Shown here: piece by piece, positions 1-64,000 of the stretch
Layout: every line of letters begins with the position of its first letter
Numbering within the stretch: the stretch's first letter is position 1
Assembly (NCBI GenBank): GCA_943333125.1
Contig: CALQSB010000008.1
Span: 20,676 to 84,675, forward strand
Source of the DNA: Chitinophaga pinensis
Lineage (GTDB): Bacteria; Bacteroidota; Bacteroidia; Chitinophagales; Chitinophagaceae
Direction: 5' to 3'
DNA: 64,000 nucleotides
Notes under the pieces: generated by a model
Seen by the model: the letters and a program-made list of their open reading frames with translations, nothing else
The model's database searches: none
Told to the model about the DNA's origin: nothing
Made by a program: the position numbers and the translations under genes

Positions 1-201
1 CTGAGTGTTATAAATAACCGTGCTATCGGTAGCCTTCTTTGCTGAAGGAACTACTGGAGGATTCAACTTTGCAATAGAATCCGCTATTCTTTTTTGTTGA
101 CCTTCATATGCTAATCTGTTCTTGCTGTTGAAGTAAAACATTCCAATAAGTAAAATACCTATTAAAACAAAACCAATTGTAGTATTTCTGTCCATTCCCA
201 T
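1..201 (-). CDS. yidC: Membrane protein insertase YidC, N-terminal fragment (runs off the left edge)
   Basis: Reverse-strand reading gives MGMDRNTTIGFVLIGILLIGMFYFNSKNRLAYEGQQKRIADSIAKL..., typical of a Bacteroidota YidC N-terminus; TACCTTTG promoter-like box just upstream (221-228). Confidence 0.8.
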   Translation of the reverse strand, partial: MGMDRNTTIGFVLIGILLIGMFYFNSKNRLAYEGQQKRIADSIAKLNPPVVPSAKKATDSTVIYNTQ

Positions 202-220
202 TTCTAAATATTTTGGATGG

Positions 221-228
221 CAAAGGTA
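221..228 (-). promoter_or_regulatory. Putative Bacteroidota -7 box (TACCTTTG) for yidC
   Basis: Reverse complement of caaaggta matches TAnnTTTG, about 19 bp upstream of the predicted start. Confidence 0.5.
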
Positions 229-351
229 AACAAACAGCTTCAGAACTTAGGATGAATGATTTAATAAATTTAAGTGCAGACTTAGCTACTATCAGACATA
301 AAAAAAAGCCCATAAAAATGAGCTTTAAAATATTGATAAATTAATGTTGAA

Positions 352-984
352 TTATTTTTTTGCTGCTGGAGCTGCTGCTGCTTTTGGAGCCGCTGCTTTC
401 GGAGCTGCTGCCTTTGGAGCCGCTGCTTCTTCTTGCTTCAACTGACGAGTCATTGTTACAGAAGCAATTGGAATTCTTGGAGAATTCAATACTTCCATAT
501 TTTCAGCGATTACATTTTCAACTCTGATATTTTCATTCAATAGCAAATTGCTAATATCCACCTCAATACACTCTTTAAGGTATTTTGGATATGTCTTTAT
601 TTTAATTGACTTCATTTTAGTAACTAGTTTACCCCCAGCTTTAACACCGGCAGGAGTACCAACATACTTCAATGGCAAGGTAGCAATAACTGTTTTATTT
701 TCTACCAGCTCTAAAAAATCAACATGGATAAGTGCGTCAGTTACTTTGTCAAATTGCAAATCTTTCAAAATGCAATTGTAGGAATTTCCATCAATAATAA
801 CATTGGCCAACATGAATTCTGAAGTGTAAACGATCCCTTTAAATGCAGATGATTGTGCAGCGAAATTAACTTCTGATTTACCGCCGTAAATTACACCTGG
901 CACGAGTTTCTGAGAGCGAAGTAGACGGGTGGCTTTTTTCCCGCTTTCGGTCCTCAGCTGACCTTCGATTGTAATTGTTTTCAT
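352..984 (-). CDS. rplY: 50S ribosomal protein L25/general stress protein Ctc with Ala/Pro/Lys-rich tail
   Basis: ORF MKTITIEGQLRTESGKKATRLLRSQKLVPGVIYGG...; L25 fold motifs; C-terminal APKAAAPKAAAPKAAAAPAAKK. Confidence 0.93.
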   Translation of the reverse strand: MKTITIEGQLRTESGKKATRLLRSQKLVPGVIYGGKSEVNFAAQSSAFKGIVYTSEFMLANVIIDGNSYNCILKDLQFDKVTDALIHVDFLELVENKTVIATLPLKYVGTPAGVKAGGKLVTKMKSIKIKTYPKYLKECIEVDISNLLLNENIRVENVIAENMEVLNSPRIPIASVTMTRQLKQEEAAAPKAAAPKAAAPKAAAAPAAKK

Positions 985-1008
985 TTTTAATTATTTTTTA
1001 ATGAGGCG

Positions 1009-1016
1009 CAAAGGTA
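1009..1016 (-). promoter_or_regulatory. Putative -7 box (TACCTTTG) for rplY
   Basis: Perfect TAnnTTTG on the minus strand, 24 nt upstream of the start codon. Confidence 0.5.
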
Positions 1017-1149
1017 AGTAATCAACAGCTTAATTTTTAAGTTTCATTAAACTATTATCCGATAATTTCAGAAAAATAATTTGTAGTAGTTAATATTGAA
1101 TTAAATAAGACAAGGAATAATTAATTCTATCTAATTGATTTACAACTAA

Positions 1150-2106
1150 CTACTTGCCTCCTGTTTTCATTCTTGACCTAATGAACAAACTATTAATGCT
1201 TTTGTTTTCGTATGCATTTCTTAATGCCACAGCAAACAATTCATCAGTTGAAAGCACTTTTATTTTTGATGTTTCTTTTTTAATTGGAATAGTATCGCAA
1301 ACTACAAGTTCTTCTAGAACACTGTTTTCAATATTTTCATAAGCATTGCCGCTCAGTACAGGATGAGTACAAAAAGCTCTTACGCTTCTGGCACCTTTCT
1401 CCATCATCAAACTTGCACTTTTAGTAAGGGTGCCGCCGGTGTCGCAAATGTCATCAATCAATACAATATCTCTTCCCACTACATCTCCAATTACCACCAT
1501 GCTGGCAATTTCGTTTGCGCGTTTACGATGTTTATCACAAATAACCATGTCACATTCAAAGAAAGAAGCAACTTCTCTGATTCTGTTTGCACTTCCAACA
1601 TCTGGAGCCGCAAAAGTAAGATTTGCTAAATTCAAACTCTCAATGTAAGGAATGAATATAGCTGAAGAATCCAGGTGGTCAACCGGGATATCAAAATAGC
1701 CTTGTATTTGTGGAGCATGTAAATCCATTGTTACAATTCGATCAGCTCCAGCAGCTACCAGCATATTGGCGACTAATTTAGATCCGATTGCCACTCTTGG
1801 CTTATCTTTTCTATCTTGTCTGGCGTAACCATAATAGGGTATAACTGCAATAACTTTATAAGCAGATGCCCTTTTCGCAGCATCTATCATCAATAACAAC
1901 TCCATTAAATTATCTGTTGGAGCGAAAGTACTTTGAACCAGTAAAACAAATTTCCCTCTAATACTCTCTTCAAATTCGACGCCAATTTCCCCGTCACTAA
2001 ATTGACTAATTTTTACACTGCCCAATTTCTCGCCAAATTTTCGGGCTATTTTTTCTGCTAAATACCTCGATCCTCTACCAGAGAAGATTTTTGCATTGGA
2101 TTCCAT
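1150..2106 (-). CDS. prs: Ribose-phosphate pyrophosphokinase
   Basis: ORF with FSDGEIGVEFEESIRGKFVLLVQST, YGYARQDRK and the PRPP loop DIVLIDDICDTGGTL. Confidence 0.96.
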   Translation of the reverse strand: MESNAKIFSGRGSRYLAEKIARKFGEKLGSVKISQFSDGEIGVEFEESIRGKFVLLVQSTFAPTDNLMELLLMIDAAKRASAYKVIAVIPYYGYARQDRKDKPRVAIGSKLVANMLVAAGADRIVTMDLHAPQIQGYFDIPVDHLDSSAIFIPYIESLNLANLTFAAPDVGSANRIREVASFFECDMVICDKHRKRANEIASMVVIGDVVGRDIVLIDDICDTGGTLTKSASLMMEKGARSVRAFCTHPVLSGNAYENIENSVLEELVVCDTIPIKKETSKIKVLSTDELFAVALRNAYENKSINSLFIRSRMKTGGK

Positions 2107-2131
2107 GTAAATAAATTAAAGGGATAATGAA

Positions 2132-2171
2132 ATTAATTGAGCAAAAATACATTTACTTTAGCTCAATTAAT
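2132..2171. promoter_or_regulatory. Perfect 11-bp inverted repeat (attaattgagc - 18 nt - gctcaattaat) between divergent prs and radC
   Basis: Direct reading; overlaps a minus-strand TATTTTTG box (2142-2149) upstream of prs. Confidence 0.6.
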
Positions 2172-2883
2172 GTACCGTACTATGAAAAATGTTAACAAGC
2201 CGTCCACATCAATAAAAAACTGGGCACCCGACGACCGGCCTCGTGAAAAAATGGAGCGATTGGGTTCCTCAAGTTTGAGCAATACAGAATTGATCGCTAT
2301 TTTGATAAACAGTGGGAACAAAGAGAAATCTGCGATTGAAATTGCAATGGAATTAATGAGTAACTGCAAAAACAATTTAAATGAACTTGGAAAACTATCT
2401 CTTGCTGATTTACAGAAAATAAGAGGCATTGGATTTGCAAGATCAATTTCAATTGCGGCTGCATTGGAATTGGGAAGAAGAAGAAACAGTAATGATTTTT
2501 TGATTAAACCTATTGTCAGAAGCAGTGCAGATGTTGCTCATTTTCTAAGTCAATCTTTTAAAGATCTCAGTTATGAAGTATTTGCATTATTATTATTAAA
2601 CAGAGCGAATAAAATTATTCATTTTGAAATAATCAGCAGAGGTGGGATTACCGGAACCGTTGCAGATCCGAGGATTATTTTGAAAATAGCTCTAAATAAT
2701 GGTGCAACAAGTATAATACTCAGCCATAATCATCCTTCAGGAAATCTTCAGCCCAGTAAAGCCGATGAAGACATTACATTGAAAATCAAAAACGCAGCAG
2801 AACTCATGGACATCAAAGTAATGGATCACATTATTGTGAGTGAAGAGGGTTACTTCAGTTTTATGGATGAAGGAATCCTGTAA
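2170..2883 (+). CDS. radC: DNA repair protein RadC (JAB1/MPN domain); start at 2170 or 2182 preferred over the TTG at 2137
   Basis: ORF contains WAPDDRPREKMERLGSSSLSNTELIAILI, HhH and the JAMM-like SHNHPSGNLQPSKADEDIT. Confidence 0.93.
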   Translation: MYRTMKNVNKPSTSIKNWAPDDRPREKMERLGSSSLSNTELIAILINSGNKEKSAIEIAMELMSNCKNNLNELGKLSLADLQKIRGIGFARSISIAAALELGRRRNSNDFLIKPIVRSSADVAHFLSQSFKDLSYEVFALLLLNRANKIIHFEIISRGGITGTVADPRIILKIALNNGATSIILSHNHPSGNLQPSKADEDITLKIKNAAELMDIKVMDHIIVSEEGYFSFMDEGIL

Positions 2884-2954
2884 GAATAAGCATTGATCAA
2901 TCTTGTTTAAATTGGATTAAACAAAAAGACCGCAACCCTAGTTAAATAAAAAGT

Positions 2955-3269
2955 CTATGCTTGTCCGGTAGGCCCTCCAAAATTAAATGGAATTTCTACC
3001 GATTCCATATCCTGTATATTTCCATTAGCAGCTTCGAACTTTTTTACATTATCAATCATCGCTTTCATAAAACGCTTTGCGTGAAAGGGTGTAAGGATAA
3101 TTCGGTTCTTCACTTTGCTTTTGGGTGTACCTGGCATTACGTTTACAAAGTCAATCACAAATTCAGCATGACTATGAGTAATGATGGCCAAGTTAGCATA
3201 AGTCCCTTCTGATACTTCTTCTGAAATTTCAATGTTTAATTGATTCTCTGCGGGTGATTTTACAGACAT
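2955..3269 (-). CDS. DUF3467 domain-containing protein
   Basis: ORF with YANLAIITHSHAEFVIDFVNVMPG...KVKNRIILTPFHAKRFMKAM, typical of DUF3467. Confidence 0.8.
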   Translation of the reverse strand: MSVKSPAENQLNIEISEEVSEGTYANLAIITHSHAEFVIDFVNVMPGTPKSKVKNRIILTPFHAKRFMKAMIDNVKKFEAANGNIQDMESVEIPFNFGGPTGQA

Positions 3270-3274
3270 GTTTT

Positions 3275-3991
3275 TTATTGTTTATTGTTAAGTATATTAA
3301 ATATCTTTTTAAGTGCTATTTCGGGATTGTTATTGATTTCGTCAAAATCGATTGATGGAGACAGGTCGATAGTTTTGCTGAAATCCTCAATTATTTTTTT
3401 TCTTGAAAGCTTAATCTTTTTAAATTCATTTGTACTGTTGTTCAAATAATAATAATTATACTCCAAATTAAATTGTCTTAACTCTGATTGGATATAATTA
3501 GTACTCACGATATCTAAATTAGCAGAAAAGTTTTTATACAAATTGTATTTGGGTCCTATTAGAAGAACCTGATAAAATAAATCTTTAGCTAATGGACTAA
3601 CCAATTTAGAAGTATAAAACAATAAGTCTTCCTTATAAAAATCGGAGTTTGAATTATAAATAATAAAAGAATCTACTTCTGAAGTTTTTTTTGAAATAAT
3701 CTGATTTGTAGCATTTAAATAAACATCCACCTGCTGATTGTAAGTATTGTAACTAAGGTTGGTATGCTCGGATTTTTCTGATTTTGTATAAATGCTGCCT
3801 GGCAATTTTTCTCCATACAAAAATGAAGTGCCTATAACCTTAAAATTACTTATCTGCTGATAAGAGCCTTCTGATCCTTTTTCAAACATTACTCTCATGT
3901 AGGCAGCTGCAGGATCCGTGTAACTTGCGGCCTGACTGAAAGAGTCTGATAAAATAAAAGTTAACAGAAGTGAAAACAAAATATTTTTCAT
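3275..3991 (-). CDS. Hypothetical secreted protein
   Basis: Signal-peptide-like N-terminus MKNILFSLLLTFILSDSFSQA; no family recognised. Confidence 0.7.
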   Translation of the reverse strand: MKNILFSLLLTFILSDSFSQAASYTDPAAAYMRVMFEKGSEGSYQQISNFKVIGTSFLYGEKLPGSIYTKSEKSEHTNLSYNTYNQQVDVYLNATNQIISKKTSEVDSFIIYNSNSDFYKEDLLFYTSKLVSPLAKDLFYQVLLIGPKYNLYKNFSANLDIVSTNYIQSELRQFNLEYNYYYLNNSTNEFKKIKLSRKKIIEDFSKTIDLSPSIDFDEINNNPEIALKKIFNILNNKQ

Positions 3992-4123
3992 GTATGTATG
4001 TTTATTGTTTTAGGTCACATGTTATGCCCTTAATACTTATTTCCGATTAGCAAGAGACTAACTCTTATGAGCATTTCTTAAAAAAGAATTTAATCTTTAT
4101 AAAGATAATTTTAAAAACTAGAA

Positions 4124-4162
4124 TCCAAAAAAAAGAGGCTGCCAAAAATAGACAGCCTCTTT
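4124..4162 (-). terminator. Rho-independent terminator for the Sus-like operon
   Basis: Minus strand AAAGAGGCTG-TCTATTTTTGG-CAGCCTCTTT followed by a T-run. Confidence 0.75.
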
Positions 4163-4181
4163 AGAATTAATTTTATATGTC

Positions 4182-5129
4182 TTATTGACGAGTGATAATT
4201 TCTTCAGTTACTCTGTAACCAGTACCTCCGGCATAACCATATCTAACTTTAAAAGAAAGGGTAGCTGGATCATATACATTATTGCATTCTGATGAATTCG
4301 CCCACTGTGGAGTGTATCCTGTTGGATTTCCACTAGGATGAGTATCTGGTAATCCAGCAGTAAACATAAATACTGGAGTTATGCTTCCTGGGAAAGGAGA
4401 TACAGTAATATCATTACTGATAGGATCAACATCTAAAACAGCATAATAACCACTACCTCCCAAATCGCCAAGTTCTATAGCTACGCTGGTAGCTGAATTG
4501 GTGAACGCAGCCTTTACTCTATCAACAATTGGTCTTGGTGCAGTTGGATGATAAAAGAAACCATTTGAAACGTAATCGCCATCATAAATATTCTTTATTG
4601 CTAAAAGAAACAGTACTTTATTCATGTTAGAAGCAACAACACAACCGTTATCAACATCTGTTATTTGTAAAGCCATTCCGTAGCTTATAGAAGGATCAAT
4701 ACTAACTGTTGAAGGAATATTAATCATAACATAACCATTTTTTGAACCTGCTGGTATTGTTACAGTTGCATTTTGAATGGTGTACAATGATGGATCTAAA
4801 GGAACAATAGTTGTACCATTTGCAGTATTGTAATCATCAATGATAGCATCATTGATAGCAACAGATACATGGATATCTTTTGTTGTAGGAGCTTCAGCTA
4901 AAAAACTCATTATTACAGAATTCGAATCAATGTTTTGAGGCGTATCCTGTAAAACAAGACCTACATTTTTTACATAGTTACTTAAATTCAACAAATTGAA
5001 TCCTACTCCATCTGGTGAACCAGCAGGGTCTTTGATACCATATTCTTGATTATCAAAACCTTTGTCTTTCATACATCCGGAATTAAAAACCACCGTAAAT
5101 GCAAGAAGAATTATTGATATTTTTTTCAT
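4182..5129 (-). CDS. DUF1735-type surface lipoprotein of a SusC/D locus
   Basis: Lipobox VFNSGC; DUF1735-like N-terminal region; third gene of the SusC/SusD operon. Confidence 0.75.
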   Translation of the reverse strand: MKKISIILLAFTVVFNSGCMKDKGFDNQEYGIKDPAGSPDGVGFNLLNLSNYVKNVGLVLQDTPQNIDSNSVIMSFLAEAPTTKDIHVSVAINDAIIDDYNTANGTTIVPLDPSLYTIQNATVTIPAGSKNGYVMINIPSTVSIDPSISYGMALQITDVDNGCVVASNMNKVLFLLAIKNIYDGDYVSNGFFYHPTAPRPIVDRVKAAFTNSATSVAIELGDLGGSGYYAVLDVDPISNDITVSPFPGSITPVFMFTAGLPDTHPSGNPTGYTPQWANSSECNNVYDPATLSFKVRYGYAGGTGYRVTEEIITRQ

Positions 5130-5151
5130 AACGTTTTTATTTTTACTTTAA

Positions 5152-6852
5152 TTAATTTAAATCCCAGAAAATTGATGAAAATGGATATGCTCCTTGTGAA
5201 CCCTGGCTTGAAACATTTGTTGGATTGTACAAATACTCATTTTGAGGATACAACAATCTTTTAGGTAACACTGATCTTACATTAGCAGGGTTTGTAGAAA
5301 TTGCAGGACCAGCACTAAATCCAACTGATAGTCCATAAACAAAATGGTTCGTTGTTGCATTAAAATCTACTCTTCTGTAATCAGACCAAACCTCAAAAGG
5401 TGCAATTGCATTTAATGCAAACCATTTTTGGGTGATGATAGTAAATAACCCCCCTTGTACTGGAAATCCGTTTCCTGGATCGTATTCTGGAGAAAAATAA
5501 TCAACATCAGGATATCCTGCGTTATTAACAATGTAGGTATTAGCATTTGGAGTAGTTAAACCCAAACTTGTAAATGATGCTACAATACCGCTCGCTAATA
5601 ATTGATCTGCTGAAACTGCGCCAACATTAAATCCTCTGTGACTACATTCTGCTTGTAAAAAATAAGATTCTGCTGAGGTAAGAATCCACTGTGGCTGATC
5701 AACACCTCTGTAAACACCTACTCCAATACCTGCTAAATTTCCTGCTGCATTAATTGTTTGTGCAGGTATGCCATAATCTACACCTCTGTAAACTCCTGTA
5801 TAATCACCACTTGTTGGAGCTTTGTAGAATTTATTTCTTCTTAAATCTCCATTATAACCATAATATCCATTATCTCCTTGAACACCCTGGCCTACAGCAT
5901 AACTATTCGCTTTATAATAAACTGAGTTACCTGTTGCTGATCCTGCATCATCAGCTACGTAAGAATTGAAGAAAGGATTTCCTTTATCAGCCTGATAACC
6001 TGGTTGAACCTCCGCGTTAAAATCTAAAAATCCGCTGCCTTCATTATTTATATCAGTAAATTCCTGATCTAATTCTCCACGAGATAGTGCATAAGTGGCA
6101 ACCGTTCCTACTGTATTTGTAGAATTGATTTCAATTCCACCATTCATAAATTTAGTAAGAATTCTTAATTTCAACGTATTTCCAAACTGAGCCCAACGGG
6201 TTTTCATGTCAGAAACTGCAGTAGCTGGAAATAATTTATTTCCAAACATAATATCATCAGTAGCAATACTTGCATTTGGACCAGTTTCGCTTTCGTCTGC
6301 GTTAGTAATCAAAGAAATCCCTGTATCAACTTGTCTTAAAAGGTCTTTGTAAATATCTATTCCTTTGTCGTATTTAGGAGTTGTAATTGCAGCTCCTTTT
6401 AGAGCTTCAGTGTAAGGTATGTTATTGTACAAATCAACTAATATAGCGAAATTATGAGCTTTCATAATTCTGGCAATACCTTCATAAAAATCTGCATGTG
6501 CTTTATTTGCACCAATCTGCATTGTTTGGTAGTCATACAAATTATCATACATCGAAGACCAGATACCTGATTGGAAATTGGTTGTAATTTCATAGGTCTC
6601 TTCTTCAGTGTTTGGAGCATACGTTCCAGAACGAGCCCAATATCCAAGATAATTTTGTAACCATCCCCAGCTTCTTGATACTACTCTCGCTGTGCTATTT
6701 TGAGCAGCGGGAAGAATTACATTGTACGCAATTGTACTATCAGTAGCCTCATTAGGGTTCTGATTAATGTTGAACTTTTCCTTTTTGCAGCTAAATAAAC
6801 TAATTATAAAGGCAAAGACAAAAAAGAGAAGAATTATTTTTTTCTGTTTCAT
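5152..6852 (-). CDS. SusD/RagB family nutrient-binding lipoprotein (SusD-like_2 type)
   Basis: Lipobox SLFSC; ...ARIMKAHNFAILVDLYNNIPYTEALKG...; adjacent to SusC. Confidence 0.92.
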   Translation of the reverse strand: MKQKKIILLFFVFAFIISLFSCKKEKFNINQNPNEATDSTIAYNVILPAAQNSTARVVSRSWGWLQNYLGYWARSGTYAPNTEEETYEITTNFQSGIWSSMYDNLYDYQTMQIGANKAHADFYEGIARIMKAHNFAILVDLYNNIPYTEALKGAAITTPKYDKGIDIYKDLLRQVDTGISLITNADESETGPNASIATDDIMFGNKLFPATAVSDMKTRWAQFGNTLKLRILTKFMNGGIEINSTNTVGTVATYALSRGELDQEFTDINNEGSGFLDFNAEVQPGYQADKGNPFFNSYVADDAGSATGNSVYYKANSYAVGQGVQGDNGYYGYNGDLRRNKFYKAPTSGDYTGVYRGVDYGIPAQTINAAGNLAGIGVGVYRGVDQPQWILTSAESYFLQAECSHRGFNVGAVSADQLLASGIVASFTSLGLTTPNANTYIVNNAGYPDVDYFSPEYDPGNGFPVQGGLFTIITQKWFALNAIAPFEVWSDYRRVDFNATTNHFVYGLSVGFSAGPAISTNPANVRSVLPKRLLYPQNEYLYNPTNVSSQGSQGAYPFSSIFWDLN

Positions 6853-6870
6853 AATATTAATATTAAAAAA

Positions 6871-9800
6871 TTAAAATTGTAAAGTAATGTTAGCTCCAAA
6901 AATTCTTGTTGGAGGTGTGTTTCCTAAACCATTTACACCTTGTGCATTGCCTGTAGTGTTAGAGAATTCTGGATCAGTCCATTCGTTAGTTTTAGGCAAC
7001 CATGTTAATAGGTTTCTGCCTGAAATTGAGAAAGTCATTCCTTTAATTCCTTTATTTGAGAACAAAGAAGAAGGCATTGTGTAAGTAAGAGACAACTCTC
7101 TTAATTTAGCGAAAGCACCATTACATAAGTAATTTGAGTTAGCTGAAGTATTTCTAGACTGAGACCAGAAATTGTAACCACCACTCAAAGTATAAGTAGA
7201 AGTGTTTGGTGTATAAACAGCATTACCATTTGCATCAGTAGTTTGAATTACTGAGTTAGGGAAAACAAATGGCTGACGACCATTTTGACCTGATCTGTAA
7301 GAAATACCAGAGAAGTCCATACTAGAACCTAATCCATTGTAAATCTCATTTCCTGATCTGTAATCAGCAACTGCACTCAATGTGATGTTTTTGTATGTAA
7401 GTGTTATTGTTGCACCAAAGATATCAGAAGGTAAAGTTTGACCGAATTTTTTAACAACTGGATCAACCGTAGGATAACCTGTAGCAGCATCAACAATTAC
7501 ACGTCCAGAAGGATCACGTAAATAATCTGTCAATTTAAAAGTATAAGCAGACTCTCCTACTATTATGTAGTTGCCATTACCTATTCCTAATTCATTAACA
7601 CCATCAACAATTTTATTTACTTGGTTTGACTGATGTGTGTAGTTTAATTTAACGTCTGCAGAAAGAGCTCCGATTTTTACTAATGGAGTCAATTTCAAAT
7701 CAAACTCTAAACCTTTATTTGTAAAATCAGCTGCATTTAACAAAGCACTTGGATAACCAGTAGATGAAGAATACGCTACTGTAATAATCTGGTTGGTATT
7801 TGTTTGATTATAAATAGTAGTTTCAAAATTTATTTTATTCTTATTCAAACCGATTTCAAATCCAGCCTCATGATTAATTACAAACTCAGGCTGATAACTT
7901 GATTTTCTTAACACATTGTTAGAAGAGAACCCTAACAAGCTTCCGTAAGGGAATCCGTTAGTTTGAGAGTATGTATTCTCTAAGCTATATGGTCCAAGGT
8001 TTACGTTACCTGTTTTAGAAATAGCACCTCTTACTTTCAAATAAGAAATGATTTTGCTTTGTTTGATAGATTTGATGGCTTCACTTAAAACTAAAGAAGC
8101 ACTTGCTCCTGGATAGAAGAAGCTGGTATTGCTAAAGTCATAATTATATGGATTAGCCAATCTGCTATCTATATCATTACTTCCGGTAATCTCAGCAAAT
8201 GCCCAATTTTCGTATCCAACAGAAATCTTTCCGAAATATCTTTCAAGTCTAGTTTTTGAAGTTCCTTCTCCAACTCCAGGCTCTCCTTTACGAACTGCGA
8301 TATTGAACACCTGAGGAATACCCAAATTATCAGAACTCATAGAAAGGAATTTAGAACTGCTTTCACGGTAAGATTGACCAACAAGTCCATCAAACTTAAA
8401 TTTACCTACTTGCTTTCTGAATGTTGCGAATATCTCAGAGTTCAATCTGCTTGAGTAGCTAGATCCATCACCCAAAGCAGCTGGAATATTTGATTGAGCT
8501 GTTGCTTTTCCGCTTGCCTGAGCAAAAGCTGAGTAATTGTAAGCACCCTGAGTTTGCTTATAAGTTGAATTTGAATAAGTAACACCCAATCTGTAGGTCA
8601 AATTGATTAGCGGAGTTACTTTATAGTTTAATTCCATGTTGCCTAACACATCATCAGAACGACCTTTGTCTCTGAAATTATCTACACACCAATATGGATT
8701 GTAGTAATAATCATTGTAAAATCCATCAGGACTTGAAAAATAATCAGTCTTCCAATTTTTATAATTAGTAACATCAATTTGCATTGGAGTGTTAATCAAA
8801 TTCCAGTAAGGATTGTAATCTCTTCCGTTTCCAAAAGAACTACCTGCATTTACATCATAGTTACCCTGAGTGTATCTCATGCTATAAGACGCTTTGAATT
8901 TTGTTCCAAAGTCTTTATTAGCACTCATATTTGCAGAAATTCTTTTGTTTACATCTTTAGGCATAATCCCTTTTATATCTACATTCTGGAAACTCAAATA
9001 AAAATCACCAGTTGCGATAGAGAAATCAGTTTGGTTTGTTACCCCTGTATTCCAGAATTTTCTTTTTTCGTCAGGACGGGCAACATAAGAAAGTAAATTT
9101 TTCTCACCATTTGGACCTGTTCTTCCGATTTGTCTGATAGAACCATCGAATGCATCACCATAACCCTGATTCTCAATTGGGTCATAAACTCCATTATGAT
9201 TATCATCTTCAGATGAACCAGAACCGAATTGAGATTGGAAAAGAGGCATGAAAGCTACCTTCTCTAATTGTACAGTGTGGCTTAAAGTAACCATTGGTTT
9301 AGCTTTAGAACCTCTTTTTGTAGTAATTACGATTGCACCATTTACACCATCAGGACCATAAATAGCCGTAGATGAAGACGATTTCAATATGGTAACATCA
9401 GCAATATCATTTGGATTTATTGAACTGATGTAACCCAATGAAATGGGAACACCATCCAATACCAACATTGGCTGGTTGTTTCCAGTCAATGATCTGATAC
9501 CTCTTAAAGTAATTCTTGTATCGGCAAATACGCCGTTGTTTACAGTTTGGATATTCAAACCAGAAACTTTACCAGTCAAACCATTTTGAAGATTAATAAC
9601 TTTAGCCTGTGTTAATTCAGCAGCTTTTACTTTCGCTGTAGAGTAACCAAGCTCTTTCGCTTGTCTTTGCTGCCCCATTGAAGTAACCACAACAGGAGTT
9701 AACTCTTGTGTGTTTCTTACAAGATTTGCAATTACGATGTTTCCAGAAGGAGTAATGTCCTGGTCATCATAACCAACTGCAGATACAACTAGTTTAGATG

Positions 9801-9999
9801 AAGGCCCGGAAACTCTAATAGAAAAATTACCGTTAACATCAGTTTGAACGGCATTTTTTGTTCCTTTTTCCGTAACTGTTGCAAATTTTACGGCATCTCC
9901 TGGGATATCTCTCACTTGTCCAGAGAGTACCCGAGATTGTGCAGAAGCCAGCATTCCACTGAGCATCAACACTGCGAATAATGTTAAAATTCTTCTCAT
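6871..9999 (-). CDS. SusC/RagA family TonB-dependent outer membrane receptor
   Basis: Carboxypeptidase-regulatory-like N-domain, plug (TLRGIRSLTGNNQPMLVLDGVPI, SSTAIYGPDGVNGAIVITTKRG), barrel ending in F. Confidence 0.95.
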   Translation of the reverse strand: MRRILTLFAVLMLSGMLASAQSRVLSGQVRDIPGDAVKFATVTEKGTKNAVQTDVNGNFSIRVSGPSSKLVVSAVGYDDQDITPSGNIVIANLVRNTQELTPVVVTSMGQQRQAKELGYSTAKVKAAELTQAKVINLQNGLTGKVSGLNIQTVNNGVFADTRITLRGIRSLTGNNQPMLVLDGVPISLGYISSINPNDIADVTILKSSSSTAIYGPDGVNGAIVITTKRGSKAKPMVTLSHTVQLEKVAFMPLFQSQFGSGSSEDDNHNGVYDPIENQGYGDAFDGSIRQIGRTGPNGEKNLLSYVARPDEKRKFWNTGVTNQTDFSIATGDFYLSFQNVDIKGIMPKDVNKRISANMSANKDFGTKFKASYSMRYTQGNYDVNAGSSFGNGRDYNPYWNLINTPMQIDVTNYKNWKTDYFSSPDGFYNDYYYNPYWCVDNFRDKGRSDDVLGNMELNYKVTPLINLTYRLGVTYSNSTYKQTQGAYNYSAFAQASGKATAQSNIPAALGDGSSYSSRLNSEIFATFRKQVGKFKFDGLVGQSYRESSSKFLSMSSDNLGIPQVFNIAVRKGEPGVGEGTSKTRLERYFGKISVGYENWAFAEITGSNDIDSRLANPYNYDFSNTSFFYPGASASLVLSEAIKSIKQSKIISYLKVRGAISKTGNVNLGPYSLENTYSQTNGFPYGSLLGFSSNNVLRKSSYQPEFVINHEAGFEIGLNKNKINFETTIYNQTNTNQIITVAYSSSTGYPSALLNAADFTNKGLEFDLKLTPLVKIGALSADVKLNYTHQSNQVNKIVDGVNELGIGNGNYIIVGESAYTFKLTDYLRDPSGRVIVDAATGYPTVDPVVKKFGQTLPSDIFGATITLTYKNITLSAVADYRSGNEIYNGLGSSMDFSGISYRSGQNGRQPFVFPNSVIQTTDANGNAVYTPNTSTYTLSGGYNFWSQSRNTSANSNYLCNGAFAKLRELSLTYTMPSSLFSNKGIKGMTFSISGRNLLTWLPKTNEWTDPEFSNTTGNAQGVNGLGNTPPTRIFGANITLQF

Positions 10000-10144
10000 G
10001 TGCGGTTTATTATTTGTTTAATGAATGGTAAAAATAAGGATAATTTCAATACTGCAAAAAAAAGCTTAAAAAAAGCTTAAAATTTTCCTTACCGATTATT
10101 TAGACAAATAATTAACAATAAAAGTTGCACATGAATTAAATAAT

Positions 10145-12211
10145 TTAAAGCTGAAAAATCAACTGTGTTTTAATTTCTTCTTTAAATCCTCCCTGAATTT
10201 CATCATTTCCACTGCCAAAATTTTGATGATCAATACTATAAAGCCCTGACCACTTAAGCCAAACCGAAGTTTTTTTTCCAATCTTACAACTGAAATTAGC
10301 GCTAAATTTTACTCCTTTTCCATAAAATGCAGGAATAGAAAAACTATACAATAAATCACTTTCGTGAGCATATATTCTGCTCGAGTAGTCATACGTATCA
10401 AAAAGGAAAACCATTAAGTTTCCTGTATATGATTTTAGCTGTGGTTTATAGTAAAAAGCTATATAAGTGAGGAACCCATCACTTGCGCCTCCTCCGGATT
10501 CATTACACCTCACTAATTCAAGTCTGTTTTTAACTGTTAATGAATTACTTACATTAAAATCGACCTGAAATCTGACGCTATTTTTGATATTTTGAGTGTG
10601 CTCTATTAAAGAAGGCAAATTCAAGTAATGACTTTCCCCTTCTTTATACGATCTAATACGGATATTAAGTGAAGTTTTCTTATTGAATTTATAAGTGCCC
10701 TGAACTAAATAATCACATCCACTCATTAAATTATTTTGTTGATATTTTAACCATGGAAACTTATAGAGGTCAACATAAGCATTGACTTGCCATAAATCAT
10801 TAGGTCTTAAAGAAACACCAGCATAAAATCCGTTTTCATTTGTTGGGCTAGTATTTTCTGTGAATGAATTTGCATAAAGGGAAATGTATTTTTTTGAAAT
10901 ATTGCGCTGCAGAAAACTTAAATCGATGTTTCGGGAAACGGATATCAATGCTCCGTTTACACAAGCCAGCCCTTGATTACCGGAAAAAGCTATCTCTCCA
11001 AAAAAATGAGCATTATTTTTTGTAAAGGAATAATCTGCGCTAAAACAGGATAGCTGCTTTCCGTTGAACGTATAAAGATTATAAGGCTGATTATTTTTAA
11101 TCAATGGTAAATTGAAAAAGTAATGAACAGAATTAAGTCCTATAGAACCATTGTTTGAATTAAAAACCAGTCTTCCTCCAAATAAAAGTTCTTTTAAGGC
11201 GCCTTTGCTTTCTATTTCACTTTGGGTACGATGCAAACCCGCTGAAATTATAGAAGAAATGAACTGTTCCTCATTAATCAGCGTATCATAATTAAGATTC
11301 GCATCATTTTTTTTGTATGACCCAAAAAGGGTGAGTTCATAATTTTTGAAGGCAAGTGTAAATCCAATGCCGCGATGAAAATTATTCTCCCCAAAAGAAT
11401 GATACGGCTTCAGTGTGGCGGCTTGCCGTTTTATGGAAAGCACATCCGCACCTTTCTTAAAGCCAAGCGACTGCCATTGAATTAACCCCTGCCCCATATT
11501 AATTACAAAATCTCCCAATACCAGACTTCTTAATAGCCCTTTTCTTTTGTAAGCCAGAAAAGCGGAGTAAAAATCGAATCCTTTAAATTTATTTCTTCTG
11601 TAAAAAGACTCACCAGGATCTTTGTCCCCTGTAATTCCAATTGAAATATTTTTTTGTGAAGTAAAATTATATTTAAAAGAAACTCCCTGAGAAGAACCTT
11701 CAAAAGCCTTTGTATTACTAATGCCATTCAAATGATACCCATCTGAAAATGGCAAGGCCTGTGTCAATCTTAATAAAATATTGTTTTTAGTTTGCGTAAA
11801 GTTTTCACGGATAAAATCTTCTGCATTATTTTTAATATTCACAGTAACGTATGGACGAATTTTATTTATGATTGAAACATCCCAATCGGATATAGATTGT
11901 AATTCATAAATGCAACTTAACGGACCTAATAATTTTTTATACGAATTTAAATTTTCGAGTTGCAATGCCGACAATAATCCAAGTTCTTCCAGCTTTTTAA
12001 TTTCCGCTGTATTTACTTCAACCGGATGTTTTTTGCAGTATTCAATCTCTTCCAAAAAAGCATCTTCATTAAACTCATTTTGATCAGAAGACATTACCGC
12101 ATTTTCAATCATTTGATCCTGATTTCCCTGACCTGACTCGATTTTTGCCTGACAAAAACTAAATATAGAAAGATGAATGAACAAGAAAAGCAAACTGTGT
12201 TTTTTGATCAT
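10145..12211 (-). CDS. Helix-hairpin-helix domain protein with C-terminal outer-membrane barrel-like region
   Basis: Signal peptide; PVEVNTAEIKKLEELGLLSALQLENLNSYKKLLGPLSCIYELQSISDWDVSIINKIRPYVTV reads as tandem HhH_3-like; long beta-rich remainder. Confidence 0.75.
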   Translation of the reverse strand: MIKKHSLLFLFIHLSIFSFCQAKIESGQGNQDQMIENAVMSSDQNEFNEDAFLEEIEYCKKHPVEVNTAEIKKLEELGLLSALQLENLNSYKKLLGPLSCIYELQSISDWDVSIINKIRPYVTVNIKNNAEDFIRENFTQTKNNILLRLTQALPFSDGYHLNGISNTKAFEGSSQGVSFKYNFTSQKNISIGITGDKDPGESFYRRNKFKGFDFYSAFLAYKRKGLLRSLVLGDFVINMGQGLIQWQSLGFKKGADVLSIKRQAATLKPYHSFGENNFHRGIGFTLAFKNYELTLFGSYKKNDANLNYDTLINEEQFISSIISAGLHRTQSEIESKGALKELLFGGRLVFNSNNGSIGLNSVHYFFNLPLIKNNQPYNLYTFNGKQLSCFSADYSFTKNNAHFFGEIAFSGNQGLACVNGALISVSRNIDLSFLQRNISKKYISLYANSFTENTSPTNENGFYAGVSLRPNDLWQVNAYVDLYKFPWLKYQQNNLMSGCDYLVQGTYKFNKKTSLNIRIRSYKEGESHYLNLPSLIEHTQNIKNSVRFQVDFNVSNSLTVKNRLELVRCNESGGGASDGFLTYIAFYYKPQLKSYTGNLMVFLFDTYDYSSRIYAHESDLLYSFSIPAFYGKGVKFSANFSCKIGKKTSVWLKWSGLYSIDHQNFGSGNDEIQGGFKEEIKTQLIFQL

Positions 12212-12212
12212 A

Positions 12213-13043
12213 TTACAGTATTTGATTTGAACAAATTATTACTCCTGCGCTATAGCCTAATTGAGGGTGACGAGCACATACAAATTGAAAATGTATTTTT
12301 TTCTGAAACCATTCTATTCCAATTGCATTACTCATCTGAATTGCTGATACTGTATATTTTATTGAAATCTTTTTTTTAAGCTGGTATTTCAAAAGGGTAA
12401 CCAGATTTATTTTAAAGTTTTCTTCTTTAACAAAATCAACTCCAATAAAAAATTGATCAGAAATATCATATCCTAAACCCCATTTACAGCGATAAGGAAT
12501 ATTAACTTCAGGCTTTCTGGCTTTTAATAAAAAAACAGCGCAGGCATTATCAATTTGTAAACCAAGATTTACTTTTGAAGAAAGATGAAAAACAAATCCT
12601 GCATCTGCACTTAGAAAATTATTGCTTTCATATCCGCTAAAATGTTCAATAAAATAATTGAACCTTAAACCTATATCCATTTTCACTCCCAGTGATTTCG
12701 ATATACCGAGAGAGATCAAAGTCTGATTAAACCAATCATTGCCACTAAAATTTAAACCTGCAGTTACGTAATTTCGAAAAACAGGCAGCCCTCCAAACAG
12801 AATGACATTATTAATACCTTCGAAAATGTATTTTCGCTCACTAAAAACCCCATAAATAGGCTTTTCCAATTTTGCAGCAAGCGCCTGATTGCCTATAAAA
12901 GATGACGATTGGACTATATTATGACTTTCTGTAGACATCATCAGTAGTGTATTGTCTGATGCACCAGATCCTAATTGTGCGAAACAATCAAAATATAAAT
13001 TCAAAATAATAACGGATAAAATGAAGGTTGTTTTCAAGGGCAA
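12213..13043 (-). CDS. Hypothetical outer-membrane beta-barrel protein, co-transcribed with the HhH protein
   Basis: Signal-like N-terminus and alternating beta-strand pattern; stop codon 1 nt from the start of the next gene. Confidence 0.65.
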   Translation of the reverse strand: MPLKTTFILSVIILNLYFDCFAQLGSGASDNTLLMMSTESHNIVQSSSFIGNQALAAKLEKPIYGVFSERKYIFEGINNVILFGGLPVFRNYVTAGLNFSGNDWFNQTLISLGISKSLGVKMDIGLRFNYFIEHFSGYESNNFLSADAGFVFHLSSKVNLGLQIDNACAVFLLKARKPEVNIPYRCKWGLGYDISDQFFIGVDFVKEENFKINLVTLLKYQLKKKISIKYTVSAIQMSNAIGIEWFQKKIHFQFVCARHPQLGYSAGVIICSNQIL

Positions 13044-13184
13044 AATTTATACTACAAAATAAATCTTCAATAACGAACACATCAAAGTGATTCCCTCCGC
13101 AAAAAAATGTTTTTTTCCAATAAAAATCCGGTTGAATAATTCAGAAAAATAAAATAATCGCTTATAGTTAAGTAATTTTGTTTT

Positions 13185-14063
13185 ATGGAAATTCTAGATG
13201 GAAAAATTGCCTCGCAAAGCGTAAAGGAAATACTGAAGTTAGCCATACAGGAACTGATCACCAGCAACAGACGCGCGCCACATCTGGCTGCAATTCTTGT
13301 AGGTAAAAACGGAGCCAGCGAAACCTATGTAGCCAGTAAAATAAAAAACTGCGAAGAAACAGGGTTCAAAAGCACGTTATTGAGATTGGATGAGAATATT
13401 TCAGAAAACGAATTAATTGAATCTATAACTAAAATGAATACCGATGCCGATATCGACGGAATTCTGATTCAACTTCCTTTGCCCAAACATATAGATGAGA
13501 ACAAAATCCTAAATACTGTTGACCCTTCAAAAGATGTAGATGGATTTAGTCCGGTAAGTATTGGAAAAATGGTTTTAGGACTGCCTACTTTTATTCCGGC
13601 AACACCATATGGAATTATGCTGATGCTTGAGCATTACAAAATTGATACAAAAGGAAAACATGCAGTTGTACTGGGAAGGAGCAATATCGTTGGGCGTCCG
13701 ATAAGCATTCTATTAAATCAAAACAATGCATTTGGAGACTGCACTGTAACGGTATGTCATAGCCGAACAAAAAACATGAAAGATATTTGTCTGCAGGCCG
13801 ATATCATTATAGCTGCAATTGGCAAGCCTGGTTTTCTTACTGCCGACATGGTAAAAGAGAATGCTGTTGTAGTTGATGTTGGCATAACCAGAATTGCAGA
13901 CGATACTAAGAAATCCGGCTTTGCTATAAGAGGAGATGTTGATTTTATAAACGTGGCGCCTAAATGCAGTTTTATATCTCCTGTTCCTGGAGGCGTTGGA
14001 CTAATGACCATTGCTGCTTTATTGAAAAACACTTTTAATGCTTACCAGCTAAGAAATAAATAA
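13185..14063 (+). CDS. folD: Bifunctional methylenetetrahydrofolate dehydrogenase/cyclohydrolase
   Basis: ORF with GKNGASETYVASKIKNCEETG, DGILIQLPLPKHI, VVLGRSNIVGRPISILL, PVPGGVGLMTIAALL. Confidence 0.97.
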   Translation: MEILDGKIASQSVKEILKLAIQELITSNRRAPHLAAILVGKNGASETYVASKIKNCEETGFKSTLLRLDENISENELIESITKMNTDADIDGILIQLPLPKHIDENKILNTVDPSKDVDGFSPVSIGKMVLGLPTFIPATPYGIMLMLEHYKIDTKGKHAVVLGRSNIVGRPISILLNQNNAFGDCTVTVCHSRTKNMKDICLQADIIIAAIGKPGFLTADMVKENAVVVDVGITRIADDTKKSGFAIRGDVDFINVAPKCSFISPVPGGVGLMTIAALLKNTFNAYQLRNK

Positions 14064-14686
14064 TGACAGACGTTTTAGATTACAATATTGAGTATCCAGT
14101 GATGGAACATTTCTACACCATTCAGGGCGAAGGTTTTCATCAGGGAAGAGCAGCTTATTTCGTAAGGCTTGGCGGTTGTGACGTAGGCTGTGTATGGTGT
14201 GACGTAAAAGACAGCTGGGATGCCGATGCACATCCTAAAATGAGCATTGGGGAAATTATTAAAAATATTAAACAGCAAACCGATTCGGGCCTGGTGGTGA
14301 TTACTGGCGGGGAGCCACTCATGCACAATTTAACAGCCTTAACCAAGGCCATTCAAGATGCAGGATATCAAACCAATATTGAAACTTCCGGAGCACACCA
14401 ATTAACTGGAGCATGGGATTGGATTTGCCTCTCTCCAAAAAAATTCAAAATACCTCAAGAGAAAATACTGCCTTTTGTTAATGAATTAAAGGTGGTTATT
14501 TTTAATAAAACGGATTTTGAATGGGCCGAAAATTATGCCGCTAAAGTTGATCCTTTATGCAAACTTTATCTGCAACCAGAATGGGATAAATCCGCAGCAA
14601 TAACTCCACTTATTATTGAATATGTTAAGCGAAATCCAAAATGGGAAATCTCACTACAGATTCATAAGTATATCAATGTACCTTAG
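14063..14686 (+). CDS. queE: 7-carboxy-7-deazaguanine synthase (radical SAM)
   Basis: FYTIQGEGFHQGRAAYFVRLGGCDVGCVWCDVKDSWD, ITGGEPLMHNL; overlaps the folD stop by 1 nt (taATG). Confidence 0.93.
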   Translation: MTDVLDYNIEYPVMEHFYTIQGEGFHQGRAAYFVRLGGCDVGCVWCDVKDSWDADAHPKMSIGEIIKNIKQQTDSGLVVITGGEPLMHNLTALTKAIQDAGYQTNIETSGAHQLTGAWDWICLSPKKFKIPQEKILPFVNELKVVIFNKTDFEWAENYAAKVDPLCKLYLQPEWDKSAAITPLIIEYVKRNPKWEISLQIHKYINVP

Positions 14687-14703
14687 CCAACAAAAAATCC
14701 AAT

Positions 14704-16635
14704 ATGAAATTTAAAAATAAAATTTATACAATACTGCTTTTTGTCTTTTCAATATTGAGTGTTCATCTTACGGAAGCACAATGGTACAACCCCGAAAAAG
14801 TGAATAAAAAAGCTTTTAAAGTATACGAGATGGCTTATGACTTTGCCGTCAACGGAGCCTATCAAAAATCTCTGGAAAAACTCGATGAAGCATTGAAGAT
14901 AGAACCCCGGTATGTTGAGGTTTATTTATCCCGTGCCGGCATTTTTGCAGACATGAAAAACTATGCAGCTTCTGTTGCGGATTTCGAAAAAGCTTTTTCT
15001 CTAGATAGCGTTTTTTCCAACTCTTATCTTCTTCCTTTTTCTATTTCATTGGCAGGTATTGGTGAATTTGAAAAAGCCCTGGATAAAGTAAATGCTTTTT
15101 TAAAAATAGAAAAACTCAATCCGCAGAGCATAAAATCTGCCAACTACCGAAAAGGCACATACGAATTCGCAATAGCCTATAAAACCAATCATCCTTTAGG
15201 CAATTATAATTTTGAACCAAAAAATCTTGGCGATGGCATCAACTCAAATTATTTGGAGTATTATCCATCACTGACTATTGACGGAAAGAAAATGATTTTT
15301 ACAAGAAGGGTTAATAACGATGAGGATTTTTATGAGAGCGAATTTATTGATGGTAAATGGAATAAGGCCACTTCGGCAAAAGGCAAATTAAATACTACTT
15401 TAAACGAAGGCGCCCAGGCCATTTCTCAGGATGGGCAATGGCTGATTTTTACCGGCTGTAATTATCCCGAGGGCCAGGGCAGCTGCGATTTATATATCTC
15501 TTTTAAAACAAAAAATGGCGGGTGGACCGAAGCCGAAAACCTTGGACCCATTATCAATACAGACTTATGGGAATCCGCGCCCAGTTTATCGCCAGATAAA
15601 AAAGATCTTTATTTTTCAAGCAACCGTTTTAATGGTTATGGGGGCAAAGATATTTGGGTTACTCACCGTCAAACTAATGGCAAGTGGACAGTACCCGAAA
15701 ATCTCGGACCAACCATTAATACTTCTGCAGACGAGACTTGTCCATTTATTCATGCCGACAATCAAACCCTTTATTTTAACAGCAACGGATTGCCCGGATA
15801 TGGAATGGCTGATCTTTTTTTATCCAGAAAAAATAATGAAAACAAATGGACGACTCCGATAAATCTTGGCTATCCTATAAACACAATTGATGACGAAGGT
15901 TCATTAACTGTAGCATCAGATGGAAAGACTTCTTATTATGCTAGTGACCGGAAAAACAATAATGCAGGTCTTGATATTTATAGTTTTGAATTAAGAAACG
16001 AAATAAGCTCTTCAAAAACATTATGGCTCACAGGTAGTGTCTATGATAAGAAAACAAATGCAGGCCTCCCCTCTACTGTAACTCTTACAGAAATAAACAG
16101 CAACAAGGCTCCTACAGAAATACAAACTGATGAAGATGGGAATTTCCTGGTTACATTGCCTGTTGAAAAAGATTATGCTTTAAATGTGAACCGTAAAGGC
16201 TACTTATTTTATTCAGATAATTTTTCACTGATAAAAAATACAGTAGATAGTTTTTTTACTTTAAAAATACCCTTGCAGCCTATTGAAGCCGGAGCCACTG
16301 TTGTATTGAAGAATATTTTTTATGGCAACAACGAATCAAAATTAAAACCAGAATCAGAATCAGAATTAGCAAAAATCATTTCATTGCTTAATGAAAATCC
16401 TGGCATGAAAGTTCAAATCAGTGGACATACCGATAATATTGGAAAAAAAGAAGACAACCAGACATTAAGTTTAAACAGGGCAAAAGCTGTAGTTGCATTT
16501 CTCATCTCTAAAGGCATCAACCCTACCCAACTTTCCGCAAAAGGATTTGGAGACACAAAGCCATTGTCATCCAATGATACCGAACAAGGGAAAAGCCTCA
16601 ACAGAAGAACGGAAATTAACGTTGTTTCAAACTAA
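14704..16635 (+). CDS. OmpA family protein with TPR, PD40/WD40-like beta-propeller and C-terminal OmpA domain
   Basis: TPR region (GAYQKSLEKLDEALKIEPRYVEVYLSRAGIF), repeated LYFSSNR/GYGGKDIW motifs, C-terminal MKVQISGHTDNIGKKEDNQTLSLNRAKAV. Confidence 0.92.
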   Translation: MKFKNKIYTILLFVFSILSVHLTEAQWYNPEKVNKKAFKVYEMAYDFAVNGAYQKSLEKLDEALKIEPRYVEVYLSRAGIFADMKNYAASVADFEKAFSLDSVFSNSYLLPFSISLAGIGEFEKALDKVNAFLKIEKLNPQSIKSANYRKGTYEFAIAYKTNHPLGNYNFEPKNLGDGINSNYLEYYPSLTIDGKKMIFTRRVNNDEDFYESEFIDGKWNKATSAKGKLNTTLNEGAQAISQDGQWLIFTGCNYPEGQGSCDLYISFKTKNGGWTEAENLGPIINTDLWESAPSLSPDKKDLYFSSNRFNGYGGKDIWVTHRQTNGKWTVPENLGPTINTSADETCPFIHADNQTLYFNSNGLPGYGMADLFLSRKNNENKWTTPINLGYPINTIDDEGSLTVASDGKTSYYASDRKNNNAGLDIYSFELRNEISSSKTLWLTGSVYDKKTNAGLPSTVTLTEINSNKAPTEIQTDEDGNFLVTLPVEKDYALNVNRKGYLFYSDNFSLIKNTVDSFFTLKIPLQPIEAGATVVLKNIFYGNNESKLKPESESELAKIISLLNENPGMKVQISGHTDNIGKKEDNQTLSLNRAKAVVAFLISKGINPTQLSAKGFGDTKPLSSNDTEQGKSLNRRTEINVVSN

Positions 16636-16658
16636 ATGATTTCCTATCATTGTTTTCT

Positions 16659-17771
16659 ATGAACAATGATTTATTATATCAAATTGCGCTGACTAAAATA
16701 CCGAATATTGGGCATGTGCACGCTAAAATGCTGATCAGAAGCTTTGAAAATGCTGAGCAGGTTTTTAATACCCCAAGAAATAAATTAGAAAAAATTGACG
16801 GCATTGGTTTTGTCAGAGCCAATTGTATAAAAGCTTTTAAGGACTATAAAAGCTGTGAGCACGAAATTGAATTCATCAAAAAAAATAACATTCAGCCGCT
16901 GTTTGTTTCAGATAATGATTACCCAAAAAGATTATTAAATTGTTATGATGCCCCTGTGTTATTATACTTTAAAGGAAACATCAGTTTAAATAAAACTAAA
17001 GTCATTTCGGTGATCGGCACCCGCAGTAATTCTGAATACGGAAAAAATATTTGCGAGAAATTCATAGCTGATCTTTCAAAACATGATATCACTATTATAA
17101 GCGGCCTTGCTTATGGCATCGACTCCATTGCCCACAAGTCTGCTATAAAACATAATCTTTCCACTGTTGCAGTGCTGGCGCATGGATTAGACAGAATTTA
17201 TCCTTACGCCAATAAAAAATTATCAGAAGAGATAACTGAACAGGGCGGATTACTAACGGAATACACCAGTGGCACCATTCCCGACAAGCAAAATTTTCCA
17301 GGAAGAAACAGAATTACTGCAGGCATTTGCGACGCCCTCGTAATTATTGAAACTGGCAAAACAGGAGGATCTTTAATTACTGCAGAATTAGCCAACGGCT
17401 ATAATAAAGATGTATTTGCAGTTCCTGGAAGAGTTTCTGATCCTAAAAGCGAAGGCTGCAACAACCTTATAAAAAATAACAAAGCCTGTCTGATTACAAA
17501 AGCTGATGACTTATTAGAAATTATGAACTGGGAAGAAAAAATAAATAAACCCCAATTACGTCAAAGGGAATTATTTTTTCAGCTCACCGCAGATGAATCT
17601 AAACTCGTTGCCATTTTGAAAGAAGTAAAGGAAGCTGATATTGACACCATCACTTATAAATCCGCTATAAGCTATAGTGCTGTTGCCTGTGCATTGCTTT
17701 CCCTGGAATTAAATGGCATCATACAGTCGATGCCAGGCAAACGATACAAATTAATAGACGCTGGTATTTAA
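16659..17771 (+). CDS. dprA: DNA-processing protein DprA
   Basis: VISVIGTRSNSEYGKNICEKF, IISGLAYGIDSIAH, FPGRNRITAG, TGKTGGSLITAELA; ATG at 16659 preferred over the TTG at 16650. Confidence 0.95.
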   Translation: MNNDLLYQIALTKIPNIGHVHAKMLIRSFENAEQVFNTPRNKLEKIDGIGFVRANCIKAFKDYKSCEHEIEFIKKNNIQPLFVSDNDYPKRLLNCYDAPVLLYFKGNISLNKTKVISVIGTRSNSEYGKNICEKFIADLSKHDITIISGLAYGIDSIAHKSAIKHNLSTVAVLAHGLDRIYPYANKKLSEEITEQGGLLTEYTSGTIPDKQNFPGRNRITAGICDALVIIETGKTGGSLITAELANGYNKDVFAVPGRVSDPKSEGCNNLIKNNKACLITKADDLLEIMNWEEKINKPQLRQRELFFQLTADESKLVAILKEVKEADIDTITYKSAISYSAVACALLSLELNGIIQSMPGKRYKLIDAGI

Positions 17772-17825
17772 GACAGATTTAATTGCTTTAGTTTAAAAAT
17801 TCATTTTTTCAACTTAATTTCGCCT

Positions 17826-19319
17826 ATGGCAACCAATAATAAATCTTCCGCTACTGCAAAATCAACTAAAATTATAATTGAAGGATTAACATTCGACGAC
17901 GTATTGTTAGTCCCGGCATATTCCGAAATTTTGCCCAGGGATGTTGATATCAGCTCCATACTTACCGATAAGATAAAATTAAATATCCCAATGCTGAGTG
18001 CAGCGATGGACACCGTTACCGAAGCGTCTTTAGCTATTGCAATGGCCAGAGAAGGCGGGCTGGGTGTGCTACACAAAAACATGAGCATTCAGCAACAATC
18101 AGAGCAAGTCAGAAAAGTAAAAAGAAGTGAAAGTGGCCTTATTCTGGATCCGCTTACTTTAAGTCCTGATGCTACTATTGGTGAGGCTATTAGAATGATG
18201 AGAGAAAATAAAATTGGCGGAATTCCCATTATAGATGCGCAAAATAAATTAGTAGGAATCCTCACTAATCGTGATTTGCGATTTGAAGCAAATGCCAAAG
18301 AAAAAGTAAGTACGGTAATGACAAAAGAAAATCTCATTATCGCTCCAGAAGGTACAGACCTTAAAAAAGCGGAACTCATTTTCAAGAAAAATAAAATCGA
18401 AAAACTTCCTGTTGTAAATAAATCAGGCAAATTAGTAGGACTGATTACTTTTGGCGACATCCTGAAATTAAAAAGTCATCCCAACGCAGTAAAAGACGCT
18501 TATGGCAGATTACTGGTAGGCGCAGGGGTTGGCATCACCAGTGATATTCTTGAAAGAACTGAAGCCTTGTTTCAGGTTGGTGTGGATGTTATTTGTTTAG
18601 ACAGCGCTCATGGTCATACAAAAGGAGTTATAGATGCATTAAAGAAAATCAGAAAGAATTTCAAAAACCTTTCTATTATCGCAGGTAATGTAGGAACCGG
18701 AGAAGGTGCGCTGGCTCTGGCTAATGCTGGTGCTGATGCAGTAAAAGTTGGTATCGGTCCTGGATCTATTTGCACTACCAGAATTGTAGCCGGCACAGGA
18801 GTTCCACAAATCACGGCTGTAATGGAAGTTGCCTCCGCCTTGAAAAACAAAAGGGTGGGCATCATCAGCGACGGGGGCATTCGATATACTGGAGATATGG
18901 TTAAAGCTCTTGCCGCAGGCGCAACCTGTGTGATGATGGGCAATATGTTTGCAGGTACCGAAGAAAGTCCTGGCGAAACAATAATCTATGAAGGAAGGAA
19001 ATTCAAACAATACAGGGGTATGGGATCCTTAGGCGCGATGGCACAAGGTAGTAATGACCGATATTTTCAGGAACCTGAAGCTGATGTGAAGAAATTTGTT
19101 CCAGAAGGCATTGAAGGTCGCGTTGCCTTCAAAGGTTATTTAAAGGAAGTTGTTCATCAGTTTACTGGAGGACTTCGTGCCGGAATGGGCTACTGCGGTG
19201 CGCCAAATATTAAAGCTTTACAAAAAGCCGATTTTGTCAAAATAACACATGCGGGTATCAGAGAAAGTCATGCTCATGATATCTTTATTACAAAAGAGGC
19301 GCCCAATTACAGCAGATAG
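17826..19319 (+). CDS. guaB: Inosine-5'-monophosphate dehydrogenase
   Basis: [25 protein letters not shown] pair, [22 protein letters not shown]-type loop, [12 protein letters not shown]. Confidence 0.97.
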
Positions 19320-19350
19320 TTTTAACTTCAGAAGATTGAATTATTCAACT

Positions 19351-20511
19351 ATGGTTAAGCCTTTTTTATTTACCGTTTTTTTATTTACGCTGCTTTGTGT
19401 TTCAGTACAAATAAAAGCACAGGACTCTTCCAGAATAAGAGTTTCTTTACTTACCTGTGAGCCAGGCGAAGAATTATATTCCATTTTCGGACACAGCGCC
19501 ATTAGAATAATTGACAGCAACAGCGTTACTGATTATGTTTACAATTACGGAACATTTGATTTTGAAGATTCTGACTTTTATGTAAAATTTATAAAAGGAA
19601 AATTGCTTTATTTTATAAGTGTAGAAAGAACAGATGATTTTATCAGTAGCTATCAATCAGAAAACAGAAGCATAGAAGAGCAGCTTTTGAATTTAAGCGA
19701 GAATGAAAAAAAAAGTATTCAGAAAGATTTAAATGAAAACTTAAAAGAAGAAAACAAATATTATAAATACGATTTCTTTCTCGACAATTGCACCACAAGG
19801 CTTAGAGATATCATTTCGAAAAATAAAAATCCACGACCCGTGCTTCCGGCGGTAATGCCTGACAATAAAAGATTCAGAGAGGCTATACATGAATACCTGA
19901 GAAAAGGAGGCCAGTATTGGAGCGAATTAGGAATTGACATTTTATTAGGCGCTCCAACAGATAGAATTATGACGGCATCAGAACAGCAGTTTCTTCCTTA
20001 CAATCTAATGAAAGCAATAGACAAATGCAGCAACACTTCTTTAGTGATATCAAAGTCAACAATTTATCAGTCGGAAAACAATGGCAATAACGGGGATTTA
20101 TTCAAGCCAAACATTTGCTTTTTACTACTCTTTCTTTTTCTTGCAGGAGCAATCAGAAATAAAAATAACTTCACCAGAAAAGCACTATTAATTTTTGATT
20201 ATTCTTTCTTTTTTATCGTAGGCCTTTTAGGCGTATTACTGATTTTTATGTGGGTAGGAACCGACCATACTATGACTAAAAATAATTACAACCTTATCTG
20301 GGCATTTCCGTTGCACCTAATTGCCGCTTTCTTTATCCAATCTGAAAATAAAATCATAAAATATTATTTTGGATTTACCACCGTCTTACTTTCATTGCTG
20401 ATTGTTTCATGGCTGTTCCTTCCTCAGCAATTGAATTCCGCATTGATTATTATTGTGTTGATATTATTTACGAGATCCTACAGCATTTATTCCACTACAG
20501 GTAAACGCTAA
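19351..20511 (+). CDS. DUF4105 domain-containing membrane protein
   Basis: Signal-bearing start MVKPFLFTVFLF at 19351; LLTCEPGEELYSIFGHSAIRI...YNYGTFDFED..FYVKFIKGKLLYF, FLDNCTTRLRDII; C-terminal TM segments. Confidence 0.85.
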   Translation: MVKPFLFTVFLFTLLCVSVQIKAQDSSRIRVSLLTCEPGEELYSIFGHSAIRIIDSNSVTDYVYNYGTFDFEDSDFYVKFIKGKLLYFISVERTDDFISSYQSENRSIEEQLLNLSENEKKSIQKDLNENLKEENKYYKYDFFLDNCTTRLRDIISKNKNPRPVLPAVMPDNKRFREAIHEYLRKGGQYWSELGIDILLGAPTDRIMTASEQQFLPYNLMKAIDKCSNTSLVISKSTIYQSENNGNNGDLFKPNICFLLLFLFLAGAIRNKNNFTRKALLIFDYSFFFIVGLLGVLLIFMWVGTDHTMTKNNYNLIWAFPLHLIAAFFIQSENKIIKYYFGFTTVLLSLLIVSWLFLPQQLNSALIIIVLILFTRSYSIYSTTGKR

Positions 20512-20598
20512 TGTCAATAACAAAAGTGGATAGCATATCCCCAAATCTCCGGAAGAATTAAGGCATACCGTGTGACCAAAAACAAACAACATTAACAA

Positions 20599-21408
20599 AT
20601 GAAAAGGAATACGGTCTATTATAAAAATACAAGCCTTGATTATTTCACCTGTGGAAATGGTAAGCCAGTATTGTTAATGCATGGATTTGCAGAAGACCAT
20701 TCTATTTGGAAGAATCAAATCGAACATTTGAGCAAAAGTTATTTTATAATAGCCCCTGATTTATTTGGCACAGGATCATCTTCATTTCTGGAAGAAAAAG
20801 AAATTCAAATTGAGGATTATGCAAAAGGAATCAAACAAATTTTAATGGCCGAAAACATCACCCGTTTTTCCATGTTTGGGCATAGTATGGGCGGTTACAT
20901 TACTCTTGCCTATTTTGAATTATTTCCTGAAGACCTGATTTCTTTTGGACTTGTTCATTCTACCGCCTATGCTGATGATACCCATAAAATAGAAATAAGA
21001 AATAAAGCAATTCAATTCATTCAAAAAAATGGAAGCCCCTCGTTTTTAAAAACAAGTATCCCTGCCTTGTTTTATAACCCAGAAAAATATCAGCAGGAGA
21101 TCAAATCGCTTGTCAATATTGGCGAAAAAATCTCTTCTGCATATTTGATACAGTATTACGAAGCCATGAAAAACCGACAGGACAAAACGGCTCTAATCCA
21201 AAATACAAAAACGCCTGTTTTGTTTATTGCCGGAAATCAAGACCAGGCCATTCCATTAGCTCATACCCTTCAGCAATGTCATTTGCCAGAAATGTCTGTC
21301 ATTAATATACTTAAGAATACTAGTCATATGGGAATGCTTGAAAACCCGGAATCCGTTAACCATATATTATCTTTTTTCCTGACTAACCTTTCTGAAATCA
21401 CTGTTTAA
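20599..21408 (+). CDS. Alpha/beta hydrolase
   Basis: VLLMHGFAEDHSIW, MFGHSMGGYITLAYFE (GHSMGG nucleophile elbow), C-terminal TSHMGMLENPE. Confidence 0.93.
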   Translation: MKRNTVYYKNTSLDYFTCGNGKPVLLMHGFAEDHSIWKNQIEHLSKSYFIIAPDLFGTGSSSFLEEKEIQIEDYAKGIKQILMAENITRFSMFGHSMGGYITLAYFELFPEDLISFGLVHSTAYADDTHKIEIRNKAIQFIQKNGSPSFLKTSIPALFYNPEKYQQEIKSLVNIGEKISSAYLIQYYEAMKNRQDKTALIQNTKTPVLFIAGNQDQAIPLAHTLQQCHLPEMSVINILKNTSHMGMLENPESVNHILSFFLTNLSEITV

Positions 21409-21441
21409 TAAGTGTCGTTTTTTATTAACTTACAATAACTA

Positions 21442-24096
21442 ATGTTTAACTTTGAGTTGATGATAAGGAGGATTGTACTTATACTAATTTTGGGATTTTT
21501 TTGCCTCAGTTCCGATGCAAAGCATATTACCGGCGGAGAGATGATTTACGATTTGATTTCCAGCACCCCTACAACCAGAACTTTCAGAATAACACTCATT
21601 TTATTTAGAGATGAAAATTGTTTCAATTGTGCATTTATGCCTGCCAATGTAACAATTGGCATTTATAATAATGACAACAACAATCCTTACGGAGGTCCGG
21701 GCACATCACCTACAAGAGATGTTGATTTGACTATGGAAGAAACATTGCCAATAACTAATGTTCCACTTTGTATAATCAATCAGCCTACTTTAAATTATAA
21801 AGCCGGTTATTATCCATTCACGATAACGCTGAATAACAATACAAGTGGATACACAGCAGCCTACCAAACCTGTTGCAGAATTGACAACATTAATAATATC
21901 GACAATGGCGCTAACGGTGCCGGTGCTACTTACTGTACTACAATTCCAGGCCGAAGCTCCACATCAACTCTTGGAATTGACAACAGCCCCAGATTTTCAA
22001 AAGGTATTTCTATTGTTTGCCACGATAATAATTTCATTCTTGATTTCAGCGCAACAGATCCAGATGGCGATCAGCTTGTTTATACTTTATGTAATGCATA
22101 TAATGGCGGACTTGCTCAAAATGCTGCAAATATTACACCCAGTACACCTCCCTATGGGTCGTTGGTTTATATAGCTGGATTTAGTGGAATTAGTCCACTG
22201 GGCCCTTCAGGAACAATAAACACAAGTACTGGCATCATTTCCGGAACAGCACCTGCATCTGGAAAATATGTGGTATCCGTTTGTGTGAGTTCTTATCGAA
22301 ATGGGAATTATATTGCTACTCATCGAAAAGATTTCATTATTACTGTTGCTGATTGTGATTTTGCCAGTGCAGAGTTACTGCCTGATTATATTACTTGCGA
22401 TGGCTTCTCATTTAGTTTTAGCAACAGAAGTCAATCTCCGTTGAATCAAAGTGCCTATTGGGATTTCGGCGATCCAGCTTCCGGAATTAACAATACTTCC
22501 ACCTCTACAACACCTTCGCATACATTTACTACTGCTGGTATTTATAATGTTAAGTTTGTAGTTAACAGAGGTACCGCTTGTTCTGATTCTACCTTTACAT
22601 TAGTACGGGTTTTCCCGGGATTTTTTCCCGACTTTACCAATAACGCTCCTATGTGTAAAGGAAATCCTGTTCAGTTTAATGATAACACCAGAGCCACTTA
22701 CGGAACTCCAAATCAATGGCATTGGAACTTTGGCGTAAACGGAATCATTAATGACACCAGCATTTTAGCAAACCCCAGTTATACGTATAATACTCCTGGC
22801 ACCTATACTACTACTTTGATTGTAGGAAGCGACAAAGGCTGTATAGATACTATTGAAAAAACTATTTTAATAGTTGACAAGCCTGTACTCGATGTTACTA
22901 ATGATACGCTGATTTGTTCCAGAGACCAATTACAACTTAACGCAAGCACCAGTGTTTCTGGTAATTATTCCTGGACACCGAATATAAACATCAACAACCC
23001 CAATATCCCCAACCCAATTGTAACTCCTCCTGTTTCCACAATCTATTACGTAAACTACAGCGACAATTCAGGCTGCGCAAACAGAGACTCCGTTCGTGTA
23101 AGCGTTGTTGATACCGTTACTCTCAGAACAGGAAACGACACTACTATTTGCAGAACAGATGGAGTCATTTTAAGCATTTATGGAAATGCATTGAAATTCA
23201 TCTGGACTCCTGCAGCTACATTAAACAATCCATCTATTCGAAATCCAATTGCAACACCTACTTCTTTATACACTACTTATTATGTACAGGGAAATATTGG
23301 CACTTGCTTTGATAAAGATTCTATCAAGATAAAAACAATCCCTTACCCAAATATAAAAGCAGGAAACGACACGACTATTTGCTGGGGTACATCTGCGTTT
23401 CTTCATGCAAGCGGAGGCAGCACATATCTGTGGTCACCAACACGTTACTTAAGCAATCCTAATATTTCAAATCCAACAGTAGTTAATCCAGAAGCGACTT
23501 TAATCACTTACTATATCACTGTAACAGATACACTGGGTTGTCCAAAACCTGTGATAGATTCTACTGTGTTATCTATTGACAGAATTATTGCTGATGCAGG
23601 GCCACAGGATACATCAGTTGTTACCAACCAACCTTTACAATTGAACGCAACCGGAAGTACTAATTATTTGTGGACCCCGATCACTCAATGGCTGAGTAAC
23701 CCTAATGTTTTTAATCCTGTTGCATCACCATTGGATGATATTAAATATACTGTCGTGGTAAGCAATAACATTGGCTGCAAAGGAACTGATAGTATTAATG
23801 TTCATTATTACAAAGTACTTCCCGATTTTTTCATTCCAACTGCTTTCAGTCCTAATGGCGATGGCCTCAATGATGTATTAACTCCACTTGCTTTAGGCAT
23901 GAAGTCTGTAGATAATTTTATTATTTATAACCGCTGGGGTCAATTGCTTTTTAAAACATCTCTTATTGGTGTTGGCTGGAATGGAAAATACAAAAGCGCA
24001 GTTCAGGAAACCGGAACTTATGTATGGTATGCTGAGGGAACAGATTATGCCAATAAAAAAATACAAAGAAAAGGCACGGTAGTATTGATTAGATAA
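21442..24096 (+). CDS. Large secreted PKD-type adhesin-like protein with T9SS type-B (gliding motility-associated) C-terminal domain
   Basis: Signal peptide (alternate start 21460), PKD-like segments, ~80-aa repeats (NDTTIC...WTP...NPNI.NP), C-terminal FIPTAFSPNGDGLNDVL...YNRWGQLLF. Confidence 0.9.
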   Translation: MFNFELMIRRIVLILILGFFCLSSDAKHITGGEMIYDLISSTPTTRTFRITLILFRDENCFNCAFMPANVTIGIYNNDNNNPYGGPGTSPTRDVDLTMEETLPITNVPLCIINQPTLNYKAGYYPFTITLNNNTSGYTAAYQTCCRIDNINNIDNGANGAGATYCTTIPGRSSTSTLGIDNSPRFSKGISIVCHDNNFILDFSATDPDGDQLVYTLCNAYNGGLAQNAANITPSTPPYGSLVYIAGFSGISPLGPSGTINTSTGIISGTAPASGKYVVSVCVSSYRNGNYIATHRKDFIITVADCDFASAELLPDYITCDGFSFSFSNRSQSPLNQSAYWDFGDPASGINNTSTSTTPSHTFTTAGIYNVKFVVNRGTACSDSTFTLVRVFPGFFPDFTNNAPMCKGNPVQFNDNTRATYGTPNQWHWNFGVNGIINDTSILANPSYTYNTPGTYTTTLIVGSDKGCIDTIEKTILIVDKPVLDVTNDTLICSRDQLQLNASTSVSGNYSWTPNININNPNIPNPIVTPPVSTIYYVNYSDNSGCANRDSVRVSVVDTVTLRTGNDTTICRTDGVILSIYGNALKFIWTPAATLNNPSIRNPIATPTSLYTTYYVQGNIGTCFDKDSIKIKTIPYPNIKAGNDTTICWGTSAFLHASGGSTYLWSPTRYLSNPNISNPTVVNPEATLITYYITVTDTLGCPKPVIDSTVLSIDRIIADAGPQDTSVVTNQPLQLNATGSTNYLWTPITQWLSNPNVFNPVASPLDDIKYTVVVSNNIGCKGTDSINVHYYKVLPDFFIPTAFSPNGDGLNDVLTPLALGMKSVDNFIIYNRWGQLLFKTSLIGVGWNGKYKSAVQETGTYVWYAEGTDYANKKIQRKGTVVLIR

Positions 24097-24211
24097 TTAA
24101 GTCTGTTTAACCCGGATTCTTAATCCTACTTTCATAAACCCAGATTTACTTTTTTTATTAGCAAGGCCTGTCTTAATTTGCGCATTGATAAATAATTTAA
24201 AAACGAATGCT

Positions 24212-24970
24212 ATGACAAAGACAGTTTTTATAACCGGTGCTACTTCTGGAATAGGCAAGGCCTGTGCTGAAAAATTTGCTGCAGCTGGCTACCATCTTAT
24301 TTTAACAGGTAGAAGAAATGAACGATTAGCAGAAATGAAAACCAAATTGGAATTAATATATGGAATTAACATAAAGACGTTGAATTTCGATGTACAACAA
24401 AGAGAAATTGTATTTGAAATGATTAACAGCCTTTCTGATGAATGGAAGAAAATAGATATCCTGATTAATAACGCCGGACTTTCTATTGGGCGAGACAGCT
24501 TTCTTGATTCGAAACTCGATGACTGGGAAACTATGATGCATACTAACGTTGATGGATTACTTTATGTAACCAAAGCTTTGCTGCCTTTTTTAATAGAACA
24601 AAAAGCCCATGTAATTAATATGGGTTCTATTGCCGGCAAAGAAATTTATGAAAACGGAAACATTTATTGTGCCAGTAAATTTGCTGTTGATGCTATTTCA
24701 AGATCCATGAGAGTAGACTTATTGAAATACGGAATGAGGGTTACTGCTATACATCCCGGTGCCGTAGAAACAGAATTTTCTTTAGTAAGATACAAGGGTG
24801 ATCAGGAAAAAGCCGACAATGTGTACAAGGGATTGAAGCCATTAACCGGAGATGATATTGCTGATATTATTTTTTATGCAGCAACCTTACCAAAGCATGT
24901 ATGCCTCAACGAGATTAGCGTAACTCCAACCCAACAAGCTGGGACTTATTATTTTCACCGAGATTCATAA
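24212..24970 (+). CDS. SDR family NAD(P)-dependent oxidoreductase
   Basis: TGATSGIGKACAEKFA, NNAG, YCASKFAVDAISRSMR; ATG at 24212 preferred. Confidence 0.93.
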   Translation: MTKTVFITGATSGIGKACAEKFAAAGYHLILTGRRNERLAEMKTKLELIYGINIKTLNFDVQQREIVFEMINSLSDEWKKIDILINNAGLSIGRDSFLDSKLDDWETMMHTNVDGLLYVTKALLPFLIEQKAHVINMGSIAGKEIYENGNIYCASKFAVDAISRSMRVDLLKYGMRVTAIHPGAVETEFSLVRYKGDQEKADNVYKGLKPLTGDDIADIIFYAATLPKHVCLNEISVTPTQQAGTYYFHRDS

Positions 24971-25010
24971 TTATTACAACTACTATACATCATGATTATA
25001 TAAGCATCAT

Positions 25011-28000
25011 TTATGGCGCCAGTGAAATCCGTATTTGAACCCCAGCTCTTGTATTGGTGGTAGGTGCGCTCGATGAAATGTAAGGCTTAACTCTTCTTTG
25101 GTCGTAATAAAGTTTAATATTAATTCTGCTGTTAAGGAAATAATCTATCGTAGGGCTTATAGAAGTTTCTTTACTTCCTCCTGTTGCAAAATTATTATCC
25201 TGATCTAAACGACTATTAGCAGTAACATTATCTCTAACTCTGAAATCAATTCTAAAATTAATTTCATTATCTAACTTACCCGATTTGTTTTTACTTAAGA
25301 AAGCAGGCAATTTCAATCCGCCGAATAACTTAAGTCCTTTCTTACGATACCCAGCACCAATAGTATATTCAGTGCTTCTTACTTCACTCAATTGATAATC
25401 ATTCAGGCTTAAGCTCAATTGTCTAGATTTAGAATATTCAAACTTAGCCTGCACTTGATTCACAAACATCATATCCACACCTACGAGAGGAGAAAACTGC
25501 TCCTGTATGCTAACGTTAGGCACAAGGAAATAAGGAATAAAGTTCTTTGAACTGGTATCATAAAAAGAAGGGTACCCATATCTCGAAACATCCTGATAGA
25601 ATAAAGCAGAAGTAAACCCGTTCATACTAAGACTTCCGGTGTAGCCATGAGAAATAGTAAGGTTTGTAAAGATTTTATCAAGTGGCTTAACTTTACTTAA
25701 TCCGTTGTAATCAATTTTCCAGTTAGGCTCCGGCAATATTGCCTTGAATGGATTGGATCTCAGATTACCATTATTCTGATTAATCAATCCAATACTATTC
25801 GGATCCTGGTCAGTATATGCAGCAATGAATGAAGGGATCAACACATCTACGGCATATTTTCCGTACCCATAATAAAATCCATCCGCCCCAACCTGATTAT
25901 TACTGTATGGATTTAACTTGCCCATTCGTTCAGACAAAATAACCCTGTTGCTTTCAAAAGTTTTGAATGTAGTAGAAACTCTGTTGGGATCAAATTTTCC
26001 AAATAAAGTTTTAAAGGCAATGTATGAAACATCAAAGCTTCCACCTGCATAAGGGTTCAGGTGTTTGAATTCAGGATTTTGTCCATTCAATGAAGTATCA
26101 ATATATCTATAAGTTTCGCTGTAACTTTTGCTGAAAGATTTACTGATATTTATAGTGATGTTCAAATCACGAACAGGTTCGAGCTGTGCTGACAGGGTAA
26201 TTTTCTGATCCAGATTTTGTTGAATCATCGAATTGAAATTACTGTCTCTGGAAATCAACCCTGATTGTCCTTTTTTGTTAAGCCAACTTGTATCCGGCTG
26301 CCAGCCCATAATAAAATCAAAGCCTGGTGACTGACTTTTAAAATTCTGTCCTACAAATTGAGTGCTGTCCATATACCCAGGAAGTCGTGTACTTGCATTT
26401 TCTGAAGCCGTAAAATTCACCTGCTTTAAACTGGTAAGTAGTTTTCCAAATACTTTCATTCCATTACTTACGTAAGGCATCGCAGATTTATCTACAATTT
26501 TCCTGGTTCTTAACACCTTTTTTCCTGATTTTGTCATTACCGAATCTTTCACTTTGGTAATTCTATTTCTCCACTTTTGCTGATCCTCTTTATTGGAAGG
26601 CTGATCTAATTGTTTTATCCATTTCGATTTCTGATAAATCTTGGTTAGATCCATTTGCACCGTTGCTTCTTTTTGCTGTCCGTTTTCTAAGAAGTTACCC
26701 AGATTAACCGCTAATCTTGATGCGCCAATCCATCTGTAAGCTGCTTGATATCTTATATTAACTGTTGTCCAGTCCAACAAAGGAAACTTAGCTGTCGGCA
26801 ACGTGTAGGAGATATTGGCTGTTTGATTAAATATCGTATTTCTTCCTCCTTTTAATAAGTTCCTGAGTATAGTATCTTTTTTTGCTTTGGTATCAATTCT
26901 TCCTGCGGGCTCATCAATTCTTGAATTATTAGTAGCGGTATAGTCAAAATTAATTGACTTGGTAAAATTCCACCTCATAATATAATCCCGCTGCATTGTG
27001 AAATATTTGTCATAGGTCTCCGGTATAATGTATTTGGTTTCACCAACGCTTCTTGGCCTAATAGCGCCAAACTGCCGGCTAATATCAGCCCTGAAACTTA
27101 ATTGTGATGGCAAATAATTGAAGTTGATATCTTTCACTAAACTGAGCCACTTAGTTTTTGATTTTCCTAAAATTTTCTTGAAGGGTTCGAAATATTTTGG
27201 TTGTGGGGAATAATTATATCCGATTGCACCGCGGTGCCTGGTTACCAAATTATTTTCGATGAGCGGATTGTGACTTTCTGTTTTTATGAATGAATAACTG
27301 ACATCCACATTTTCAATGTCATAAATTTTGGGAGACTTCCCATTGGTTTTATTTTTTCTGACATTGGTGAAGTTCAAAGTTTTTACAGAATTGAAATCGA
27401 TGGCGTTGTTTTTGATAGAATCTCTTTGAGATCTTGGGGATGTAATCAGTTTGTCTTTTAATTTGATGTCAAGATCATAAGGGTCATACTGCGGAGTACT
27501 TGTTGATTGCGTATAGCTTGCATAAACAGGAATTGACATGCCCGATTTTTTAGGTAACAACTTGCCCAACTCAAGATTAGTAGACAAATCGAATTGTAAA
27601 AAATCATCTCTGAATCGTTCTCCTACTCGTTGTTCAAGTGTACCAAAGCCTCTGCTATGTGCATTAGCAGAAACTGACACTGTTCCCAGGTCTGCCAAAT
27701 TAAGATCTACTCTTCCTAAAACTGCAAATCCTCCTTGCTCATTGATAGATGACAATCTTAATTCATTAACCCATATTTGTCCGCAGGCTGCAGGTGAATT
27801 TGTATTTTCAACACCGAGAAGTATGCCCCTGATCTCGCCTAAATTTGGATTTCCAATTACCCCATAGGTTTGACCGTTAGATTGCAATTGTTGAAACAAT
27901 CTCCCCAATGAAACACTGGAAAGATTTCTGGCTTGTTTTAGTTTAGTAAGTACCTCCAACTCCACATCAAGTGAATTAGAAGGATACCATAAAGAATCAT

Positions 28001-31000
28001 TGTATTGGTCCGAATCAGGATCCACTCCTGAAGTTAACGGGGTAAGCATCAGCGGTATTCGAATTTCATAGTAATTACTTACGAAATCTGTACCCAGTCT
28101 GATAACAGCAGTAAGATCTTTATCTTCTATTGTATTTGCCGGATTCTGAGATTGCTCCGCATGAATATACATAGATAGTTTTCCAAACTGTCTCAGATCT
28201 CTGTTCGCAAATGTTTGAAAAACACCTTTTGCATCTGATTTTCTCATATTGCAAAAAGTCATACTCAGCGCCTGTTCATTTTGAAGTAAGTTAACCCCGT
28301 TGTTACTCAGTGTTTGTACACGTTGAATATCCTTTGGTGTACGATAAGGTAACGGAGTTCTTTTGTCATTTTCTTCAATGTTTACCGCTTCCACATTGAA
28401 AGGCGTTGTACTTGTTGGAGAATACAAACCGGTAGAATCTATTTTATACTGAAACTTACGCCAGATATTTCTGGTCAGTTGAAGTAATCCAAATCTCATC
28501 ACAACACTGTCTTCAAAACCGGTAAGAAACATCCTCATAAATCTTATCGATTTGAAATCAGGAATATTGCCGATTTTTCTGTCATAGCTTGCTATGGGGA
28601 TTCTGAACTGATACCATGTTTCATTTCTCACTGATCCGTTAACCAGATTTATGGGAACTTCTTTTTTATCAACTATATAATTATTTCCAATCAGCATTTC
28701 TGCCGCATCTTTAGGTTTGATATCAACGATGTATTGAAAATATTCTTCAGTTTCGTTTAGGGTATTATCTTTATTAAGATCTTCTGCATCAGGATACAAT
28801 GTTGCTGCTGATGAAAATTCGCTGCCATTTGAAATAGGCGAATTTCCTTCGGGCCCATTATAACTCTTGTATCTAATTAAAATTCCGTCGGTTCCCGAAA
28901 ATCCTGCATCTCTGTAATTTCTATAATCATCACTGGATGGATCTTTCAATGCTTCCTGATAAACTGCTGAGCCGGTGCCAAAATTAGCTGCCAAATCAGC
29001 CAAATATACATCATGGAAATTCACTTCAGCGGTATCCGTCATTCCATCAAACCCAATGTCCTGGTATAAACGATCGTTAGGTATGTTACTAAATGCATTC
29101 GTTACCTGAATAGGGTTTCGTGGCACTCTTCCCCAAACTGTGTTATCAACAGGAGAAGGGGCATTAGGAGTATTCAATCCATTTTCATAAAATCTTCTGC
29201 CATCTTTCAACACATCTTCTGATATATTTCCCAGATTAAAATAAAGTTTGCCTCCGGTAGAGGAACTGTATTGGGGAAGTATAAAAGGATCCTGCATCCA
29301 AAACTCTATGAATTCAATATTACTGGTTTCGAAATCAGACTGATCGATACTTCGCATTAATCCTCCATATTTGGTTTTGGGATCAACAAAATTACCGTCC
29401 GATCTGATTTTAGCGGGATCAGATTCATAATTATACGGACCTACATTTTTAGGGTAATAAGCCATATCAAATGTCACCAGCTGACTTTCGCCAAATCCAG
29501 TTGTTTTCTGAGGAAAGATTTCTTTTTGATAAACTTGTCTTACTCTTGGATCACTTAGTTCATTACGATCACTGATTGGATTATTAGGCGCATCAATTTG
29601 CTGAAGCGTTTGTTCTATCTGATACCAGGCGATTTTAGCCCGGCTTTTTCCATAATCCAAGCTATTATTTAATAACGCCTCAGGAAATAATTCTATTCCA
29701 AGGCGATCTGTTGCGTGAGCAGGCGCTGAAGACATAACCCAGCTGATTAATGGAAATCTAAGATCTATTCCTGATTTACATCCTTCAAAATCGTCAATAT
29801 AAATAACTCCATTACTACCCTTCCCTATCTGTGGCGCGTGGCCGGGTTGTAGAAAGGCACCCTCACCGTAAGCATTAAGTGTTGATGGAACCTTTGTGTT
29901 ATAGAAAGGAAGTTTATCCAGAATCTTAGTAAGACGAGGGACATCTTTTTTGAAATTCACATCAGCACCATACATAGTATTTCTTATCGGCTCTTCTCCA
30001 TAATTAACCTTAGTGAAAAAAGGACGTTCTCCCAATCTTACTATTGTAGCTCCAAAAGACAATTGTTCTTTTGCATTATTCTTGGCCAAGTAGTCAAAAC
30101 GCAGGCCCATATAATTTCTTTGTTGTAAACCAAACGTTGCATTATTTTCGAAATTAACCTGTACTGGAAGCCCTGCATTCAAGATGGCTTGATTGGTCAT
30201 TTTGATGGTACCTAAATCATAATTAATGTCATAGTCTACCCCTTCTATTAAGGTTCTTCCTCCTGCCGATACCGTAACTGATCCTTTTGGAATGTTATAG
30301 CCAATACTGATTTCTGATGAGCCTGAAGTTTTTGCTGTTCCTTTCAAAACAAACCGATTCAAATTGGGGTACTGCTGTGCCACAGCTTTTATTGAATCAT
30401 ATAAATAATAGTACAAGGTATCGCTTACCTGAGCTGGAATCACATCGTAAATCTGAGGAGCCAAATCTCTGCCAAAGGGCTCAAGCACTGGAAAAATGAC
30501 TCGGCTATATTGTGATACCACTGTAAATCCTTCCACATAGTCAAACACCCCATCCGGCTGAGGATCAAGCTGACTATTCAAACGATCAAGATTTATTAAT
30601 GAAATTATTGGAGTGCCTAAATTTTTATCACCAAAAGGAGCATATCTTTTAGCCCCTAACCCTGGCTGTTGGTAAAGGACATCTAACTTAAAATCAGTTG
30701 AAGAAAGATTTCCGTAACCAATGGTGTACACATTTTTCATCATCAGCTGCCAAATAGGTAATGCTGGTCTTTGTGAAGTTGCTTTTAATAACTTAAGAAA
30801 AAGTACTTTCTGAGATGCAGATGTACTGTCTGGAGGAACGTCCTGAGAAAACTCCCCTACCTGATAAATTCTTCCATTAAATGAATATTGGAATGCCACA
30901 CCAAGCACTTCATCGGTTTGCAAAGGCTGACTAAGCGACAACATTCCTAATTGTCTGCTATAAGTATATTGTGTTGAATCCAGTTTTCTTGCAAATGTTT

Positions 31001-32297
31001 TTTCAAAATCCTGAACCGGACTCAATCCAAGGTTCTGAAGATTATTAAACACCAATGCCGAATTTCTGGCGTCTGGCTGATTTAAAATATTGGAAAGAAG
31101 ATCGTTCGATGAATTGAATGGAACGGCAAGGCCAGTAAGCACATTTATTATTGGTGGCTGTATATAAGGATTTTTTTCGCCAAGATCCGCCAATCCAACG
31201 ATGTCTCTTGTTTCGGTAGTGGTCCCGTTTTTATTGGTTACCCAAACCTCCATTCTAAGAATTTGAACAGGAGCAGTAATGGCAGGAAGGTTTGACATTA
31301 CTTTATTATAATTGTCTTTAAAATATTGCGCCACTAAAAAGTGTCTGTTTTCTTCATATTCATCTGCCTTGATTTCGAAAGGGGTTGCCGCAGTACCACC
31401 TTGCAGATTTACACTTTGACGCTGCGATTTTTGATTAGCCAGCACACCTGTGATAAACAATTTTCCAAATTGCAACTGAGTTTTTAATCCAAATAATTGC
31501 TGGGCCCCCGGAATCAATGTTCCTTTTGCAGGGAAAGTAACATTACCTGCTTCAAATCTTTTAAGAATCTCATCATCTTTTCCTGAGTAATCTAATTTGA
31601 GTTGATTGTCGAGATCGAAATTTGCGAGGGTATTATAATTTATTGGGAATTTAAGTTTGTCGCCGATACTGGCATTTACATTCAACTGTGTGTTCATTTG
31701 AAAATCCAGTCCGCCATTTTTCCTTGCTCTTTCGGGCAAAGTCGGGTTGTCGATTTTCTGACCCTGATATCCTGCTGTAACATCCACGTTTCCCTGAGGC
31801 GTAATATCTATTTTGCCATTACCAAAAAGCCGGTTGAATAAATCATCGGTTAACGATAATTTAGGCTTCAGGAATTTTCCTCGATTTAAAATGTTGGTAG
31901 TATTGGATCTTTTTTGAAAATAAGAAATTTCTGCCTGACGATTTTTAATAGCCCAATATTCGTTAAAAGAATAACTCATCGGCGTTCTAAAGTAACGATT
32001 TCCGATTTTCTCATAAACAATATATCTTTTAGAATCGTAATCATAAACGATTGAATCTTTAAGATTAGATGGCTGGAAAGCATTGAAAGAATTATAATTG
32101 CTTACCGATAAATTATCCCCCCTTCTGTCGGAAATTGGATAAGGCAAGCTGAGCACAGAGGGATTAACAGAAGTATCCTGTATAAAGTCGGGATTGCCAG
32201 TACCTCCGAATGAATTATTTACATCGAAGACTAAAAACAAAGCCAGACATACCGCTAATCTCATTAGTGTATGGATAATTTTTTGTTTAAAAAACAT
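25011..32297 (-). CDS. sprA: T9SS outer-membrane translocon / gliding protein SprA
   Basis: 2428-aa secreted protein with SprA hallmark segments (DITPQGNVDVTAGYQGQKIDNPTLPERARKNGGLDFQMNTQLNVNASIGDKL; IYIDDFEGCKSGIDLRFP); adjacent to ruvA. Confidence 0.94.
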   Translation of the reverse strand: MFFKQKIIHTLMRLAVCLALFLVFDVNNSFGGTGNPDFIQDTSVNPSVLSLPYPISDRRGDNLSVSNYNSFNAFQPSNLKDSIVYDYDSKRYIVYEKIGNRYFRTPMSYSFNEYWAIKNRQAEISYFQKRSNTTNILNRGKFLKPKLSLTDDLFNRLFGNGKIDITPQGNVDVTAGYQGQKIDNPTLPERARKNGGLDFQMNTQLNVNASIGDKLKFPINYNTLANFDLDNQLKLDYSGKDDEILKRFEAGNVTFPAKGTLIPGAQQLFGLKTQLQFGKLFITGVLANQKSQRQSVNLQGGTAATPFEIKADEYEENRHFLVAQYFKDNYNKVMSNLPAITAPVQILRMEVWVTNKNGTTTETRDIVGLADLGEKNPYIQPPIINVLTGLAVPFNSSNDLLSNILNQPDARNSALVFNNLQNLGLSPVQDFEKTFARKLDSTQYTYSRQLGMLSLSQPLQTDEVLGVAFQYSFNGRIYQVGEFSQDVPPDSTSASQKVLFLKLLKATSQRPALPIWQLMMKNVYTIGYGNLSSTDFKLDVLYQQPGLGAKRYAPFGDKNLGTPIISLINLDRLNSQLDPQPDGVFDYVEGFTVVSQYSRVIFPVLEPFGRDLAPQIYDVIPAQVSDTLYYYLYDSIKAVAQQYPNLNRFVLKGTAKTSGSSEISIGYNIPKGSVTVSAGGRTLIEGVDYDINYDLGTIKMTNQAILNAGLPVQVNFENNATFGLQQRNYMGLRFDYLAKNNAKEQLSFGATIVRLGERPFFTKVNYGEEPIRNTMYGADVNFKKDVPRLTKILDKLPFYNTKVPSTLNAYGEGAFLQPGHAPQIGKGSNGVIYIDDFEGCKSGIDLRFPLISWVMSSAPAHATDRLGIELFPEALLNNSLDYGKSRAKIAWYQIEQTLQQIDAPNNPISDRNELSDPRVRQVYQKEIFPQKTTGFGESQLVTFDMAYYPKNVGPYNYESDPAKIRSDGNFVDPKTKYGGLMRSIDQSDFETSNIEFIEFWMQDPFILPQYSSSTGGKLYFNLGNISEDVLKDGRRFYENGLNTPNAPSPVDNTVWGRVPRNPIQVTNAFSNIPNDRLYQDIGFDGMTDTAEVNFHDVYLADLAANFGTGSAVYQEALKDPSSDDYRNYRDAGFSGTDGILIRYKSYNGPEGNSPISNGSEFSSAATLYPDAEDLNKDNTLNETEEYFQYIVDIKPKDAAEMLIGNNYIVDKKEVPINLVNGSVRNETWYQFRIPIASYDRKIGNIPDFKSIRFMRMFLTGFEDSVVMRFGLLQLTRNIWRKFQYKIDSTGLYSPTSTTPFNVEAVNIEENDKRTPLPYRTPKDIQRVQTLSNNGVNLLQNEQALSMTFCNMRKSDAKGVFQTFANRDLRQFGKLSMYIHAEQSQNPANTIEDKDLTAVIRLGTDFVSNYYEIRIPLMLTPLTSGVDPDSDQYNDSLWYPSNSLDVELEVLTKLKQARNLSSVSLGRLFQQLQSNGQTYGVIGNPNLGEIRGILLGVENTNSPAACGQIWVNELRLSSINEQGGFAVLGRVDLNLADLGTVSVSANAHSRGFGTLEQRVGERFRDDFLQFDLSTNLELGKLLPKKSGMSIPVYASYTQSTSTPQYDPYDLDIKLKDKLITSPRSQRDSIKNNAIDFNSVKTLNFTNVRKNKTNGKSPKIYDIENVDVSYSFIKTESHNPLIENNLVTRHRGAIGYNYSPQPKYFEPFKKILGKSKTKWLSLVKDINFNYLPSQLSFRADISRQFGAIRPRSVGETKYIIPETYDKYFTMQRDYIMRWNFTKSINFDYTATNNSRIDEPAGRIDTKAKKDTILRNLLKGGRNTIFNQTANISYTLPTAKFPLLDWTTVNIRYQAAYRWIGASRLAVNLGNFLENGQQKEATVQMDLTKIYQKSKWIKQLDQPSNKEDQQKWRNRITKVKDSVMTKSGKKVLRTRKIVDKSAMPYVSNGMKVFGKLLTSLKQVNFTASENASTRLPGYMDSTQFVGQNFKSQSPGFDFIMGWQPDTSWLNKKGQSGLISRDSNFNSMIQQNLDQKITLSAQLEPVRDLNITINISKSFSKSYSETYRYIDTSLNGQNPEFKHLNPYAGGSFDVSYIAFKTLFGKFDPNRVSTTFKTFESNRVILSERMGKLNPYSNNQVGADGFYYGYGKYAVDVLIPSFIAAYTDQDPNSIGLINQNNGNLRSNPFKAILPEPNWKIDYNGLSKVKPLDKIFTNLTISHGYTGSLSMNGFTSALFYQDVSRYGYPSFYDTSSKNFIPYFLVPNVSIQEQFSPLVGVDMMFVNQVQAKFEYSKSRQLSLSLNDYQLSEVRSTEYTIGAGYRKKGLKLFGGLKLPAFLSKNKSGKLDNEINFRIDFRVRDNVTANSRLDQDNNFATGGSKETSISPTIDYFLNSRINIKLYYDQRRVKPYISSSAPTTNTRAGVQIRISLAP

Positions 32298-32325
32298 TCA
32301 GCGAAACGGTTAATGTAGATTTTTA

Positions 32326-32910
32326 TCAAATGGCTTTTAATGCTTTTTTTATGAGTACTTCTAAATTATGAGATTCCGGTTCTATTCGAATAACTTTCTG
32401 AATGGCCTGCTCAGCCTGTGCTTTTGAAATCCCCAGAGCTGTCAAAGCAATCACTGCATCTTGTTCCAGACTATTTACCATCATCACTGAAGTTCCGGTT
32501 TGTGGAAGATATTTACCCACTTTATCCCTTAATTCTAGTACCAGTCGTTCTGCAGTTTTTTTTCCAATCCCTTTAACGCTTTCCAGTAATTTTATGTTTC
32601 CCTGTACAATTGCCAGATTTATTTCTTCAGGCTTTATTGCCGAAAGCATCATCCTGGCTGTTGAGGCTCCTACTCCGGAAACACTGATTAACAAAAGAAA
32701 AATATCTTTCTCCTGTTTATCGAAAAAACCAAAAAGTACATGCCCGTCTTCTTTTACCTGAAGGTGAGTGAACAATTTCCCTTCCGTCAGATTTTGTATA
32801 GCCGAATAGGTATTCAAACTAATATTTACTTCAAAGCCAACACCATTGACATCGATATAAATCTGAGCCGGACTTTTATAAGTAAATTTTCCATTCAGAT
32901 ACGCGTACAT
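32326..32910 (-). CDS. ruvA: Holliday junction branch migration protein RuvA
   Basis: MYAYLNGKFTYKSPAQIYIDVNGVGFEV, GVGASTARMMLS, GIGKKTAERLVLELRDK. Confidence 0.96.
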   Translation of the reverse strand: MYAYLNGKFTYKSPAQIYIDVNGVGFEVNISLNTYSAIQNLTEGKLFTHLQVKEDGHVLFGFFDKQEKDIFLLLISVSGVGASTARMMLSAIKPEEINLAIVQGNIKLLESVKGIGKKTAERLVLELRDKVGKYLPQTGTSVMMVNSLEQDAVIALTALGISKAQAEQAIQKVIRIEPESHNLEVLIKKALKAI

Positions 32911-33026
32911 AAATCTCTTCAGTTAGTAGCGAAAATAAGAATAATTTGTCAGCCAGCATATTAAAAAGTACTTGAAGATTTTTTACATTAATTTTACAAT
33001 CATAAAACCCTTAAAAAAGTTCAACT

Positions 33027-34025
33027 ATGGAGAAAATTAATGCTGCAATTACTGCAGTCGGTGCCTATGTTCCTGAATTCAGATTAACTAATAAAATCCT
33101 TGAAACAATGATTGACACTACCGATGAGTGGATCAAGACACGAACAGGGATTGATGAAAGAAGGATTTTGAAAGGAGAAGGCCTTGGAAGCAGTGATATG
33201 GGATTTGAGGCTGTAAATGAATTGTTAAAAAAACGCGGCATTTCACCTGAAGAAATTGATTGTATTATTTGTGCCACAGTAACTCCAGATATGGTCTTTC
33301 CCGCTACCGCCAATATTATTGGTGATAAATCCGGACTTAAAAACGCTTTTGGTTTTGATGTAAGCGCAGCATGCTCTGGTTTTTTATACGCCCTAACCGT
33401 TGGGACATCCTTCATAGAATGCGGCAGATACAAAAAAGTAATTGTGGTGGGAGTTGATAAAATGAGTGCTATTGTTGATTATACAGACAGAACGACCTGT
33501 GTGATTTTTGGCGACGGAGCCGGAGCTGTTTTATTGGAACCTACACAGGAAAAGGTTGGAATTATGGATAGTTTATTAAAAAGTGATGGCAGTGGACGAC
33601 CATTTCTTCATATGAAAGCAGGCGGATCTTTGAAGCCGGCTTCAACTGAAACGGTTGCTGCAAAAGAACACTATATTTATCAGGAAGGGCAATCTGTTTT
33701 CAAATTTGCAGTAAAAGGTATGGCTGACGTAAGTTATGAACTGATGCAAAGAAATAATTTAACCGGTGATGATATATCTTGGCTGGTGCCTCATCAGGCC
33801 AACCTCCGAATTATTGATGCTACCGCTAATAGGATGAGTTTGCCAAAAGAAAAAGTGATGATAAACATCCATAAATATGGCAATACAACTGCTGCAACTA
33901 TTCCACTTTGTTTATGGGAATGGGAAAGCAAATTAAAAAAAGGCGATAATATCATCCTTGCTGCATTTGGAGGAGGATTTACCTGGGGCGCCACCCTGGT
34001 TAAATGGGCCTATGACACTAAGTAG
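33027..34025 (+). CDS. fabH: Beta-ketoacyl-ACP synthase III
   Basis: [53 protein letters not shown]. Confidence 0.96.
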
Positions 34026-34085
34026 TTTTTTTGATTTGTTTTTTCAGGTATAACGCAAAAAGTTTTTCAAGTTATAATTAACGTT

Positions 34086-36041
34086 ATGAAGAGAATTTGT
34101 CTATTATTCTTATGCTTTTTTATTTTTTCACAGAGCTATAGTCAATTAAACAGATATCTTGTTAAATTTAAAGACAAAGCAACCAACCCTTATTCTTTAA
34201 ATAATCCTGCTCAATTTCTTTCACAAAGGGCGTTAGATAGAAGATCCCGATACAATATAAATATAGACAGCACCGATTTGCCCGTTACTCCAAGATATGT
34301 TGACAGTGTAAGATTAGCCGGAGATATACTGATATTAAATGTTTCGAAATGGCTTAACCAAGTTTCTGTTTTTACAACAGATGCCGTTGCTTTATCTAAA
34401 ATACAATCGATGCCCTTTGTGGAATCTGCAGTGCCTATTGCTTCAAGAAATACTGCTAGCGGTTTTAATAAAATTCTTAAAGACAGCTTAACCGACACAA
34501 ATCCCATTTTAAATACCGGAAGAATTACCGGAAATTATTTTGATTATGGATTATCTGATGGACAAATAAGATTACACCATGGACAATTTCTTCACAACCA
34601 TGGTTTCCGTGGAGAAGGCATGCAACTTGCCGTAATTGACGCCGGTTTTTATCATTATAATAACTTGCCAACATTTGACAGTGCCATAATTAACAATCGA
34701 ATCTTAGGCACCTGGGATTTTGTAGATCGTGAAGAAAGTGTTTCTGAAGATGACTCTCACGGTATGCATTGCCTGAGTACGATTGCCGCTGATTTACCCG
34801 GAGTATTTGTTGGCACAGCACCAAAAACTTCATTCTATTTATTCAGAACCGAAGATGTAAGCAGCGAATATCCAATTGAAGAACATAATTTATCCGCAGG
34901 TGCAGAGAAGGCAGATAGTTTAGGCGTGGACGTTTGTTCAATTTCTTTAGGCTATACTTTATTCAGCGATCCTTCATTTGATTATACTTACAACGACATG
35001 AATGGTCAAACCACGATGAGTGCAAAGGCTGTTACTCTTGCTGCAAAAAAAGGGTTGCTTATGCATATAGCTGCTGGCAATGAAGGAAACAGCTCCTGGC
35101 ACTATATAAGCACTCCTGCTGATGCCGACAGTTGCCTTTCAATTGCAGCCGTAGATACCCTTGGCGCCATTGCCAGTTTTAGCAGTTATGGTCCAAGCAG
35201 CGATGGAAGAACTAAGCCTAATTTGGCGGCTGTGGGAAGATCTGCAGTAGTAGCAAACAGCAACACAGGATTACCTACTTATGGCAGTGGCACTTCCTAT
35301 GCCTGTCCAAATATGGCAGGTATTTCAACTTGTTTATGGCAAGCATTTCCTGAAGCTTCTAATATGCAAATTATAGATGTACTTGAAAAAAGCGGATCTG
35401 TTTACAACAACCCCAACAATCGAATTGGATATGGTATTCCCAATGCAATGAATGCCTTTGTACGATTACAAAAATATTTTTCAGTTAATCACAGCACTTT
35501 TAATGACTGCAAAGCAACCCTCGATTTGTCTATTAAAACAGACAGCACAATGACTATAGAAATCGAAAGGAAACTACCTGGAGAAACCAATTATTCATTA
35601 ATTAATTCCATTCATAATTATGAGCCTTATGGACAACATTTTTTTACCTATGTTGACGACCTAACGGGAACGAACTACAGCACTATTTCCTACAGATATA
35701 AAATGATTATCGACAGCGACACCAGCTTTTTCATAGACAGCGTCATTTTGAATTGCAATGTCAATTGCACGGTTATAGTGCCCACTACAAACAGCCTTTT
35801 GATTACCCCAAACCCTGTTATTGATTTCCTTAACATTAAAATGGACAGAATCACCAACGTAAAAGTGGATATTGTAATTCACAATGCTGCCGGCCAAAAA
35901 GTATATACCACTTCATTTCCACAGACTATCGGAAGCAGCAATACATTAATCTGTTTTTCTAGATTCAGCAGCGGAACTTATTTTGTAACGGTATTTCTTG
36001 ACGACAAAAAAGAAAGGACTCAGAAAATAATTAAGCAGTAA
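34086..36041 (+). CDS. S8 family (subtilisin-like) peptidase with T9SS type-A sorting domain
   Basis: Triad contexts AVIDAGFY, DDSHGMHCLST, GSGTSYACPNMAG; C-terminal LLITPNPVIDFLNIK...FSSGTYFVTVFLDDKKERTQKIIKQ. Confidence 0.92.
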   Translation: MKRICLLFLCFFIFSQSYSQLNRYLVKFKDKATNPYSLNNPAQFLSQRALDRRSRYNINIDSTDLPVTPRYVDSVRLAGDILILNVSKWLNQVSVFTTDAVALSKIQSMPFVESAVPIASRNTASGFNKILKDSLTDTNPILNTGRITGNYFDYGLSDGQIRLHHGQFLHNHGFRGEGMQLAVIDAGFYHYNNLPTFDSAIINNRILGTWDFVDREESVSEDDSHGMHCLSTIAADLPGVFVGTAPKTSFYLFRTEDVSSEYPIEEHNLSAGAEKADSLGVDVCSISLGYTLFSDPSFDYTYNDMNGQTTMSAKAVTLAAKKGLLMHIAAGNEGNSSWHYISTPADADSCLSIAAVDTLGAIASFSSYGPSSDGRTKPNLAAVGRSAVVANSNTGLPTYGSGTSYACPNMAGISTCLWQAFPEASNMQIIDVLEKSGSVYNNPNNRIGYGIPNAMNAFVRLQKYFSVNHSTFNDCKATLDLSIKTDSTMTIEIERKLPGETNYSLINSIHNYEPYGQHFFTYVDDLTGTNYSTISYRYKMIIDSDTSFFIDSVILNCNVNCTVIVPTTNSLLITPNPVIDFLNIKMDRITNVKVDIVIHNAAGQKVYTTSFPQTIGSSNTLICFSRFSSGTYFVTVFLDDKKERTQKIIKQ

Positions 36042-37205
36042 CTAATTTTTAAAGAACGCTACAAAAAGGGTATCTGATTTCTTTTCATACCCTTTTAAAT
36101 ACTTCATCTCCAGTAACTGACAAGCAAAATTATTCTGAATAAAATCAACCATGTCTTCATTTTCAGATTTAAATACTGAGCAGGTAATATAAATAAACCA
36201 ACTATCCTTTGCGAGATGAGGAATGGTGTTGATGAGAATGTTTTTTTGCTGCTCTGCGAATAAAGCCAGTTGCTCGTTCTCAAAACTAAAATATTGTTCA
36301 GGGGTTCTGCTCCAGGTTCCACTTCCGCTGCATGGGGCATCACAAACTATAATTGAAAATTTATCATCCAACAACAAGCCCGACTTCTTTGATAAATCCT
36401 GCACAAATTTCTTTTGGATATTTATTCCGGCATCTTTAAATCTCAATTGCAAATTAGTTAAAATATTTTCCCGGATATCGCTTACCGTTATTTTTATTTT
36501 ACCCTGACATAAATCAAACAACAATATCGACTTCCCTCCACTTGCTGCACAACAATCCCATAATGTTTCTAATTTGTCAGCATCTCTTTCTTTTTTGAAA
36601 AAATCAAAAACTCTTTGAGAGTTCATATCCTGTATAACAACATCCTTGTTGATTTTCAGACAATTTTCTACCGACGTGCCATTATCCAATTGAAGGGTAT
36701 CCTCTTCTATCATTGTAAAATCTATATTGGATTTTTTCAGCGACTCCAAAACATTCGCCTTTCTTTTAGGCCTTATCCGCAAAAAAAGATCAGGTTGAAT
36801 AAAAAAAGAAAGGGCATACCTCTTTTTATCAATCATTTCAGAGAGTTCATGATCAAATTTAAACAGCTGACCTAAACTGATATTCAGATATTCCAGTTTA
36901 TCGGTAACGTTAAAGGCAATGAATTCGTTCAATTCGGGAGCAACTGCTTTCAAAAGCTCATTATCTTCCGATTCGCAAAGGAATGTTGCTTTTGTAATTT
37001 TGTCTTCAAATGAATCAGTTTCTGTAAAAAGGTTTGCGCATCGGTAATAATGATAACAGATTGCCGAAACTGATTTCCGGTCCCTTGATCCATATTTTTT
37101 ATCTGTTTGAAAAAAAAGTTTCAGGTGATGCGTCAAAGGAGTTCCACCTTTATAAGAATCAATAATGGTTTTAGCTGAAGTTATATAAGAATGAAATCTG
37201 CTCAT
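36042..37205 (-). CDS. RsmB/NOP family class I SAM-dependent RNA methyltransferase
   Basis: DCCAASGGKSILL, VCDAPCSGSGTWSRTPE, ITCSVFKSENEDMVD. Confidence 0.9.
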   Translation of the reverse strand: MSRFHSYITSAKTIIDSYKGGTPLTHHLKLFFQTDKKYGSRDRKSVSAICYHYYRCANLFTETDSFEDKITKATFLCESEDNELLKAVAPELNEFIAFNVTDKLEYLNISLGQLFKFDHELSEMIDKKRYALSFFIQPDLFLRIRPKRKANVLESLKKSNIDFTMIEEDTLQLDNGTSVENCLKINKDVVIQDMNSQRVFDFFKKERDADKLETLWDCCAASGGKSILLFDLCQGKIKITVSDIRENILTNLQLRFKDAGINIQKKFVQDLSKKSGLLLDDKFSIIVCDAPCSGSGTWSRTPEQYFSFENEQLALFAEQQKNILINTIPHLAKDSWFIYITCSVFKSENEDMVDFIQNNFACQLLEMKYLKGYEKKSDTLFVAFFKN

Positions 37206-37231
37206 AAAAAAAATCCCGCAAATAAGCGGGA
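37204..37231 (-). terminator. Rho-independent terminator downstream of odhB
   Basis: Minus strand TCCCGC-TTATT-TGCGGGA followed by TTTTTTT; overlaps the rsmB-like start region. Confidence 0.7.
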
Positions 37232-37250
37232 CGATACATTTAAAAATGAA

Positions 37251-38450
37251 TTATAATTCAAGAAGTGCTTCGATGGGATCTTTACCAAACAACATCAAAG
37301 AAGGATTTTCAAGTAATTGTTTAACGGTCACTAAAAACCCAACCGACTCTCTTCCATCGATAACACGATGGTCGTAACTCAGTGCCAAATACATCATAGG
37401 CTTAATAACAACCTGGCCGTTCACTGCCATTGGCCTTTCAACTATATTATGCATCCCTAAAATAGCGCTGTGCGGAACATTGATTATTGGCGTACTCATC
37501 ATTGATCCAAAAATTCCTCCATTAGTAATAGTAAAAGTGCCTCCACTCATTTCTTCAACAGTTAGTTTGTTGTTTTTTGCTTTGGTTGCCAGATCAACAA
37601 CCGCCATTTCGATTTCAGCCATACTTAAGCTTTCGGCATTTCTAATTACAGGAACCACCAAACCTTTTGGTGCACTAACGGCAATCGACACATCACAATA
37701 ATCATGAAATAGAATACTGTCGCCATCTATATATGCATTTACTGCAGGAAATTTTTGCAATGCATAACAACATGCTTTTGTAAAAAAGCTCATGAAACCT
37801 AAATTAACGCCATGTTGTTCTTTAAATTTATCTTTTTGTTTCTTTCTGATTTCCATTATCGGCCCCATATCCACTTCATTAAAAGTAGTGAGCATTGCTG
37901 TGGTATTTTTTGCTTCCACCAATCTTCTGCTGATGGTTTTTCGCAAATTGCTCATTTTTTCGGGGCGTTCATTTCTTGAAAACAATGTTGCGCCGGGCAT
38001 GCGTCCGGGATGTGTCAGTGCTTCAAGAACATCCTGTTTGATTATTTTTCCATTAGATCCTGTTGGAGTAATTTTTTTACTGTCTATTTTTTTATCCGCA
38101 ATGATTGCTGCAGCTACAGGTGTTGCTTTCAAATCAACAGCTTCTTTTACTAAAGTCGGAACAACTTCTGCTGCCTTTGTTTCTTTAATAACAGGCGCAT
38201 CTGCAGGCCTTACAGCAGTATTGTCTATCGAGCAAACCAAATCTCCGATAGCCAAAGTATCGCCTTCCTTTGCTATTTGCTTTATGGTTCCGGCCTGTTC
38301 TGCATTAATTTCAAAAGTAGCTTTTTCACTTTCGAGCTCCGCTATCACTTCGTCTCTGTCGGCCCAAGCACCATCTGCTTTCAGCCATTTAACAAGTGTT
38401 ACTTCACTAATGCTTTCGCCAACTGTAGGAACTTTGATTTCGATTGCCAT
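37251..38450 (-). CDS. odhB: 2-oxoglutarate dehydrogenase E2 (dihydrolipoyllysine succinyltransferase)
   Basis: Lipoyl domain [23 protein letters not shown]...ESEKATFE; catalytic domain [18 protein letters not shown]. Confidence 0.93.
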
Positions 38451-38535
38451 TTATACTTTTTTATATTGGCGAATTTCGGTTAAAAACAGGATTTTAAAAA
38501 AGTTTTATTCAGATATTAAAAATCTGACAGGATAA

Positions 38536-38562
38536 AATAAAAAACCCCAGTACAAACCGGGG
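38536..38562 (-). terminator. Rho-independent terminator for rpoD
   Basis: Minus strand CCCCGGTTTGTACTGGGG followed by TTTTTTATTTT. Confidence 0.75.
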
Positions 38563-38588
38563 CCATTTTGAGTTAACAATTTATAATT

Positions 38589-39464
38589 TTAAGCGCCTAA
38601 GAATCCTCTTAATAAATGACTTTGAGACGCTTCTCTTAATTTGCTTAATGCTTTGTCTTTTATTTGTCTTACTCTTTCTCTGGTAAGATTGTAACGCTCT
38701 CCTATATCTTCTAAGCTCAATGGATGGTCGATGCCAATTCCAAAGAAATATACAATTACTTCCTTTTGTCTTGGAGTTAATGTAGCTAGCGTTCTTTGTA
38801 ATTCTGTATTGAATGACACGGTGATCAGTAAATTATCATCTACGCCTCCGGCATTTTTATTTTCCATCAGGTCGATTAATGAGCCATCCTCGCCATCAAC
38901 CAGGGGCTGATCCATGCTGATGTGCTTAGCTCCAACACTCATTGTTGCTGCTACTTCTTCTGCATCCACTTCTAGTACAGTAGCGATTTCTTCCGGAGAA
39001 GGCTCTCTTTCAAATTCCTGTTCTAACTGACTGTATGCTTTACTTATTTTGCTGGAGAGGCCCACTTTATTTAGCGGCAATCTGACAATTCTAGACTGTT
39101 CGGCCAATGCTTGTAAAATTGATTGACGAATCCACCAAACTCCGTAAGAAATAAATTTAAACCCTCTGGTTTCGTCGAATTTCTGAGCGGCCTTAATTAA
39201 ACCAAGATTTCCTTCATTGATAAGATCAGAAAGGGTAAGTCCTTGATTTTGATATTGTTTCGCAACCGAAACTACAAATCTCAAATTAGCTTTGGTTAAC
39301 CGATCAAGAGCGCGTTGATCTCCTTTTTTAATCAGAATAGCTAATCTCACTTCTTCTTCAGGACCGATTAATTCAACTTTTCCTATTTCCTGTAAATATT
39401 TTTCCAGGCTCTCGCTTTCACGATTGGTAATTGATTTTGAGATTTTAAGCTGACGCATGCTCAT
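38589..39464 (-). CDS. rpoD: Primary sigma factor RpoD/SigA (short Bacteroidota form)
   Basis: [37 protein letters not shown], region 4 [24 protein letters not shown]; no region 1.1. Confidence 0.95.
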
Positions 39465-39702
39465 AATGGATGGGTTTTTAAGGTTATTTTAATCTATTCT
39501 GATTATTATAAAATGTATAACGTAATTAAGACCCAATATTGTATGAAATACGAGATTTTTTTTTATACACCCTATAAATAAAAGTTTTTCAATGAGAATT
39601 CAAACAAAAAATGTAGATTGGCCAAAAAAAGCGGATGATTTATTTCATTGCGTCGATAATTTTTCTATTATTGCAAACTACAAGGAATCAACCAAGTTAT
39701 AA

Positions 39703-40083
39703 ATGAGCAAAAAAGTACTTTTCACGCTGGAATATCCGGTAAGATGCTCTCCGAGCATACTCTATGATTTTTTAATCAGTCCTGCTGCAATGCAAGAATG
39801 GTTTGCCGACAAAGTCGATGAAAAAGAAGGTGTTTACAGTTTCTCCTGGAATGATACTGAAGAAAAAGCCGTCTTGCTCGACAAAGAGCTTGATAAATTC
39901 GTTCGTTTCAGATGGAATTACATGACAAAAGATGAATATTTTGAGTTTGCCATTGAAAGATCAGAGGTAACCAATCAAACTATTTTAATCATTAAGGATT
40001 TTGCCGAAAAAAAAGATATAAAAGACCAAAGTCAGCTTTGGGAATATCAGGTTAAAGACCTTTTTCACCGCTTAGGGAGTTAA
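39703..40083 (+). CDS. START-like (SRPBCC) domain protein
   Basis: MSKKVLFTLEYPVRCSPSILYDFLISPAAMQEWFADKVDEKEGVYSFSWNDTEE, typical Bacteroidota START-like protein. Confidence 0.8.
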   Translation: MSKKVLFTLEYPVRCSPSILYDFLISPAAMQEWFADKVDEKEGVYSFSWNDTEEKAVLLDKELDKFVRFRWNYMTKDEYFEFAIERSEVTNQTILIIKDFAEKKDIKDQSQLWEYQVKDLFHRLGS

Positions 40084-40312
40084 TTGCTTTTACATTGATT
40101 TTATCTTCAGACAATTCTCAAAAGGGATGGTCTCATTCAGCTTTTCATTTTCTATCAGATCTGAGTCGATTTGTTTTAATCCATCACATTAATTAGTGGC
40201 GAAAAAATGATATGCCCTTAAAATTCCCGTCCATTCTGTCTGAATTGATGGAACCATAAAAGAAAGGACTAAATTTGTTGTGTTTAAAAAGAGAACCATC
40301 AATGCAGCTGCA

Positions 40313-40320
40313 TAAATTTG
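40313..40320 (+). promoter_or_regulatory. Putative -7 box (TAAATTTG) upstream of the LptF/G-like gene
   Basis: Perfect TAnnTTTG 18 nt before the ATG at 40339; a second TAAATTTG lies at 40270-40277. Confidence 0.4.
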
Positions 40321-40338
40321 TGTTAGTGATAAAATAAC

Positions 40339-41766
40339 ATGATAAAGAAACTAGATAAACTTATATTAAAATCCTTCATCGGTCCATTCATCATTACTTT
40401 TTTCGTAGCATTTTTTGTGTTGATGATGCAAAGTTTATGGAAGTACATTGACGACCTTGTTGGTAAAGGTCTTGATTTTGTGACCATTTGTAAATTTCTT
40501 TGGTATGCCAGTGCCTCATTGCTGATGCTTGCTATGCCAATTGCCATTTTGATTTCTTCAATAATGACTTTTGGAAATCTGGGTGAAAGTTTTGAACTGG
40601 TTGCCATTAAAGCCTCCGGCATTTCATTGATCAGATTTATGCGTCCATTAATTTGGGTTACTATCTTTTTATGTGGGGTCACTTTTACTTTTTGCAATTA
40701 TATTATCCCTTACGCAAATCTCGAGTTCGTTACTTTATACAGCGATATTTATGTCAAGAAGCCCGCCTTCGACTTAAAAGAAGGCGTTTTCTTCACCCAT
40801 ATTCCCAATTATGCTATTAAAGTGGGCAAGAAAGATGGTGATGGCAAAACGATTCACAACATTATAATTTTCGAACAAAATAATTCTATACAGGACAACT
40901 GTATTGTTGCAGAAAAAGGAGTTATGAATATTTCTGCAGATGAGAAATATCTTGAATTCAATTTAGAAAATGGATATCGATATCAGGAAAAAGGAAATAT
41001 CACCGACAGTAATACTGAATTCACCAGACTCAGTTTTAGAAATTTCAAAAAACTTTTTGATTTAAGTGTACTTCAGAAACAACAAACAAATGACAGTGTT
41101 TTCAGTAAAAACTTTAAAATGCTCAGCGCTAGGCAGCTTAGCAACAACATAGATTCTTTAACAAGAGAACAAGTCCTGCTTAATCAATCTATAACAAGGC
41201 AAATGAGTATGGAGTTGCCATATTCAACAATGAAGGATAGTGCTTGGAGACAAGTAAAAAAAACATCAACAGCGGCTGATTATAAAAAAATATTCCCGGA
41301 TTCATTATCAAAAAAAATCAATGAATATGCTATTAATAAAATAGCAGTCATTAAATCTAATTTGCTACAGAGTCAATCAGATAAAGAAATGAAAGCAAAA
41401 GATATCCGATTGCATGAAATAGAATGGCATAGAAAATATTCCATTTCACTGGCATGTCTGATTCTTTTCTTTATTGGCGGTCCATTAGGAGCGATTATCA
41501 GAAAAGGCGGAATGGGAATGCCGCTGATTATTGCGATTATTTTCTTTCTGATTTTCCATTTGCTTAACATGTTTGGAGAGAAATTTACAAGTCAGCAATT
41601 ACTTACTCCCGCTATTGGAATGTGGCTTGCAGTAATATGCCTGACACCTGTTGGCATTTTTTTTACTTATAAGGCAACTCATGATTCTAATTTATTCAAT
41701 AAAGAATACTACCTTAAATTTTTTAACCGAATAAAGGCAATAGTTATAACTCCTTTTCTAAAATAG
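40339..41766 (+). CDS. LptF/LptG family permease (YjgP/YjgQ)
   Basis: Topology and segments MIKKLDKLILKSFIGPFIITFFVAFFVLMMQSLWKYIDDLVGKGL, YNxIIPYANLEF, FFIGGPLGAIIRKGGMGMPLII. Confidence 0.92.
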   Translation: MIKKLDKLILKSFIGPFIITFFVAFFVLMMQSLWKYIDDLVGKGLDFVTICKFLWYASASLLMLAMPIAILISSIMTFGNLGESFELVAIKASGISLIRFMRPLIWVTIFLCGVTFTFCNYIIPYANLEFVTLYSDIYVKKPAFDLKEGVFFTHIPNYAIKVGKKDGDGKTIHNIIIFEQNNSIQDNCIVAEKGVMNISADEKYLEFNLENGYRYQEKGNITDSNTEFTRLSFRNFKKLFDLSVLQKQQTNDSVFSKNFKMLSARQLSNNIDSLTREQVLLNQSITRQMSMELPYSTMKDSAWRQVKKTSTAADYKKIFPDSLSKKINEYAINKIAVIKSNLLQSQSDKEMKAKDIRLHEIEWHRKYSISLACLILFFIGGPLGAIIRKGGMGMPLIIAIIFFLIFHLLNMFGEKFTSQQLLTPAIGMWLAVICLTPVGIFFTYKATHDSNLFNKEYYLKFFNRIKAIVITPFLK

Positions 41767-41772
41767 TTTTTT

Positions 41773-42534
41773 ATGACTGAGAAAAAAAACAACAGAAGAA
41801 CTTTCCTGAAAAATTCAGCAACAGGAACAGCAATGATTGCATTGGGAGTTCAGGGTATGGCTTTTTTGCTTGAATCCTTTACGCCTTCTGTTAAAATAAA
41901 AAACAATTCATTTAATACAGGCTTTGATCAACAACCACTACCCTACGCATACGATGGCCTGGAAAACGTGATTGATGCAGCAACAATGGAAATACATTAT
42001 TCAAAACATGCTGCTACTTATTCAAAAAATCTAAAAGATGCAGCAATTGCAGAAAAAATTGATAGTAACAGTACTCTTGAAAAACTACTTCCTGAAATCT
42101 CAAAATACTCAATAAAGTTGCGCAATAATGGAGGCGGTCATTACAATCATGAAATGTTCTGGCTTTGCATGCGACCAAAAACCACTGATAATAAACCTGA
42201 AGGAGCTCTGATGAAGTTAATAGAAAAAGATTTTGGAAGTTTTGCAGATTTCAAAAAGCAGTTTGCCGACACAGGGAAAAATCGTTTTGGAAGTGGATGG
42301 GCATGGTTATGTAAAGATCAATCAGGTTCATTAAAAATAGGATCTACTGCAAATCAAGACAATCCGTTGATGGATATTTCTTCCGTTGAAATAAAAGGCT
42401 TTCCTATATTATGCCTTGATGTGTGGGAGCATGCATACTATCTGAAATATCAGAATAAAAGAGCCGACTACATTGAAAACTGGTGGAATGTAGTGAACTG
42501 GGATTATGTTCAGAAAAGATTTGATGCTATTTAA
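41773..42534 (+). CDS. Fe/Mn superoxide dismutase with Tat-like signal
   Basis: LPYAYDGLENVIDAATMEIHYSKHAATY, NNGGGHYNHEMFW, CLDVWEHAYYLKYQNKRADYIENWWNVVNW; N-terminal NRRTFLK motif followed by a hydrophobic stretch. Confidence 0.93.
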   Translation: MTEKKNNRRTFLKNSATGTAMIALGVQGMAFLLESFTPSVKIKNNSFNTGFDQQPLPYAYDGLENVIDAATMEIHYSKHAATYSKNLKDAAIAEKIDSNSTLEKLLPEISKYSIKLRNNGGGHYNHEMFWLCMRPKTTDNKPEGALMKLIEKDFGSFADFKKQFADTGKNRFGSGWAWLCKDQSGSLKIGSTANQDNPLMDISSVEIKGFPILCLDVWEHAYYLKYQNKRADYIENWWNVVNWDYVQKRFDAI

Positions 42535-42721
42535 ATTGAGCTTCCTTAAATAGACTCAGCCTCTGCAATAAATCCTGAGACACAAATCTCATAGTTGTTA
42601 CAAAGGCTGATAAATTGGCAAGCAATTCTTGCGCAAATGTAAAGTCGTTTTGTTATCTGCCCAAGAATAAGTCTTAATTACTTTTCCACAATTTAATTCT
42701 TTTTCTACCTTCCATTTAATT

Positions 42722-42742
42722 CACAAATACTATACATTTGTG
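42722..42742. promoter_or_regulatory. Palindrome cacaaat-7-atttgtg overlapping a TACATTTG -7-like box (42733-42740)
   Basis: Direct reading upstream of the dipeptidase gene. Confidence 0.4.
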
Positions 42743-42774
42743 CTCTTCTATTTTTTATTCTCAAAAAAAACTAT

Positions 42775-44139
42775 ATGCAAGCTTGGAAAGATTATCAGGA
42801 AAAAAACAAAGACAGATTCTTAAATGAATTATTTGAATTATTACGCATTCCCAGTGTTAGTGCGAAGACAGAGCATAAAGCAGATATGGTAAAATGTGCT
42901 GAAGCCATCAAACAGCGATTATTGGAAGCGGGTGCAGATAAAGTTGAAATCCATCCTACTGCAGGTCATCCGATAGTTTTTGGAGAAAAAATATTTGATT
43001 CGTCCAAACCAACGGTACTGGTTTATGGACATTATGATGTACAACCTGCAGAGCCATTGGAATTATGGAAGCATGATCCTTTTGATCCCACCATCGTTGA
43101 TGGAAAAATTTTTGCAAGAGGAAGTTGTGATGATAAAGGACAGGTTTACATGCATATAAAAGCGTTTGAAACTATGGTACAAACCCATTCTCTCGCCTGC
43201 AATGTTAAATTCTGTATCGAAGGAGAGGAAGAAGTTGGTTCGCCTAATCTAGGTAAGTTTGTTGCTGAGCATAAAGAATTATTGAAAGCAGATTGCGTGT
43301 TGATAAGTGATAGTGCGATGATCAGTTTGGAAACTCCAAGTATCGATGTAGGTGTAAGAGGATTAAGTTATATTGAAGTAGAACTAACCGGACCCAATAG
43401 AGATTTGCATAGTGGTGTTTATGGAGGAGCCGTTGCCAATCCAATAACTATTCTTGCAAAGATGATTGCTTCATTGCACGACGAAAACAATCATGTGACA
43501 ATCCCTGGATTTTATGATGATGTATTGGAATCTACTCCTGAGGAAAGAGTGTTAATGGCAAAAGCACCCTTTAATGAAAAAGAATATGCAGCTGACTTAG
43601 GCGTAAAAGAATTGTGGGGCGAAAAAGGCTTTACTACCAACGAAAGAACAGGAATCAGGCCAACAATAGAATTAAATGGAATATGGGGTGGATACACTGG
43701 CGAAGGTGCAAAAACAGTTTTGCCTTCCAAAGCCCATGCAAAAATATCAGCACGATTGGTCCCTAATCAGATTTCACAAAAGATGACTGACTTATTAATC
43801 AATCATCTGACTAAAATCGCACCTCCTTACGTTACAGTTAAAGCACAGCTTCATCATGGTGGAGAACCTTATCTTACCCCGATTGACAGCAAGCCTTATA
43901 AAGCAGCTGCCAAAGCAATGGAAGCTACTTTCGGAAAAGCACCTATCCCTGTACGTGGTGGCGGAAGCATTCCTATCTGTTCTTTGTTTGAAAAGGAATT
44001 AGGATTAAAAGTAGTATTTATGGGATTTGGCCTGGACAGCGATAATTTGCACAGCCCGAATGAAAAATACGATGTGGCCAATTATTATAAAGGCATAGAA
44101 ACTATTCCATATTTCCATAAGTTTTTTGCAGAGATGTAA
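42775..44139 (+). CDS. M20 family dipeptidase
   Basis: VLVYGHYDVQPAEPLELWKHDPFDP, GRGSCDDKGQ-type motif (ARGSCDDKGQVYMH), EGEEEVGSPNL, NLHSPNEKYDV. Confidence 0.94.
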   Translation: MQAWKDYQEKNKDRFLNELFELLRIPSVSAKTEHKADMVKCAEAIKQRLLEAGADKVEIHPTAGHPIVFGEKIFDSSKPTVLVYGHYDVQPAEPLELWKHDPFDPTIVDGKIFARGSCDDKGQVYMHIKAFETMVQTHSLACNVKFCIEGEEEVGSPNLGKFVAEHKELLKADCVLISDSAMISLETPSIDVGVRGLSYIEVELTGPNRDLHSGVYGGAVANPITILAKMIASLHDENNHVTIPGFYDDVLESTPEERVLMAKAPFNEKEYAADLGVKELWGEKGFTTNERTGIRPTIELNGIWGGYTGEGAKTVLPSKAHAKISARLVPNQISQKMTDLLINHLTKIAPPYVTVKAQLHHGGEPYLTPIDSKPYKAAAKAMEATFGKAPIPVRGGGSIPICSLFEKELGLKVVFMGFGLDSDNLHSPNEKYDVANYYKGIETIPYFHKFFAEM

Positions 44140-44167
44140 AAAGATCTTTTAACTAAAGCTAATCTTC

Positions 44168-44200
44168 AAAAGCAGAATCAAACAATGATTCTGCTTTTTT
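44168..44200 (+). terminator. Rho-independent terminator of the dipeptidase gene
   Basis: AAAGCAGAATCA-AACA-TGATTCTGCTTTTTT, hairpin plus T-run. Confidence 0.8.
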
Positions 44201-44420
44201 ATTTATTTTATGCAATCTGTTTTGGTGCATCAAAAAACACTTTCACGCTATAATCATATTGGACTGTTTAATGATTTCCAATTAATTGGACCTTCAAGAG
44301 GAAACATAGGATGTTCTTACTCAGATTAGTAAGCGGCAGTATATCTCATTAGCTAAAAAAACTTAAAAGCATAATAAAGAGTAGCTACTGATTATTAGAT
44401 GCCGTTTTAAAAAATCATTA

Positions 44421-45038
44421 TTACGATTTAGAAACCTCCTCCACAATTTTCTCAAAAAACATTTTAGCCCATTTGCTATACTCCTTCCCCGATGGATGCA
44501 ACTTATCTTCTGCAATAAATTCTTCCAAATGGCTGTCGGCTCTTTGAGAAGTGGTGATGTCAATAAAATGACAATGATGTGCTAATGAAATTTCTTTGCA
44601 GGCATGGTTATATTCATCTATTTCTTTGGCAATTTTTTGAACATCTCTTTCTGCTGCGAATGGAGTCTTACCCCAGTCGGGGATGCTAATCACAAAAACA
44701 TGATTTGAAATACCACCGGCGTATACAATTGCCTGCTTTAATAAATGCGCAAATTCTTCTTTATAATTTTCAACCGACCTGCCTCTGTAATGGTTGTTAA
44801 CACCAATCAGCAAACTCACAAAATCATATTTTTCCAGTAAGGTAATATTGGAGATATGGTCATTTTTTTCATCAGTTGTCCAACCTGTTTTTGCAATAAT
44901 TTCAGGCGCAAGAAACACATGTTGCCTTGCAAAATAATTACGCAACAGCTGAACCGTTTGATATGGAAAGCTATCGTGCAAAGGAACCTGCTCTCCTATT
45001 GTATAACTGTCGCCGAGGGCAAGATAATGGTAGGTCAT
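44421..45038 (-). CDS. SGNH/GDSL hydrolase family protein
   Basis: YLALGDSYTIGEQV (GDS), LLIGVNNHYRGR, DKLHPSGKEYSKWA. Confidence 0.9.
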   Translation of the reverse strand: MTYHYLALGDSYTIGEQVPLHDSFPYQTVQLLRNYFARQHVFLAPEIIAKTGWTTDEKNDHISNITLLEKYDFVSLLIGVNNHYRGRSVENYKEEFAHLLKQAIVYAGGISNHVFVISIPDWGKTPFAAERDVQKIAKEIDEYNHACKEISLAHHCHFIDITTSQRADSHLEEFIAEDKLHPSGKEYSKWAKMFFEKIVEEVSKS

Positions 45039-45055
45039 GGTGCAATATAAAAAAA

Positions 45056-45183
45056 GTTTGGCGTTTGTGGTTTGGCGTTTTGTTCAAAAGGTTTCAGACC
45101 TGCCTGCCGGCAGGGGTTCAAAATGTTAGTTTTTATTCAGAAACAACCTGTCGAACCTATTGAACTTATTAAACGTTTGAAAC
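45056..45183. repeat. Mosaic intergenic repeat cluster R1 (GTTTGGCGTTT x2, 9-nt GTT.. units, CCTGCCGGCAGG palindrome, 9-nt AAC.. units)
   Basis: Units read directly: gttcaaaag, gtttcagac, gttcaaaat | aacctgtcg, aacctattg, aacttatta, aacgtttga. Confidence 0.7.
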
Positions 45184-45205
45184 TATCCTCTATCCAGCCC
45201 ATCCA

Positions 45206-46282
45206 TCAATACCCAATCGCCTCTTTCATCCTCAACCAAAATTCATTATCAAAGCTAGACGGGCCCAAGGTTACATTACCGGCAGCATCACCTAATCTTA
45301 CCACCACCATATTTAATGATGGTACCACATAAATTTTCTTATCATCTTTTCCCAAGGCCATAATCATATCAGCAGGTGCGTCAGGCGCCATTGAAACCGG
45401 AAATACAGTTTGAGAAGTAGGCACCATGAATGAAGGTTTTCCATTTAACCACCAGAGATATCCGTATGATTTATTCAAATTTTGTGAAGTATTCACCATT
45501 GATTGAAAATAAGAAGAATCAGCAAGCAAGGTGTTGTTATCCCATTTGCCTTTATTTAAAATCAAAGATCCAAATCTGGCCGCTTCTCGGGTGGTGCACC
45601 ACATGGTGTTGTTGTACCAGAATGCGCTTGAAATACCAATCTTGCTATACAACTGATCTGTACAAAACTGACTAAATGTTTGTCCGCTGGCATTAGCTAA
45701 TACCGTTTGCAACAAAAGATAAGGCGCATTATGATATGCCCAACGGGTACCGGCATCTGCAATATATGTGAGACAAGCAGGATCTATACAATCCGGATCC
45801 GCAACTGCATCATTGAGACCGGTAGTCATAGTTAGGTTATTTCTCAATGTAATCAGATTTTCTTTGGCAAGCGGAAGGCTCGTCCAACCGTTACCGAGAT
45901 ATTGAGAAGTCTTGTTATTAATATTCAACAAACCATCTTGTTGAGCAATGCCCATTAAAAAAGCCACCACCGATTTTCCGGCTGAGGCAATATAATATCG
46001 TGTGTCCTTTGTCCAGTTATTCCAATATTGTTCTTTTACAATTTTACCATTTTGCAAAACAATTAATCCATAAGAATTTTTTGTTCCGGCATAATCAAAA
46101 GCGGCGTTCAATTTTGTGGTATCCCATTGTAAGGAAGAAGCAGTTTTGGTACCCCATATATCTCCTGTCAACGGAGGAAAATAATAAGATTCAGGAGTGG
46201 GATTAGGATTGGGAGTAACAGGTGTTTTTTTACAACTGTTGAATGAAAATAAAAAAACGAATAGTATCAGAATCCTTTGCAT
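45206..46282 (-). CDS. Serine hydrolase (class C beta-lactamase-like) lipoprotein
   Basis: Lipobox FSFNSC; YYIASAGKSVVAFLMGIA (SxxK), YHNAPYLLL, YGYLWWLNGKPS. Confidence 0.88.
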   Translation of the reverse strand: MQRILILFVFLFSFNSCKKTPVTPNPNPTPESYYFPPLTGDIWGTKTASSLQWDTTKLNAAFDYAGTKNSYGLIVLQNGKIVKEQYWNNWTKDTRYYIASAGKSVVAFLMGIAQQDGLLNINNKTSQYLGNGWTSLPLAKENLITLRNNLTMTTGLNDAVADPDCIDPACLTYIADAGTRWAYHNAPYLLLQTVLANASGQTFSQFCTDQLYSKIGISSAFWYNNTMWCTTREAARFGSLILNKGKWDNNTLLADSSYFQSMVNTSQNLNKSYGYLWWLNGKPSFMVPTSQTVFPVSMAPDAPADMIMALGKDDKKIYVVPSLNMVVVRLGDAAGNVTLGPSSFDNEFWLRMKEAIGY

Positions 46283-46402
46283 AAGTTTTAATTTTACCCT
46301 TTGACTTGTTGAATAAAATTAGTTTAATTTATTGATACGTTGAAAAGCATATAAATCGCTATAAATGTATATGAAAAGCTATTTTTAGCGAGAAATGGCT
46401 TG

Positions 46403-46410
46403 TATATTTG
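46403..46410 (+). promoter_or_regulatory. Putative -7 box (TATATTTG) for the acyl-CoA dehydrogenase
   Basis: Perfect TAnnTTTG 21 nt before the ATG at 46432; argues against the upstream start at 46408. Confidence 0.5.
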
Positions 46411-46431
46411 CACATATTTAAAATCAAACAA

Positions 46432-47616
46432 ATGGCTGCTAAAACAGATAATTTTCAATCCCCCGATTATTTTGGCGTAGATGAATTGCTTACCGAAGAA
46501 CATAAACTTATTCGTGAAGCGGTACGCAATTATGTAAAAAAAGAAATCTCTCCTATCATCGAAGATTTTGCCCAACGTGCCGAATTCCCTCAGCATATTG
46601 TAAAGCAATTGGGTGATTTGGGTTGTTTTGGACCAACAGTTCCTGAGCAATATGGCGGTGGCGGTTTAGATTACATTTCTTATGGATTGATGATGCAGGA
46701 ACTCGAGCGCGGTGATAGTGGCGTTCGTTCTACGGCGTCTGTGCAAGGTAGTTTGGTTATGTTTCCTATTTATCAATATGGCAATGAAGCACAAAGAAAT
46801 AAATATTTACCAAAATTGGCAAGTGGCGAATGGCTTGGATGCTTTGGATTAACTGAACCTAATCATGGTTCTGATCCTGGTGGAATGTTAACCAACTTCA
46901 AGGATGCAGGTGATCATGTGATTTTGAATGGCGCTAAAATGTGGATCAGCAATGCGCCTTTTTCACAAGTAGCCGTAGTTTGGGCTAAAAATGATGCAGG
47001 CGAAATTCAAGGCATCATTGTTGAAAGAGGAATGGAAGGCTTCACCACACCTACTACACATGGCAAATGGAGTTTACGGGCAAGTGCTACCGGTGAACTG
47101 GTTTTTGATAATGTAAAAGTTCCAAAAGAAAATATTTTACCCAATGTAAAAGGATTAAAAGGTCCTCTAGGATGTTTAACAAAAGCACGTTATGGAATTG
47201 CCTGGGGTGCTATTGGTGCTGCAATGGACTGCTATGACATTGCCTTAAACTATAGCAAAGAAAGAGTGCAGTTTGGAAGACCCATCGGCGGCTTTCAATT
47301 ACAACAAAAAAAACTTGCAGAAATGATTACCGAAATTACCAAAGCACAATTAATGAACTGGAGATTAGGCGTTTTGATGAATGAAGGAAAAGTTACTCCT
47401 GCTCAGGTAAGCATGGCTAAAAGAAATGCTTGCGAAGTGGCTACTAATATTTGCAGAGATGCGAGACAGATGCTTGGCGGAATGGGCATTACAGGCGAAT
47501 ATCCTGTTATGCGTCACATGATGAACCTGGAAAGTGTAATTACTTATGAAGGAACGCATGATATTCATTTGCTAATTACAGGTATGGATGTGACTGGATT
47601 CAATGCTTTTAAGTAA
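46432..47616 (+). CDS. Acyl-CoA dehydrogenase, glutaryl-CoA dehydrogenase-like
   Basis: VPEQYGGGGLDYISYGLMMQELERGDSGVRSTASVQGSLVMFPI, GCFGLTEPNHGSDPGGM, YEGTHDIHLLITG. Confidence 0.93.
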   Translation: MAAKTDNFQSPDYFGVDELLTEEHKLIREAVRNYVKKEISPIIEDFAQRAEFPQHIVKQLGDLGCFGPTVPEQYGGGGLDYISYGLMMQELERGDSGVRSTASVQGSLVMFPIYQYGNEAQRNKYLPKLASGEWLGCFGLTEPNHGSDPGGMLTNFKDAGDHVILNGAKMWISNAPFSQVAVVWAKNDAGEIQGIIVERGMEGFTTPTTHGKWSLRASATGELVFDNVKVPKENILPNVKGLKGPLGCLTKARYGIAWGAIGAAMDCYDIALNYSKERVQFGRPIGGFQLQQKKLAEMITEITKAQLMNWRLGVLMNEGKVTPAQVSMAKRNACEVATNICRDARQMLGGMGITGEYPVMRHMMNLESVITYEGTHDIHLLITGMDVTGFNAFK

Positions 47617-47617
47617 T

Positions 47618-47803
47618 GTTCAAAATGTTTCAAAGGTTCAAATAGTTTAAGAGGTTTCGCCACGAAGGCACTAAGGCACTAAGAAACACGAAGTATTATT
47701 GCGGAGGGCTCAACGTTTTTTGACACCGAATGCTTTTAACATCTGGAACCTTTTGAACTTGTTAAACCTATTGAGCCTTTTGAATTTATTAAACCTTTTA
47801 AAC
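47618..47803. repeat. Mosaic intergenic repeat cluster R2 (four 9-nt GTT units, core gccacgaaggcactaaggcactaag, then seven 9-nt AAC-type units)
   Basis: Left: gttcaaaat gtttcaaag gttcaaata gtttaagag. Right (47738-47800): aacatctgg aaccttttg aacttgtta aacctattg agccttttg aatttatta aacctttta. Confidence 0.8.
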
Positions 47804-47812
47804 AATTCTCTA

Positions 47813-48715
47813 ATGGACATAAAAAACGTCAGTGTCATCGGCGCAGGAACAATGGGTAATGGAATTGCTCATGTATTTGCGCAAAATAATTTTGCAGTAA
47901 CGCTAATTGATGTAAATGCAGCACAACTTGAAAAAGCAATTGCTACTATTTCCAAAAACCTAGACAGGCAAGTTGCAAAAGGTTCATTAACGGAAGATCA
48001 AAAATCAGCAACGCTTATAAATATCACCACTAATACTTCTATTGCTGATGGTATTGCAAATGCTAATCTCGTTGTAGAAGCTGCTACAGAAAATATTAAT
48101 CTGAAGTTGGATATTTTCAAGCAACTCGATGCCGCAGCTCCTGCTGGTTGTATCCTGGCTTCCAATACTTCTTCGATTTCCATTACTAAAATCGCTGCTG
48201 CTACCAAACGCCCGGAATTGGTAATTGGCATGCACTTCATGAATCCGGTTCCTGTAATGAAACTGGTGGAAATTATCAATGGATATAGTACCAGCAAAGA
48301 AGTAAGTACAATCATTAATGAATTGAGTAAGCAATTGGGGAAAGTTCCCTGTACGGTTAATGATTATCCAGGATTTATTGCCAATCGTATTTTGATGCCA
48401 ATGATCAACGAGGCCATTTATAGTTTGTACGAAGGCGTTGCTGGAGTTGACGAAATTGACACCGTTATGAAATTAGGAATGGCACATCCCATGGGGCCAT
48501 TACAGCTAGCCGATTTTATTGGATTAGATGTTTGCCACAGTATTTTAAAAGTTTTACATGATGGCTTTGGTAATCCAAAATATGCGCCTTGTCCATTACT
48601 AACGAATATGATTACTGCCGGTAAGCTTGGCGCAAAATCAGGAGAAGGATTCTATGTCTACACTGCTGGAAGCAAAGAGTTGATAGTTAGCAAGAGTTTT
48701 ATAACTACAAAGTAA
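47813..48715 (+). CDS. 3-hydroxybutyryl-CoA dehydrogenase family protein
   Basis: VSVIGAGTMGNGIAHVFAQNNFAVTLIDVN, ASNTSSISITKIAAATKRPELVIGMHFMNPVPVMKLVEII; start at 47813, upstream in-frame codons are repeat R2. Confidence 0.94.
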   Translation: MDIKNVSVIGAGTMGNGIAHVFAQNNFAVTLIDVNAAQLEKAIATISKNLDRQVAKGSLTEDQKSATLINITTNTSIADGIANANLVVEAATENINLKLDIFKQLDAAAPAGCILASNTSSISITKIAAATKRPELVIGMHFMNPVPVMKLVEIINGYSTSKEVSTIINELSKQLGKVPCTVNDYPGFIANRILMPMINEAIYSLYEGVAGVDEIDTVMKLGMAHPMGPLQLADFIGLDVCHSILKVLHDGFGNPKYAPCPLLTNMITAGKLGAKSGEGFYVYTAGSKELIVSKSFITTK

Positions 48716-48726
48716 AAAAGACAATT

Positions 48727-49059
48727 ATGGTTGAAACTAATTTGATCACCACAAGTAATGCCTTAGAAGGATATCGGATTTCAAAACAATTGGGACTTGT
48801 TAGGGGCATCACTGTAAGATCGAGAAGTGCGCTTGGGAATATTGCCGGTGGATTCATGACTTTATTTGGAGGCAGAAGCACAATCTATACTCAGCTCTGT
48901 GAACAAGCCCGTGAAGAGGCACTTCAACTGATGATACAACATGGAAATGAAATGGGATGCAATGCAATAATAAATATGCGATATGATGCCAATGAAGTGA
49001 TGAATGGTGTTACAGAGGTTTTAGCATATGGCACCGCAGTAATTGTTGAAAAAATTTAG
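48727..49059 (+). CDS. YbjQ/UPF0145 family protein
   Basis: LEGYRISKQLGLVRGITVRSRSALGNIAGGF...REEALQLMIQHGNEMGCNAIINMRYD. Confidence 0.9.
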   Translation: MVETNLITTSNALEGYRISKQLGLVRGITVRSRSALGNIAGGFMTLFGGRSTIYTQLCEQAREEALQLMIQHGNEMGCNAIINMRYDANEVMNGVTEVLAYGTAVIVEKI

Positions 49060-49075
49060 GTTCAATTATTTTCAA

Positions 49076-49639
49076 ATGAGCAACCCCGTGCAGGATTATA
49101 TTAATAACGCTCCTTCATTTGCGCAACCCATACTTTCACATTTTCAAGGTCTTGTTAATTCCTTTGATATTCAAATTGAAGAAGAAATCAAATGGGGATT
49201 TCCTCATTTCATTTATAAAAAAGAAGTTATTTGCAGTATGGCTGCTTTTTCAAAACATTGCTCATTTAGCTTTCCCAAAGCCGCTTTGATGAAAGAGAAA
49301 TCACTTCTGGAAAAAGCAAAGACAGAAGAAGCGATGGGTCATTTTGGAAAAATAAAAACCATTAAAGATCTGCCGTCGGATTCAAAAATAAAATCTTACT
49401 TAAAAGAATCTTTTTCATTGATTGGGAAAAAATTGGAAAAGAAAAAACCAACAACTAATATCCCTGCTATACTAAACACCCTGCTGAAAAATAACAAAAA
49501 GGCATTTGAAAATTTTTCATTGATGCCTCGATCACACCAGAAAGTATTCATCAATTATATCACCGAAGCTAAAAAAGAAGAAACGCAAATGAGAAGGGCG
49601 GAGAAAGTGATTGAGATGATTCTAAATAAGTCAATTTAA
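49076..49639 (+). CDS. DUF1801/YdeI family protein
   Basis: VQDYINNAPSFAQPILSHFQGLV...EEIKWGFPHFIYKKEVICSMAAFSKHCSFSF; ATG at 49076 preferred. Confidence 0.85.
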   Translation: MSNPVQDYINNAPSFAQPILSHFQGLVNSFDIQIEEEIKWGFPHFIYKKEVICSMAAFSKHCSFSFPKAALMKEKSLLEKAKTEEAMGHFGKIKTIKDLPSDSKIKSYLKESFSLIGKKLEKKKPTTNIPAILNTLLKNNKKAFENFSLMPRSHQKVFINYITEAKKEETQMRRAEKVIEMILNKSI

Positions 49640-49643
49640 AATT

Positions 49644-49729
49644 AAAAAACGCAACGTCCCTTTCAGGAGACATTGCTGAGAAGTTGAAAAAACGCAACGT
49701 CCCTTTCAGGAGACATTGCTGAGAAGTTG
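49644..49729 (-). repeat. Exact tandem duplication of a 43-bp unit, each a hairpin plus T-run on the minus strand (double terminator-like)
   Basis: aaaaaacgcaacgtccctttcaggagacattgctgagaagttg present at 49644-49686 and 49687-49729. Confidence 0.9.
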
Positions 49730-49768
49730 AACATCGAGTATCCAGCATCTAGTATCTACTATCCAACT

Positions 49769-50092
49769 TTATCTACTTCTCACCAACACATACGAATCCT
49801 CAATTGTTTCCTTAATCCGGCTCCACGACAATCTCCCATTAATGACAATCGTATTCCAATGTTTTTTATTCATGTGATACCCTGGCAAAACGGTATCAGG
49901 ATATTCTTCTCTCCACTGAATTGCTTTTTCGGGATTGCACTTTACATTAAACCGCAACTCAATTTCATCAAGTGGCAGTAATAAGAAAATCTTGTTCTTT
50001 ATTTTAAAAACCAAAACCGATTCCCCAAACGGAAATCCTTCGGTAGTTTCTGGGAGTGATAATGCAAATTCTCTGATGACTTCTACATTCAT
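49769..50092 (-). CDS. MmcQ/YjbR family DNA-binding protein
   Basis: MNVEVIREFALSLPETTEGFPFGESVLVFKIKNKIFLLL...WREEYPDTVLPGYHMNKKHWNTI. Confidence 0.9.
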   Translation of the reverse strand: MNVEVIREFALSLPETTEGFPFGESVLVFKIKNKIFLLLPLDEIELRFNVKCNPEKAIQWREEYPDTVLPGYHMNKKHWNTIVINGRLSWSRIKETIEDSYVLVRSR

Positions 50093-50110
50093 GTTGAAAT
50101 TTTAGTTTAC

Positions 50111-50138
50111 AAAAAAGCCTCTCATTACTGAGAGGCTT
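50111..50138 (-). terminator. Rho-independent terminator downstream of the T9SS cargo gene
   Basis: Minus strand AAAGCCTCTCAGTAATGAGAGGCTTTTTT. Confidence 0.8.
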
Positions 50139-50158
50139 TAGATATTTTATCATCAGGA

Positions 50159-52693
50159 TTATCTGATAATTGTCAGGTCAGTTTTGGTAGTTACTTTTTT
50201 ATTTGAGACTAAATAAAATTCAATTACTGCGTAATAGGTACCATCGGGAACAGGATTTCCGTTGTAGGTTCCATCCCAGTCATTTCTATAATTTTTACTT
50301 TCATATACTTTGCTGCCGTATCTATTGAATACAGTCAAGGTAATATTACTCAAGCAATCATATTGATCATAAATTTTCCACTTATCGTTAATGCCATCAC
50401 CATTAGGACTAAACGCATTTTTTACTCTAATGCAATAAGGAATTACAGTAATGGTAATATCCGCTGATGCATTACAGCCCGCATCATTAGTAGCCGTTAA
50501 AGTATAAGTAGTTGTAGTAGCAGGAGTAGCAAATGGATTGAGTATTGTGGTTGATGTTAAAGTAGGATCTACAGGACTTGAAGACCACAAATAATTATTG
50601 GCCCCTGTAACTACCCCATTTAAATGAACAGTTTCTCCAGACAATATATTTTGGTTTGCACCTGCATTAACCTGAACCTGAGAATTCACGTTAATGTTGA
50701 CATTATCGTTTGCAGTGCATCTTCCGAGTGTTGCCAATACAGCATAAGAATGAACACCTATTGTAGTAGGAGTTGCAGTAGGACTCTGAATGGTAGAATT
50801 GTCTAAATCTGATCCTGTCCATGAGAAAGTAGCGCCAGGGAAAGAATTAGTAGTTAATTGTATAGAGGCTCCAAGGCATATTGTAGTGTCCACTCTTGTA
50901 TTTACAAATAAATCGTTGGTTAATCCTACTGTTAAATGCAACGTATCTATGCAGCCGTTAAGATCTCTAACTGATGCAATATAATTGCCATCAATAACAC
51001 TGAAATTAGGCATTGCCTGATATGTAGTTCCGTCAAGACTAAATTCATAAGAATCAGCTCCGCCTACAGCTTCAAGTACAATATTTCCATCTATTGAACA
51101 AGTGGCATTTGATGTGCTTGCTGAAGCAAATAAAACGGAAGGTGCTGTTATATTGATTGTTGTATCTCTTACACAGTTTGTATTGTCTTTTATTCTCACT
51201 AAATAAGCTCCTGCAGGAAGGTTAGAGAAATTTCCGCTATTTTGATAAGTGGCTCCTCCATCTATTGAATATTGAAAAACACCAGATCCATTTAATCCTG
51301 TTGCATTAATAGAACCTGTACTTCCTCCATTACACAATACATTTGAAATAGCGTAAGTACCTGATACCAGATTTGCATCGGCGGCAACTATTGCAGTTGT
51401 AGTTCCTACGCAAGTAGTTCCTATTATTCTGAACTTTATGTTGTAAGTACCGGGAGGAAGAGAGAAAATATTTCCCTGCCAGGTAACTCCATTGTCTGCA
51501 GAAAATTCAAAAGTTCCTGGAGCGCCGGTAGCAAAAACAGCAACTGTTCCTAAACCAGAAGTAGCGCATGTAGCGGTAGTTGTGGCTGTAGTTGCTGATA
51601 AAGGATTATTTGAAATCACCTGAACGGTGTCTGCTCCATAGATAAAGCTGTTGGGGTCATTAAACTGAGCATATCTTGATTTTACTACGTAGGTTGTTGT
51701 TCCTATAGGACAAACACTTGGAAAAGAGACTTCTAATGTTCCATTTCCAATACCCAGTGTATCTCCAGTTGAAATCAGGTTTCCGCTTAAATCATACAAT
51801 TCAACACTACGAAGTAACGATGGTCCTGCTGCTGGAATAAAGCGCCAGCTTTCGTTCATGTCTGCATTAGCTCCGGCACCCCAAGGTAAATCTGATGCTT
51901 TTCTTCCCGGTGCCATTATTCCTTTGTCCCCTAAATCATTTTGTAATCCAATCATCGCTCTGCCTTTGTTCCAGGTTGAGCAGTTTTCTTTTTTGTATAT
52001 GAAAACTTCAATAATACCTAACCCTTCATATAATACAATCTGGTGCGTATTTTGAATTAAAGTAGTGCAGTTGAATAATGGAATTTTATAAAAGCTAAAA
52101 ACAAATCTTCTGTGAGGTGCAACTCCAAGAACATCATATTTTATTCTTTGAGTTGGAGAAGTGGTAAGCGCAGGATCTATATCATGATATGGACCCATAA
52201 TCACTGATTTGTCATATAATGTACTGGGAAGATCTTGTCCATTTCCAGTAGAAGCCGATAAAAATCCGCCTCCGTTTAATATAGCATAATGTGAAGTTTG
52301 TAGTGCTCTTGAAATATCAAAAGAAAGATATCCATTAGTACTCAAAACCACAGAATTATATGGAGAAGCGGCATCACCGTAAAAAGGGAAAGAGAAAGGA
52401 AGTGAAATTGCAGCAGAGTAATAATCATCCTGAGATAATCCTACTGGAGTTCCAGGTGCATCAGGTGATACATATGTACGAAAACATCCTCCTGCAGAAG
52501 TAAGAGAGTTAACTACGTAATCACTTGTTGAAGATCTGATGTCTGGAATTTTTGCTTTTAAAGTTATGCAGGCATTTGCACATCCGTCAATTGTTGTGTC
52601 TTTAGAACAACTAAATGAAAAGTTATTTTGGGCATTCGTTTGAGTGGTTATTGCCAGAAATAGGATCAAACCAAACCATTGAAATTTTCTCAT
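50159..52693 (-). CDS. Large secreted protein with T9SS type-B C-terminal domain
   Basis: Signal peptide; repeated SprB-like modules (ATCSIDGNIVLEAVGGADSYEFSLDG..); C-terminal IRVKNAFSPNGDGINDKWKIYDQYDCLSNITLTVFNRYGSKVY. Confidence 0.92.
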   Translation of the reverse strand: MRKFQWFGLILFLAITTQTNAQNNFSFSCSKDTTIDGCANACITLKAKIPDIRSSTSDYVVNSLTSAGGCFRTYVSPDAPGTPVGLSQDDYYSAAISLPFSFPFYGDAASPYNSVVLSTNGYLSFDISRALQTSHYAILNGGGFLSASTGNGQDLPSTLYDKSVIMGPYHDIDPALTTSPTQRIKYDVLGVAPHRRFVFSFYKIPLFNCTTLIQNTHQIVLYEGLGIIEVFIYKKENCSTWNKGRAMIGLQNDLGDKGIMAPGRKASDLPWGAGANADMNESWRFIPAAGPSLLRSVELYDLSGNLISTGDTLGIGNGTLEVSFPSVCPIGTTTYVVKSRYAQFNDPNSFIYGADTVQVISNNPLSATTATTTATCATSGLGTVAVFATGAPGTFEFSADNGVTWQGNIFSLPPGTYNIKFRIIGTTCVGTTTAIVAADANLVSGTYAISNVLCNGGSTGSINATGLNGSGVFQYSIDGGATYQNSGNFSNLPAGAYLVRIKDNTNCVRDTTINITAPSVLFASASTSNATCSIDGNIVLEAVGGADSYEFSLDGTTYQAMPNFSVIDGNYIASVRDLNGCIDTLHLTVGLTNDLFVNTRVDTTICLGASIQLTTNSFPGATFSWTGSDLDNSTIQSPTATPTTIGVHSYAVLATLGRCTANDNVNINVNSQVQVNAGANQNILSGETVHLNGVVTGANNYLWSSSPVDPTLTSTTILNPFATPATTTTYTLTATNDAGCNASADITITVIPYCIRVKNAFSPNGDGINDKWKIYDQYDCLSNITLTVFNRYGSKVYESKNYRNDWDGTYNGNPVPDGTYYAVIEFYLVSNKKVTTKTDLTIIR

Positions 52694-52737
52694 GTCTTGT
52701 ATTGCTTAATTTGTTGTAAAAGGAAATTTATACGATA

Positions 52738-53640
52738 TTATTTTTTCTTCAAATCAAATTGAAGACTAATTTCATGTGCACCTGACCCTCCATCAAATAC
52801 TGAAATTGGTGAAGTGTAGATATCATATGAATAATTAATTCTGATTTTTTGTAGGATTTTTAATCCGGCCTGAATACTCCAGGATTGATTAACTCTCCAG
52901 TCTAAATTCCACCATACTTTATCCTGATAATCTACTTTTGCTCCAAAATCATATTCAGATGGAGAATTTTCAATTACCCTAACCATTGCATTGGGTATAA
53001 TATATATATCATCGCCAGTTTGAATTTTATAATTTGCCGAGAAATTATAATGACGATATAGTTTTCCATTAGTAGTAGCATTAGGAACATCTGATAAAGC
53101 CAATTTTGATTCTATTAGCTGGCTAACTGCAGCACCAACACTTAATTTTTTGTTTGTCCAGTAAACTCCTGCACCTGCATCAAATGCAAATTTGCTTTCT
53201 GCGCCAGCAAGAACTGGATCATTATTGCCTAATGCATCGGTTAACTTAGTTTTATCTATTGCATATTGCAAGCCTCTTAATTCAAGTCCAATTGCAAATC
53301 TGCTTTTATCATTTCTGGCTTTGATGTGATACGAGTAAGCCAGCTGAACACCAGACCTGCTGGTTGGTCCGGTTTCATCTCTGTATAAATAAGCGGCAAT
53401 TCCTGAAGTGTACTTTTTTAATTCAAAATCACCGTATAACATTGTTGTTGTAGGATGGCCTGGAAAAGACGACCATTGACTTCTGTAAGCGAGGCCAATT
53501 TGATTGTTTTGCGAAACCCCTGCTGCGGCTGGGTTGTACATTGAATTGTGCTGCATGTACTGACTCATAAAATGCAATTGCTGAGCATCTGCAACAGAAA
53601 AAAGGCAAAATAGCGTGGTGGCGAGGAAAATTTTTCTCAT
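52738..53640 (-). CDS. Type IX secretion system membrane protein, PorP/SprF family
   Basis: QQLHFMSQYMQHNSMYNPAAAGVSQNNQIGLAYRSQWSSFPGHPTTTML, typical PorP/SprF N-terminus. Confidence 0.95.
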   Translation of the reverse strand: MRKIFLATTLFCLFSVADAQQLHFMSQYMQHNSMYNPAAAGVSQNNQIGLAYRSQWSSFPGHPTTTMLYGDFELKKYTSGIAAYLYRDETGPTSRSGVQLAYSYHIKARNDKSRFAIGLELRGLQYAIDKTKLTDALGNNDPVLAGAESKFAFDAGAGVYWTNKKLSVGAAVSQLIESKLALSDVPNATTNGKLYRHYNFSANYKIQTGDDIYIIPNAMVRVIENSPSEYDFGAKVDYQDKVWWNLDWRVNQSWSIQAGLKILQKIRINYSYDIYTSPISVFDGGSGAHEISLQFDLKKK

Positions 53641-53739
53641 ATTGAAATTTAATAATTAATGACTGAATATAAATTTGAGTGTGTTAAAAGTAAAAAAAAA
53701 TGTTAACAATCAGCGCTAAAATAAAAATATTTTATAAAC

Positions 53740-54348
53740 TTACCGCAATATCTTTTTCAATTCGGCGTTTCTAATGTCTTTTAGTCTAAAATTTACTTCT
53801 TCTTCTCTGTTTCTGGGGGTCATGAAAAAAATGCCCGAAAAAAGATTTATTTCTTTACTGGTAACCACACATTGGCATTGCTTCAGCGTTAACATAACTT
53901 CATTAATCAAACTATAGTCGAATTGTATGTAATACTCTGCCATTATTGGCTTTTGAACAACAGGGACGGTTTGAATAACCAGGCCTGCACTCATTTTATA
54001 CGCATTAATTAACCCGGGCACACCCAATAAAGTACCTCCGAAATATCTTACGACAATTATGCCTACGTTGGTTAGATTTTTACTGTCTATCTGCCCTAAA
54101 ATAGGCTTCCCCGCCGAGCCGGAAGGTTCACCGTCGTCGTTCGCCCTGAATTCATTACCCGTAAATCCAATTCTGTAAGCATAGCAATGATGTACAGCTT
54201 TGGCGTGTTCTTTTTTCAAATGCTGTAACTCTTTTTTAAAGTCATCCTTATTTTCTGTCGGAAAAATAAAGGCCAGAAATTTACTGCCCCGGTCTTTAAA
54301 CTCAGCAATGGCCGTTTTCTCTACTGTAAAATAATAGTCCATTGCCAT
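53740..54348 (-). CDS. YigZ/IMPACT family protein
   Basis: FKDRGSKFLAFIFP, HHCYAYRIG, RANDDGEPSGSAGKPILGQI, VVRYFGGTLLGVPGLINAY. Confidence 0.94.
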   Translation of the reverse strand: MAMDYYFTVEKTAIAEFKDRGSKFLAFIFPTENKDDFKKELQHLKKEHAKAVHHCYAYRIGFTGNEFRANDDGEPSGSAGKPILGQIDSKNLTNVGIIVVRYFGGTLLGVPGLINAYKMSAGLVIQTVPVVQKPIMAEYYIQFDYSLINEVMLTLKQCQCVVTSKEINLFSGIFFMTPRNREEEVNFRLKDIRNAELKKILR

Positions 54349-54354
54349 TTATGT

Positions 54355-55428
54355 TTACCTGGTGTAATAATTAATTTCATCATTTCTGATCGCCTCTTTT
54401 CTGGTGAAGTTAAGTCTTCCAATTTCGGGAGCCTTTATTCCCTGATTAAGTTTCAATTTTGTATTGGTGATTACCCTCAATTCATCCCATAAATTCGCAC
54501 TAAGGAAAGATTCTAAAAGCACCGTCCCTCCTTCTACGATTAACGATTGCAGCCCTTTCTGACAGAGCACTTTAAATAATTGGTGGTGAAATGGAGTTTC
54601 ATTTTCCAGCATAATGTATTCATTCCTTCCTTCCTGAACATTTTTAATCTCATTAAAAATAATAGTCGGTGTACTGTTGTCTAAAATATGATACGAAGCA
54701 TCAATTTTAAGTTTCTTATCAATAATAATTCTTACCGGATTATTACCAGACCATAATCTGTTTGTCAGCGCAGGATTGTCATTTACAACAGTTCTTGTTC
54801 CTACAATAATTGCTGATTCTTCACTTCGCCAGCGGTGTACAAGTTTGTTAGTAAGATCATTACTTATTTTAAGAGGTTGCCCATCTGCCATCGCAATAAA
54901 ACCATCTGATGATTGTGCCCATTTCAAAATAATATAGGGTCTTTTCTGCTGATGAAAAATGAAAAATCTTTTATTCAATTCAACTGCTTGATTTTGCAAA
55001 ATACCAGTGATGATTTTTATTCCGTTTTCTGATAATTTTTTTATTCCGGCGCCATTAACTTTTTCAAAAGAATCTTTGCAGGCAATAACAACTTCCGGAA
55101 TTTTATTTGTACTGATTAAATCCGTACAGGGAGGTGTTTTTCCGAAATGATTACAAGGTTCCAGTGAAACATACAATGTGCTTTTATTAATCAAATGTCT
55201 GTTTTCGGGAGTTACGCTATTAATACAATTGACTTCTGCATGAGGCATTCCATACTGCTCATGAAATCCTTCTCCTATAATTTCACCCTGATATACTAGG
55301 ACGGATCCAACCATAGGGTTGGGTGCCACATTGCCAAAGCCTTTTTTTGCAAGGTCCAGACACCTTTGCATGTATGTTTCGTGCGTATTCAATGCTGTAA
55401 AAATAAGCATTGGGTTATCCATTATCAA
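54355..55428 (-). CDS. ribD: Bifunctional diaminohydroxyphosphoribosylaminopyrimidine deaminase/5-amino-6-ribosylaminouracil reductase
   Basis: MQRCLDLAKKGFGNVAPNPMVGSVLV, PHAEVNCI, YVSLEPCNHFGKTPPCTDLI, LIVEGGTVLLESFL. Confidence 0.95.
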   Translation of the reverse strand: MIMDNPMLIFTALNTHETYMQRCLDLAKKGFGNVAPNPMVGSVLVYQGEIIGEGFHEQYGMPHAEVNCINSVTPENRHLINKSTLYVSLEPCNHFGKTPPCTDLISTNKIPEVVIACKDSFEKVNGAGIKKLSENGIKIITGILQNQAVELNKRFFIFHQQKRPYIILKWAQSSDGFIAMADGQPLKISNDLTNKLVHRWRSEESAIIVGTRTVVNDNPALTNRLWSGNNPVRIIIDKKLKIDASYHILDNSTPTIIFNEIKNVQEGRNEYIMLENETPFHHQLFKVLCQKGLQSLIVEGGTVLLESFLSANLWDELRVITNTKLKLNQGIKAPEIGRLNFTRKEAIRNDEINYYTR

Positions 55429-55538
55429 ATTTTCAATAATCCAGTAACATTACTTTGAAATCCTGGGTTTAAATCTTAATTCAATTTTCCATGAGATAAT
55501 AAAAGAAATCACCTAAAAAATAAACTAAGTTTGCGACA

Positions 55539-56393
55539 ATGACGTCAGGCGAATTTTACAGATTTTTTATTCAGCAACTGAAAGGTATTTATGATGCCCA
55601 TGAAGCTTCAAATATTACCAGTATGATTTTTGAATCATTTGCAGAAATCAGCAGAAGCGATATTATAAAAGATCCGGAGATTTTTATTTCTGAAGATAAA
55701 ATTGAAAAAATAAAGAATAGTCTTACTGATTTAATTCAACACAAACCAGTTCAGTATATTTTAGGAGAAGCCTGGTTTTTTAATTTGAAATTCATTGTAA
55801 ATGAAAACGTACTCATTCCAAGGCCCGAAACAGAAGAGTTGGTGCAGGAAGTTATTCATTTTTGCAAATCAACAAATCAAAAGAAAATTATCGACATCGG
55901 TACAGGCAGTGGCTGTATTCCTGTTTCTATCAAAGTGAATATTCCTGAGGCTGATATTACAGCAATTGACATAGATTCAAAAGCATTGGCTGTTGCCATA
56001 GAAAATGCAAAAATAAATCAGGCTGATATCGTTTTTTTACAAACTGATTTTTTAAATATTGAAGAAAGAAACAGGCTTGGTAAATACGATATCATTATCA
56101 GCAATCCTCCCTATATTCCAGAATCAGAAATAATTAAGCTCGACAAAAATGTTACTGCATTCGAACCGCATCTGGCTTTGTTTGTTCCTGACTCAAACCC
56201 TTTGTTGTTTTACGAATCCATAGCAGATTTTTGTAAACATCGTCTTGATAAAAATGGAAAATTATTTCTGGAAGTGCATGAGAATTTGGCTAAAGAAGTA
56301 TGTGCTTTGTTAGAAGCTCATCAATTAAAAGCAGAAATAAAAAAAGATATTTTTGAAAAAGAAAGAATGGTAATGGCTACTCACTACCGGTGA
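55539..56393 (+). CDS. prmC: Peptide chain release factor N5-glutamine methyltransferase
   Basis: VLIPRPETEELVQEV, IDIGTGSGCIPVSI, IISNPPYIPESE. Confidence 0.95.
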   Translation: MTSGEFYRFFIQQLKGIYDAHEASNITSMIFESFAEISRSDIIKDPEIFISEDKIEKIKNSLTDLIQHKPVQYILGEAWFFNLKFIVNENVLIPRPETEELVQEVIHFCKSTNQKKIIDIGTGSGCIPVSIKVNIPEADITAIDIDSKALAVAIENAKINQADIVFLQTDFLNIEERNRLGKYDIIISNPPYIPESEIIKLDKNVTAFEPHLALFVPDSNPLLFYESIADFCKHRLDKNGKLFLEVHENLAKEVCALLEAHQLKAEIKKDIFEKERMVMATHYR

Positions 56394-56784
56394 CTGTAGC
56401 CGAAGTGGTGGCGCCAAGTTTCCTGGCTACTTTCATTACTTTAACAATCTCTCCCCAGTGCGCAACAGAATCCGCATTTATTACCACGGCAGGCTTAATG
56501 CTGTCTCCTTCTATAATGTAATTTCTTAATGCAGACTCTAATGAATCCGGATTTATTTTTTTGGCGCCGATATAAAGATTTTTGTCTTTATCAACACTTA
56601 CCACAACACTCTGTTTTTGTTTGGTATCGCTTTTGGATTTCGGAACGCTCAATTTAATAACATTCGGATTGGCCAAAGTGGAAATCATAAGAAAAAACAT
56701 CAGCAATATAAAAAGAATGTCGTTCAGCGGACCAGTATCAACCTCCGAGTGTACATCTCTTAATTTTGTTTTTCTTAATCCCAT
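56377..56784 (-). CDS. Biopolymer transporter ExbD/TolR
   Basis: DVHSEVDTGPLNDILFILLMFFLMISTLANPNVIKLSVPKS. Confidence 0.92.
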   Translation of the reverse strand: MGLRKTKLRDVHSEVDTGPLNDILFILLMFFLMISTLANPNVIKLSVPKSKSDTKQKQSVVVSVDKDKNLYIGAKKINPDSLESALRNYIIEGDSIKPAVVINADSVAHWGEIVKVMKVARKLGATTSATVTGSE

Positions 56785-56806
56785 AATATTTTAATCGTTG
56801 AAATTA

Positions 56807-57487
56807 TTAGCTTTTTGTAGGCTCCTGAAGTATATCAATGAATTCACTGCTGGCTGATTCCATTCTGTTTGCAAGTCTGTTGATTTGAGTATCAAGATAA
56901 CTGTATCCCAAAAAGGCCAGCATACCGATAATCAATCCCGTTGCGGAAGTAATCAGTTTAATATACATCGCATCAGCAATCTGGCTTATAGATGGATTAC
57001 TAATCGTAGCAAATTCTTTTAATAAAATAACCAGCCCAATGATGGTTCCTACAAAACCAAAAAGTGGGGCTATTCGGGCAATAACGGAAATGGTAGTCAG
57101 ATTTTTTTCCATCTTATACATTTCAAGCTTGCCTACATTATCCATACTTTTTTCGATAGCATCGATTGGCTTGCCGATTCTTTGAAGCCCTTTATCAATC
57201 ATTCTTGCTATAGGATTATTGGTATTTTTTGCCAGACTTCTTGCAGCGGTTACATTACCGTTAGTAATGTGATCTCTGATAATATTCATGAAATTATCAT
57301 CAGCAACACTTGCTTTGCGGATAACCAGCCATCTTTCAATGAAAAAATAAACAACCAAAGCAAAAAGAATACCCAGTGGGATCATAATAGGGCCTCCCTT
57401 ACTCAACAATGTCCATACACTTTCTACTTTAGCTCCACTTACACCAGCAACTGCTGTTGAATCCACTTGCAAAAAAATATCAAACAT
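56807..57487 (-). CDS. MotA/TolQ/ExbB proton channel family protein
   Basis: IMIPLGILFALVVYFFIERWLVIRKA..., ISVIARIAPLFGFVGTIIGLVILLKEF, TSATGLIIGMLAFLGYSYL. Confidence 0.94.
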   Translation of the reverse strand: MFDIFLQVDSTAVAGVSGAKVESVWTLLSKGGPIMIPLGILFALVVYFFIERWLVIRKASVADDNFMNIIRDHITNGNVTAARSLAKNTNNPIARMIDKGLQRIGKPIDAIEKSMDNVGKLEMYKMEKNLTTISVIARIAPLFGFVGTIIGLVILLKEFATISNPSISQIADAMYIKLITSATGLIIGMLAFLGYSYLDTQINRLANRMESASSEFIDILQEPTKS

Positions 57488-57587
57488 AGTTTCTGAAATT
57501 TTAGATATAGAATAACAAGATGCAATAAAATAAAACTAATTGAAGTTAACAGCAAATAGTTTGTTAATTGTAATAAAATACCCTCGA

Positions 57588-58511
57588 TTATTTTCCACCC
57601 ATTTGTTGCATAGCCATAATCTGACGCATCGTTTTTTCCATGCCTTCACTGCTGCCATCCAGAAATATCACATTTCCTTTGCCATACTCTGCAAAATTCT
57701 TAATGGCTTCAGTCCACATACTGAATAAAATTACATTGGTATCCAGATTGGCTTGTTTCATTTGCTCTGCGGCCTGCCCCATACCTTTGGCCACTTCTTC
57801 TCTGAATAGCGCCACACCTTGTCCACGCAATTGCGCGGCTTGTCTTTCAGCTTCTGCAGCGATTTTAATTGCATTTCCTTCTGCTTCGGCAGCTTTTGTT
57901 TTAGTGATTAATAAGGCCTGCCCTTCATTTTCAGCCGCTGCTTTTAAATTATTACTCGCTACCACTTTACTCATGCTTTCAATAATGGCCTGATCAAAAG
58001 TGATATCATTGATTTGCAAATCTTTTAAATGATACCCCCATTCTTCTAATGACGCATCCACATGTTCTTTCACAAACTCCACAATATCTCTGCGTAATAA
58101 TAAAATTTCAGATTGTTTTCTTGTAGCTACAAAAGCCCTGATATTTCCTTCAATAGTTCTTACCAACGCCTGCATGAGGTCTTTATCACTGATAAATTTA
58201 AAAGCAACATTTTGGATAGTATCCGCATTTTCATTTTGCACAGAATACAACAACATTGATTTAAAATAAACATTGGCCTGGTCTACAGTAACGGCCTGAA
58301 ATTCAAGTTCAACAGATCTGTTCTGAATACTCACCCGCTTATATATTTGATCAATTACAGGAATTTTAAATCTTAAACCTGGCCTTTGTATTCCAACATA
58401 CTTACCAAATCTGGTAATCACCGCTATGGTTCCCTGATTTACAGTAAACAAACCTCCAAAGAAAATAATTGCAATTGGAATCAACCACCAAAATTGTATT
58501 AAATTATTCAT
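57588..58511 (-). CDS. SPFH/Band 7 (prohibitin/stomatin-like) protein
   Basis: GTIAVITRFGKYVGIQRPGLRFKIPVIDQIYKRVSIQNRSVELEFQAVTVDQANVY.., AEAEGNAIKIAAEAERQAAQLRGQGVALFRE. Confidence 0.93.
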   Translation of the reverse strand: MNNLIQFWWLIPIAIIFFGGLFTVNQGTIAVITRFGKYVGIQRPGLRFKIPVIDQIYKRVSIQNRSVELEFQAVTVDQANVYFKSMLLYSVQNENADTIQNVAFKFISDKDLMQALVRTIEGNIRAFVATRKQSEILLLRRDIVEFVKEHVDASLEEWGYHLKDLQINDITFDQAIIESMSKVVASNNLKAAAENEGQALLITKTKAAEAEGNAIKIAAEAERQAAQLRGQGVALFREEVAKGMGQAAEQMKQANLDTNVILFSMWTEAIKNFAEYGKGNVIFLDGSSEGMEKTMRQIMAMQQMGGK

Positions 58512-58552
58512 TATTTTTTTTATTTAGAGTTTAAAGATAGTACAGTTTTAGG

Positions 58553-58669
58553 GTTTGGCAGCCGCCTAATTCACACAATGAGAGATTTGTTTGATGTTTG
58601 GGGTTTGGCGTTTTTTCTTCGTTTAATTCGCTGCGCCGGTTTGTGACGTATCCAGCATCAAGTATCCAG
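58553..58669. repeat. Mosaic intergenic repeat cluster R3 (GTTTGGC words, GTTTAATTCGCTGCGC, GTATCCAGCATCAAGTATCCAG)
   Basis: Words shared with R1, R4 and with 49738-49766 and 63274-63312. Confidence 0.6.
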
Positions 58670-58735
58670 ATTATCCTGCCTATCCTAATTACCACGAGGT
58701 GTCGGGACTAGCTATTTTACATTCAATATTTTACA

Positions 58736-59989
58736 TTATTGGCTTCTTTCTTCCCAAACCTGACACAAATGCACAATCGTCTCTGATGCTTTTACCATAT
58801 CATTCACCCCAATCCATTCGAGTTTGCTGTGTATCCCCTGCATTCCTGTAAAAATATTTGGAGAAGGCAATCCCATATAACTCAAGCGGCTTCCATCTGT
58901 ACCGCCACGAATACTTTCGATTTTTAAAGTTAATCCTGCACGGCTAATGGCTTCTTTAGCGTATTCGGCCACATGAGGAACCTGATCCAAAACTTCCTTC
59001 ATGTTGCGATATTGCTCCTGGATTTTGTATTCCAGTGTAGCACCGGGGAAATTGGCAACTACTTCTTTTGCTAATTTTTGCAATCTTTCATGATGTGCCT
59101 TCAATCCTTCAACAGTAAAATCTCTTACAATAAAATTGATGTGTGATTTTTCTGCGATACCGCCCATAGAAACAGGATGCACAAAGCCTTCACGTTTCTC
59201 GGTGGTTTCAGGGCTCCATTCATTTTTAGGCAAAGTGTCTAATATGGCACCAACAACCTTCGTCGCATTCACCAAACTTCCTTTAGCATAACCCGGATGT
59301 GCCGAAATTCCAAATACTGTAATAACTGCTGCATCAGCACTGAATGTTTCATCTTCCAGAGAACCTGCTTCACCACCATCTAATGTATAACCGAATTTTG
59401 CGCCAACTTTTTCCATGTCAATCTTTGCCGTTCCTTTTCCCACTTCTTCATCAGGTGTGAATACAATTTTTACATCGCCATGTTTAATTGAAGGATTTTC
59501 AATTAAAGTTTTTGCAGCCTGCATAATAACGGCAACGCCACTTTTGTCATCAGCTCCTAATAAGGTTAATCCACTTGCTGTAATAATTTCACTGCCGATA
59601 TGCTTTTTCAGATAATGAGCGTCTGACATTTTTAAAACTTGTGTATTATCATCTGGAAGCACAATATCATTGCCATCATAATTGCTGTGAAGTATGGGCT
59701 TTACATTTGTGCCACTGCAATCCGGTGCTGTATCTACATGAGAACAAAAGCAAACTGCAGGAACATTTTGCTTATCTGTATTGGAAGGCACTGTCGCATA
59801 AACATAGCCATATTCATCCAAGACCGCATCTTGTAAACCCATCTGTAATAATTCCTGTTGCAAGATTATGCTTAAATCTTTCTGCTTTTCAGTTGTAGGC
59901 TGCGCTTCACTGTTAGGATCACTCTGAGTGTCGATTTGCACGTAACGCATGAACCTTTCTGTAAGTTCGGATTTATTGATTAGTACCAT
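58736..59989 (-). CDS. pepT: Peptidase T (tripeptide aminopeptidase)
   Basis: RYVQIDTQSDPNSEAQPTTEKQKDLS, CFCSHVDTAPDCSGTNVKP, GADDKSGVAVIM, RGGTDGSRLSYMGLPSPNIFTG. Confidence 0.96.
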   Translation of the reverse strand: MVLINKSELTERFMRYVQIDTQSDPNSEAQPTTEKQKDLSIILQQELLQMGLQDAVLDEYGYVYATVPSNTDKQNVPAVCFCSHVDTAPDCSGTNVKPILHSNYDGNDIVLPDDNTQVLKMSDAHYLKKHIGSEIITASGLTLLGADDKSGVAVIMQAAKTLIENPSIKHGDVKIVFTPDEEVGKGTAKIDMEKVGAKFGYTLDGGEAGSLEDETFSADAAVITVFGISAHPGYAKGSLVNATKVVGAILDTLPKNEWSPETTEKREGFVHPVSMGGIAEKSHINFIVRDFTVEGLKAHHERLQKLAKEVVANFPGATLEYKIQEQYRNMKEVLDQVPHVAEYAKEAISRAGLTLKIESIRGGTDGSRLSYMGLPSPNIFTGMQGIHSKLEWIGVNDMVKASETIVHLCQVWEERSQ

Positions 59990-59996
59990 AATACTG

Positions 59997-60139
59997 GTTT
60001 ATAGGTTTAAATCACTTCTTTGGTTTAATGGTTTAAATCGCTGCGCTGCCTGCCTGCCGGTAGGCAGGGTTTAATTGTTGTTTCTATATGAATGAACCTT
60101 TTGAACAAATTGAACATTTTGAACCGCTGAAACATTTTA
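59997..60139. repeat. Mosaic intergenic repeat cluster R4 (GTTTAAATC words, 20-nt near-palindrome cctgcctgccggtaggcagg, five 9-nt AAC units overlapping the next gene's stop)
   Basis: Right arm 60095-60139: aaccttttg aacaaattg aacattttg aaccgctga aacatttta. Confidence 0.75.
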
Positions 60140-60565
60140 CGCAATTTCCACCAATTCAATATCAAATACCAGTTCTTGTCCGGCGAGGAAATGATTGGCA
60201 TCAAGAATTATTATATCTTCTTTTACATCAACAACCACTACCGGTATAGGTTGACCCATCTGATCGGTAAGCGTCAACGTCATTCCTGGTTCTAGTTTCA
60301 TATCTGCAGGAACATTTTCTTTTGGAAAAGGAATAATCGCTTCTTCGCTTCTTGGACCATAAGCATCTTCGGGAGCGATGTTGATTGTTTTCTTTTCTCC
60401 TATTGACATACCGGGCATGGCGGCATCAAAACCTTTAATCATTTGTCCGGCACCAACTGTAAATTCGAGTGGCTCTCTTCCTGCTGAAGAATCAAATTGT
60501 TCGCCTGATGTTAATTTACCTGTGTAATGAACTTTCACTACATCGCCTGCTTTAACTTGTTGCAT
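60137..60565 (-). CDS. FKBP-type peptidyl-prolyl cis-trans isomerase (SlyD-like)
   Basis: VKVHYTGKLTSGEQFDSSAGREPLEFTVGAGQMIKGFDAAMPGMSIGEKKTINIAPEDAYG; DANHFLAGQELVFDIELVEI. Confidence 0.95.
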   Translation of the reverse strand: MQQVKAGDVVKVHYTGKLTSGEQFDSSAGREPLEFTVGAGQMIKGFDAAMPGMSIGEKKTINIAPEDAYGPRSEEAIIPFPKENVPADMKLEPGMTLTLTDQMGQPIPVVVVDVKEDIIILDANHFLAGQELVFDIELVEIA

Positions 60566-60741
60566 TGTGTTTTTTTTATTGTTTTAAAAAATTCCGAAAA
60601 AACCATTTTCAGATTTTGTTGCACAATCCTACTTTAACAAAAGTTGAAGCGAATGCAAAGCGAAATGTACTGATTCGGAGGGCAATATTAAAAATAAAAA
60701 TCTATTCTGCCGAATTAAAAAACTTTACTCAACTTTGACTG

Positions 60742-62064
60742 ATGAAGAAATTAACCTATATGCTGTTTTTGCTTATATGTTGGGGAATTCAGAGTTCCTG
60801 TGCCCAGACAAAAAACACTACAGACAATAATCAGCAAATTATAACCGGAGCTGAAAGAACCAGCGAATATTTGCCTTTTTTAAAAGGGAAACGTGTGGCC
60901 ATATTCGCCAATCCCACTTCGGTAATAGGGAAAACCCATCTGCTTGACACATTACTGTCATCAAAAATTAATATTGTCACGATTTTCGGTCCAGAGCATG
61001 GTTTCAGAGGAAAAGCTGATGCCGGTGAACATGTAAATAATGATGTGGATGCCAAAACCGGAATCCCTGTCATCAGTTTGTATGGCGACCACAAAAAACC
61101 AACAGCAGAAGATTTGAAAAATGTGGATGTGATGTTGTTTGATATCCAGGATGTAGGTGTGAGGTATTACACTTTCATCTCCTCCCTGCAATATTATTTG
61201 GAAGCGGCGATTGAAAATGAAAAAGAATTGATTATCCTCGACCGCCCCAATCCAAATGGATTTTATGTGGATGGTCCGGTGCTAGATACTGCATTTAAAA
61301 GCTTTGTAGGTATGCAACCTGTTCCCATCGTGTATGGGTTAACAATAGCAGAATATGCATTAATGTTGATTGGAGAAAGATGGTTGAGCGACAATGCCAA
61401 CAAGAAACTGGATGAATTGTCCAAGGACTGGGATGAAGCCATTCCACCGGTAAAAAATGTTGACACTTATTTTAATGTACCAACTACAAAAACTAACAAT
61501 AAAAAACTTCGCTTCTGTGCCATCATCATCCCCTGCAAGAATTATACTCACGATTCGAAATATGTATTGCCAGTCAATCCTTCTCCTAATCTTAAAGAAA
61601 TACAATCGATTTATCTTTATCCATCCACATGTTTCTTTGAAGGAACGGTAATGAGCGAAGGAAGAGGCACAGACAAACCCTTTCAAATATTTGGTCATCC
61701 TACATTGCCATCCAATTTATTTTCATTTACTCCAAAACCCAATGATGGCGCCAAAAGCAGCAAATGTTTCAATCAGATTTGTTATGGATGGAATTTGTCG
61801 GGAAGCAAAGAAGATGTGTTGAAATCAATAGACAATAAAATTCAAATCAAATATCTACTGAAAGCTTATAAATTATTTCCGGGTAAAGACAGCTTCTTTT
61901 TAAAAAATAACTTCTTTAATAAATTGGCGGGGAATAATATTTTGATGCAACAAATTAAAGACGAAAAATCCGAAACTGAAATCCGAAAAAGCTGGGAACC
62001 CGCATTGGTGGAGTTCAAAATCATCAGAAAAAAATATTTATTGTACAAAGATTTCAAACAGTAA
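60742..62064 (+). CDS. DUF1343 domain-containing protein (NamZ-type exo-beta-N-acetylmuramidase family), lipoprotein
   Basis: GKRVAIFANPTSV, FGPEHGFRGKADAGEHV, FDIQDVGVRYYTFISSLQYYLEAA, LDRPNPNG, SEGRGTDKPFQIFGHP. Confidence 0.92.
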   Translation: MKKLTYMLFLLICWGIQSSCAQTKNTTDNNQQIITGAERTSEYLPFLKGKRVAIFANPTSVIGKTHLLDTLLSSKINIVTIFGPEHGFRGKADAGEHVNNDVDAKTGIPVISLYGDHKKPTAEDLKNVDVMLFDIQDVGVRYYTFISSLQYYLEAAIENEKELIILDRPNPNGFYVDGPVLDTAFKSFVGMQPVPIVYGLTIAEYALMLIGERWLSDNANKKLDELSKDWDEAIPPVKNVDTYFNVPTTKTNNKKLRFCAIIIPCKNYTHDSKYVLPVNPSPNLKEIQSIYLYPSTCFFEGTVMSEGRGTDKPFQIFGHPTLPSNLFSFTPKPNDGAKSSKCFNQICYGWNLSGSKEDVLKSIDNKIQIKYLLKAYKLFPGKDSFFLKNNFFNKLAGNNILMQQIKDEKSETEIRKSWEPALVEFKIIRKKYLLYKDFKQ

Positions 62065-62071
62065 AAATAAA

Positions 62072-62998
62072 ATGAACTATAAAGACATAAGAATTGTTTT
62101 CATGGGAACGCCTGAATTCGCAGTGGCATCCTTATCAAAACTAGTTGATGAAGGATGCCACATCGTTGGTGTGGTTACAGCACCTGATAAACCTGCAGGA
62201 CGTGGCATGGAATTGCAGCAAAGTGCGGTAAAGAAATATGCTGTTGAAAAAGGATTGTCCATATTGCAACCCGAGAAATTAAAAAATCCTGATTTTATTG
62301 AACAATTAAAATCATTGCAGGCTGATTTGCAAATAGTAGTTGCCTTCCGTATGCTTCCCGAAATTGTCTGGAACATGCCGCCCATGGGCACTTTGAATCT
62401 TCATGGCTCTTTACTGCCACAATACAGAGGTGCCGCTCCTATCAACTGGGCGATCATCAACGGTGAAGCCTACACGGGCGTTACTACTTTCAAACTCAAA
62501 CATGAAATTGATACCGGTGATATTTTATTGAATGAAAAAATAACTATCGAAACAAACGAAACAGCAGGTACGCTTCATGACAAGATGAAAGAAGTAGGCG
62601 CCAAAGTTTTATTAAAAACTGTAATCGGTCTGGCTGAAGGAACCATACAAGAAAAACCTCAGGACAATTTTAATATCAGGCACGCTCCAAAAATATTTAC
62701 AGAAACATGTTCTATCAACTGGAACAATAATGCTGCTGATATCAATAATCTAATCAGAGGCTTATCTCCTTACCCTGCTGCATTTACAAATTTGGATGGA
62801 AAAAAATTGAAAATATTTGCTGCTGAAATTGAGAACAAAACTCCAACTTCAGCAACAGGAGCTTATGAAACAGAAGGTAAACATTTTTTGAAATTCGCCT
62901 GCAACGATGGATACATCAGCATTACAGATCTTCAACTCGAAGGAAAGAAAAGAATGAAGGTGGAAGATTTTTTGAGGGGGTATAGGTTTGGGGATTAG
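62072..62998 (+). CDS. fmt: Methionyl-tRNA formyltransferase
   Basis: IRIVFMGTPEFAVASLSKL, VVTAPDKPAGRGMEL, NLHGSLLPQYRGAAPINWAIINGE. Confidence 0.97.
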   Translation: MNYKDIRIVFMGTPEFAVASLSKLVDEGCHIVGVVTAPDKPAGRGMELQQSAVKKYAVEKGLSILQPEKLKNPDFIEQLKSLQADLQIVVAFRMLPEIVWNMPPMGTLNLHGSLLPQYRGAAPINWAIINGEAYTGVTTFKLKHEIDTGDILLNEKITIETNETAGTLHDKMKEVGAKVLLKTVIGLAEGTIQEKPQDNFNIRHAPKIFTETCSINWNNNAADINNLIRGLSPYPAAFTNLDGKKLKIFAAEIENKTPTSATGAYETEGKHFLKFACNDGYISITDLQLEGKKRMKVEDFLRGYRFGD

Positions 62999-63202
62999 TA
63001 TTTATGATTTAAGTCATGTCGCAAGTTAAATGGTTTAAATTGCTTTGGAGGTATGTGGTGTATCTAGTACCCATTTTATCCAATCACTTACTTATTTTTC
63101 ATTGGCCACAAGTCACTAAATTTGAAGAAGGATTTTGCTTTTTTTATACGCTGCTGCGATGTTTTCCTTCATGAGAATATGAATGTTTCTTGAAAGGAAT
63201 TG

Positions 63203-63254
63203 TTGGTGTTTTCACCAATCAATATAGCCCACGGTTGAAACCTTGGGTTATATT
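63203..63254. repeat. Two adjacent stem-loops (ttggtg-tttt-caccaa; aatatagcccacggtt-gaaa-ccttgggttatatt), REP-like
   Basis: Inverted repeats read directly; second stem 16/14-nt arms with few mismatches. Confidence 0.65.
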
Positions 63255-63318
63255 TTAAAAGAGTGACTTCTTTGATACTGGATACTGGATGCTGGTTACT
63301 TCATACTGGATAAAACGA

Positions 63319-63352
63319 AAAAAGCCTCTCAGTTTCCTGAAAGGCTTTTAAT
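63319..63352 (-). terminator. Rho-independent terminator of the rRNA operon
   Basis: Minus strand AAAAGCCTTTCAG-GAAA-CTGAGAGGCTTTTTT immediately downstream of 5S. Confidence 0.85.
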
Positions 63353-63357
63353 AAATA

Positions 63358-63468
63358 TGGCAGCTACCTACTCTCCCGCATTTTTGTGCAGTACCATCGG
63401 CCATGAGGGGCTTAACTTCTCTGTTCGGTATGGGAAGAGGTGAACACCCTCGGCAAAACCACCATAAG
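63358..63468 (-). rRNA. rrf: 5S ribosomal RNA
   Basis: Reverse complement contains TCTTATGGTGGTTTTGCCGAGGGTGTTCACCTCTTCCCATACCGAACAGAGAAGTTAAGCCCCTCATGGCCGATGGTACTGC...GGGAGAGTAGGTAGCTGCCA; ends approximate. Confidence 0.93.
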
Positions 63469-63470
63469 AC

Positions 63471-63559
63471 GTTTGGAGTGTTTAAAAGGTTGAACAGATT
63501 CAAAATGTTTAAAAGGTTAAAACCTATTGAACTTAATGAACTTATGGAACCTATTGAAC
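63471..63559. repeat. 9-nt repeat cluster R5 in the 5S-23S rRNA spacer: five GTT-type units then four AAC-type units
   Basis: gtttggagt gtttaaaag gttgaacag attcaaaat gtttaaaag gtt-aa aacctattg aacttaatg aacttatgg aacctattg aac. Confidence 0.85.
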
Positions 63560-63642
63560 ATACCATAATAAGATTAACATATTGGAATAAGTTATAAAAC
63601 GGTAAAAGTATTAACAACCGAAGTTGAAAATAAAAAAAAATA

Positions 63643-64000
<358 letters not shown>

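Follow-up and report, generated by a model that had tools for sequence, protein, structure and literature searches.

The 9-nt repeat hairpin in the 5S-23S rRNA spacer of this Chitinophaga pinensis genome is probably an ORF-less copy of an element resembling the intervening sequences (IVSs) of 23S rRNA, likely acting as a local processing stem, which RNase III would cut and which would be lost with the spacer. In relatives, arms of the same 9-nt units enclose a gene of the PF05635 family, and GTTYAA units are the specific partner of this clade's IVP subfamily; together, these two observations make such an element the most likely origin of the spacer hairpin.

The spacer hairpin and its counterparts in relatives

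The window, i.e. the whole stretch of 64,000 nucleotides that was analyzed, ends within an rrn operon on the minus strand. The operon and its hairpin comprise the following features:

63320..63349, minus strand: stem resembling an intrinsic terminator, at the 3' end of the rrn operon (direct reading and folding)
63355..63466, minus strand: 5S rRNA gene (Rfam RF00001, 71 bits)
63471..63559, strand-symmetric (.): whole hairpin of 9-nt tandem repeats, GTT on the left meeting AAC on the right (reading, Tandem Repeats Finder, folding)
63471..63520, plus strand: GTT arm, GTTTGGAGT GTTTAAAAG GTTGAACAG ATTCAAAAT GTTTAAAAG GTTAA, which is the 3' arm in the rRNA transcript (direct reading, spacing scan)
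63521..63559, minus strand: AAC arm, AACCTATTG AACTTAATG AACTTATGG AACCTATTG AAC, which is the 5' arm in the rRNA transcript (reading, Tandem Repeats Finder, spacing scan)
63636..64000, minus strand: 3' part of the 23S rRNA, truncated where both the window and contig C8 end (Rfam RF02541)

Given the Rfam coordinates of both rRNA genes, the array begins 4 nt from the 5' end of the 5S and stops 76 nt from the 3' end of the 23S. GTT triplets are read directly at 63471, 63480, 63489, 63507 and 63516, with an in-phase unit at 63498 that begins with ATT, and AAC triplets at 63521, 63530, 63539, 63548 and 63557. The GTT side comprises five units plus the ATT unit and the AAC side four full units plus a terminal AAC, which bears out the initial annotation, where five GTT units were said to meet four AAC units at gttaaaacc. 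The AAC half was detected as period 9 by Tandem Repeats Finder. Folding also upholds the proposed imperfect hairpin within the rRNA precursor: the transcribed (minus) strand folds better than its shuffles (z = -3.3, and z = -3.9 for the 5S-proximal part), with C.A and U.U mismatches in the stem. The hairpin is not the cleanest copy that it had been taken for, as other copies in the genome have four to seven perfect GTTYAANNR units per arm.

The stem is AT-rich and no U-run lies between it and the 5S on the transcribed strand, so that it lacks the marks of an intrinsic terminator. With the 23S IVSs it shares terminal inverted repeats that form a long, here imperfect, stem. It is located between the 23S 3' end and the 5S instead of within the 23S gene, and its loop contains no ORF, the S23p/IVP gene being an optional component of IVSs. 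Directly past the rrn terminator, a 7-nt GATACTG tandem repeat is present (63274-63312), apparently from a further family of short repeats, with similar units of ATCCAGTATC type near 58660 and 49740.

The rrn comparison was made between genomes, the assembly of this genome having one 5S. The 5S-23S junction is assembled in 11 genus members; each has a hairpin predicted immediately 5' of the 5S, and their spacers share one layout: a conserved left stretch (...AATATGT...TTATTA), then a single predicted hairpin, then the 5S. The hairpin on the 5S side is the 9-nt repeat in this genome (G000) and in G011, a 7-nt-like repeat in G014 and an unrelated short hairpin elsewhere. It is weak in G004, G017 and G006, where it is not clearly better than shuffles, and more stable than shuffles in most of the others. 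A search for the G014 spacer hairpin as a dispersed family returned its own copy only; the 5S-side hairpins are therefore not all members of repeat families. At the level of predicted folds, structure is kept at the rRNA site and sequence turns over across the genus. Since all 11 members have a predicted hairpin and its sequences differ, the position beside the 5S tolerates a hairpin and may even need one.

Recent insertion, one of the origins considered in the initial annotation, holds in so far as the repeat is lineage-specific (G000 and G011 only), but the repeat is older than the split between these two. The annotation had further proposed to regard the repeat as neutral low-complexity sequence should the spacers of relatives lack it and show no conserved structure. 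Its sequence is indeed common to the close relative G011 only, whereas the hairpin structure is conserved in all 11 members, so the second half of that proposal does not apply. A hairpin predicted in every member, and mostly more stable than shuffles, is also what would be expected from a conserved functional rRNA-processing hairpin that has no tie to a mobile element and whose sequence converged on the repeat by chance. We regard this as quite improbable, because the spacer sequence is the genome-wide unit that is found at dozens of non-rRNA places, which makes the hairpin a member of the family whatever role its position has.

A dispersed GTTYAANNR family and its turnover

The three-unit pattern (GTTNAANNN units) is matched 112 times across the 2.85-Mb genome, and its reversed control not once. 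The family was collected as 85 arrays in 57 elements at unlinked places, i.e. at least 57 copies; element statistics use the stretches around the listed pattern matches, a handful of matches being left out. The units have the consensus GTTYAANNR, and arrays of four units are the most frequent (46 of the 85). Outer and inner units differ somewhat in consensus, the signal of the outer-end unit being partly shaped by the one-mismatch extension rule, and conservation stops at the array ends. Four-unit arms, position-specific unit preferences and the lack of conservation outside the arrays point to a defined element rather than free slippage. Nearby array pairs are convergent (GTT then AAC) in 28 cases and divergent in none, and single arrays have a degenerate partner opposite in 23 of 29 cases. 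The window holds these copies besides the spacer hairpin:

45145..45183, minus strand: AAC array with a degenerate GTT partner on the left (spacing scan, folding)
47618..47803, strand-symmetric (.): GTT arm at 47618-47662 and AAC arm at 47735-47803, with other repeats in the loop (Tandem Repeats Finder, spacing scan, folding)
60092..60133, minus strand: AAC array with a degenerate GTT partner on the left (spacing scan, folding)

The copy at 47618..47803 begins 1 nt past the stop codon of an acyl-CoA dehydrogenase gene (46408-47616; Pfam), and the AAC array at 60092..60133 is located 3 nt from the stop codon of an FKBP-type gene (60137-60565, minus strand; Pfam). With genes called by a home-made coding model, 14 of 30 stop-facing edges lie within 10 nt of a stop codon against 3.1 expected, and start-facing edges show no excess within 10 nt of a start codon (4 of 26 against 4.6 expected). 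Some other features of the window were noted. The loop of the 47618 hairpin contains a nested dispersed short repeat of CACTAAGG/CACGAAGG type (47662-47694), common to G004, G005, G014 and others; an intergenic stretch at 49644-49731 is a perfect two-copy tandem duplication of 43 bp; and positions 25011-32297 form one ORF of 2428 aa.

The strong bias of array edges to stop codons would suit a 3' UTR or terminator device, with hairpins that stabilize or end mRNAs and the rRNA copy as a side effect. This explanation is very improbable in our view, as the stems are AT-rich, imperfect and without an adjacent U-run, separate real terminators exist (e.g. at 63320-63349 and inside the hairpin loops of G021 and G010), and sites are empty in close relatives. 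Arm matching within a locus shows no excess among ORF-less copies (own 1.42, cross 1.65), and the G-U strand asymmetry towards the transcribed strand that was looked for in the arms is absent (C32/T18 in the 5' arm, C36/T18 in the 3' arm); consequently, there is no sign of selection on RNA pairing per site.

In the genus survey, the three-unit pattern was counted 61 times in this genome, 27 times in G005, 8 times in G011, 76 times in G016 (1.9 Mb) and 103 times in G029, with 0-2 matches in the other genomes, and it is nearly absent from 395 other Bacteroidota (at most 1 match per genome). Abundance of the unit is limited to a few species of one Chitinophagaceae genus. Small, dispersed extragenic hairpins, together with the Y1_Tnp genes of this genome (5 matches), could indicate a REPIN-like element mobilized by a RAYT (Y1 transposase), and dispersed short extragenic palindromes are indeed what REPINs and RAYT-associated REPs are (PMC3116915, PMC3733652). 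Dispersal by a RAYT was rejected and is extremely improbable: G016, in which the family is abundant, has 0 Y1_Tnp matches at 94% completeness, and four Y1_Tnp loci are free of GTTYAA arrays for about 1.5 kb in both directions. Measured against REPINs and REPs, the present family also differs by its tandem 9-nt units, by the lack of a linked Y1 transposase and by a unit, GTTYAANNR, that carries neither the GTAG nor the CGTC tag (tags as given in PMC3733652).

The junction that holds the 60092-60133 copy in this genome is empty in G016 and G029 (spacers of 33-34 nt) and has a mixed arm pair in G011. In G021 and G010, arms of other units enclose a terminator at this junction, and the same terminator is present without arms in G004 and G009. 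The comparison of these orthologous junctions reveals both gain and loss of hairpins, and it indicates that arms can lie around older sequence, an arrangement for which simple cassette insertion offers no explanation. Such arms are compatible with neutral growth, in which slippage in unconstrained sequence and template switching give rise to inverted arms and IVP genes share the tolerant spots, as are the lack of locus-specific arm matching in ORF-less copies, the additional tandem blocks in G016 and a unit period that varies between 7, 8 and 9. We nevertheless consider neutral growth unlikely. Independent slippage would not be expected to produce typical four-unit arms with position-specific unit preferences, a fixed polarity of the pairs, one unit sequence that recurs at about 57 unlinked places in G000, or a specificity of GTTYAA for one IVP subfamily across Bacteroidota, as detailed in the following section.

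IVP genes between repeat arms

A search with PF05635 (23S_rRNA_IVP, the S23p four-helix bundle) identified three genes in this genome, two of which (L144 and L145) have 7-nt repeat arms on both sides. None of the 9-nt arrays of G000 has an IVP gene inside it, and the link is drawn from relatives. After the acyl-CoA dehydrogenase gene, where G000 has the 9-nt hairpin, G014, G006 and G008 have a small gene between inverted short repeats. At L149 (G016) and L153 (G011), arrays of the same 9-nt unit as in the spacer hairpin enclose a PF05635 gene immediately behind a stop codon; G000 lacks an IVP gene at the corresponding site. The proteins of L153 and L149 match TIGR02436 with 105.5 and 98 bits, respectively (cut-off 24), as well as PF05635 and PDB entries 2gsc and 2rld.

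PF05635 is present in 89 of the 93 genus genomes, and genome contigs were scanned for IVP loci with three IVPs. In 39 genus loci, the 5' flank was compared with the reverse complements of the 3' flanks; its own partner gave a better match than all 38 cross-locus partners in 17 loci, where about 1 such case is expected. The flanks are periodic in most of the 39 loci, mainly with period 7 or 14; of the ordinary window-gene flanks that served as control, 9 of 94 are periodic, six of these with period 9. Among the 74 named loci, drawn from the breadth of Bacteroidota and from a few further phyla, 69 have at least one periodic flank, the units being GTTYAA with one to three additional nt (periods 7, 8 and 9). 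Most of the 39 genus genes and 74 named loci lie between inverted tandem-repeat arms, with units of 7, 8, 9 and, rarely, 11 nt. We found no report of IVP genes between tandem-repeat arms in open-access papers.

GTTYAA occurs 4.55 times per locus in divergent members of the subfamily (<60% identity) versus 0.53 times in other IVPs and 0.4-0.5 times in shuffles (p about 1e-7, p-values being optimistic because loci share descent). When flank k-mers were compared with IVP identity below 60%, a stricter Mantel test gave no significant correlation (r 0.08, p 0.08). By the counts per locus, GTTYAA units go specifically with the IVP subfamily of this clade. The named relatives of the linked protein put the clade in lake Chitinophagaceae; L184, from Bacteroidetes MAG KTt_bin-2244, is identical to the query protein from G011. 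The 9-nt arms of the Chitinophagaceae clade also flank IVP loci on contigs labeled Streptomyces griseus (L185 and L220), a label that is probably wrong unless the MAG is contaminated.

Several individual IVP loci have further peculiarities. GTTTGGC/GTTTGGG heptamer arrays at 45056-45079 and 58589-58612 of the window have the same unit as the arms of L144. In L144 (G000 contig C13) and L148 (G029 contig C78), the IVP frame continues via a repeat-encoded linker into a seemingly RidA-like protein, the fused ORF having about 300 aa, and ORFs of similar length recur at IVP matches in several other genus members. The IVP gene of L145 (G000 contig C29) is broken by one stop codon, and the gene at the same site in G005 (L150) is open.

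Proposed course and relation to known elements

IVSs are known mainly from inside 23S rRNA, and we know of no function that has been assigned to S23p/IVP despite solved structures. The DGR accessory protein Avd, a four-helix bundle with a fold related to that of S23p, works together with the DGR reverse transcriptase; its likeness to S23p is one of fold and is taken as a lead only. Because IVP subfamily and repeat unit are paired, we infer that the IVP protein may recognize and bind the repeat and thereby help to spread or maintain the elements.

In the model that we favor, the element consists of two inverted short-tandem-repeat arms, here about four GTTYAANNR units and their complement, and the loop of full-length relatives holds the 23S_rRNA_IVP (S23p, PF05635) four-helix-bundle gene. 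Copies would settle in transcribed non-coding DNA, either just past stop codons or, as here, in the 5S-23S spacer. The arms would then pair in the transcript into an imperfect stem of about 38 nt, which sits where relatives have other hairpins by the 5S and most likely is the local processing stem or a substitute for it. RNase III would cut this stem, which would then be lost together with the spacer and so be harmless at the rRNA site.

The closest known counterpart is the 23S IVS of Coxiella burnetii, which carries an S23p/IVP gene with adjoining GACAGAT heptamers and is excised by RNase III in vitro (PMC4990558). The present hairpin would likely be removed by RNase III as well. In both elements, inverted ends pair into a stem, the loop (of full copies) holds an S23p-family gene and short tandem repeats lie beside that gene; the present copy likewise resides in an rRNA precursor. 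Unlike the Coxiella IVS, the elements described here occupy the 5S-23S spacer and mostly sites after the stop codons of protein genes instead of the interior of the 23S, their arms consist wholly of tandem repeats and dozens of ORF-less copies exist per genome. The TAACTGA heptamers, direct repeats of Beggiatoaceae, Cyanobacteria and some Bacteroidetes that mostly lie upstream of start codons (PMC4679880), are similar as short tandem intergenic arrays found in some Bacteroidetes. They differ from the present family, which forms inverted pairs of arrays after stop codons and has a 9-nt unit.

Within the rRNA precursor, a repeat hairpin can thus take a place that in relatives is held by other hairpins. 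The pairing of IVP with arms of a subfamily-specific motif suggests what IVP may recognize, makes its function testable by a binding assay and gives some of the short-repeat hairpins in the intergenic DNA of Bacteroidota a possible origin. A broader generalization, to which we give somewhat less than an even chance, is that PF05635 proteins recognize a large class of hairpin elements in Bacteroidota, each subfamily with its own tandem unit (GTTYAA plus 1-3 nt here), and that these elements and their ORF-less derivatives colonize 3' UTRs and rRNA spacers. If this is true, what is called the '23S rRNA intervening sequence' would be one special case within a far larger family of selfish hairpins.
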